Shown piece after piece: positions 1 to 64,000 of a stretch of 64,000 bases of DNA. Location of the stretch: NCBI GenBank assembly GCA_913045325.1, contig CAJWPZ010000001.1:149478-213477 (forward strand). Reading direction: 5' to 3'. How positions within the stretch are numbered: position 1 is the stretch's first letter; each line of letters begins with the position of its first letter. The DNA comes from an uncultured Flavobacteriaceae bacterium. Its GTDB lineage: Bacteria > Bacteroidota > Bacteroidia > Flavobacteriales > Flavobacteriaceae. Made by a program: the position numbers and the translations under genes. Below the pieces are notes generated by a model. The model ran no database searches and was not told where the DNA came from. It saw only the letters and a list, made by a program, of their open reading frames with translations.

Positions 1-11
1 ATTTCTACTTG

Positions 12-19
12 CAAAAATA
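12..19 (-). promoter_or_regulatory. Bacteroidetes-type -7 element (TATTTTTG read on minus strand), probably for a gene beyond the left edge
   Basis: CAAAAATA on plus strand is TATTTTTG on minus, matching TAnnTTTG; very similar context (TTGCAAAAATACATCT) occurs upstream of the TBDR at 39289. Confidence 0.4.
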
Positions 20-169
20 CATCTCAAATTGCGTATCAACAAACAATAGCTTTTGTTTATTGGCAATTTAGAATTGATATGCCTAAACAAAGGGGGTTTC
101 TCAATAAAAACAGGTTAAAATTTTAACATTACTTTAAAATTTCCGAAGCGTTAAAGAACAATTTTTTTA

Positions 170-3013
170 CTATTTAACTTCTATTTTTTTACTTGTTTTA
201 TTCCCTTTTAAAGAAACCTCAACACTATATTTTCCTGAGGGCAAATAAAATGTGCCATTAACACCCATGTGCACAGAAATATTATTTTTTTCTAGGTATT
301 TTTTTCCTTTTTCTGAAATGCTCGCGTTGTAGCCTACCACATTAAATCCTTTAGTTAAACTAAGCTCCCAAGACTTAAGAACTTTCCCGCTTTCTAGGAC
401 TACTGTAATTTCAGCCTTGCCTGCTGAAGGAGCAAAAATTTGAAGGGGTACACTTGGCTCAAAATAGGCTCCATAGTTGTTAAATCCTGTACTCCCCCAT
501 CGACGAGTAGCCCTAACATTTGCAATATCTGCAAGCATGAGACTGCCCATGGTTTTTTCTGAAATACCTTGCAATAAAGAAATATCTGCCTTGTAAATAC
601 TACGGCCATGAGTTCCAAGCAAAAGGTGTTTATCTCTTGCCTGTATCGTCAAATCATGTACCGCCACATTTGGCAATCCTTCATAAAAAGGATTCCAAGA
701 TGCGCCATTGTCAAAAGATACGTAAGCACCATTGTCTGTTCCTAGATATAAAATGGCTGGGTTGGCCGGGTCTTCTCTAATTACATTCACAGAAGAGTGT
801 GGTAAATTACTAGAAATGTCCTTCCAGGTTTGGCCATAATTATCACTAAGGTATACATAGGGTTTAAAATCATCCCAGCGATACCCGTTTAAGGTAAGAT
901 AAACGCGCTCTTTTTTATGACTTGAAGCAATTACTCGGCTTACCCATAAATCTTTTGGTAAGGCCCCAGAAATATCCTGCCAGTCACTTCCTGAATTTTG
1001 AGACACAAACACCTTCCCGTCATCACTACCGGTGTATAACAACCCGAACTCAAATTTAGATTCATCTATGCTAGTTAAGGTTCCGTAGGCAACATTTCCT
1101 TGCTTGCCGCCAAGAGTTAAATCTCCTGAGATTGCGCTCCAGTCTTCACCTTGATTCATGGAGCGCATTAATTTATTGCCTCCTAAATACAAAATATCTT
1201 GATTGTGAGAACTAAGTAAAATTGGTGTTTGCCAATTAAATCGGTAAGGGCTATCCCCCAGCTCATGTTTGGGCTGGATGTAGGTTTGAGTATTATCCGT
1301 TCTGTTTAATCTAAAATAATTTCCGAATTGAAAACCTGTATACACCACATTACTATCACGAGCATCTGTTTGTATTTGCATACCATCACCTCCCATGATA
1401 AACTCATACGGGTATTGTCCGTTTTGCTTCCAACCCGGGCTGTCTTGATAGGTGTGAGCACCTACCCAAACACCATTGTCTTGTAGGCCACCATATACGT
1501 TATAAGGCTCTTGGTTATCTACATGTATAGCATAAAACTGACCCACAGCAGGCTGGTTGTTTTTAATCCAATTTGCACCATCATCATAACTAATATTAAC
1601 ACCTCCGTCATTACCATTAATTAAATGTCCTGGCCTGTTTGGATTGATCCATAACGCATGGTGATCTGCGTGTACATTTGAAGCAGAAATAGAGGTAAAA
1701 GTCTTGCCTGCATCTTTAGATTTTAAAATGGGTACTCCATAGATATAGATGCCGTCTTTATTGCTAGGATCTACATGTATTTTTCCAAAATAGTACCCAT
1801 AGCTGTAATAAATACCGTCCAAAAAGCCCTCATGAGTTTTACTCCATGTAAGCCCGCCGTCTTCACTTTTATACACCTGGGTGCCAATCACTGGAGTGTC
1901 AAACAACATGGCATTTGCATCTTCTAGATAGGTTGCAAGATCTGCAGGAGCAACACCACCGCTTCGTACCATGCTCTTTACGTTGTCTGCCCTATATTTT
2001 TCTTGAAAGCCGTTGTTTTTTAAATACGCATTAAGTTTTTTATTATCTAAGGCTAGAAACGCTTCGGGGGTCATGGTTTTAAATTGTTCTTTTGACAAGC
2101 CGTTTGAGCTATTAGAGGCTCCCGTATCTTCTCTTCTGGCTTGATTGTCATGCACAGCATAAATAGTGTTGTTGTCAAAAACAGCTAGGCCAATACGCCC
2201 CACACCTGCTCCTGTTGGAAAACCGCTTTTAGGGGTAGAAACTTTACCCCATGAGCTGCCACCGTCTATACTTTTATAGATTGCACTACCAGAGCCGCTA
2301 CCTCTAAAATTCCAGGCTTTACGATCTTTATCCCAGGAAGAGGCAAACATGATATTAAAATTATTGGGAGCTGCATCCATCTCTATTATCCCGCTTTGAT
2401 TGTTTACAAAAAGGGTTTGTTCCCAGGTAATACCGCCATCTGTGGTTTTGTATACCCCGCGCTGATTATTTGTAGAATACAAATGTCCCACCACGCTCAC
2501 TACCACATGTTTTGAATTTGTTGGATTGATTAAAATTTTACTTATATGGTGGCTATCTGCAAGACCTAAATGCTCCCAAGTAGTTCCATTATCTGAGGAG
2601 CGCAAAAGCCCAATACCTGCATAACTTGAACGAGAAGAATTCACCTCACCAGTTCCTACCCAAATGGTTCTTGATTTCCAATCTACAGCCAAGCTCCCCA
2701 CATTTTGGGTAGGGCTATTGTCTAAAATAGGGGTAAATGTGGTACCGTTATTTACCGTATGCCAAACCCCGCCACTGGCATAACCAACATAAAACTCTAT
2801 TGGGTTGTTAGGATTTACAGCCAAATCTACCACGCGACCACTCATAATAGTTGGGCCTATATTTTTAAAAGGAAGGTTTCTAACAAGAGAGTTTTCTGTG
2901 AGCGTTTGTTTTTCTTGCAAAGATGCAAGTACAGTAGCTGAGGCAGAAGGTGCTTGTTGGGCAAGACCAAAATAGGTCATAAAAACGAGCAATAGGAGGA
3001 TGTGTTTTTTCAT
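170..3013 (-). CDS. Exported BNR/VPS10 (sortilin)-like beta-propeller protein
   Basis: 947 aa ORF with signal peptide (MKKHILLLLVFMTYFGLAQ) and many S-x-D-x-G-x-T-W repeats (SSDNGTTWEHL, TTDGGITWEQ, SEDGGLTWSK, SDNYGQTWKD). Confidence 0.85.
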   Translation of the reverse strand: MKKHILLLLVFMTYFGLAQQAPSASATVLASLQEKQTLTENSLVRNLPFKNIGPTIMSGRVVDLAVNPNNPIEFYVGYASGGVWHTVNNGTTFTPILDNSPTQNVGSLAVDWKSRTIWVGTGEVNSSRSSYAGIGLLRSSDNGTTWEHLGLADSHHISKILINPTNSKHVVVSVVGHLYSTNNQRGVYKTTDGGITWEQTLFVNNQSGIIEMDAAPNNFNIMFASSWDKDRKAWNFRGSGSGSAIYKSIDGGSSWGKVSTPKSGFPTGAGVGRIGLAVFDNNTIYAVHDNQARREDTGASNSSNGLSKEQFKTMTPEAFLALDNKKLNAYLKNNGFQEKYRADNVKSMVRSGGVAPADLATYLEDANAMLFDTPVIGTQVYKSEDGGLTWSKTHEGFLDGIYYSYGYYFGKIHVDPSNKDGIYIYGVPILKSKDAGKTFTSISASNVHADHHALWINPNRPGHLINGNDGGVNISYDDGANWIKNNQPAVGQFYAIHVDNQEPYNVYGGLQDNGVWVGAHTYQDSPGWKQNGQYPYEFIMGGDGMQIQTDARDSNVVYTGFQFGNYFRLNRTDNTQTYIQPKHELGDSPYRFNWQTPILLSSHNQDILYLGGNKLMRSMNQGEDWSAISGDLTLGGKQGNVAYGTLTSIDESKFEFGLLYTGSDDGKVFVSQNSGSDWQDISGALPKDLWVSRVIASSHKKERVYLTLNGYRWDDFKPYVYLSDNYGQTWKDISSNLPHSSVNVIREDPANPAILYLGTDNGAYVSFDNGASWNPFYEGLPNVAVHDLTIQARDKHLLLGTHGRSIYKADISLLQGISEKTMGSLMLADIANVRATRRWGSTGFNNYGAYFEPSVPLQIFAPSAGKAEITVVLESGKVLKSWELSLTKGFNVVGYNASISEKGKKYLEKNNISVHMGVNGTFYLPSGKYSVEVSLKGNKTSKKIEVK

Positions 3014-3252
3014 TTGAATGGTTTAGAAATTGTAAAATACAGAAAGCACAAACCACCTCAAAATAATGTTATAAAATTTAACATCGTGCGTTTGCTTTTT
3101 TAGCCATTTGCTATTTAGTTTTTAACACCGATGAAAATTTACAAAAGGTGTAAGGTATTTATTGACCCTATTATTTGTTATGTTTTTTAAATAAAAGTTC
3201 ATTGAAGTATAAAATAACGCGCTTTGGTGTATTGATTAAAAATTGCAATCCT

Positions 3253-3260
3253 TACTTTTG
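3253..3260 (+). promoter_or_regulatory. -7 promoter element TACTTTTG upstream of aminopeptidase
   Basis: Matches TAnnTTTG; lies downstream of the first ATG of the ORF-track call, so it supports the internal start at 3291. Confidence 0.5.
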
Positions 3261-3290
3261 AGAATATATATTATTTTAACATTACTGTTT

Positions 3291-4583
3291 ATGAAATATC
3301 ATCCTATAGATTCTGCCCTTTATATCAAAAACCGTAAAAACTTTATGGCTCAGATGAAGTCCTGTAGTTTGGCTGTATTTAATAGCAATGACATCTATCC
3401 TATTGGAGCAGATAGCACGATGCCTTTTGAGCAAGCAAGAGATATTTTCTATTTAAGTGGAGTAGATCAAGAAGAAAGTATTTTAGTGCTATTTCCAGAA
3501 TGTCCTAATCCAGATCACAAAGAGATTTTGTTTCTAAAAGAAACCAACCAGCACATTGCTATTTGGGAAGGCGAGAAACTTACCAAAGAAAGAGCTCTTG
3601 AGGTAAGTGGGATTAAAACAGTGTATTGGTTGCAGGATTTTGATAAAATTATGCGGGAGCTAATGGCGCAAAGCGATACCATTTACTTTAACACCAATGA
3701 GCATTACAGGGCAAACATTGAAACTCAAACAAGAGAAGACCGTTTCATACAAAAAAATAAAGCAACATTTCCTGCCCATAGTTGGGCAAAGAGTAATCCT
3801 ATTTTGCAAAGATTGCGCGCCATAAAAGACCCAATTGAGATAGATTTAATACAACAAGCCTGTGATATTACAGAAAAAGGCTTTAGAAGGGTGCTAGGAT
3901 TTGTAAAACCTGATGTTTGGGAATTTGATATTGAGGCAGAGTTTATGCATGAGTTTTTAAGAAATCGATCCAAAAAATTTGCCTACACTCCAATTGTGGC
4001 TAGTGGAACTAATGCCAATGTGCTGCACTACATTGAAAATAACCAGCAATGTAAAGCAGGAGATTTAATCTTGCTAGATGTAGGTGCAGAGTATGCAAAT
4101 TACAGCAGTGATATGTCTCGTACCATTCCTGTTAGTGGCAGATATACAGACAGACAAAAAGTAGTGTACAATGCTGTAAACAGTGTTAAAGAGCAGGCCA
4201 CTAAATTGTTAGTCCCAGGAACCCTATGGAAAGAATACCATAAGGAAGTAGGACACATTATGACCAGCGAATTATTAGGGCTTGGGCTTATAGACAAAGC
4301 CGATGTTAAAAATGAAAATCCAGATTGGCCAGCCTACAAAAAATACTTTATGCATGGCACATCTCACCACATGGGATTAGACACCCATGATTACGGACTA
4401 CTTTGGGAGCCTATGCAGGCAAATATGGTATTCACTGTAGAGCCAGGTATTTATATCCCAGAAGAAGGTTTTGGGATTAGACTCGAAGATGATGTTGTGA
4501 TACAACAAACTGGAGCCCCTTTGAATTTAATGAAAAACATCCCAATTTTAGCAGATGAAATTGAAGACATCATGAATTCTTAA
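3291..4583 (+). CDS. Xaa-Pro aminopeptidase (aminopeptidase P, M24B)
   Basis: N-terminal AMP_N-like domain and M24 metal-binding motifs (LLDVGAEYANYSSDMSRTIPVSG, HGTSHHMGLDTHD, FTVEPGIYIPEEGFGIRLEDDV). ORF-track start 3243 trimmed to MKYHPIDSALY. Confidence 0.9.
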   Translation: MKYHPIDSALYIKNRKNFMAQMKSCSLAVFNSNDIYPIGADSTMPFEQARDIFYLSGVDQEESILVLFPECPNPDHKEILFLKETNQHIAIWEGEKLTKERALEVSGIKTVYWLQDFDKIMRELMAQSDTIYFNTNEHYRANIETQTREDRFIQKNKATFPAHSWAKSNPILQRLRAIKDPIEIDLIQQACDITEKGFRRVLGFVKPDVWEFDIEAEFMHEFLRNRSKKFAYTPIVASGTNANVLHYIENNQQCKAGDLILLDVGAEYANYSSDMSRTIPVSGRYTDRQKVVYNAVNSVKEQATKLLVPGTLWKEYHKEVGHIMTSELLGLGLIDKADVKNENPDWPAYKKYFMHGTSHHMGLDTHDYGLLWEPMQANMVFTVEPGIYIPEEGFGIRLEDDVVIQQTGAPLNLMKNIPILADEIEDIMNS

Positions 4584-5866
4584 CCTCCTATTGGAGCTTC
4601 TTTTTTGTAGTATTCAAATATATTTACCCCAATAAAAACTAATAGCCCTGGCAGTATCCAACCCATCCCTTGGTCTGCAAAAGGAATCCATTTTTTAATG
4701 CCGTCTAAAGACCCTTGGGTCATGAAAAATTGTAAGAAATCTGGTATACTAAACACAAAGGTAATTAGCGTTACAGCCCTAAAAACTAATGCAGAAGCAA
4801 ACTTTGTGGGCATGCTGTTTAATATAATTAGCACAATGGTAATTGGGTAAATAAACATCAAAGCGGGTAAGGCTATATTAATAATAAAACCAACATCAAA
4901 TTGCCCTACCAAAACACCTATAAGACACCCTACAGCAGAGGTAACTGTATAAGCCCATGGAGTATTTTTGGCAATTCCTTTTACAAAATCTGCAGTGCCT
5001 GTTACAATACCAACAGCTGTGGTAAAGCATGCCAATGCCACTAATACTCCTAAAAAAGCAGTGCCATAAGCTCCTAAAGTATTTTTACTTAATATTTTTA
5101 ATAACTCTGTACGCTCAGTTACTTGCAAATCTCCGCTATAATAAGCTCCAAGGGCAATAAGGCCACTATAAATTACAAACAATCCAATGCCGGCAAGAAG
5201 CCCAGAGCGAGCAATCATACGTTTTTTTTCTTGATAATTGTACTTGCCCTGTAAGGTCAATGAAATTACAATCACACCCCCAACTACAACACCTCCAAGT
5301 GCATCAAAGGTTTGATAGCCTTCCAAAATTCCGTTGGTAAATGTATTTTCAAAAATGGTGCTACCCATAGGCGCTAGATCTGCAAAGAAGCCTAAAGTAA
5401 TTATTAGTAAAAGGATGAGTATAATTAGGGGGGTTAAAAATTTTCCAATAAGGCTTAAAATATGAGTTCTATTTAAGGCAAAGAGTAATACCAAAGTAAA
5501 GTAAATAACGCTTACACTTAAAGAAGTAATATCAAAATAAGGTGCAATAGCAATTTGGTAAGCAACAGATGCCGTTCTTGGAGAAGGTAAGCTAACACAA
5601 ATACAATACACAATTATGGCGTATAGTAATGCAAATTTGGGAGACACCTTTTTGGCAAAATCCAAAAGAGTACCCTGCAAGCGGGCATACCCATAAATAG
5701 CCAAAATGGGTATTACAACTCCAGAAAGGGCAAAACCAATGGCTACCCAAGCCCAACTATTTCCGGCATTATAGCCTAAAAAGGGGGGCAATATTAAATT
5801 TCCTGCACCAAAAAACAGAGAGAATAAAGCAAATGCAACAAGATATGTTTGTTTGTTGTAATTCAT
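4580..5866 (-). CDS. brnQ: Branched-chain amino acid:cation symporter, LIVCS family
   Basis: 12-TM-like hydrophobic profile and BrnQ N-terminus (ALFSLFFGAGNLILPPFLGYNAGNSW). Confidence 0.9.
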   Translation of the reverse strand: MNYNKQTYLVAFALFSLFFGAGNLILPPFLGYNAGNSWAWVAIGFALSGVVIPILAIYGYARLQGTLLDFAKKVSPKFALLYAIIVYCICVSLPSPRTASVAYQIAIAPYFDITSLSVSVIYFTLVLLFALNRTHILSLIGKFLTPLIILILLLIITLGFFADLAPMGSTIFENTFTNGILEGYQTFDALGGVVVGGVIVISLTLQGKYNYQEKKRMIARSGLLAGIGLFVIYSGLIALGAYYSGDLQVTERTELLKILSKNTLGAYGTAFLGVLVALACFTTAVGIVTGTADFVKGIAKNTPWAYTVTSAVGCLIGVLVGQFDVGFIINIALPALMFIYPITIVLIILNSMPTKFASALVFRAVTLITFVFSIPDFLQFFMTQGSLDGIKKWIPFADQGMGWILPGLLVFIGVNIFEYYKKEAPIGG

Positions 5867-5888
5867 AGAAAAGAATCTGGCTAATGGC

Positions 5889-5896
5889 TATTTTTG
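5889..5896 (+). promoter_or_regulatory. -7 promoter element TATTTTTG for alpha/beta hydrolase
   Basis: TAnnTTTG motif about 24 nt upstream of ATG at 5920. Confidence 0.5.
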
Positions 5897-5919
5897 TAAA
5901 CGAGCTTCAATATACCAAA

Positions 5920-6690
5920 ATGATTTTTCACTACCACAATACCCCTATACATTATCACAAACAAGGTACTGGCCCTGTTATTGTGATGCTTCATGGTTTT
6001 TTGGAAAGTAGCTCTATGTGGCAAAAAATAGCCGCTGTATTGGCTAAAGAAAATACCACACTTATGATAGACCTTCCGGGGTTTGGGCAAAGTGGTATGC
6101 TTGAAAAAACACACACCATGGAAAATATGGCAATCATGGTTTGTGAGTTATTAGCCTTTGAAAATTTCCAAAGCGCAACACTCATAGGGCACTCCATGGG
6201 TGGTTATGTAGCTTTGGCCTTTGGAGAATTATTTCCAGAAAAAATAGAAAAACTAATTTTACTAAACTCAAGCCCTTCCCCAGATAGTATTTCAAGAAAA
6301 GAAAACAGAAATAGAGCCTTAACTATAATTAATAAAAATAAAGCTGCCTTTATCACCATGGCCATTGGTAATCTATTTACCGTAGAAGAAAAATCCAGGC
6401 ACACCTTAGCTATTAAAGGCCTTAAAAATGAAGCGCTACATCATTCAGTAAATGGTATTACAGCTGCCATTAAGGCAATGCGTGATAGAAAAGACAGGAC
6501 AACAATACTAAAAAACCTACCCTGTGAAAAGCACATTATTGCTGGAAGGTTTGATCTTATTATACCTCTTGAGGATATTGTACCTCTGTCAAAACAAACA
6601 AAAATAACCCTACACGCCACCGATAGCGGCCACATGAGTTGGCTTACCAACGGCCAAGAGGTTATTGCCCTTTTGCGGGGTATTGTTTAA
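5920..6690 (+). CDS. Alpha/beta fold hydrolase
   Basis: HGFLESSSMW oxyanion region, GHSMGGY nucleophile elbow, C-terminal DSGHMSW histidine; start trimmed from 5884 to MIFHYHN because of the overlapping promoter motif. Confidence 0.85.
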   Translation: MIFHYHNTPIHYHKQGTGPVIVMLHGFLESSSMWQKIAAVLAKENTTLMIDLPGFGQSGMLEKTHTMENMAIMVCELLAFENFQSATLIGHSMGGYVALAFGELFPEKIEKLILLNSSPSPDSISRKENRNRALTIINKNKAAFITMAIGNLFTVEEKSRHTLAIKGLKNEALHHSVNGITAAIKAMRDRKDRTTILKNLPCEKHIIAGRFDLIIPLEDIVPLSKQTKITLHATDSGHMSWLTNGQEVIALLRGIV

Positions 6691-6703
6691 CTAATTTTTA
6701 AGC

Positions 6704-7753
6704 TTATTGGTTTTCTTGCGTAGCACTCCAACCCCTTGCAATTATTGGTATTTTAGTATCGCCTCTGGTGATAAGATGAGTTCCTTCTGTAGGCTTTAAA
6801 ATATGTCCTATTACCGTTATACTTGGGTTGGCTTTTATTTTAGGATAGTCTTCTTGAGAAATGGTAAACAACAACTCGTAATCTTCTCCGCCATTAAGGG
6901 CGATTGTGGTGCTGTCCATGTTAAACTCTTCAGAGGTAGTAATTACTTGAGGGTCTAAAGGTATTTTATCTTCATAAATCATGCACCCAACCTTAGACTG
7001 CTTACAGATGTGTAATATTTCAGAAGAAAGCCCATCACTTACATCAATCATCGAGGTTGGTTTTACGCCCAATTCTTTTAGTAGTTTAGGGATGTCTTTT
7101 CTTGCCTCTGGTTTTAATTGTCTTTCTATCAAATAAGAGTACGGTTCTAAATCTGGTTGAGAGTTTGGATTTACTTTAAATACCTGTTTTTCTCTTTCTA
7201 AAATCTGAAGGCCCAAATACGCTGCGCCTAGATCTCCAGTGAGTAAAACCAAATCATTTTCTTTTGCACCATCTCTATACACAACCTGCTCTTTAGCTAC
7301 TTCTCCAAGAGCTGTAATGCTTATCATAAGCCCATGAGTAGATGATGTTGTGTCTCCCCCAATTACATCTATATTGTAATATTTGGCAGCAGTAGCAATA
7401 CCTGCATACAACTCCTCTAGAGCCTCTACAGGAAATCTATTTGAAACGGCAATAGAAACTGTAATTTGAGTTGGGGTAGCGTTCATGGCAAAAATATCAC
7501 TCACATTAACAACCACGCTTTTGTATCCTAGGTGTTTTAAAGGCATGTAACTCAAATCAAAGTGTACTCCTTCAATTAACAAATCTGTGGTTACCACCGT
7601 TTGTTTTTTATGATCAATAACAGCGGCGTCATCTCCAATACTTTTTATTGTTGAGTTTTGCTTAACATCAAAATGTTTGGTGAGATGCTCTATCAAAGCA
7701 AACTCCCCCATTGAAGAAATGGGTGTTTTTAAGGAATCTTTATTTTCTAACAT
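6704..7753 (-). CDS. thiL: Thiamine-phosphate kinase
   Basis: SIGDDAAVID, TTDLLIEGVHFDLSYMPLKHLGYKSV, GGDTTSS and NGGEDYELLFT are diagnostic for ThiL. Confidence 0.95.
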   Translation of the reverse strand: MLENKDSLKTPISSMGEFALIEHLTKHFDVKQNSTIKSIGDDAAVIDHKKQTVVTTDLLIEGVHFDLSYMPLKHLGYKSVVVNVSDIFAMNATPTQITVSIAVSNRFPVEALEELYAGIATAAKYYNIDVIGGDTTSSTHGLMISITALGEVAKEQVVYRDGAKENDLVLLTGDLGAAYLGLQILEREKQVFKVNPNSQPDLEPYSYLIERQLKPEARKDIPKLLKELGVKPTSMIDVSDGLSSEILHICKQSKVGCMIYEDKIPLDPQVITTSEEFNMDSTTIALNGGEDYELLFTISQEDYPKIKANPSITVIGHILKPTEGTHLITRGDTKIPIIARGWSATQENQ

Positions 7754-7932
7754 GAGTGATTATTTACGTGGGGCAAAAATAAGGCTTGTATTGCACATGG
7801 TATTACTATTTCTAAAATTTATAATCCTTAATTGATAGTAGCCGAGTCTTTTGACCGTAGGGCAATTTTGAAAATTCCTTTGTAATTTCTTTACAAAACG
7901 TTAATAGGGCTAGCATTGTAATTGATTTGTAA

Positions 7933-7940
7933 TAAGTTTG
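7933..7940 (+). promoter_or_regulatory. Putative -7 element TAAGTTTG for the 8013-13424 gene cluster
   Basis: TAnnTTTG match upstream of 8013; spacing to an upstream TTG is not ideal. Confidence 0.35.
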
Positions 7941-8012
7941 TCTAATAATAAACTCACTTTAGGCATTTTAGTTTAACATAATAAGTAGGTTTACATTAAA
8001 AAATTCTGAAAA

Positions 8013-10190
8013 ATGAAACAAATACTAATTATTTTGTCTTTTTTAACCCTATTTAGTACCTCAGGGCAAACCCCTTGCACAAACGGAACTGCTGGAGATT
8101 ATCCCTGTAACGGCTTTGACCTTCAGTCTTTTATTAGCCTTGATGAAATGGACGCCTTTGAAGGAAACGATTCTTGGGGATGGACAGATCCACAAACTGG
8201 TAAAGAATATGCTATTATGGGGCTTGATAACGGAACTGCCTTTATTGATATCTCAAACCCAGTTGCTGCAATCTATCTAGGTAAACTCCCAACACATAGT
8301 CAAAACAGTATATGGAGAGATATTAAAACTTACAACAACCATGCGTTTATTGTAAGTGAAGCCTCAAATCATGGAATGCAAGTTTTTGATTTAACCAGGT
8401 TGCGAGATGTCTCTAACCCTCCAGAAAACTTTGACGAAGATGCGCATTATAGCGGTTTTGGAAATGCACATAATATTGTCATTAATGAAGATTCGGGGTA
8501 TGCCTATGCTGTAGGAACTTCAACTTATAGTGGTGGGCCTCATTTTATAGATATTTCAAATCCTTTAAATCCTACACCGGCAGGAGGGTATAGTGATGAC
8601 TCTTACAGTCATGACGCGCAAGTAGTAACCTACTCTGGGCCAGACACAGAACATCTTGGAAAAGAAATCCTTATAGGAAGTAATGAAAACCAAATTGCTA
8701 TTGTAGACATCACAAACAAAAACAACCCTATTAGCCTTTCAACAATATCATACTCAAATGTTGCTTACACACACCAAGGTTGGTTTACTGAAGATCAACG
8801 CTATTTCATTGTAGGTGATGAAATTGATGAGATAAACGTTGGTTTTAATACTAGAACTATTATTTTCGATTTTGAAGACCTGGACGATCCATCGTTTCAT
8901 TTCGAATATGAGGGCCCTACAGAGGCCATCGACCATAATGGCTATGTGAAGGGTGATAAATATTATTTATCAAATTACAGAGCAGGGATGAGAGTTCTTG
9001 ACATCTCACAGATTGGTGATGAAAACATTACAGAACTTGGCTTTTTTGATACCTACCCAGATAGTAACAGTGCAAATTTTAATGGAGCTTGGAGCGTGTA
9101 TCCATTTTTTGCCAGTAATAACATAGTAATTAGTGATATAGACAGGGGGTTCTTTTTAGTAAGAGATCCAAGTCTTGGCCTAGATACAGGTGTAATAGCA
9201 ATCACTTCTCCAACAACTGGAAGTGGCTTGTCTGACGCAGAGGTGGTAACCATAGAAATCCAAAATTTTGGAACTAATACACAAACATCAATCCCAGTAT
9301 TTTATTCTTTAGATGGAGCAGCGCCTGTCAATGAAACTTACACAGGGTCAATAGCACAAGGCGCTACAGACACATATTCATTTACAACGACGGTAGATTT
9401 ATCCGAACTTACAGACTATATAATTGTAGCTGGAACAGAACTTCCAGGTGATATCGATACTTCTAATGATGATACAACTGCTGAGGTATCAAACTTTTTG
9501 TGCCAACCTGAGACAAATTGTACTTTTGGAGATGGTTTAAGATTAGTTTCTATAGAAGAAATTAATAATTCTTCAGGGTGTGAAACAGATGGTTACGGAG
9601 ATTTTACAAATCTAATAGCAAACTTAGCACAAGGTGAAACTTATGATATTACTCTATCTACAGGGTATGGGAATCAATTCGTAAAGATTTGGATTGATTT
9701 TAATGAAGACTTCGCTTTTTCTGACAACGAAGTAATTTTAAATAATTATGTTATTGCTCCAGGATCTACTGCTGGTAATTTTATAGAGACCACAACGGTA
9801 AGTATACCATCAAATGCAACATTAGGTGCTCACACAATGCGAGTAAAAACAAACTGGAACGAAGATGTTCCTGAAGATGCTTGTGAGGAAACAGCATACG
9901 GTGAGACAGAAGATTACACTGCTACCATAATAGAAGATGTGCTGGGTTGGGCAGATGTAGCGCTAATTGATTTTGAAATAGCTCCAAACCCTGCGAAAGA
10001 AAATATTACAATTACGGCTACTTGTGAGCCAATAGAGTCTGTAGAGGTTTTTAACATCCTTGGGCAACGTGTTTTATATTTAACCTTTGATGCCACAATG
10101 GCTAAAAACATTAAGATCAACTCTTTAAATAGCGGAATGTACCTCATTAAAATTAACACACAGATCACCAAGCGCTTAATAGTTAAGTAA
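8013..10190 (+). CDS. Choice-of-anchor B family protein with GEVED-like domain and T9SS type A C-terminal sorting domain
   Basis: Signal peptide; LDNGTAFIDISNP..YLGKLPTH, HNGYVKGDKYYLSNYRAGMRVLDI; GEVED-like FVKIWIDFNEDFAFSDNE..YGETEDYT; C-terminal IAPNPAKENITI..GQRV..LNSGMYLIKI..KRLIVK. Confidence 0.85.
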   Translation: MKQILIILSFLTLFSTSGQTPCTNGTAGDYPCNGFDLQSFISLDEMDAFEGNDSWGWTDPQTGKEYAIMGLDNGTAFIDISNPVAAIYLGKLPTHSQNSIWRDIKTYNNHAFIVSEASNHGMQVFDLTRLRDVSNPPENFDEDAHYSGFGNAHNIVINEDSGYAYAVGTSTYSGGPHFIDISNPLNPTPAGGYSDDSYSHDAQVVTYSGPDTEHLGKEILIGSNENQIAIVDITNKNNPISLSTISYSNVAYTHQGWFTEDQRYFIVGDEIDEINVGFNTRTIIFDFEDLDDPSFHFEYEGPTEAIDHNGYVKGDKYYLSNYRAGMRVLDISQIGDENITELGFFDTYPDSNSANFNGAWSVYPFFASNNIVISDIDRGFFLVRDPSLGLDTGVIAITSPTTGSGLSDAEVVTIEIQNFGTNTQTSIPVFYSLDGAAPVNETYTGSIAQGATDTYSFTTTVDLSELTDYIIVAGTELPGDIDTSNDDTTAEVSNFLCQPETNCTFGDGLRLVSIEEINNSSGCETDGYGDFTNLIANLAQGETYDITLSTGYGNQFVKIWIDFNEDFAFSDNEVILNNYVIAPGSTAGNFIETTTVSIPSNATLGAHTMRVKTNWNEDVPEDACEETAYGETEDYTATIIEDVLGWADVALIDFEIAPNPAKENITITATCEPIESVEVFNILGQRVLYLTFDATMAKNIKINSLNSGMYLIKINTQITKRLIVK

Positions 10191-10195
10191 TCACA

Positions 10196-11554
10196 ATGAA
10201 AAACCTCGCAGCTTTATTTATAATTACCATAGCATTTCTTTGCTCTTGCTCTAATGATGATGGGGTAAACCTACCAGGTCCATACCCAGAAGATTTTTTA
10301 GGAGAAGTTGATTTTGTTAAAACCTTTGGGGGGAGTCAAAATGAGACTATTATAGCTGTTGTACAATCTGGCGATGGCGGCTATGTGTTAATGGGTTCTA
10401 CAGATAGTACCGATGGAGACATTACAGGAAAAAAGGGAGATGATGATGATTTTTGGCTGCTAAAAACAACGCAGGAAGGAGAGGTTGTTTTCAATAAAGT
10501 GTATGGAGGCTCCAATACAGATACCGCAACAAGCCTAATTAATACTGCAGATGGAGGTTTTATTGTATGCGGTTATAGTCAAAGCAGTGATGGAGATGTC
10601 TCAAACAATGAAGGATTTCAAGACTACTGGATAACAAAACTAGACGCTCAAGGCAACATTTCTTGGGAAAAAACCCATGGCTTTGCAGGGTCAGACCAGG
10701 CCCTTAAAATCATCCAGACTGCCAGTGGAAACTTTTTTGTGACAGGCTTTTTTGATGTTTCAGCAAGTGGAAATCAAGGAAATGACGATGGAAAAGCAGC
10801 CAACCCTTCAAAAGCTACCCTGCATGGTGTTGGAGAGTTTTGGGGCATCCTTATGGATCAAAACGGAGATACTATTTGGAGGCGCTACTTTGGCGGCTCT
10901 AGCAATGACAGAAGCTATGATGTTGTAGAGACTGACGATGGTGGCTTTATTATGATTGGGGGTTCTGAGAGTTCAGATTTTGACATTTCAGACAACAAAG
11001 GATCCTATGATTTTTGGATGGTTCGAGTAGCTAGCAATGGAGATAAATTGTGGACCAAATCTCTGGGAGGAAGCGAAATAGATCAAGGATACGGCATCAC
11101 TAAAACAGAAGATGGAAATTATATTATCGTCGGAGACACCAGAAGTTTTGATGGCGATGTTAGCACTTTAAATGGAAATGCAGATGCTTGGGTGGTTAAA
11201 TTCTCGCCTAGTGGAGATATCATTTGGGAAAAAACATATGGCGGTACAGCCTTCGATTCTGCAAAGAGTATTATAGGGTTGCAAAACGGGAATTTTGCCA
11301 TCGTGGGTAATACAAGGAGCTCTATGGAGGGCTTTATAAATAGGGGTCAAAACGATGCCTGGATATTTATTATTGATACAAATGGAAATCTCAAATTTAA
11401 TTATATCATTGGAGGTAGTTCTTTGGATTTTGCCAATGCTGTGCTAGAAACTCAAGACAACAAACTACTTCTTGTTGGATCTACAGAAAGTAACGATATG
11501 GATATCCCAGAAAATAAAGGAAGCCAAGATGCGTTATTAATTAAAATAAAATAA
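10196..11554 (+). CDS. Repeat-containing lipoprotein (predicted propeller-like)
   Basis: Lipobox FLCSCSND; about seven repeats of the form TFGGSxxDxAxSxxxTxDGGFIxxGxSxSxDGD. Confidence 0.75.
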   Translation: MKNLAALFIITIAFLCSCSNDDGVNLPGPYPEDFLGEVDFVKTFGGSQNETIIAVVQSGDGGYVLMGSTDSTDGDITGKKGDDDDFWLLKTTQEGEVVFNKVYGGSNTDTATSLINTADGGFIVCGYSQSSDGDVSNNEGFQDYWITKLDAQGNISWEKTHGFAGSDQALKIIQTASGNFFVTGFFDVSASGNQGNDDGKAANPSKATLHGVGEFWGILMDQNGDTIWRRYFGGSSNDRSYDVVETDDGGFIMIGGSESSDFDISDNKGSYDFWMVRVASNGDKLWTKSLGGSEIDQGYGITKTEDGNYIIVGDTRSFDGDVSTLNGNADAWVVKFSPSGDIIWEKTYGGTAFDSAKSIIGLQNGNFAIVGNTRSSMEGFINRGQNDAWIFIIDTNGNLKFNYIIGGSSLDFANAVLETQDNKLLLVGSTESNDMDIPENKGSQDALLIKIK

Positions 11555-11562
11555 GGGCTCAA

Positions 11563-12339
11563 ATGTTTAAAAAAAAACTCTTTTTACTAATACTAGTGGT
11601 GTTTTTTATGGCTTGTGATAAAAATGATGACCAACCACAAAACACCCCGGTAAGTATTGATTTTTCTCATAGCTTTAATCAACAAGCCATAGATAGCAGC
11701 AGTTTTAACGCCCTGGACTACACAAATGGATTTGGAACAATCCTAAGTCTTACAAGGCTTCGTTATTTAATATCACAAATAAGCTTCACCAACCAACAAG
11801 GTATTAAAACCCTAGTAAAAGATTATCAACTTGTAGACCTAAGTCAAGATAATAGTCTTGCTATTAATGATATTTTACTACCCCCGGGAGCTTATAATTT
11901 AAAAATGCGTTTTGGATTTACAGAAGCCGCAAACACCTCGAGTATATACCCAGATTTAAACGCAGCTTCTTGGAATGTGCCAGATATGCTGGGTGGAGGA
12001 TATCATTACATGCAACTGGAAGGAAGATGGTTAGATCCAGGTGACGACCCTGACGAGCCTTTTTTGTATGCCTACCACACCATTAGCGCAGTCCAAAACC
12101 CCGGTCCAGATAACACAAGAGAGGACACCTCTATAGAGATAGATTTAGGAGAAATAACTGTTACACAGGGCGCTACTCAAATTAATGTTACTATGGATAT
12201 CAATCAGTGGTTTGAAAATCCAAACCTTTGGGATCTAAATACACTTAACGGCATGTTGATGGGTAATTACACCGCCCAAAAAATGATGCAAGAAAACGGG
12301 CAAACTGTATTTTCTCTAGAAACCAATACGGGTGACTAA
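11563..12339 (+). CDS. MbnP-like copper-binding lipoprotein
   Basis: Lipobox FFMACDKN; MbnP family features (VSIDFSHSFN, LTRLRYLISQISFTN, LPPGAYNLKMRFGFTEAAN, MLGGGYHYMQLEGRW) and adjacency to an MbnH-like di-heme peroxidase. Confidence 0.8.
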   Translation: MFKKKLFLLILVVFFMACDKNDDQPQNTPVSIDFSHSFNQQAIDSSSFNALDYTNGFGTILSLTRLRYLISQISFTNQQGIKTLVKDYQLVDLSQDNSLAINDILLPPGAYNLKMRFGFTEAANTSSIYPDLNAASWNVPDMLGGGYHYMQLEGRWLDPGDDPDEPFLYAYHTISAVQNPGPDNTREDTSIEIDLGEITVTQGATQINVTMDINQWFENPNLWDLNTLNGMLMGNYTAQKMMQENGQTVFSLETNTGD

Positions 12340-12350
12340 ATGATTTTTTT

Positions 12351-13424
12351 ATGTTTAAAAAAATACCTCTTGTTTTTTGCCTTCTTTGTATCACTCTCTC
12401 ATGCGGTGAGGATGACAACCAAAATCAAGGGTACTCACCTACACCGGTAAACATAGCTGTTCCAGCCATTTTTTCGCAACTACTCCCTGCTCCAGAAATA
12501 CCTGCCAATAACCAGCTAACACAAGAGGGAGTTGCCCTTGGAAGGGCTTTGTTTTATGAAAAAAATCTCTCTGCAGACAATAGTCTATCTTGTGCGGGAT
12601 GTCATAAACCCAATCAAGGTTTTAGTGACCAGCGCAGATATAGCATAGGTATAGATGGTATTGCCGGGTTTAGAAACTCGATGCCTCTTGTTAACATTGC
12701 TTGGAACACAAACAATAAATTTAATTGGGACGGCAGTGCCGATTCCTTAGAAGAGCAGGTTCTAGAACCTGTTGTAAATGAAATAGAAATGCACAACACA
12801 TGGCCCAACGTTGAGCAGACACTGCAAAGTGACCCGAACTATCTCACTAAATTTGAACAGGCCTTTGGAACTACTACAATTTCTCAAGATCTGATCGCTA
12901 AAGCCCTTGCGCAGTTTATACGCACACTGGTATCGGGAAATGCTAGGTTTGACAATTATCTTCTAGGACAAGCAACACTAACCCCATTAGAGCAGCAGGG
13001 GCTTGCTGTTTTTTTAGATGAAAACCGCGGTGATTGTTTTCATTGCCATGGCAGCCCTAGCAATCCACTATGGACAGACAATGATTTTCATAACAATGGC
13101 CTAGATGAAAATTTTACAGACCTAGGCCTAGGAGATATCACTGGAGACCCAGCCCAATTTGGATTGTTTAAATCTCCCTCCTTGCGCAACCTAGCTTACA
13201 CTGCTCCTTACATGCATGACGGCCGCTTTCAAACATTAGACCAAGTGATAGATCATTACAGTGAAGGGCTAATATTTAGCCCCACTATAGATCCTTTGAT
13301 GAAAACAGTTGCCCAAGGTGGAGTGCAACTCACCCCGCAAGATAAAGCAGCCTTAAAAGCTTTTTTGTTAAGCCTCTCAGATCCATCTCTGGCAAATAAC
13401 CCAGCATATCAAAACCCCAACTAA
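12351..13424 (+). CDS. Di-heme cytochrome c peroxidase, MauG/MbnH-like
   Basis: Two CxxCH heme motifs (CAGCH at 12591-12605, CFHCH at 13035-13049), GRALFYEKNLSADNSLSCAGCHKP, PSLRNLAYTAPYMHDGRFQTLDQVIDHY. Confidence 0.9.
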   Translation: MFKKIPLVFCLLCITLSCGEDDNQNQGYSPTPVNIAVPAIFSQLLPAPEIPANNQLTQEGVALGRALFYEKNLSADNSLSCAGCHKPNQGFSDQRRYSIGIDGIAGFRNSMPLVNIAWNTNNKFNWDGSADSLEEQVLEPVVNEIEMHNTWPNVEQTLQSDPNYLTKFEQAFGTTTISQDLIAKALAQFIRTLVSGNARFDNYLLGQATLTPLEQQGLAVFLDENRGDCFHCHGSPSNPLWTDNDFHNNGLDENFTDLGLGDITGDPAQFGLFKSPSLRNLAYTAPYMHDGRFQTLDQVIDHYSEGLIFSPTIDPLMKTVAQGGVQLTPQDKAALKAFLLSLSDPSLANNPAYQNPN

Positions 13425-13541
13425 TCTAGTAAGTGCGCTTTAGGTCAAATCTGTCTTTGGCACAAGGTGTAGTTTGTTAAAGCCCTTATACCCTCATAGA
13501 TTTTTAATATTTTTTAGGTATTAAAAAAGCGGTTAATATCG

Positions 13542-13549
13542 TATATTTG
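13542..13549 (+). promoter_or_regulatory. -7 element TATATTTG upstream of suf operon
   Basis: TAnnTTTG match 27 nt upstream of the iron-sulfur assembly protein ATG. Confidence 0.45.
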
Positions 13550-13576
13550 TCCTCAAATTTAGATGAATTCTAATTT

Positions 13577-13906
13577 ATGATAAAAGTAAGTGATACGGCG
13601 CGAAGCAAAATTTCGCAATTAATGATAGAAGACGGCTTTAGCATCGATCAAGACTTTGTTCGCGTTGGTGTTAAAAGTGGTGGATGTTCTGGGTTATCTT
13701 ACGAGCTAAATTTTGATGGTGTTATTGGTGAGAATGACAAAGTGTTTGATCAGAACAACGTTAAGATTGCTGTAGATAAAAAGAGTTTTTTATACCTAGT
13801 GGGAACAACCCTAGAATATAGTGGAGGTTTAAACGGTAAAGGTTTTGTGTTTAACAACCCAAATGCAAATAGAACCTGTGGCTGTGGAGAATCATTCTCT
13901 TTATAA
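13577..13906 (+). CDS. HesB/IscA (SufA-type) iron-sulfur cluster assembly protein
   Basis: VKSGGCSGLSYEL and C-terminal CGCGESF cysteines. Confidence 0.95.
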   Translation: MIKVSDTARSKISQLMIEDGFSIDQDFVRVGVKSGGCSGLSYELNFDGVIGENDKVFDQNNVKIAVDKKSFLYLVGTTLEYSGGLNGKGFVFNNPNANRTCGCGESFSL

Positions 13907-13928
13907 TTTAAAAACTAAGAATTCATAA

Positions 13929-15383
13929 GTGCATATGAGTAAGTATACAGAAGACGATTTAAAAAAAGAACTGGAAACCAAAGAGTACGAGTATGGTTTT
14001 TATACAGACCTAGAGAGCGAAACCTTCCCTATAGGACTCAACGAGGATATTGTACGGGCTATTTCAAAGAAAAAACAAGAGCCGCAGTGGATGACTAACT
14101 GGAGGCTAGAGGCTTTTAAAGTTTGGCAGTCTATGCAAGAGCCTGATTGGGCAAATGTAAATTACACTAAGCCAGATTTTCAGGCAATTGCATACTATTC
14201 TGCTCCTAAGGCTGTAGATCCTAACAAAACATTAGACGATGTAGATCCAGAGCTGGTAGCGATGTACAAAAAGCTAGGGATATCTGTAGATGAGCAGAAA
14301 AAAATGAACAATGTCGCTATAGACATTGTGGTAGATTCTGTTTCTGTTGCTACTACTTTCAAAAAAACACTTAGTGAAAAGGGAATCATTTTTATGAGTA
14401 TTTCTGAAGCAATTAAAGAGCATCCAGAACTTGTAAAAAAATATCTTGGAACCGTAGTACCTACCAAAGACAATTTCTACGCCGCTTTAAATAGTGCGGT
14501 GTTTAGTGATGGCTCGTTTTGTTATATTCCAAAGGGGGTTAGATGCCCTATGGAATTGTCTACCTATTTTAGAATCAATCAAGCAGGAACAGGACAATTT
14601 GAAAGAACCCTTCTTATTGCAGACCAAGGAAGCTACGTATCCTACCTAGAGGGTTGTACCGCGCCAAGTCGAGATGAAAACCAATTACATGCAGCTGTTG
14701 TAGAGCTTATTGCGCTAGATGATGCAGAAATCAAATACTCTACAGTGCAAAACTGGTACCCTGGAAGCGCAGAAGGAAAAGGAGGCGTATACAACTTTGT
14801 AACCAAAAGAGGACTGTGCGAAAAAAATGCAAAAATATCCTGGACACAAGTGGAGACTGGTAGCGCCGTTACCTGGAAATATCCTAGTTGTATCTTAAAA
14901 GGAGACAATAGTATTGGAGAGTTTTACTCTATCGCGGTAACTAACAATTATCAGCAAGCAGATACGGGAACAAAAATGATTCATTTAGGTAAAAACACGC
15001 GTAGCACCATAATCAGTAAAGGTATTTCGGCAGGGAAATCACAAAACAGCTATCGTGGTTTGGTAAAGATAAATGCAAGCGCAGAGAATGCTCGTAATTT
15101 TTCTCAGTGTGATTCTTTACTAATGGGTAATGAATGTGGAGCGCATACATTTCCGTACATCGAGGTTAAAAATAAAACTGCCCAAATAGAGCACGAAGCA
15201 ACTACAAGTAAAATTGGAGAAGACCAGATATTTTATTGCAACCAGCGTGGGATTGACACAGAAAAGGCCATTGCACTTGTTGTAAATGGTTTTAGCAAAG
15301 AAGTACTAAACAAACTCCCGATGGAATTTGCAGTAGAGGCTCAAAAACTACTAGAAATAAGCCTAGAAGGCTCTGTTGGATAA
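13929..15383 (+). CDS. sufB: Fe-S cluster assembly protein SufB
   Basis: [51 protein letters not shown]. Confidence 0.97.
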
Positions 15384-15410
15384 GCCAAAAGAACTAACAA
15401 ACAATATATT

Positions 15411-15839
15411 ATGAAAAAAATAATTGTACTAATTACTCTATTTATAGGCCTTAGCGCTTGTAAAAATGATCAAAAATCAACCTTAGTCACCACAGAAAAC
15501 TCAAACCTTGCGGTTTACAAAGGTGAGTTTATCTTCACAGACGGCGCTGCTGTTTTAAAAGGAAGTGACTTTATTTATGGGGTGGTTGTAGATGATAAGA
15601 TGAAAGAATTGGCCGATAAGGTGGCGCCTGTAAAAAAAGATGTCTATGATATGGTTGCAGTAATTGTAACAGGAACATTAGCTCCAGGGCCTCAAGACAA
15701 AGAAACGTGGGGTGAGTTTTTAACCATCATAGATATTGTACAAGTGAGCGCTAAGCCAGCACAGGCAGATGTTAAAATAAAAGAAGGTGACGCGGCAAAT
15801 AAAACCGAAAAAGCCATTAAAAAAGTTGAAGAAAAATAA
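15411..15839 (+). CDS. Small lipoprotein of unknown function embedded in suf operon
   Basis: 142 aa ORF with lipobox (GLSACKND) lying between sufB and sufC on the same strand. Confidence 0.8.
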   Translation: MKKIIVLITLFIGLSACKNDQKSTLVTTENSNLAVYKGEFIFTDGAAVLKGSDFIYGVVVDDKMKELADKVAPVKKDVYDMVAVIVTGTLAPGPQDKETWGEFLTIIDIVQVSAKPAQADVKIKEGDAANKTEKAIKKVEEK

Positions 15840-15840
15840 T

Positions 15841-16590
15841 ATGTTACAGATAAAAGATGTTTACGCAAGTGTGGAAGATAAAGACATCCTTAAGGGGATT
15901 TCTCTCTCAGTGAATGCAGGAGAAGTGCATGCTATAATGGGGCCCAACGGAGCTGGAAAAAGCACCTTGGCTTCTATTATTGCTGGTAAAGAAGAATTTG
16001 AGCTCACCAAAGGAGAAATAACTATTGATGGAGAAGATATCACAGAGCTGGACGCAGAAGAAAGAGCACACAAAGGTGTTTTCCTTTCTTTTCAATACCC
16101 TGTTGAGATTCCTGGAGTTTCTGTTACAAACTTTATTAAAACTGCCATCAATGAGAACAGAAAGGCCAAAGGTCTTGAGGATATGCCGGCCAGTGAGATG
16201 TTAAAGAAGATTAAAGAAAAAGCAGATTTATTAGAAATAGACCGCAAATTCTTATCTAGATCTTTAAATGTAGGTTTTTCTGGAGGAGAGAAAAAACGTA
16301 ATGAAATTTTCCAAATGGCCATGTTAGAGCCTAAGCTAGCCATTTTAGATGAGACAGACTCTGGACTTGATATTGACGCACTTAAAGTGGTTGCCAACGG
16401 AGTTAACAAATTAAAAAACAAAGACAATGCAGTTATTGTCATTACACACTACCAAAGATTATTAGATTACATAGTTCCAGACTTTGTGCATGTAATAATG
16501 GATGGAAAAATAGTGAAATCTGGTACAAAGCAACTTGCTTATGAGTTGGAAGAAAAAGGATATGACTGGATAAAAGAGGAGTTAGTCTAA
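15841..16590 (+). CDS. sufC: Fe-S cluster assembly ATPase SufC
   Basis: Walker A GPNGAGKST, signature FSGGEKKRNEI, Walker B LAILDETDSGLD; start trimmed from 15787 to MLQIKDVYAS. Confidence 0.97.
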   Translation: MLQIKDVYASVEDKDILKGISLSVNAGEVHAIMGPNGAGKSTLASIIAGKEEFELTKGEITIDGEDITELDAEERAHKGVFLSFQYPVEIPGVSVTNFIKTAINENRKAKGLEDMPASEMLKKIKEKADLLEIDRKFLSRSLNVGFSGGEKKRNEIFQMAMLEPKLAILDETDSGLDIDALKVVANGVNKLKNKDNAVIVITHYQRLLDYIVPDFVHVIMDGKIVKSGTKQLAYELEEKGYDWIKEELV

Positions 16591-16624
16591 CCCCTTAAGG
16601 CATCAAAAATTCTGAATTTAAAAA

Positions 16625-17938
16625 ATGAATTTAAAAGAAAAATTACAATCCTCATATCTTGCTTTTGAAGATCACTTGCAAGCAGACTCGCCATTACATG
16701 ATGTGCGCACTAAGGCTATGAAGTCTTTTGAAGACAAGGGATTTCCGAGCAAAAAAGAAGAAGCATGGAAGTACACTTCTTTAAATGCATTATTGAGTAA
16801 AGATTATAGCATTTTTCCAAAAAATGAAACTGCAATAGAGTTTAACGATGTTAAAAAGTATTTCTTAAATGATATAGACACCTATAAAGTTGTTTTTATA
16901 GACGGGGTTTACAGTTCTTTTCTATCTCAAATCACTCATGATGTTATTGATGTTTGTTTGATGTCATCTGCGCTAAACAAGTCTAAATACAGCTCTATTA
17001 TAGAGACCTATTTCAATAAAGCCGCTAACACTGATAGTTTAAGTTGTTTAAACACTGCCTTTGCTAAAGAAGGGGCCTATATTCGTATCCCAAAAAACAA
17101 AGAAGCTAAAAAACCCATTGAGATTATAAACTTTGCTACAGGAACAGAAGCTGCTACCATGTTGCAGCCCCGTAATTTAATTATTGTAGAACAAAACGCA
17201 CATGTTCAAATCATTGAGCGTCACCAAAGTCTTAATAACAACCCGGTACTCACCAATAGTGTTACTGAGATTTTTTTAGAAAAAAGAGCTAATGTAGATT
17301 ACTATAAGATCCAAAATGACACTCAAAACGCCTCTTTGATTGATAGCACCTTCATCCAGCAACAACGCGAGAGTATTTGTAGTGTTCATACCTTTTCTTT
17401 TGGTGGAAAATTAACCCGTAATAACCTAAGCTTTAAACAACTTGGAGAGCGTTGTGATTCTATACTAAACGGAGTCACGATGATTGAAGACAAACAACAT
17501 GTAGATCACAACACCCTTGTGCATCATATTGCTGAAAACTGTGAAAGTCACCAAGATTACAAAGGAATTTTTGATGACAGTGCAACTGGGGTTTTTAACG
17601 GAAAAGTGTATGTTGAAAAGCAGGCTCAGAAACTAGATGCGTTCCAGAAAAACAATAATATTTTAATTTCCAACAAAGCAACAATAAACGCAAAGCCGCA
17701 GCTAGAAATTTTTGCAGATGATGTAAAATGCTCACATGGTTGTACCATTGGCCAACTAGACCCTGACGCAATGTTTTATTTGCGCTCTCGAGGTATCGCT
17801 GATAAAGAAGCTAGGGCGCTGCTTATATATGCTTTCGCAAATACTGTTTTGGAAAGTGTGAAAATTCCAGAATTAAAAGAAAGAATCAATAAATTAATTG
17901 CCAACAAGATGGGTGTTAATTTAGGCTTTGACCTTTAA
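16625..17938 (+). CDS. sufD: Fe-S cluster assembly protein SufD
   Basis: C-terminal KPQLEIFADDVKCSHGCTIGQLDPDAMFYLRSRGI. Confidence 0.96.
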   Translation: MNLKEKLQSSYLAFEDHLQADSPLHDVRTKAMKSFEDKGFPSKKEEAWKYTSLNALLSKDYSIFPKNETAIEFNDVKKYFLNDIDTYKVVFIDGVYSSFLSQITHDVIDVCLMSSALNKSKYSSIIETYFNKAANTDSLSCLNTAFAKEGAYIRIPKNKEAKKPIEIINFATGTEAATMLQPRNLIIVEQNAHVQIIERHQSLNNNPVLTNSVTEIFLEKRANVDYYKIQNDTQNASLIDSTFIQQQRESICSVHTFSFGGKLTRNNLSFKQLGERCDSILNGVTMIEDKQHVDHNTLVHHIAENCESHQDYKGIFDDSATGVFNGKVYVEKQAQKLDAFQKNNNILISNKATINAKPQLEIFADDVKCSHGCTIGQLDPDAMFYLRSRGIADKEARALLIYAFANTVLESVKIPELKERINKLIANKMGVNLGFDL

Positions 17939-18019
17939 ATTTATTGCTCCATTGATGCATTTTGTGCACTATTATAGTATAAAAAACAAAGGGTAACGTT
18001 AATTTCAATAAACGCATAT

Positions 18020-19234
18020 ATGTTTGATGTAACTGCTATAAGAAAAGATTTCCCTATACTTTCTAGAAAAGTAAATGGGAGACCGCTGGTGTATTTAGAC
18101 AATGCAGCCACATCTCAAAAACCAAAGCAGGTTATTGATAGCATTGTAGATTACTATTCAAACTACAACGCAAACATTCACAGAGGGGTTCATGCCTTGT
18201 CTCAAGAAGCTACAGATGCCTATGAGGCCTCTAGAAAAAAAATACAAACGCATTTTAGTATTGCAAAACCTCATGAGGTAATTTTCACCTCTGGAACTAC
18301 CCACGGTATAAATATTGTAGCACATGGGTTTTCAAGCTTACTCTCTGCAAATGATGAAATTATTGTTTCACAATTAGAGCATCATTCAAATATTGTGCCC
18401 TGGCAAATGCTTTGCAAGGCTACTGGAGCTGTATTAAAAGTAATCCCAATGAACCAAGAGGGCGGCCTAGATATGGACGCCTACCAGGAGTTGCTATGCT
18501 CAAAAACAAAACTAGTTTTTGTAAATCATATTTCAAATACCTTAGGTACTATAAACCCTATTGAGTTTATGACCCAAAAGGCGCACCAAGTAGGCGCTGC
18601 CATACTTATAGATGGCGCACAATCTTGCTCGCACATAAGGCCAGATTTGGTTGCATTAGATTGTGATTTTTATGTTACTTCTGCACACAAAATGTGCGGC
18701 CCTACAGGTATTGGTATGTTGTATGGTAAAGAAGCTTGGTTAGAAAAATTGCCGCCGTTTCAAGGGGGTGGAGAAATGATAGATCAAGTAACTTTTGAGC
18801 AAACAACCTACGCAGGACTGCCTCATAAGTTTGAAGCAGGAACACCAAATGTTTGTGGAGGTATTGCATTTGGAGCCGCCATTGATTATCTTAACGCCAT
18901 AGGTTTTGATGCTATTGCAGCTCATGAGGCTACGCTTTTAGAGTATGCTACAAAGAAATTATTGGCCATTGATGGGTTAAAAATTTACGGTACAACAAAA
19001 GAGAAAACATCTGTAATTTCTTTTAACATAGAGGGTATTCACCCCTATGATATTGGGACCATTGTTGATAAGCTAGGAGTTGCGGTTCGTACAGGGCAAC
19101 ACTGCACTCAGCCTATTATGGATTTCTTTAATATATCTGGAACCGTAAGAGCGTCGTTTGCATTTTACAACACTATCCAGGAGATTGATATTTTCGTTGC
19201 AGCCGTTGAAAAAGCTAAAATGATGCTATCATAA
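18020..19234 (+). CDS. sufS: Cysteine desulfurase SufS
   Basis: YLDNAATSQKPKQV, SQLEHHSNIVPWQ, PLP-Lys region SAHKMCGPTGIGMLYGK, active Cys RTGQHCTQP. Confidence 0.97.
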   Translation: MFDVTAIRKDFPILSRKVNGRPLVYLDNAATSQKPKQVIDSIVDYYSNYNANIHRGVHALSQEATDAYEASRKKIQTHFSIAKPHEVIFTSGTTHGINIVAHGFSSLLSANDEIIVSQLEHHSNIVPWQMLCKATGAVLKVIPMNQEGGLDMDAYQELLCSKTKLVFVNHISNTLGTINPIEFMTQKAHQVGAAILIDGAQSCSHIRPDLVALDCDFYVTSAHKMCGPTGIGMLYGKEAWLEKLPPFQGGGEMIDQVTFEQTTYAGLPHKFEAGTPNVCGGIAFGAAIDYLNAIGFDAIAAHEATLLEYATKKLLAIDGLKIYGTTKEKTSVISFNIEGIHPYDIGTIVDKLGVAVRTGQHCTQPIMDFFNISGTVRASFAFYNTIQEIDIFVAAVEKAKMMLS

Positions 19235-19244
19235 AAAAGTAGTT

Positions 19245-19667
19245 ATGAAAAAAATAGTCTTAACCAGCATCACACTTTGCTTTTTAATAGTTGGGTGTAA
19301 TCAAACAAAAAAAGTAGTTGTAGATACACCTAAAGCACTATTGTCTGGGATTTTTACTGTAATTACTATTTATGGCGAGGATATTTCTTCATCGGCTGTG
19401 CTGCAGTTTAACAAGGCAGATAAAAAAATATGGGGGAATGCTGGATGCAATGATTTTGCAGGAACATACACTCAAAATGCTGGCTCGTTAAATATAGGGC
19501 AACTTAGCTCAACAAAGGCGTATTGTGAAGGAGCCATGAAAAATGAATATGCCATACAAAAGGTTTTAAGAAATGTGGGGTCATTTGATATTTCAAACGG
19601 AAACCTTACATTGTATTCAGTCACAGAAAAAAAGCCACTGCTCACAGCTATTAAAAACAAAGAATAA
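19245..19667 (+). CDS. META/HslJ-like domain lipoprotein
   Basis: Lipobox LIVGCNQT; NAGCNDFAGTYTQNAGSLNIGQLSSTKAYCEG resembles the META domain. Confidence 0.8.
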   Translation: MKKIVLTSITLCFLIVGCNQTKKVVVDTPKALLSGIFTVITIYGEDISSSAVLQFNKADKKIWGNAGCNDFAGTYTQNAGSLNIGQLSSTKAYCEGAMKNEYAIQKVLRNVGSFDISNGNLTLYSVTEKKPLLTAIKNKE

Positions 19668-19669
19668 CT

Positions 19670-20095
19670 ATGACCATTAAAGCCATACAAGAAGAGCTAG
19701 TAGAAGAGTTTGCCATGTTTGATGATTGGATGCAACGCTATGAGTATATGATAGATTTAGGAAAATCTTTACCCCTTATAGAGGAGCAAAACAAAACCGA
19801 TGATAGGGTTATTAAAGGGTGTCAATCAAAAGTTTGGTTAGACGCAGAGCTCAAGGGAGATAAAATGGTTTTCTCTGCAGATAGCGATGCTATTATCACT
19901 AAGGGTATTATTGCTATTTTGATAAGAACCTTTAACAACCAAACACCCACAGCAATTTTAAATTCAAACACAGATTTTATCGATCAAATTGGTCTAAAAG
20001 AGCATTTATCTGCCACAAGAGCAAATGGGCTAACCTCTATGATTAAGAAATTAAAATTGTATGCCACAGCATATCAAGCAAAATTAAATAGCTAG
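19670..20095 (+). CDS. sufE: SufE family sulfur acceptor
   Basis: YEYMIDLGKSLP and VIKGCQSKVWL motif. Confidence 0.93.
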   Translation: MTIKAIQEELVEEFAMFDDWMQRYEYMIDLGKSLPLIEEQNKTDDRVIKGCQSKVWLDAELKGDKMVFSADSDAIITKGIIAILIRTFNNQTPTAILNSNTDFIDQIGLKEHLSATRANGLTSMIKKLKLYATAYQAKLNS

Positions 20096-20136
20096 TTCTT
20101 TTTAAGTTATATTAAATTTATAAATACAGTACCATT

Positions 20137-20463
20137 ATGGAAGATGAAACATTAGACACACAGGCACTAGGAGAAAAGATTGTAAAGGTCTTAAAGTCAA
20201 TATATGATCCTGAGATCCCTGTAGATATTTATGAGTTAGGGCTTATTTATGATGTTTTTGTAAATGAAGATCATAATGTAAAGATTTTAATGACCCTTAC
20301 CACTCCAAACTGTCCTGTTGCAGAAACGCTTCCTGTGGAGGTAGAAGACAAAGTGAAGTCTCTTAAAATTGTAAATGATGCAGAGGTAGAAATTACCTTT
20401 GATCCGCCATGGACACAAGATCTTATGAGCGAAGAGGCAAAGCTAGAATTGGGCATGCTATAA
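20137..20463 (+). CDS. DUF59/MIP18 family Fe-S maturation protein (SufT-like)
   Basis: VKVLKSIYDPEIPVDIYELGLIYDV and LTTPNCPVAETLP. Confidence 0.92.
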   Translation: MEDETLDTQALGEKIVKVLKSIYDPEIPVDIYELGLIYDVFVNEDHNVKILMTLTTPNCPVAETLPVEVEDKVKSLKIVNDAEVEITFDPPWTQDLMSEEAKLELGML

Positions 20464-20473
20464 TTTTAGTTTC

Positions 20474-20977
20474 ATGGCAAAACAGATTGTAAATAGAGTC
20501 GCAAATAGCGTTTTAAAAACTATAGATTTAGAGCAGCTATATCCAAAAGGTACTAGAGTTGCCTTTGATATTGCCCCTTGGCTACAAGAGGGTATTATAC
20601 TTCGAGAAAAAGACTTTAGAGAATCGGTTTCTACCCACCCGTGGGAGCAATATAAAAATCAGTATGTTTCCATCCACTGTAGTACAGAGGCTATTATTCC
20701 TGCATGGGCTTTTATGCTTGTTAGCACAAAACTAATACCCCACACCAAAAAAACAGTTATTGGATCACAACAAACCCTAGAAACAATTTTATTTGCTGAA
20801 GTTTTAAACGATCTAGATATTAGTGAATATAAAGATACTCCTGTTATCATTAAAGGGTGTGCAAACAAACCTATCCCAGGGGCAGCTTATGGAATGTTGA
20901 TTTCAAAATTACAACCCATTGCAAAAAGTATTATGTATGGAGAGGCCTGTTCTTTTGTGCCTTTGTATAAAAATTAG
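20474..20977 (+). CDS. DUF2480 family protein
   Basis: VFDIAPWLQEGIILREKDFRE; C-terminal GCANKPIPGAAYGMLISKLQPIAKSIMYGEACSFVPLYK; position downstream of suf genes. Confidence 0.8.
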   Translation: MAKQIVNRVANSVLKTIDLEQLYPKGTRVAFDIAPWLQEGIILREKDFRESVSTHPWEQYKNQYVSIHCSTEAIIPAWAFMLVSTKLIPHTKKTVIGSQQTLETILFAEVLNDLDISEYKDTPVIIKGCANKPIPGAAYGMLISKLQPIAKSIMYGEACSFVPLYKN

Positions 20978-21016
20978 CCTCGCTCAAAAATTGGCGTTTT
21001 TTTAAAAACAACTTTA

Positions 21017-21928
21017 ATGAAAAAAACACTTCTATTAATGGTGTGCTGTATAGTTACCATAACTGGTTTCTCTCAAGAAAAAAAAGAAGAGACTAAAGGC
21101 CCTTGGACTAAAGTCACTAATGTATCACTTTTGTTTAACCAAGCAGCATTTAACGACAAATGGCAAGGTGGTGGTACGTCAAACTATGCCGCAAATTTTG
21201 GCCTCACACATGATGCCAACTACAGTAAAGATAACATCACTTGGGATAACCGTATTGTTATAGAGTACGGTATTGCCAATCAAAAAGATCAGGAATTTAC
21301 CAGAAAAACAAACGATCGTTTTGAGCTTAATACATTGATAGGGAAAGAGATAAAAGAAAGTCTTTGGTATTATTCTTTTTTCCTTAGTGCAAGAACACAA
21401 CTTGCCAATGGATATGATTTTGGAGAAGACCAAGATGGAAAACCAATTAGAACACAGGCCACAAAAATTTTATCTCCAGGATACTTCCAAGCAGGGCTGG
21501 GAGTGCTATGGAAAAAAAATGATAATTTAAAACTCAACATTGCTCCTGCAACCTCACGTTTGATAGTTGTTAATAGTCAGTTCACAAATGTTGGACCAAA
21601 CCAAAGTGATATTGATGCTTTTAACCAAGTTGGGTATTTTGGGATAAATGCAAATCAAACCTCTCGTATAGAGTTTGGAACTGCTGTAGGAGCCTACGGA
21701 AAATTCACTTTGCTTGAAAATGTGGTACTAGAAAATGTGCTTAATTTGTACAGTAACTATCTTGAGAACATGCAAAATGTAGATATAGACTACACCGCAA
21801 ACCTAGTGATGTCTGTAAACAAATGGATTACTGCAAATGTAACCTTCCAGGCCATCTACGATGATAATGCAGTAAAGGGATTTCAAATCAGAGAGGCTTT
21901 GGGTCTGGGGCTCACCTACGGTTTTTAA
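21017..21928 (+). CDS. DUF3078 domain outer-membrane protein
   Basis: Signal peptide; NVSLLFNQAAFNDKWQGGGTSNYAANFGL motif; terminal aromatic residue (LGLTYGF). Confidence 0.8.
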   Translation: MKKTLLLMVCCIVTITGFSQEKKEETKGPWTKVTNVSLLFNQAAFNDKWQGGGTSNYAANFGLTHDANYSKDNITWDNRIVIEYGIANQKDQEFTRKTNDRFELNTLIGKEIKESLWYYSFFLSARTQLANGYDFGEDQDGKPIRTQATKILSPGYFQAGLGVLWKKNDNLKLNIAPATSRLIVVNSQFTNVGPNQSDIDAFNQVGYFGINANQTSRIEFGTAVGAYGKFTLLENVVLENVLNLYSNYLENMQNVDIDYTANLVMSVNKWITANVTFQAIYDDNAVKGFQIREALGLGLTYGF

Positions 21929-21943
21929 AAAACGCTGTGATTT

Positions 21944-21989
21944 AAAAAACCCAATTTTACGAGAAAGAGTTCTTACGCTTGGGTTTTTT
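21944..21989. terminator. Bidirectional intrinsic terminator between convergent DUF3078 and hflX
   Basis: Perfect 11-bp stem AAAAAACCCAA / TTGGGTTTTTT with 24-nt loop. Confidence 0.6.
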
Positions 21990-21993
21990 ATAG

Positions 21994-23202
21994 TTATTCA
22001 ACATACTCTTGAGGATATAAAAAACTATTATAAGGAAACCGGCTTACATGAATTTCGCGAACTTTATCATACACTACTTTTCTAAAACTTTCAAAATTTT
22101 GTTTCTCTAAGGCAGACACAAAAATAGCGTCACCATTAGTCTTATTCATCCAAGTTGCTTTCCACTCCTGTAAGGTAAAGTGTTCTTTTGTTTTCTGGGT
22201 CACTAAATCATCACTGTCAATAGTTTTATTAGTGAAGGCATCTATTTTATTAAATACCATAATCGTTGGCTTGTCTGCACTTTTAATTTCGTCCAAAATA
22301 GTTCCTACACTGGCAATATGATCTTCAAAACTTGGATGTGAAATATCTACCACATGCAACAGCAAATCTGCTTCTCTCACCTCATCTAGTGTGCTTTTAA
22401 AAGACTCAACCAGTTGGGTAGGTAGTTTGCGGATAAAACCAACGGTATCGGTTAGTAAAAAAGGGAGGTTCCCTATTACTACTTTGCGCACTGTGGTGTC
22501 TAGGGTGGCAAATAATTTGTTTTCTGCAAATACATCACTTTTACTAATGGCATTCATCAAGGTAGATTTTCCAACGTTGGTATACCCCACCAATGCTACC
22601 CTAACTAATTTACCGCGATTTCCTCGCTGAACCTCCATTTGGCGATCTATCTTTTTTAGTTTCTTTTTTAGCAATGAAATACGATCTCTAACAATACGTC
22701 TATCTGTTTCAATTTCTGTCTCTCCAGGTCCTCGCATTCCTATCCCTCCACGTTGTCTCTCTAGGTGGGTCCACATACCAGCAAGTCTAGGGAGTAAATA
22801 CTCGTACTGAGCAAGCTCTACCTGTGTTCTAGCATAACTTGTTTGGGCGCGTTGCGCAAAAATATCAAGTATTAGGTTGGTGCGATCAATGATTTTACAC
22901 TCAAGAATTTTCTCGATGTTTTTTTGTTGGGCTGCAGAGAGCTCATCATCAAAAATAACAGTCCCAACTCCGTGCTGCTGAACATAGGTAAGTACCTCTT
23001 CTAGTTTACCGGTTCCTATAAAAGTTTTAGGGTTTGGTTTTTCCATTTTCTGGACAAAGCGTTTGAGTACTTCACCACCAGCGGTGTAGGCTAAAAACTC
23101 AAGTTCGTCTAGATATTCCTCAGATTTGGCCTGGTCTTGCTTTTGAGTGATTAAACCAATGAGTATGGTCTTTTCGTATTCAATGTCTTTTTCTTCTATC
23201 AT
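21994..23202 (-). CDS. hflX: GTPase HflX
   Basis: GRGGIGMRGPGETEIETDRR-type signature (RQRGGIGMRGPGETEIETDRRIV), G1 GYTNVGKST, DTVGFIRKLP. Confidence 0.96.
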   Translation of the reverse strand: MIEEKDIEYEKTILIGLITQKQDQAKSEEYLDELEFLAYTAGGEVLKRFVQKMEKPNPKTFIGTGKLEEVLTYVQQHGVGTVIFDDELSAAQQKNIEKILECKIIDRTNLILDIFAQRAQTSYARTQVELAQYEYLLPRLAGMWTHLERQRGGIGMRGPGETEIETDRRIVRDRISLLKKKLKKIDRQMEVQRGNRGKLVRVALVGYTNVGKSTLMNAISKSDVFAENKLFATLDTTVRKVVIGNLPFLLTDTVGFIRKLPTQLVESFKSTLDEVREADLLLHVVDISHPSFEDHIASVGTILDEIKSADKPTIMVFNKIDAFTNKTIDSDDLVTQKTKEHFTLQEWKATWMNKTNGDAIFVSALEKQNFESFRKVVYDKVREIHVSRFPYNSFLYPQEYVE

Positions 23203-23471
23203 AGGTATTTAAAAAAACAAAGGTACGAAAGACAAACAGACTAATTTCAATAGATGATAAGCGAACCCTATTTATTTTAGAGGCTACATTAATTACATAT
23301 CATAAGAACCAAAATTTAGCGTTTGTAGGTTGGCTAAAGTTAGTTTTTTAACCCAATTACAAGGTTTTAATCGATAAATTAAAGCGCTACATCTAATAAA
23401 ATATATAAGCTAACATTACATTAAATTTTTACTTAAATTTATCTTCAAAATAATACCAAAAAAATAACTAA

Positions 23472-26400
23472 ATGAACATTAAATTACTCTCTCAAAAAAA
23501 TACACGCACGTATCGATTTGTAAAGAATCTAAGCACTACCGTAGCCTCTATGGTGGTTTTTTTATGTCTTAGCGTGTCATATGGTCAAACTACGATTCCT
23601 TGTGCCGACGGTGCTTTTAATGACACCTATTGCTACACTGCTAATGATACTACTGAAATTGTATATACCAGTGATACAGGGTTCCCTTTAAAATTAACAT
23701 TTATTGAAGGAACTGTTGAGCTAAATTTTGATGAAGTTGTCATTTTAGACTCAGATGGAGTTACCAATCTTAATGCTGGTAACCCTTATGGAAATACGGG
23801 TGATATGTCCGGATTTGTTTTTGAATCTAGTGGAGACACCATAACACTTCAAGTTACCTCAGATGGAATTGCAAGTTGTGTAGATGGGTTGTTTGTTCCA
23901 TTAAATTATGATATTAATTGTTTAACCTGTACAGATCCAACCATTGAGTTTACAAACGACGGAATGTGTGAAACAGGGCAACAATTCACCATTGGTGTAG
24001 ATATTACAGATCTAGGTAGTTCTACTAGTATCACAGTTACTGATGACCAAGGAAGTGCGGCTCAAACTGCAACAACGGCAGGTGTTTTATTCTTCGGTCC
24101 TTACCCTGCTACAACAGGAGTTACCTTCACTGTTGACACTGGAGATTTAAATTGTGATTTCACAAGTGGTATCATTGAGTGCCAAGCTCAAGGAAGTTGT
24201 GATGTACTGGATGCTGGTTTTGATATGTTTATAGATTGTGAAACATTTTGCACAGATCTAGTTGCAGATTATATAGCCTTGCCAAATCTAGACACTACCT
24301 CTTATCAAATTCAAGGACCTCTTTGTGATGTGCCTCCTGTTACTGGTGGTACTCCAACAAATCTAACAATAGATGATGTTTGGAGTGGTGTGATTGCATT
24401 GCCTTTCGAATTTAATTTTTACGGTAATTCTTATACACAGGTTGTTGCTGGTGCAAACGGGCAACTTTCTTTTAACGCTGCCCTGGCTGGAAATTATAAC
24501 GGATGGGCTATGGATCCTGCAGATCAGATTCCTACCAATGATGCCAACTATCCTTTAAACACAGTTTTTGGCGCCTACCATGATATTAATCCTGCTGTAG
24601 CTCCAGCGGCTCCAGATAGAGTCAACTATTTTGTAAATGGAGTTGCTCCTTTTAGAGTTTTTGTGCTAAATTTTAATGCAGTACCTCAATTTGGATGTAA
24701 CGAGCTTTTAACAACCCAGCAAATCTTATTGTATGAATCATTAAACGTAATTGATGTAAATATTATCAATAAACCTGTGTGTGATACCTGGAATGGTGGT
24801 CTTGCTGCCATAGGATTACAAGGAAATAATCTTACAGAATTTAGTGTCCCTGAAGATAGAAATGTTGGAGTATGGGATGTTACCAATGAAAATTGGCGTT
24901 TTGTTCCTAATGGAGGTCCTGTAACAAATGCAAGTGTATTTGAGTGGAGAGATGCTGCCGGAAACGTGCTTAGTAACGATCCTCTATTTACGGTATGTCC
25001 AGATCAAACTACCGTTTATACTGCGGCACTAGTGGTAGAATTACCTGACGGAAGTTTTAATGAACTTACAGATGACATAACGGTAACCAAAGAATCTGGA
25101 TGTTCTCCTTTTGATTGTACAGATGATGCATTCTTAGAAGACTTTGGTACGGGTGTGGGTAGAACTACGCATCCTTTTACACCTTTAGAATTTAATGCAA
25201 CCACACAGCTAGAGGCTAACCAATATGCAGTAACCAATATTTCAAGTGGGCTTAATTTTGGATGGCATCAAGGTATGGAAGACAATACTAGTGGTGACAC
25301 AAACGGAAGAATGATTTTCTACAACCCTTCTGAAGATACAAATCAAATAGAATTATATAGAAGAGATATCGCCGTTACGGCAAACACTTCTCATATTTTT
25401 GATTTTGCCATGACAACAGTATATGATATCGATAGTGGTATTTGCCCAGGAACAGGTACAGATTCAAGACTTATTTATCAAATTGAAGATGCTGCGGGTA
25501 CTGTTCTAGCAACAAGTACAACTGGTAATGTGACAAATGGTGCAAACCCAAACTGGATTAGATATTCTCTAGAGTTTAACCCTGGAGCTAACACAACAAT
25601 CCAGGTGGTTCTATTAAATGACATATTTGGGGCCTGCGGAAACGACCTTGCCGTAGATGACCTAAGAATTCGTGCAGAAGGCACCTCGCCAACTGTAGAA
25701 GATCCTTTGGATATGTTCTCTTGTGAGGACACCCCAGGAAGTAATGTTGCAACCTTTGATCTTACCTCCCAGATTGTAGAGATATTAAATGGTCAAAACG
25801 CTGCAGATTTTGAAATCACATTTCATGCCTCTCAAGAGGATGCTGACTCAGGAGATAACCCAATAGCAACTCCTGCTGCATATCAAAACACGGTAAACCC
25901 TGAAACTATTTACACAAGGGTACAGCGTTTAAATCAAGAAGATTGTTTCACGACAACATCTTTTGATTTGATTGTTGAATTGCCTGTAGTAATTACAACC
26001 AATTTACCATCACAATTAGATGTGTGTGCTAATGAAGATGCTGCTGCCATAGATGCTACACCAACCAATAGTGGTATAGACCTTGACACAGTAACTTATG
26101 ATTGGAAAAATGCGGGTGGCACTACAGTGTCTACAGAGGCGGTATTTACTCCTTTAGAGTCTGGTACCTATACCGTGACAATTACTATCCCGCCATGTAG
26201 TGAAACTACTGTGAGTATAGAGGTAGTGGTAAATCCAGTTCCAGATCTAGATTTAGGAGAAGATGTTACCCTTTGTGATAGCGAAGACTTTGAAATTATT
26301 CCAAGTATTTCTGGAGACACTGAAGGGGCAAGTTTTTTATGGAGTACAGGTGCTACAGACACTACTATATTTGTAGACCAAAGTGGAACCTACTCTCTTG

Positions 26401-27011
26401 AGATTACTACCGTTGATGGCTGTGTTGTTACAGATGATATTGTTGTCGTTATTTCAGACCCAGTAGTGGTAACGCTTAATGAAGATTTTGATGTTTGTCC
26501 AAATTTTGAAACTATTATTACTGCAAACTCTAGTGATGCTGGTGTAACATACCAATGGTTTGAAAATGGAACATTAATTCCTGACCAGGGAGAAAACACC
26601 TTAGTTATTATCTTATCGCAAGACGGTGCGTCCACTCAAGAATATAGCGTGGTAGTTACAAACAGTGATGGCTGTATGGGAACTGCTGTTGTGAATGTAT
26701 CTCTGTATACAGATAATGAAAACTGTGTTATTTCTCAAGGTATCTCTCCAAATGGAGATGGCCTTAATGATGTGCTGGATCTTAGTTTCTTGAACAATAG
26801 AACAGGAATTAATTCTTTCCAGATATTTAACAGAAACGGAACCGCTGTTTATGAATTTACCAACTACTCAAACCAGTGGGGAGGACAAACAACAGACGCA
26901 GAAGAATTACCAACAGGAACCTATTACTATGTGTTAGGTCTAAATGGAGAAGATCCTGTATTTGGATCTAGCTATACTGGATGGGTTTACATCAATAGAG
27001 AGAAAAACTAA
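23472..27011 (+). CDS. Large T9SS type B sorting-domain (gliding-motility C-terminal) surface protein
   Basis: 1179 aa; C-terminal GISPNGDGLNDVLDLSF..FQIFNRNGTAVYE..W.G..LPTGTYYYVL..GWVYINR. Confidence 0.9.
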   Translation: MNIKLLSQKNTRTYRFVKNLSTTVASMVVFLCLSVSYGQTTIPCADGAFNDTYCYTANDTTEIVYTSDTGFPLKLTFIEGTVELNFDEVVILDSDGVTNLNAGNPYGNTGDMSGFVFESSGDTITLQVTSDGIASCVDGLFVPLNYDINCLTCTDPTIEFTNDGMCETGQQFTIGVDITDLGSSTSITVTDDQGSAAQTATTAGVLFFGPYPATTGVTFTVDTGDLNCDFTSGIIECQAQGSCDVLDAGFDMFIDCETFCTDLVADYIALPNLDTTSYQIQGPLCDVPPVTGGTPTNLTIDDVWSGVIALPFEFNFYGNSYTQVVAGANGQLSFNAALAGNYNGWAMDPADQIPTNDANYPLNTVFGAYHDINPAVAPAAPDRVNYFVNGVAPFRVFVLNFNAVPQFGCNELLTTQQILLYESLNVIDVNIINKPVCDTWNGGLAAIGLQGNNLTEFSVPEDRNVGVWDVTNENWRFVPNGGPVTNASVFEWRDAAGNVLSNDPLFTVCPDQTTVYTAALVVELPDGSFNELTDDITVTKESGCSPFDCTDDAFLEDFGTGVGRTTHPFTPLEFNATTQLEANQYAVTNISSGLNFGWHQGMEDNTSGDTNGRMIFYNPSEDTNQIELYRRDIAVTANTSHIFDFAMTTVYDIDSGICPGTGTDSRLIYQIEDAAGTVLATSTTGNVTNGANPNWIRYSLEFNPGANTTIQVVLLNDIFGACGNDLAVDDLRIRAEGTSPTVEDPLDMFSCEDTPGSNVATFDLTSQIVEILNGQNAADFEITFHASQEDADSGDNPIATPAAYQNTVNPETIYTRVQRLNQEDCFTTTSFDLIVELPVVITTNLPSQLDVCANEDAAAIDATPTNSGIDLDTVTYDWKNAGGTTVSTEAVFTPLESGTYTVTITIPPCSETTVSIEVVVNPVPDLDLGEDVTLCDSEDFEIIPSISGDTEGASFLWSTGATDTTIFVDQSGTYSLEITTVDGCVVTDDIVVVISDPVVVTLNEDFDVCPNFETIITANSSDAGVTYQWFENGTLIPDQGENTLVIILSQDGASTQEYSVVVTNSDGCMGTAVVNVSLYTDNENCVISQGISPNGDGLNDVLDLSFLNNRTGINSFQIFNRNGTAVYEFTNYSNQWGGQTTDAEELPTGTYYYVLGLNGEDPVFGSSYTGWVYINREKN

Positions 27012-27100
27012 TATTATATAAAGATGAACTTGTATTAGGCCTATAGGTTTTAGAGCTTTCGTATTCTTGATACAATCAATATAAAATAAACACCACAGAA

Positions 27101-28021
27101 ATGAAAAAAATACTATCAATACCATTACTACTATTATGTGTTTTACTTTGTTCCAAAGAGGCAAATGCGCAGCAAGACCCTCAATACACACAATTCATGT
27201 ACAACATGAATGTTGTAAATCCTGCCTATGCAGGATCTAAAGAGAACATTTCCTTTACCTCTTTATATAGGTCACAATGGGCCGCTTTGGATGGAGCGCC
27301 AACCACATTTACTTTTTCAGGACACGGTCCTTTAAATGATAAAGTTGGAGTTGGTTTTTCTGCGGTGAAGGATGAACTTGGACCTGTAAATGAAACCAAT
27401 GTGTTTGCAGATTTTTCATACACCCTGCAACTAAGCCCAACTACAAAATTAGCACTTGGTCTTAAAGCCGGAGCTACTTTTCATGATGTAGGTTTGGTAG
27501 ATTTAGAATTACAAGATCCTAATGATCCATTTTTTAGTCAAGACATTAGCAGTGTGTATCCAAATATTGGAGCGGGTGCTTTTTTATATGCAGACAAATT
27601 TTACGTTGGTGTGTCGGTGCCTAACATGTTAAACTCTGTTCATCTGGATGCAAACGGAACACAAATTGGATCTGAGGTGAATCACTTCTTTGGTACTGCA
27701 GGGTATGTTTTTCAAGTTTCAGAAAACACGAAGTTAAAGCCTTCTGTTTTGGTTAAGTCTGCTTTTGGAACTCCGGTTTCTTTTGACGCTAACTTAAATG
27801 CCTTATTTTTCGAAAAGTTTGAATTGGGTGTCTCTTATAGAGTAGATGACTCATTTAGTGGTCTTGTTGGATTTCAAGTCCTGCCAGAGCTTCGTATAGG
27901 ATATGCCTATGATGCAGTTACTTCAGATATTAATTTTGTAGCCCCATCATCACACGAAATTATTCTAACGTTTGATCTATTTACTAACAAGCGTACTTTA
28001 CGTTCACCAAGATATTTCTAA
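27101..28021 (+). CDS. PorP/SprF family type IX secretion membrane protein
   Basis: QQDPQYTQFMYNMNVVNPAYAGSKENISFTSLYRSQWAALDGAPTT is the family N-terminal signature. Confidence 0.95.
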   Translation: MKKILSIPLLLLCVLLCSKEANAQQDPQYTQFMYNMNVVNPAYAGSKENISFTSLYRSQWAALDGAPTTFTFSGHGPLNDKVGVGFSAVKDELGPVNETNVFADFSYTLQLSPTTKLALGLKAGATFHDVGLVDLELQDPNDPFFSQDISSVYPNIGAGAFLYADKFYVGVSVPNMLNSVHLDANGTQIGSEVNHFFGTAGYVFQVSENTKLKPSVLVKSAFGTPVSFDANLNALFFEKFELGVSYRVDDSFSGLVGFQVLPELRIGYAYDAVTSDINFVAPSSHEIILTFDLFTNKRTLRSPRYF

Positions 28022-28040
28022 TTAACAACATTTAATTTCA

Positions 28041-29942
28041 TTGAAAATGAAAAAAATATATACCATACTTCTACTTATCGCTGTTTCTACAACAATTGTT
28101 TCAGCTCAAAATAGTAAAACTAAAAAGGCAGATAATCTATATGATAGATTAGCATATACTGATGCTGCTCAGGCATATCAAAAAGTTCTCAAAAGAGGAA
28201 CTACAGATGTTTATGTCTTTGAAAGATTAGCAAATTGCTACTATTTCATCAATGATACCAAAAAGGCTGAGATGTACTACAAAAGAGTAGCCAAGTCTAA
28301 GGATGCAAATCCAGAAGCCATTTATAACTATGCTCAAAGCTTAAAAGCAAACGGTAAATTTAGCGATTACAACACCTGGATGAAAAACTTTGCAAAGCTA
28401 AGTCCAAACGATACCCGTGTTAAGGAGTTTATGAAAAACCCTAATTATATTCCAAAAATCATGGATGACATGGCGCGTTACACCGCTACAAACATGGAAG
28501 ATATAAATAGTGAATATGCAGATTTTGGCGGTATTGTATATGGTAAAGATTTTTACTTTGCCTCTGGAAGAAACACTTCTCGAAAAAAATACCAGTGGAA
28601 TGAAGAGCCATATCTTGAAATCTACAAAGCAACAAATGTAGGCGGAACCATGAAAAATGCTGAGCTACTTAATGGTGATGTAAATACAAAATACCACGAG
28701 TCTAATGCGGTAATTAGCGCAGATGGAAAGCGCATGTATTTTGACCGTAACGACTACTTTGAAGGAGATTATGACAAATCTGAAAATGGGATCAATCAAA
28801 TCAACTTATACTATGCAGAGAATATTGATGGTAAAGGATGGTCTGGGGTAGTCTCTGCACCTTTTAACAACAATGAGTACTCTACAGGGCATCCAGCCCT
28901 AAGCCAAGACGGTAAGACACTCTATTTTGTAAGTGATATGCCAGGTGGTAAAGGAGGTTCTGATATATACATGGTTGCCATAAACAGTGATGGATCTCTA
29001 GGTACTCCAAATAGATTGGGAGATAATATTAATACAGAAGGAAAAGAACTATTTCCATTCGTAGATAGCAATGGTACTTTATATTTCTCTAGTAATGGCC
29101 ATTTGGGCATTGGTGGGCTTGATGTGTTTTATGCAGAACCGCAAGGAGATGGTTTTGGTGTAGTAAACAATTTAGGGAACGGAGTGAACAGCCCTGCAGA
29201 TGATTTTGCATATAAATACGATCCAACAACTCAAAGTGGGTACGTTTCTTCAAATAGAGAAGGTGGTATGGGTAGTGATGATATCTATATGGTAGAGGCG
29301 GTAGAGATTCCTTGTGAGGTAACTATTGCTGTGCTTGTAATAAATGAAAACACAAACGCTGCAGTTGCTGGAGCGCGTGTAGATTTATATGACACCATGG
29401 GTAATAGATTATCTAGTAAGACATCTAATGTAGATGGTATGGTTTCTTTTAAAGCAGCCTGTGACCAAGCCCATGAAGTACAGGGGGTTTTAGCAGATTT
29501 TGAAAGCAATGCTAGCAAAGTTGCACCAGCAAATGACCAGAAAGTTTCTGCAACTATTGCACTAAAGCCAATAGAAGAAATTATTGTTGAGGACCAAATT
29601 GTTTTAAACCCAATCTTATTTGATCTTGATAAATCAAACATTAAGCCTCAAGCGGCATTTGAGTTAGACAAAGTAGTTGCTGTGATGAATAAATATTCAG
29701 AAATGGTTATTGCAGTAGGATCTCACACAGATAGCAGAGCCACAGACGCTTACAACCTTACCTTATCTGAAGCTCGTGCCCAGTCTACGGTACAGTACAT
29801 TATATCAAAAGGTATAAGTGGTAAAAGAATAAGCGGTAAAGGATTTGGAGAGTCGCAACCTAAAGTTTCTTGTGGTGACAACTGTAGTGAAGCAGAGCAT
29901 CAATTAAACAGAAGGTCTGAGTTTACCATTGTAAAAAGGTAA
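28041..29942 (+). CDS. OmpA family protein with TPR/PD40-like repeats (PorE-type)
   Basis: C-terminal OmpA domain (ILFDLDKSNIKPQAAFELDKVV..SHTDSRATDAYNLTLSEARAQSTVQYIISKGI..GFGESQP), PD40-like repeats (HPALSQDGKTLYFVSDMPGGKGGSDIYM). Confidence 0.93.
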   Translation: MKMKKIYTILLLIAVSTTIVSAQNSKTKKADNLYDRLAYTDAAQAYQKVLKRGTTDVYVFERLANCYYFINDTKKAEMYYKRVAKSKDANPEAIYNYAQSLKANGKFSDYNTWMKNFAKLSPNDTRVKEFMKNPNYIPKIMDDMARYTATNMEDINSEYADFGGIVYGKDFYFASGRNTSRKKYQWNEEPYLEIYKATNVGGTMKNAELLNGDVNTKYHESNAVISADGKRMYFDRNDYFEGDYDKSENGINQINLYYAENIDGKGWSGVVSAPFNNNEYSTGHPALSQDGKTLYFVSDMPGGKGGSDIYMVAINSDGSLGTPNRLGDNINTEGKELFPFVDSNGTLYFSSNGHLGIGGLDVFYAEPQGDGFGVVNNLGNGVNSPADDFAYKYDPTTQSGYVSSNREGGMGSDDIYMVEAVEIPCEVTIAVLVINENTNAAVAGARVDLYDTMGNRLSSKTSNVDGMVSFKAACDQAHEVQGVLADFESNASKVAPANDQKVSATIALKPIEEIIVEDQIVLNPILFDLDKSNIKPQAAFELDKVVAVMNKYSEMVIAVGSHTDSRATDAYNLTLSEARAQSTVQYIISKGISGKRISGKGFGESQPKVSCGDNCSEAEHQLNRRSEFTIVKR

Positions 29943-29980
29943 TCTCATCTCCGCTTTTCTAAAAAGCACACCTTACTATA

Positions 29981-30013
29981 AATCCCTAAACAATTTGTTT
30001 AGGGATTTTTTTT
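29981..30013 (+). terminator. Intrinsic terminator of the SprF/OmpA operon
   Basis: Perfect 11-bp stem AATCCCTAAAC-AATTT-GTTTAGGGATT followed by T run. Confidence 0.88.
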
Positions 30014-30200
30014 ATAATCAGTTTTGCATCTAGATACACCAAAGTCATGCTTTGTTTTAAGGGCTATATGCATGGCCTTAAGCCTGCACACATGTATTTG
30101 GGCAATATGTTTAGTTAGACTTATGAAACGCCTCTTAAAATCTTTTACACAAGGCATTGTTTAGAGAAAACTATGCTAGAGACTACCTATACTAATTTTT

Positions 30201-30246
<46 letters not shown>

Positions 30247-30432
30247 TATGAATTAATGTGAACTAAGAGTTGTGTGTGGGTAATCTATCATTGTTGGATT
30301 TAAAATAATTGGCTTTTGAAACAACAAAAATGGGGTATATACCTCAAAGACATACACAAGGAGTGACATATATTTAATAACAAATATGTAGTAGCAACCC
30401 AAAAAGGGTCGCCTTTTGTGTAAAAAAAATTC

Positions 30433-30469
30433 AAAAAAAAACACCCCTGAAGTATCAGGGGTGTTTTTT
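30433..30469 (-). terminator. Intrinsic terminator downstream of DUF5689 gene
   Basis: Perfect 10-bp stem ACACCCCTGA-AGTA-TCAGGGGTGT flanked by A run and T run (bidirectional capacity). Confidence 0.85.
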
Positions 30470-30487
30470 ATGTATAAAAAGATGTTC

Positions 30488-31957
30488 TTAGTTTCCAGTT
30501 ATCACGATATCATCTATATGGTAACGTGTGGTTGCTGTAGGATCAGAACCTTGGTATCTGAAAGCTATATGAGCCATACCGTCAACACAAGAAATATTGA
30601 TTGCCCCTGATGGGAAAAAGTCTCCAAAACCACTCTCTGGTCCAGTTGGTATTGATGCATCTACTAAATTCCAAGTAGCTGCCGTTACATCTCCAGTAAA
30701 GTCTGTAGAAACTAACACACTTAAAATGGTTCCGTTATCGAAGGCTGCTTGAATATTAAAGGTCAATTCCTCTTCTGTAGTTGTATCCATATCAATGGCT
30801 GGTGTTACTAGCCAAGTGTCAATAATATCTTCTCCAGAACTAAATCCAGATATTTGAGCATAGTTATTGTTGTCAAAGTTTCCAATCTCCCATACTTCAT
30901 TTCCGCCACTTGCATTTACGTTTGTCCAACCTGCACTTACATAAGACTCAATAGAATCGAACCCTTCAAAGTTTTCACTATAGAATACTGCTCCGCCTCC
31001 ACTAGGCCCATCACAATTGAATGTTTCTGGATCACATCTGTTTTCATTGTCAAAATTAATATCTGATGGGTCATTTACAACCATATTAAATGCATCACCA
31101 AAATAATTTTTAGTTAAGATTCCTGTCATAGAACCTCTCCCTTGAGGAAGCAAGAATGATTTAAAGTCTGCAAATGTGCTGGTGCTAAAAATAACACTTC
31201 CACCCTCTTCACAACTTTCTAATAAACGCTCTCCATCAAATTGATCTTCTGGTTCACCAGCATAGGTTTTGCGATCATCGCCTAACACTTCGTTGCGGTT
31301 AAACTGAGCATCAGCAAGCTCCACTAATAAGTTAGTATTGGCATCTGTAAACTCTGAAAATAATAATGGTTTTGCCACCATTGTCTCAACAACAGCATCT
31401 CTAATTACATATTCTGGCATTTGAGTTTCTCCAATTTTACCAAGATCGTTTACATCTATTATCCCTAAAGTTAGAACTCCACCATCATAACCAGCGGTTA
31501 AACCGTCTAGACGTACATATACTTTTCTACCTACCTCATAGGTGATAAATAAAGGATTTACGTCGATTAAAACCTTGATACCACTAACAGGATTAGAAGG
31601 AGCGTTTTGCATGATCATTTCTTCAAAAAAGTTTCCTGCTTGATCGTTAGAGATTACATACCCTTCTACATAGGTAATAAAATCTGTCTCAAAGGTTAAC
31701 TTTTCTGTTTCTCTTAACTCTGCAAGAGTATCTTCATAGTTAAAGTCTCCAGGGTCTACACCAAGGGCATCTGCTGCTTCTGCAACTAATTGTTCAAAGG
31801 CACTATTAATACCCATTATTGTTAGCACATCCCCTTCAAGGTTTGGAGCCACAACGATAGTGTTTGGTGTTTCAAAATCATCATCTTGCACACATGATAC
31901 TATCCCTACTGTTACCATCAACAGCATTACTAGTTTGTATAAATTGAAATTTTTCAT
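30488..31957 (-). CDS. DUF5689 domain lipoprotein with choice-of-anchor J module
   Basis: Lipobox GIVSCVQD; EGYVISNDQAGNFFEEMIMQ.. and SGIKVLIDVNPLFITYEVGRKVYVRLDGL (OB-like DUF5689); C-terminal YSENFEGFD..GWTNVN.. DTWLVTPAIDMDTT.. Confidence 0.85.
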   Translation of the reverse strand: MKNFNLYKLVMLLMVTVGIVSCVQDDDFETPNTIVVAPNLEGDVLTIMGINSAFEQLVAEAADALGVDPGDFNYEDTLAELRETEKLTFETDFITYVEGYVISNDQAGNFFEEMIMQNAPSNPVSGIKVLIDVNPLFITYEVGRKVYVRLDGLTAGYDGGVLTLGIIDVNDLGKIGETQMPEYVIRDAVVETMVAKPLLFSEFTDANTNLLVELADAQFNRNEVLGDDRKTYAGEPEDQFDGERLLESCEEGGSVIFSTSTFADFKSFLLPQGRGSMTGILTKNYFGDAFNMVVNDPSDINFDNENRCDPETFNCDGPSGGGAVFYSENFEGFDSIESYVSAGWTNVNASGGNEVWEIGNFDNNNYAQISGFSSGEDIIDTWLVTPAIDMDTTTEEELTFNIQAAFDNGTILSVLVSTDFTGDVTAATWNLVDASIPTGPESGFGDFFPSGAINISCVDGMAHIAFRYQGSDPTATTRYHIDDIVITGN

Positions 31958-31982
31958 TTGTATTGTGTTTATCTATTTTTTA

Positions 31983-34790
31983 TTAAAATCTAACGTAAAG
32001 GTTTAAGTAATATGTAGTTCCGTTTCCGAAGAAATAACGATTTCCGAATACGGGTGTATCTCTATTTGATTCTTCAACCATACCACGATAATCTGCAATT
32101 CTTGAATCTTCAAAACCACCTGTTTTGAAACGTTGGTCAAAAACATTGTTTAGTGTTGCAAAGAATCCAATATAATAACCATCAACTCTCCAAGACTTTC
32201 CTCCCACTACATTTACAAGCGTGTAATCATCAAACTGTTCTTGTCTTAATAATTCTCTTGCCGTTGCAGGGTCATAGTCATTGTAGCCAATATTATCTGT
32301 GTCTGTAGCAAAATTGTCGTTTCTACGAAGGCTACTTACATCTATATAAGCGTTTGAGAAATAGTTTGAAGTAACACCAAACCACCAGAAGTTTGGATCA
32401 CGGTATTCAAAACCTAACTGGAATGCATTTTCTGGACCTCCTGCGATATGTAGGTTTTTCATTTTAGTGGTACCATCACCCAATCTTTTTGGACCCTCAA
32501 AATCATCACTAGTAAAGTACTGATTTGGATTGTTAGTATATACATACTGAGCCATAGATGCTGCACCTTTAAGCTTTATTGTAGGGGTTACCTGAGCCTC
32601 AATTCCTATCTCTGCTCCTGCTCTTGTAGATTCAATACCTGTAAGTACCTCCTGAACAAAAGTTCCTCCTCCATCAGCGTTCTGTATAGATTCTGTAAAG
32701 AAGAAGTTGATATCTGTTTGGTCTTGCATAGCATTATAAAAACCAGTCACTCTTGCCTTTAAAATAGGAGAGCGGAAGATGTAACTTACATCTAAATTCT
32801 GAATTTTTTCTTCCACCAAGCCTTCTACAACATTGTTGTTTTGGCGAGAATTACTAAAAGAGTTTCTAATGCTTGGCGCTTTTGTTAAGTATCCAGCGTT
32901 TACATCTATAAGGTGACGCCCTGTTAGCTTGTATACTGCACCCCCTTTAAGACCAAGAGTACTAAAGCTTAAGGCTTCACTTTCTCCAAATGAGTTGTTC
33001 CCCCCTTGGTAGTTTCCATTTTCATATAAACCGTTACGTTGGTAATTGGTTGCACCTAAACTCCCAGCTAGGTAAAAATCTACCTTACTGTATTTAAATT
33101 GAGCTTGCGCAAATCCAGACATAACATCTGCATTTATATCAAAATTATACTTGTAACGATCTCCCTCACCTACAATACGGTTTGGATTACGTACATCACT
33201 TTGTGCGATGTTAGATTGCAAATCTCCAGCACCATCTCCAGATTCTGAATTTGCGAAAGTATCAATATCTAAAAATCCATTACTCCCAAGTAAATCACGA
33301 ACCTGTGCGTAGTTTTCGCTTTTCAGGCTTCTATAATTTACAGCAGCGTTTAAGGTAATATTACTGGTTAGCTCAGAGAAAAGAATTGAGCTAAACTGCA
33401 CTTGAGTATCTTTACTTACATCATCTTGCAAAATGTACGATGCACTTAAGGCGTTACCTTGAGAATCTAAATTTGCATCATATAATGTATTCCAAGGAAT
33501 CTGTCCATCGTTTACAAACTCTTGTCTTGCTAAATATGCTTGTTGATACTGGTAAGGAGAAGGACTTGCATCTCGCAAGAAGTAACTAGGCATTCTCTGG
33601 TAATAGTTACCAGCGGGATTACGGTTTCCGTTGTTATCGATACGGCTATTGTTAATTGTTCCTGTTTGATATCCAATGTTTGTGTTTAAGGTTGTTTTCT
33701 CACCAATGTTCCAGTAGTGATTCAACATAAAAATTGGTTCCTCAATTTCTCTGATGCGGCTATTTCTAAGCTCCCCATCTTGATACCCCCAGTTTGGATT
33801 GTAGCGAATCCCTTTTAGTTCTTTTTGTTCTTGAGTGATAGCCGTAGATCTTCCTCTTCGATTTGGGGTATAAAACGCCGTTAGGTTAATACTATGGTTG
33901 TCGTTTATTTTTTTCTCTACAGAGGCAAAGAATGAATTAGAATCATACAGGGTACCTTCTTGATATCCTCCATCACCAAATCTACGTGCTGCAGAAACAG
34001 CATATGCCCAGCCATTTTTATTAAGCCCGCTATTGTAGGTTCCCATAACACGACCTCGGTAACTTCTGTTTGAAGAAGCATAAGAAACACGACCACCTTG
34101 ACGGTACTGAGAAGCTCTCATAATGATGTTTGTGGTTCCTGCAACATCACCAAAGGTATAATCACTAGCCTTTAGGCCCATAGAAAATTCACGGTTACGT
34201 TGTACATCATTAAGGCCACCCCAGTTACCCCATTGTGGGCGTCCTGTGATTTGCTTATTCATTTCAAGACCATTGATAAGTACTTTACCATTGGCGTTGT
34301 CTAAACCTCTTGGTCTAAAGAATGTTGCGCTAAAATCAAAAGCAGCGGCATTTAAAAAGGCATCTCTGGAAGCCTGTAATAGCCCAGAGGTGTTAAATGA
34401 CGATCCATCATCCTGGTCCAGTTCATTATCAGAAAGGCTAATAATACCTATTTGAGATTCTGTAAGAGAAAGATCAACCTCTAATAAAATGGTGTTTAAA
34501 TTTAATGTCTCTCCATTTTGTATGGTGAGTTGGATTCTTTGTGTGTAATAGCCAGGCTTTGAAACTAAAAGCACCTGCTCTCCTTGAGGTAGAGCATCAC
34601 CTTGAATTACAAAAAGACCTTCAGGGTCTGTCACGGTACTAAATGTGCTAGCTTTAATGCTAATGGCCACATCCACAATGACATCACTTGAATTACTATC
34701 CACAACGCGTCCTTTTACTACTGCAGTTTGTGCAAAACCTGTGCTTGCAAAAAACAAGAGAGTAAAAAAAGTTAACATGAGTTTTTTCAT
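31983..34790 (-). CDS. TonB-dependent receptor with carboxypeptidase-like regulatory domain
   Basis: Signal peptide, VVKGRVVDSNSSDVIVDVAISIKAS N-domain, plug (VLINGLEMNK), terminal aromatic YYLNLYVRF. Confidence 0.92.
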   Translation of the reverse strand: MKKLMLTFFTLLFFASTGFAQTAVVKGRVVDSNSSDVIVDVAISIKASTFSTVTDPEGLFVIQGDALPQGEQVLLVSKPGYYTQRIQLTIQNGETLNLNTILLEVDLSLTESQIGIISLSDNELDQDDGSSFNTSGLLQASRDAFLNAAAFDFSATFFRPRGLDNANGKVLINGLEMNKQITGRPQWGNWGGLNDVQRNREFSMGLKASDYTFGDVAGTTNIIMRASQYRQGGRVSYASSNRSYRGRVMGTYNSGLNKNGWAYAVSAARRFGDGGYQEGTLYDSNSFFASVEKKINDNHSINLTAFYTPNRRGRSTAITQEQKELKGIRYNPNWGYQDGELRNSRIREIEEPIFMLNHYWNIGEKTTLNTNIGYQTGTINNSRIDNNGNRNPAGNYYQRMPSYFLRDASPSPYQYQQAYLARQEFVNDGQIPWNTLYDANLDSQGNALSASYILQDDVSKDTQVQFSSILFSELTSNITLNAAVNYRSLKSENYAQVRDLLGSNGFLDIDTFANSESGDGAGDLQSNIAQSDVRNPNRIVGEGDRYKYNFDINADVMSGFAQAQFKYSKVDFYLAGSLGATNYQRNGLYENGNYQGGNNSFGESEALSFSTLGLKGGAVYKLTGRHLIDVNAGYLTKAPSIRNSFSNSRQNNNVVEGLVEEKIQNLDVSYIFRSPILKARVTGFYNAMQDQTDINFFFTESIQNADGGGTFVQEVLTGIESTRAGAEIGIEAQVTPTIKLKGAASMAQYVYTNNPNQYFTSDDFEGPKRLGDGTTKMKNLHIAGGPENAFQLGFEYRDPNFWWFGVTSNYFSNAYIDVSSLRRNDNFATDTDNIGYNDYDPATARELLRQEQFDDYTLVNVVGGKSWRVDGYYIGFFATLNNVFDQRFKTGGFEDSRIADYRGMVEESNRDTPVFGNRYFFGNGTTYYLNLYVRF

Positions 34791-34883
34791 TCCGAAATTT
34801 TAAATATTTGATGAGAATTTAACCTTCTCGTTAATATATTATTATGAATTTTGAACAAATGTACATTTTTCAAAGTAATTAAT

Positions 34884-34891
34884 TACTTTTG
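34884..34891 (+). promoter_or_regulatory. -7 element TACTTTTG for exported nuclease/phosphatase
   Basis: TAnnTTTG match 48 nt upstream of ATG. Confidence 0.45.
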
Positions 34892-34900
34892 TTGAATCAA

Positions 34901-34920
34901 TTGTGTGAATTTTTACACAA
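34901..34920. promoter_or_regulatory. Palindromic candidate operator TTGTGT-N8-ACACAA
   Basis: Perfect 6-bp inverted arms in the divergent TBDR/nuclease intergenic region, just downstream of the predicted -7 box. Confidence 0.4.
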
Positions 34921-34938
34921 ATTTAATTAGCCCTTTAA

Positions 34939-35988
34939 ATGCAAAACACAAAACATTTTTTTATCGCCTTGTTTTTATTTACAAGCATAGGCCTTGCTCA
35001 AGAAAAAAAACAATACAAGGTAAATACAATAGCCTTTTATAATGTTGAGAACTTATTTGATACAGAAAACGACCCTATCACCTACGATGATGATAGAACT
35101 CCAGACGGGAAAGACCACTGGACAGAAGAAATATACCAAGCCAAACTTAAAAACATAGCCAAAGTTATTAGTGAAATTGGAGCAGATGTAACCGGTACTG
35201 CGCCAGCCATCGTTGGCCTTTGTGAGACAGAGAATAGAAAAGTATTAGAAGATCTTGTTAACCAAGAACCTCTACTTGGTAAAGAATATGGCATTGTACA
35301 ATTTGACTCCCCAGATAGAAGAGGGATTGATGTGGCACTCATCTACCAGAAAAAATTATTTACTCCAACAAATTACAAAGCACATGAGCTGTTAATTTAC
35401 GATAATGTAGACCCTACCAAGCGTATTTTCACTAGAGATCAATTAGTGGTTAGCGGTATGCTAGATGGAGAAAAAATGCATTTTATTGTTAACCACTGGC
35501 CCTCAAGAAGCGGCGGGGAGGCAAGATCAAGGCAAAAAAGAATTAGCGCTGCAAAGTTAAACAAGCACATCATGGATTCTATTTTTGTGCAAGAGCCGTA
35601 TGCTAAAATTATCACCATGGGAGATTTTAATGATGATCCTACAAGCCCTAGTGTTAGAGATGTATTAAAGCCAAAAAAGAAAAGAGAAAATGTGGGTACA
35701 AAGCAACTATTCAACCCAATGGAAGACATGTTTAAAAATGGTTTAGGGACCTTGGCCTGGAGAGATGGTTGGAATTTATTTGACCAAATGATACTCTCCT
35801 CAGAATTCACCAAGAAAGACTACACCTCCTACCGTTTTTATAAGGCAGGAATCTACAACAAATCTTATCTGGCAAACTCAAAAGGGCAATACAAAGGATA
35901 TCCTTACAGAAGCTTTAGTAACGGATCTTTCACGGGAGGATATAGCGACCACTTTCCAGTGTTTGTATACCTTGTAAAAGAGCAATAA
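34939..35988 (+). CDS. Exported endonuclease/exonuclease/phosphatase family protein
   Basis: IAFYNVENLFDTENDP, GLCETENRKVLEDL, VNHWPSRSGGEARSRQKRISAA, ITMGDFNDDPTSPSV, YSDHFPVFV. Confidence 0.93.
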   Translation: MQNTKHFFIALFLFTSIGLAQEKKQYKVNTIAFYNVENLFDTENDPITYDDDRTPDGKDHWTEEIYQAKLKNIAKVISEIGADVTGTAPAIVGLCETENRKVLEDLVNQEPLLGKEYGIVQFDSPDRRGIDVALIYQKKLFTPTNYKAHELLIYDNVDPTKRIFTRDQLVVSGMLDGEKMHFIVNHWPSRSGGEARSRQKRISAAKLNKHIMDSIFVQEPYAKIITMGDFNDDPTSPSVRDVLKPKKKRENVGTKQLFNPMEDMFKNGLGTLAWRDGWNLFDQMILSSEFTKKDYTSYRFYKAGIYNKSYLANSKGQYKGYPYRSFSNGSFTGGYSDHFPVFVYLVKEQ

Positions 35989-36020
35989 CATATTTTATAC
36001 AGCTTTTTATAGCAAACAAA

Positions 36021-36050
36021 AAAGGCCACTACATATAGTGGCCTTTTTTT
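36021..36050. terminator. Bidirectional intrinsic terminator
   Basis: Perfect stem AAAGGCCACTA-CATA-TAGTGGCCTTT followed by T run. Confidence 0.88.
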
Positions 36051-36065
36051 GTTTTATCTAAGGCT

Positions 36066-36506
36066 TTACAGCCAACTCGCCCAAGGAATTCTGCTAAGCA
36101 ATAACACTAGTGCAATGGTATAGAATATAGCCAGCATTTTAAATTTTGGGTGTGAGGTTAATTTCTTTTTGTGCTTAGAATAGCCTATGGTTATAAACAC
36201 GGCTGTAAGAAGCATTACCGTTGGATGCTCTACAGCATACAAACGAAGCGTACTATCTTTCATGACAGCAGCAATGCCGTTGTTTAAAATAGACTGCAGC
36301 CCCAGGGGAGACACAAAAAACAATACAAGACCAATTAAAAACTGTAGGTGCGTGACTATTAAAGCAAACAAAGAAAGTCTAAAGTCTTTATAGCTGTACT
36401 CTTTGTTTGTGAAAAAACTATAAAGTGCATTAAGGGTTGCAAAAACAACAACGAGCACTACCAAGTAGGCCCAGTAAGAATGCAAATATTTAATAGCTTG
36501 ATACAT
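36066..36506 (-). CDS. Small integral membrane protein, about 4 TM segments (often annotated cytochrome B-like)
   Basis: 146 aa hydrophobic ORF with histidines in predicted TM segments (LHSYWAY, VTHLQF, EHPTVM). Confidence 0.75.
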   Translation of the reverse strand: MYQAIKYLHSYWAYLVVLVVVFATLNALYSFFTNKEYSYKDFRLSLFALIVTHLQFLIGLVLFFVSPLGLQSILNNGIAAVMKDSTLRLYAVEHPTVMLLTAVFITIGYSKHKKKLTSHPKFKMLAIFYTIALVLLLSRIPWASWL

Positions 36507-36547
36507 AATAGAAGTTTAATTTTATAAAGGTAAATGTACTAAAAACA

Positions 36548-36577
36548 AAAGAGCCATCACTATTGTGATGGCTCTTT
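36548..36577. terminator. Intrinsic terminator
   Basis: Perfect 13-bp stem AAAGAGCCATCAC-TATT-GTGATGGCTCTTT. Confidence 0.85.
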
Positions 36578-36600
36578 AAAATACTATATGATACTAAGAA

Positions 36601-39258
36601 TTAGAAGTTGTAACGTACACTTGCGTTGAATGTTCTTCCATTTCCAAGACCTATACCATAGTTATCTTGTCTTGTAATATAGTCTTCATTAAGGGCGTTG
36701 TACATGTTTGTTCTTAATGTAAGCTTGTTACCTCCAAACATGAACTTGTAAGTTAAACCAAGATCAAACAAACCATATCCGTCGATTCTGTCAGACTGAG
36801 CTTTTTCTCCTGCTTGAGCGGCCTCAACAACATCATCTGCATTAATAGCAGCATATAAATCTGTGTAGATGTTGTAATCTGCATCAAAACTAAGCCCATT
36901 AGAAATGTTCCAAACAAATCCACCACCAAATGATGTTTGAGGAGCTCTACCAACTTTTACGCCAGATAAGGTTAATGTGTTATCATCTAACTCAATAAAA
37001 TCAAGTGTTTCATTGTTTTGACGTGTAAAAGGAGTTTCTCCATCATACTTCCAGTTTCCGATAGATCCATACCCTCTCCATCTTAGAACGTCTGAATCCA
37101 TACGGTATTCAAAATCAAATTCTAATCCTTGGTGTATTTGTGTTACGTCTGTAAAACGGTCTGTAAAGAATACATCTGCTCCATCCTCATCTGTAGTTTG
37201 ACCTCCAGTTGAAACAAAACGGTTACCCCAGTCTGTTCTGTAGATGTCTACATTAATACGTAGGTTTCCTTTATTGTAACGGTATCCAGCTTCATAACTT
37301 AATACTTCTTCGTTTTCAATTTCTGGAGATACAATTGCGTTAGAGTTTCTAATGTCTGCAAAAATATTGTCTAGATATGGTTGACGTGAGTAAAATCCTC
37401 CATTTACGAAGAATGTACTAGCATCAGTAGGAGAATATCCTAATCCTCCCTTAAGGTTGTATCCTAGTTTGCTGATTTTCTCAGACTCCCCAAGACCATC
37501 TAAAGCAATACCATCTCCACCATCACGCTCTGCACCAGTAAAACGTCCAGTTCTTTGGAAAGACTGTGTAGATACAGCTCCTTGGAAAAACGCAGAGAAA
37601 TGATCTGTAGCATATTCAGCTTGACCAAAAGCACCAACATAGTTTATGTTTTCGCTGTAGTCATACTGTGTACGATTTGCCTCATCAGCAGAGTTAAATA
37701 AAGCAGACCATGGGTTTGCCTCAAACTCTTCAGTAAAGGTGTAATCATCTGGTCTGTTGTCATTTCTAAAGTTATCTACCCAACCGTTAAGACCTAATAG
37801 GTCGTTTACTTGTCTAAAGTGATCTCCTCTGTACATTCTTGCATCAACACCTACACTTAAATCCCAATTTTCATTAGCATCGTAGTTTAAGTTACCCAAG
37901 AAACCATACCAGTTATGATTGTTTACAGAAGATCTTCTGATGTAAGAATCTCCGTAGTTACCATTTCCGTTTGCATCTGCATTGGCAATGTTATTTCTAC
38001 GAATTGACTCAAAGTCAATCTCTGATCTAGCATTATCAGTGCCATCACTAAAACGAACTCTGTTAGATCCACTTCCTAAACCTCCTGTACCACCACCGCG
38101 GCCCCAAGAAGCATATAATACTGCAGAAAGATCTACTTTGTCGTTAATTTGGTAATCCCAGTTTAAGTTAGCAACTGGCTTATGGTAATAGTTACGTCTT
38201 TCTGTGTAACGTTGCCCGTCCAAAAATCCAGAATTTGGATTGTATTTATTTCCGTATTGCTCATAAACACTTCTGTTTTGAGAAAAGTTTTGGTCATGAA
38301 ATTGTGGTGCACCTGTAAGTAAAAAGTTGAACACACTTTTATCACTTGCTTTGTACCCAACAGAGATCATATATGTTTGACCTCCACCTTGTGTACCTTC
38401 AGCATATTTTCTATATCCTTGCCAGTGATCTAATAATACTGAGAATCCCCAGCCTTTTTCACTCATTCCTGAGTTGTAGTTCATCGTCGCTTTTGCATAA
38501 CTATCGTTACCACCTAGAAAACGAACAAAACCACCTTCTTTTCTGTCTGTAGTTTTAGATACAATGTTTACCGTACCACCTACAGAAGAAATAGCAAGCT
38601 TTGATGCTCCTAAACCTCTTTGTACTTGTACTGCATTTGCAACATCACTCATACCAGACCAGTTAGACCAGTACATTTTACCGTCTTCTTGACCATTAAT
38701 TGGTTGTCCGTTTAATAAGAATGCTGTGTTTGTGTCGTCAAAACCACGTAAGAATATTTGACTATCTCCAAAACCAGAACCTTGATTTGCTACATACACA
38801 GATGGTGTATTTTTCATAGCCTCTGTAAACTCTACGTTACCAGCTGCTTTAGTAGAAATCTCTTCAGCTCTAATAGTAGATACTGCAACAGGAGTTCTTC
38901 TTCCTTCTGCAACCTGGATAACTCCAGAACCAATAAGTATTACCTCATCTAAAGATGCTGCAGCTTGGTTTACTGTAATAGAACCAAGTTCAAGAGTCTC
39001 ACCAGATAGTGTGTAAGAAACTGTCTTTGATTGGTATCCAACATAACTTAGCTCAAGTGCTCCTTGGCTATTTGCTACTGTGATACTGAAGTTCCCGTCA
39101 AAGTCTGTTACAACTCCGTTGTTTGTACCAGCCTCAATAACGTTTGCTCCAGGAAGTGGGCCACCTAGGTCCATATCCATAAGGCTACCTGTAATGGTGC
39201 CTTGTCCAAAGGCAGTGAAACCGCCTAGCAATACTAATAAAAGTAAAAGTTTTTTCAT
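36601..39258 (-). CDS. TonB-dependent receptor with carboxypeptidase-like regulatory domain
   Basis: Signal peptide MKKLLLLLVLLGGFTAFGQ, CarboxypepD_reg-like domain, plug (AFLLNGQPING), terminal FNASVRYNF; start trimmed from 39291. Confidence 0.92.
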   Translation of the reverse strand: MKKLLLLLVLLGGFTAFGQGTITGSLMDMDLGGPLPGANVIEAGTNNGVVTDFDGNFSITVANSQGALELSYVGYQSKTVSYTLSGETLELGSITVNQAAASLDEVILIGSGVIQVAEGRRTPVAVSTIRAEEISTKAAGNVEFTEAMKNTPSVYVANQGSGFGDSQIFLRGFDDTNTAFLLNGQPINGQEDGKMYWSNWSGMSDVANAVQVQRGLGASKLAISSVGGTVNIVSKTTDRKEGGFVRFLGGNDSYAKATMNYNSGMSEKGWGFSVLLDHWQGYRKYAEGTQGGGQTYMISVGYKASDKSVFNFLLTGAPQFHDQNFSQNRSVYEQYGNKYNPNSGFLDGQRYTERRNYYHKPVANLNWDYQINDKVDLSAVLYASWGRGGGTGGLGSGSNRVRFSDGTDNARSEIDFESIRRNNIANADANGNGNYGDSYIRRSSVNNHNWYGFLGNLNYDANENWDLSVGVDARMYRGDHFRQVNDLLGLNGWVDNFRNDNRPDDYTFTEEFEANPWSALFNSADEANRTQYDYSENINYVGAFGQAEYATDHFSAFFQGAVSTQSFQRTGRFTGAERDGGDGIALDGLGESEKISKLGYNLKGGLGYSPTDASTFFVNGGFYSRQPYLDNIFADIRNSNAIVSPEIENEEVLSYEAGYRYNKGNLRINVDIYRTDWGNRFVSTGGQTTDEDGADVFFTDRFTDVTQIHQGLEFDFEYRMDSDVLRWRGYGSIGNWKYDGETPFTRQNNETLDFIELDDNTLTLSGVKVGRAPQTSFGGGFVWNISNGLSFDADYNIYTDLYAAINADDVVEAAQAGEKAQSDRIDGYGLFDLGLTYKFMFGGNKLTLRTNMYNALNEDYITRQDNYGIGLGNGRTFNASVRYNF

Positions 39259-39288
39259 GTGTTTGTTTTTAATGAATAAAATTTTTTG

Positions 39289-39296
39289 CAAAAATA
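39289..39296 (-). promoter_or_regulatory. -7 element TATTTTTG (minus) for TBDR
   Basis: CAAAAATA on plus strand, 31 nt upstream of trimmed ATG. Confidence 0.5.
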
Positions 39297-39431
39297 CATC
39301 TAATTGTATAATTCTCCTACTTCTAAGCTCAAGAAAACAACAAGATGTCTTTAAAATAAAAGTACACTTAATTATGGCAACCGGGTAAGTTGTTGAGTAA
39401 TAATTAATAACAAGGTTATCAACACTTTAAA

Positions 39432-40682
39432 CTAATACTCAATAGCATCTAACTGGGCTTTAACAGACCCAATGTAAGAGAAGTAATCTTCGTGAAACTC
39501 ATTAGCTAAAGGCTTTGATGCCGGCAAGTCTTGCTTGAAAGGATCTACTTGCCTGCCGTTTTTCCAAAAACGATAACAAACATGAGGACCACCAGAATTA
39601 CCCGTCATACCTACCCAGCCTATCACATCACCTTGTCTCACAAAATCTCCAACACGAACGTTGTATTTCTTCATGTGTAGGTATTGAGTCTCATAAGTAC
39701 TGTTGTGCCTAATTTTGACATAAATACCATTACCTCCTTTTCGTTCAGCTTTTGTAACAGTGCCGTCTGCAGTAGCTAATATTGGAGATCCAATATTAGC
39801 TGAAAAATCTGTCCCTTTGTGAGGACGAAGTTTATAGCCATAGTATTTGATTCTTCTCTTAAGGTTGTACTTAGAGGAGATACGGCTAAATTTAACTGGT
39901 GCTTTTAAAAATGCACGCCTTAGGTTTTGAGCTTTCTCATCGTAGAAATCTAAAGAAGGTAGTTTTTTATTTTCATACCCAAAGGCATATAATGGAACTC
40001 CTTTGTGTTCAAAATAAGAAGCATTAATTCTATGGATCCCTGCAGATACGGTGTCGTCAATAAACTTCTCGGTATACACTACTTTAAAACGGTCCCCTTT
40101 TTGGATTTTAAAGAAGTTAACAGTCCAAGCGTAAATATTGGCCAACCTATCTGTCATGGCCGGGCTTAAATTATTTTCTTCCATGGTGAGATACAAAGAG
40201 TTTTCTATCACTCCAGAGGCCTGTTTGTCTACATATGTTATGGGCTTGCTTTTAGTATAGACTCTTAAAGAATCGCTGAGGTCTACCACGGCATATTGTA
40301 TTTTGTTTTTTCCGTAAACAAAATACTGCAACTTGTCGAGGGTATCTTTAGACTTTAATAAAAGATACGGTTTGCCAACAACCAGACGGCGCACATCAAA
40401 GGTGTCTCTATATTTTGTGGCAATGTTAAATATTGTTGTATGACTAACCCCATGATTATTTAAAATGGCCCCAAAAGTATCCCCATTTTTTATGGTATCT
40501 CTAACTGCATTAAACTGGTTTAAATCAAAGCCATATGCTTTTGAGGGGTGTAAAATTTCTTGTGTTTTTTCTTGGGTTTGTTCAGTGGTGTTATCACCAC
40601 AGGCAATAAAAATAAATACCAGCCCAAGATAGAAAGTAACTCTTTTCAATGATTGTATTTTTAGAGGGTATCGTTTATACAT
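39432..40682 (-). CDS. M23 family metallopeptidase (lipoprotein)
   Basis: Lipobox FIFIACGDN; RPHKGTDFSANIGSPILATADGTV, IRHNSTYETQYLHM, GNSGGPHVCYRFWKNG. Confidence 0.93.
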   Translation of the reverse strand: MYKRYPLKIQSLKRVTFYLGLVFIFIACGDNTTEQTQEKTQEILHPSKAYGFDLNQFNAVRDTIKNGDTFGAILNNHGVSHTTIFNIATKYRDTFDVRRLVVGKPYLLLKSKDTLDKLQYFVYGKNKIQYAVVDLSDSLRVYTKSKPITYVDKQASGVIENSLYLTMEENNLSPAMTDRLANIYAWTVNFFKIQKGDRFKVVYTEKFIDDTVSAGIHRINASYFEHKGVPLYAFGYENKKLPSLDFYDEKAQNLRRAFLKAPVKFSRISSKYNLKRRIKYYGYKLRPHKGTDFSANIGSPILATADGTVTKAERKGGNGIYVKIRHNSTYETQYLHMKKYNVRVGDFVRQGDVIGWVGMTGNSGGPHVCYRFWKNGRQVDPFKQDLPASKPLANEFHEDYFSYIGSVKAQLDAIEY

Positions 40683-60673: not shown

Positions 60674-62020
60674 TTAAATAACCCCCTTTGGTGTTTCCAT
60701 GGCTAAGGGTAAATACTTCTTGCGGTACTTTATAATTAAGGCTACTGCTCTCCACCCTACCCATACAATTATTGCTCCCCAAATACCTATAAGACCCCAT
60801 CCCATATAGTTTGAGAGTAACAGCATAGGAATAAAACCTAAAAAAGTAGACCCTAATAATACATTTCTTAGATAGGCCATTTCGCCCAGGCCTTTAAAAA
60901 TTGCATCAAGGGTAAATGCTATGGCGTTAAAGGGCAAGCAAATTAATACCATAAAAAACATGCCTGTAAATATACTAAGTACCAAAGGATCTTTATTGAA
61001 AATGAGCCCCACATAGTTGTAACAAAACACCCCGGCTAAAATTAAACCTATGGCTACAATGGTGTTATACAAGGTTACTCTTTTGGTTAATTTCCAGAGA
61101 GAGAGGTAGTTTTTTGCTCCAAGAAGCCTGCCTCCAAGAATATTTCCGGCAGCGCCATACCCGTCTAGAAAAAAGGCCGTAAACAACCAGATATTCATGG
61201 CAATGGTATGAACTGCAACATACTCTTTGCCAAGTCCTGCAGCCTCTCTTGTGGAAAGTATAAGGGCAACATTTAACGCAATAGAGCGTAAAAATAAATT
61301 AGCACACATACTAACAAGGCGCTTGATTTGAGGGTGCAATGGAAACTCAAGGCGTAAAGATACCTGGGTTTTTTTTAATACCAGTACTAAAGATAATAGT
61401 GCCATTACACCTTGAGCCACTAAACTTGCCCAAGCAGCGCCAACAACACCCATAGGAGCTATAAAACTATCTAGGCCATATACAAGTAAAAAGTCAAGTC
61501 CGATATTTACCCCTGCACCAATGGCTGCGATTATCATGGGCCAAAAAGTGTTTTGCAGCCCTCTAAAAAGTCCAAAAACAGCGAAGGTGAAGAGCGTCAA
61601 AGGGAAGCCCCAAACCCTAATGTTGTAATAGGCTATACTTAGGTCTAAAATCATACCCTTTGCATTGAGGAGTGTGAAAATTTCTTCCACAAAAAAATAG
61701 GTAGAGCCCAACACTATAAAACTCAATAAAATATTAAAAAAAATGGCCTGGGCCGGAAAACTTCTTAAATCTGCAAGGGTTCCTGCGCCTACATTTTGGG
61801 ATACAATGGCGCTTATGGCGCTTCTAGTTTGAGCTAAAATCCAGATAAGAGCAGATAAAAACACGCCAACAATACCAACGGCAGCCAAAGACTCTGTTCC
61901 AAACTCAGGAATATTGCCAACCACGGCAGCATCTGTGCTAGATAGTATCGGCTCTGCAATACCTGCAATTATAGCGGGTATGGCTAGTTGCTGTATGCGC
62001 TTAAAAGAAATATCAATCAT
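60674..62020 (-). CDS. MATE family efflux transporter
   Basis: 12-TM-like profile; LAIPAIIAGIAEPILSSTDAAVVG, RGLQNTFWPMIIA. Confidence 0.92.
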   Translation of the reverse strand: MIDISFKRIQQLAIPAIIAGIAEPILSSTDAAVVGNIPEFGTESLAAVGIVGVFLSALIWILAQTRSAISAIVSQNVGAGTLADLRSFPAQAIFFNILLSFIVLGSTYFFVEEIFTLLNAKGMILDLSIAYYNIRVWGFPLTLFTFAVFGLFRGLQNTFWPMIIAAIGAGVNIGLDFLLVYGLDSFIAPMGVVGAAWASLVAQGVMALLSLVLVLKKTQVSLRLEFPLHPQIKRLVSMCANLFLRSIALNVALILSTREAAGLGKEYVAVHTIAMNIWLFTAFFLDGYGAAGNILGGRLLGAKNYLSLWKLTKRVTLYNTIVAIGLILAGVFCYNYVGLIFNKDPLVLSIFTGMFFMVLICLPFNAIAFTLDAIFKGLGEMAYLRNVLLGSTFLGFIPMLLLSNYMGWGLIGIWGAIIVWVGWRAVALIIKYRKKYLPLAMETPKGVI

Positions 62021-62038
62021 GATAAGGGTAAAAGTACA

Positions 62039-62539
62039 CTATAAAATAAGTTCATAACAATAAAAAGGATGCTGACTTTGATTGGGGAAATAAATGCTAC
62101 CAAGGCGTTGATAGCCTCTATTTTTATAAAATTGCTGGTTGCGTTTGTTTTGACTAAAAGTGTCTAATCTTACAGATACTGCCGCATTTGATTTTGCAAA
62201 CGATTCGGCAAAATCCATTAGTTTCCTTGCGTAGCCTTGTTTTTGAAATACCGGAGACACCGCAAGCCTATGGATATAGTAGTGTTTTGTGTCTTGAGTG
62301 AGCCAAGAAATAGCATCGTACTCGCTATCTTTAATACTAGATATTGTTACACAGCCCACTAGGGTATCTTGGATGTATAAAACATACAATTCTCCTCTAT
62401 TAAAGTCTTTGTCAAAGGCCATTGTATTGGGGTAATGTTGGTTCCATTGAAAGATGTTTTCACTGATCATGTGGGCGGCACACAACTTAGTGATAGCAAT
62501 AAGTTGAACAATTTCTGATGCTTTAGCTTTTCTAATCAT
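62039..62539 (-). CDS. GNAT family N-acetyltransferase
   Basis: YIHRLAVSPVFQKQGYARKLMDFAE acetyl-CoA motif; start trimmed from 62617 to MIRKAKASEIVQL, which removes overlap with the divergent USP gene. Confidence 0.88.
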   Translation of the reverse strand: MIRKAKASEIVQLIAITKLCAAHMISENIFQWNQHYPNTMAFDKDFNRGELYVLYIQDTLVGCVTISSIKDSEYDAISWLTQDTKHYYIHRLAVSPVFQKQGYARKLMDFAESFAKSNAAVSVRLDTFSQNKRNQQFYKNRGYQRLGSIYFPNQSQHPFYCYELIL

Positions 62540-62585
62540 ATTTATAACGTAATTTTGTTCCCATTTTTTAAATATACCTAATTCT

Positions 62586-63380
62586 ATGAAAAACATATTA
62601 GTACCTATTGGATCCAATGATAATGCTGCAGGTAATTTACAATATGCAATAGATCTTGCCTACCATTGGGATGCCTATGTGTATGTTTTTTCTGCCTTTA
62701 GAGAACTCTCTAAAGTTGGAGGTCTTGCCAAGGTAAATGCTATTATCAAGGAAGATTGTGAAAACAGGCTTCAAGAGGTGTTGGCTAAAGTAGATAAAAA
62801 AGGAGTTACCGTGATAGACCATCCTATAAAAGGAAGTGTTTTGGAAACAGTTGTACGCTTTAACAAACATGTCTCTGTAGACCTAATGGTGCTCTCCCCT
62901 AGATCTAATAGCATTAGAGAAGAAGTATACCTAGGAAAAACCACGGGTAACTTGATTAAAAACACGAACATACCGGTGCTTATTGTGCCAGAGGGTGATG
63001 TGTTTAAAGGTCCTGAAACGATCTTAATGGCCTTTAAAGACGGAAACTTTAAACATAAAAGTATAATAGAGCCGTTAAAAAAATTCTTGGTTCATTTTGG
63101 GTCTGAAGTAAAATTATTGCATGTTACTACCCCAGAGAGCACTCCAGAGATGGAGCATGTAAGTAATAAGCTTAAAAAGCTACAAACTTCTTACACCAAA
63201 AGCGAAAATGCTACCACGTTTCAAGGAGTTTTAGAACATTTCCAGAGTCATAACCCAGATATGGTTTGTGTTGTAAGGCGCAAGCGAGGCTTCTTTAAAA
63301 AATTATGGGGTAAAAATGTAGTGCTTAAAAAGGAGTTTCATACCTCAAAACCCTTGTTGGTGCTCTCAAGCCATCAGTAG
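62586..63380 (+). CDS. Universal stress protein family
   Basis: MKNILVPIGSNDNAAGNLQYAIDLAYHWDAYVYVFSAF; GKTTGNLIKNTNIPVLIVPE. Confidence 0.88.
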   Translation: MKNILVPIGSNDNAAGNLQYAIDLAYHWDAYVYVFSAFRELSKVGGLAKVNAIIKEDCENRLQEVLAKVDKKGVTVIDHPIKGSVLETVVRFNKHVSVDLMVLSPRSNSIREEVYLGKTTGNLIKNTNIPVLIVPEGDVFKGPETILMAFKDGNFKHKSIIEPLKKFLVHFGSEVKLLHVTTPESTPEMEHVSNKLKKLQTSYTKSENATTFQGVLEHFQSHNPDMVCVVRRKRGFFKKLWGKNVVLKKEFHTSKPLLVLSSHQ

Positions 63381-63462
63381 TTATTAAGCCAAACAATCTA
63401 ATCTAACAAATAGAATAGTTGTACTTTTGTGCTCTAAGAGCAGGAGTAAAAACAATAAAAAA

Positions 63463-63536
63463 GGGGGATTAGCTCAGTTGGCTAGAGCATTTGGCTGGCA
63501 GTCAAAGGGTCATCGGTTCGAATCCGATATTCTCCA
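63463..63536 (+). tRNA. tRNA-Ala (anticodon GGC)
   Basis: Full cloverleaf: acceptor GGGGGAT/ATTCTCC with G3:U70 identity pair, D arm GCTC..GAGC, anticodon arm TTTGG-CTGGCAG-TCAAA, T arm ATCGG-TTCGAAT-CCGAT. Confidence 0.96.
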
Positions 63537-63540
63537 CTTA

Positions 63541-63570
63541 AAAGCAACATCTTGTCGGTGTTGCTTTTTT
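63541..63570 (+). terminator. Intrinsic terminator after tRNA-Ala
   Basis: Stem AAAGCAACA / TGTTGCTTT followed by T run. Confidence 0.75.
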
Positions 63571-63819
63571 TATAGTCTGTGGGGGGTAGCCAGTTGTGAA
63601 ACACTCTAAAAGGCTTACACTACTTTTATCTATACAACACAAAGAACAGTAAAAAACTACTAAAAATTGACAGACTTTTGACAGACATTTATGTTCTTTT
63701 CGCTTTTTACACTCTTTAACAACCTATGTTGTGCCAACATATCTGCTCTAAAGAGTAATTTTAAAAAGAAAGAAACCTACTAAATTAATAGTAAGGGTTA
63801 TAGGGAGTTATTAAAGTCT

Positions 63820-64000
63820 TTAGTTAGGGTCGCAGTTAGTAAAGTTAGGTTTTGGTTGTGTCCAAGAGGTAGCGCCATCGCTAAAGTTATAACAATCTGT
63901 AACACCATTAACACTCCAAGAACTTAAATCTTGGTTGAAAGAAACAGCATCACTAAACATCACATACATAATGACCACATTGCTTACATCCCAATTACCA
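63820..64000 (-). CDS. BspA-like (DUF285) leucine-rich-repeat surface protein, C-terminal fragment, 5' end beyond window
   Basis: Manual minus-strand translation gives GNWDVSNVVIMYVMFSDAVSFNQDLSSWSVNGVTDCYNFSDGATSWTQPKPNFTNCDPN*, matching DVSNVxxMxxMFxxAxxFNQDLSSW; not in the supplied ORF track. Confidence 0.85.
   Translation of the reverse strand, partial: GNWDVSNVVIMYVMFSDAVSFNQDLSSWSVNGVTDCYNFSDGATSWTQPKPNFTNCDPN

Follow-up and report, generated by a model that had tools for sequence, protein, structure and literature searches.

A four-gene cluster conserved in Flavobacteriaceae joins exported beta-propellers to a non-canonical MbnP/MbnH pair

According to our analysis, positions 8013 to 13424 of the window (the whole 64,000-nucleotide stretch of DNA that was analyzed) hold four genes, here called A, B, P, and H, whose order recurs across the family Flavobacteriaceae, with one to five copies of A ahead of B, P, and H. 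A and B encode exported beta-propellers, and the last two genes constitute a genuine, non-canonical MbnP/MbnH system. We hold with roughly even confidence that the cluster is a conserved surface module in which the MbnP/MbnH pair is a maturation cassette serving the propellers.

The four open reading frames all lie on the plus strand and are separated by gaps of 5, 8, and 11 bp. Gene A (8013 to 10190) encodes a choice-of-anchor-B protein (TIGR04312, LVIVD-type) in which the beta-propeller (amino acids [aa] 21 to 385) is followed by a GEVED domain (aa 557 to 637) and a T9SS type A tail (aa 656 to 725), all assigned by profile matches. Gene B (10196 to 11554), which adjoins A in all clusters, encodes a lipoprotein with an SBBP-type beta-propeller according to its profile match. 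Gene P (11563 to 12339) encodes an MbnP-family lipoprotein with a variant candidate copper site, as judged from the Pfam profile PF20243 and a structure match, and gene H (12351 to 13424) encodes an MbnH/MauG-type di-heme lipoprotein recognized by profile matches and conserved catalytic-type residues. By inspection, a signal peptide is present in A, and a lipobox-like Cys with acidic residues after it is present in each of the other three products (CSNDDG in B, CDKNDDQ in P, and CGEDDN in H). These findings bear out the sequence-only reading, which had described four exported same-strand genes with short gaps, each product bearing a signal peptide or lipobox, the first being a choice-of-anchor-B T9SS protein and the second a repeat lipoprotein. 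Its proposal of surface anchoring is likewise in agreement with the T9SS tail and the acidic lipobox tails, which fit a surface location of the cluster products. Export and heme attachment are plausible, since the host genome encodes T9SS components and cytochrome c assembly. Promoter and terminator scans of the cluster gave background levels, and RNA folding of the region 3′ of H was no better than that of shuffles. Elsewhere in the window, a 142-aa lipoprotein-like ORF without a Pfam match lies between sufB and sufC (15411 to 15839), and a large T9SS-secreted CHU_C protein is followed by a PorP/SprF-family membrane protein (23472 to 28021).

Among 121 genomes of this family, 57 have MbnP and 66 have choice-of-anchor B, and in 39 of the 57 MbnP-positive genomes the coordinates place MbnP a few kilobases downstream of A on the same strand. 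The 38 family loci that we read show A(1-5)-B-P-H on one strand, the exceptions being L048 and L070, where P had been missed by the automatic gene caller. A search with B in named genomes yielded 80 loci, about 67 of which carry P and/or H after A-B, from Aequorivita, Ulvibacter, Aquimarina, Dokdonia, Kordia (where H is displaced downstream by at least one gene), Tenacibaculum, Mesonia, and Psychroflexus, among others. The co-occurrence survey proposed in the sequence-only reading thus came out positive, as the two upstream genes accompany the P-H pair in many genera, and the order recurring in the family and in most named loci means that the cluster is not due to chance. Phylum-wide, none of the matches listed places A and P side by side outside Flavobacteriaceae. 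A-B also survives without P-H in one lineage: it is all that is present in 12 of the 80 named loci (mainly Flagellimonas, Muricauda, and relatives; one further contig ends there), and it stands alone in seven more family genomes, in which MbnP was not found anywhere.

Since thiL and the suf operon flank 72 of 106 P-H clusters, much of this recurrence is inherited synteny and not independent. The same flanks, together with the occurrence of A-B without P-H, are what would be expected if A-B and P-H were ancestral neighbors at a stable thiL-suf locus, devoid of any functional link. We nevertheless consider such simple neighborhood very unlikely, since the order persists in 15 loci that have no suf downstream, 7 of which are also without thiL upstream, since every variant P in the loci read sits in an A-B cluster, and since one P-H pair seems to have been replaced by another at the same place.

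This replacement involves two MbnP clades occupying the same slot, one comprising 25 canonical MxWxW proteins (support, 99/100), found in Aquimarina, Dokdonia, Kordia, and Mesonia, and one comprising 69 variant proteins (support, 100/100). The subtypes of P and H matched in all 103 typed loci (26 with canonical P and type-1 H, 77 with variant P and type-2 H, and none mixed), a few genomes being present in both of the locus sets counted. As the subtypes never mix although both use the same slot, P-H behaves as one cassette. A quick tree of B requires four changes to account for the canonical state, and well-supported branches force at least three of them; the P-H pair therefore seems to have been swapped as a whole, with A-B remaining in place. 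This exchange is the strongest indication that the pair as such is important to A-B.

For B, no Pfam family was found, and its assignment as an SBBP propeller lipoprotein comes from profile matching (CylK, 7e-31; the LipL53-type match is weak). Its Asp314 and Arg316 are kept in 102 and 106, respectively, of 106 P-H loci and in none of the 19 loci without P-H that were compared (L123, L127, L130, L133, L136, L143 to L145, L148 to L151, L161, L163 to L166, L168, and L169), a lineage in which His166-x-His168 (window numbering) is strictly conserved. As essentially a single lineage makes up the loci without P-H, this split may be phylogenetic.

The product of gene A is a clear choice-of-anchor-B member, scoring 584 bits against TIGR04312 (cut-off, 100). 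Its T9SS type A tail (46 bits) has counterparts in 26 of 49 choice-of-anchor-B members, the anchor being variable, and in the structure model the propeller reaches a pLDDT of about 95 outside the linker, the sorting linker being disordered. Residues H153, H200, H254, H308, D269, E270, D272, and E273 are each invariant in 117 of 117 sequences; the four His, one per repeat unit in four units, have their codons within positions 8469 to 8936 (plus strand) and mark a possible metal site, which the invariant His/Asp/Glu set as a whole looks like. The best fold match is the phosphotriesterase of Sphingobium sp. TCM1 (5hrm, 1e-9), and many other propellers match as well. A transfer of the phosphotriesterase metal ligands onto A was dropped, the sequence profile match not being significant (0.64), and the paper searched for these ligands gave none. 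Across the family, copies of A are anchored by a T9SS tail or else by a lipobox, and they occur in tandem with up to four or five copies ahead of B (L044, L082, L083, L084, and L096). The genome of the window has a second choice-of-anchor-B gene (L167; G000:C5:19625-20692), T9SS-tailed and not adjoining B, P, or H.

With a partner of this kind, H might chiefly modify A or B, in a MauG-like maturation of a metallo-propeller, with P donating copper as a stand-in for SCO1. The LVIVD propeller with its invariant His, Asp, and Glu residues and the Sphingobium enzyme as top fold match would suit such a role, as would the weak match of the methanethiol oxidase model to 3 of 61 A domains (3.6e-6), an enzyme for which such a maturation has been proposed (mtoX-SCO1-mauG operons). 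However, the A of the window itself has no match to that model, the invariant residues of A are kept equally in loci without P-H, and a search of A and B for Trp, Tyr, His, Met, or Cys residues confined to P-H-bearing loci found none, so that we judge a modification directed chiefly at the propellers to be quite unlikely.

P belongs to the MbnP family according to its Pfam match (PF20243, 89.6 bits; cut-off, 27), and no match was found in NCBIfam. Its AlphaFold model (pLDDT, 91.9) has the MbnP fold, the sole matches in the PDB at an E value of ≤0.001 being six chains of Methylosinus trichosporium MbnP 7l6g (best, 4.2e-7; TM-score, 0.53 to 0.57; probability, 1.00). Sequence searches of the PDB did not retrieve MbnP when the query was the P of the window by itself or the alignment of cluster P proteins; a wider alignment did. 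Manesis et al., in PNAS in 2021, are said to have assigned the Cu(I) ligands of MbnP to His, Met, and a kynurenine derived from the first Trp of WxW. By profile alignment, M-A-W-N-W and H-V-G of 7l6g were placed on the P family (MxWxW...HxG). Combining this alignment with conservation, we delimit a candidate copper site within positions 11971 to 12078 (plus strand), with Trp137 (11971 to 11973), His148 (12004 to 12006), and His172 (12076 to 12078) as its residues. Trp137 aligns with the first, kynurenine-forming Trp of WxW and is kept in 65 of the 69 variant members, the other 4 having Phe, whereas His172 (the aligned copper His), the variant-specific His148, and W223 are invariant in all 69. 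In the window, the motif reads W137-N-V139, with the second Trp of WxW replaced, and HxG has become HTI; the Met ligand is without counterpart in the variant clade, with Ala135 in the window where canonical members have Met. Positions 139 (Trp/Val) and 174 (Gly/Ile) co-vary (23 W-G, 45 V-I, and 1 V-V), largely along the tree. The earlier description of P as MbnP-like thus stands for family and fold, and the site of P in the window is not the canonical one. A variant site would instead be made of the two His and Trp137, in surroundings altered compared to the canonical ones, and it may be closer to the site of CorA/MopE than to that of MbnP.

A Tenacibaculum-type subclade (L046, L064, L068, and L137) has Phe at the predicted kynurenine position of P beside a fully intact H, which makes it a natural test of the Trp-to-kynurenine model: either another Trp (e.g., W223) would be modified there, or P would work without kynurenine. 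This combination is the best evidence against a universal modification of W137. The genome of the window also has a second MbnP-MbnH pair (L001, G000:C2, approximately 102777 to 104373), downstream of genes for an ECF-type sigma factor and a small exported protein; its P has a canonical MYWTW site, is without a lipobox, and sits on a very long branch.

H matches CCP_MauG (1e-54), and among NCBIfam models it scores best with TIGR04039, "MbnH family di-heme enzyme," reaching 240 bits, which is below the equivalog cut-off of 362.85 that no match in the 121 family genomes reached. Its best PDB match is MbnH 6e1c (1e-51), scoring above MauG and the bCCPs. The two heme motifs are CAGCH (C81-H85; 12591 to 12605) and CFHCH (C229-H233; 13035 to 13049), and Tyr303 (13257 to 13259, all plus strand) aligns with the axial ligand Tyr294 of MauG. 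Residues C81, C84, H85, W126, Q136, P140, E146, C229, C232, H233, and Y303 are each present in 106 of 106 cluster H proteins; in an alignment whose MauG reference segment is identical to the PDB sequences, Trp126, Gln136, Pro140, and Glu146 correspond to Trp93, Gln103, Pro107, and Glu113 of MauG. With the MauG-type Tyr as distal ligand of the second heme and an MbnP encoded next door, H is MbnH-like with two CxxCH motifs, as had been proposed. The CCP_MauG fold is common to H and bCCPs, and H could in principle be an ordinary di-heme cytochrome c peroxidase clearing hydrogen peroxide at the surface, with P as an electron transfer or structural partner. Yet a Tyr at the axial position characterizes MauG-type enzymes, whereas peroxidases have Met or His (PMC7567364). 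This invariant Tyr, the higher score of MbnH than of bCCP and MauG, and the strict subtype pairing of P with H make a mere peroxidase highly improbable.

Under the reading of P-H as a cassette maturing the surface propellers, H would be exported and act as an MbnH/MauG-type di-heme oxidase using peroxide-derived high-valent heme, and most likely it would oxidize Trp137 of P to kynurenine, as MbnH does with MbnP. The oxidized residue, with His172 and probably His148 replacing the Met of MbnP, would then form a Cu(I) site on P, a predicted surface lipoprotein. P-H would be accessory to the two exported propellers, and the most probable connection is a supply or relay of copper or electrons from matured P to A; we infer this direction from P to A/B, as we do any mechanism beyond the modification of P by H. 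A more specific version, in which H builds a His/His/kynurenine copper site on a divergent P, and P loads or drives a hitherto unrecognized class of His-ringed LVIVD propeller metalloenzymes, so that TIGR04312 proteins would be copper or manganese enzymes, is speculative and rather unlikely.

The sequence-only reading had proposed a methanobactin-independent module for the acquisition of copper (or another metal) or for post-translational modification; MbnP/MbnH pairs independent of methanobactin are in fact already known (PMC3621798). In an acquisition system, P would scavenge Cu(I) outside the cell like MopE or CorA and pass it inward, A and B being scaffolds or receptors. Both MopE and CorA are copper proteins of the cell surface that are repressed by copper and have di-heme partners (PMC3912023), and the acidic tail after the lipobox Cys in 95 of 97 typed P proteins fits surface display. 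However, across the window, the family, and the named loci, the conserved A-B-P-H unit contains no TonB receptor, copper ATPase, or copper chaperone/transporter. Moreover, the variant P-H was seen solely beside A-B, yet A-B persists in genomes without MbnP, and a role accessory to A-B therefore fits better than stand-alone uptake. On these grounds, we depart from the acquisition proposal, which we regard as unlikely.

Literature text searches for MbnP with Bacteroidota and for the choice-of-anchor-B family gave no matches, and we found no earlier description of the cluster arrangement or the copper-site variant; what appears to be new is a surface cluster of four fixed parts, a copper site with variant residues, and a P-H pair exchanged as one cassette. 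To our knowledge, MbnP/MbnH pairs are widespread and have no known purpose outside methanotrophs. In many cultured marine genera (Aequorivita, Ulvibacter, Aquimarina, Dokdonia, and Kordia), P-H keeps the same identified partners; it exists in two forms that can replace each other, and its presumed copper ligands and presumed kynurenine vary naturally. The role of the pair and that of choice-of-anchor-B proteins can therefore be tested in culturable strains.

Among known systems, the MbnP/MbnH pair of M. trichosporium OB3b (PF20243/TIGR04052 and TIGR04039, the "metallo-mystery pair") resembles P-H as an adjacent exported pair, in the fold of P (7l6g), in the copper-site Trp and His, and in having the nearest relative of H (6e1c). 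The differences are that the variant P has no Met ligand, that its second Trp of WxW is also missing in the window, that His148 is invariant, and that P and H sit behind two propeller genes and not near methanobactin genes. CorA/CorB and MopE/SACCP of methanotrophs likewise combine a surface copper protein (here predicted) with a di-heme partner. The copper sites of CorA and MopE comprise two His and a kynurenine, with the di-heme partners suggested as oxidant (PMC3912023), and the variant P offers two His and a Trp; however, CorA has Kyn-x-His spacing, whereas W137 and H148 are 11 residues apart in P, and the likeness is one of site residues. MauG of Paracoccus shares the equivalents of Tyr294, Trp93, and Glu113 with H, but H scores lower against it than against MbnH, and its substrate methylamine dehydrogenase is not part of the cluster. 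The Sphingobium sp. TCM1 phosphotriesterase (5hrm), the top match of A by fold, is an LVIVD-like propeller, as is A. Finally, the gene for methanethiol oxidase, a copper propeller enzyme (SBP56), typically has SCO1/SenC and mauG-like genes as neighbors (PMC5739008). The mtoX-SCO1/SenC-mauG arrangement thus parallels the cluster in uniting a propeller with conserved His, a MauG-like enzyme, and a copper-handling protein (predicted here), although the propeller of our cluster belongs to TIGR04312 and MbnP takes the place of SCO1.
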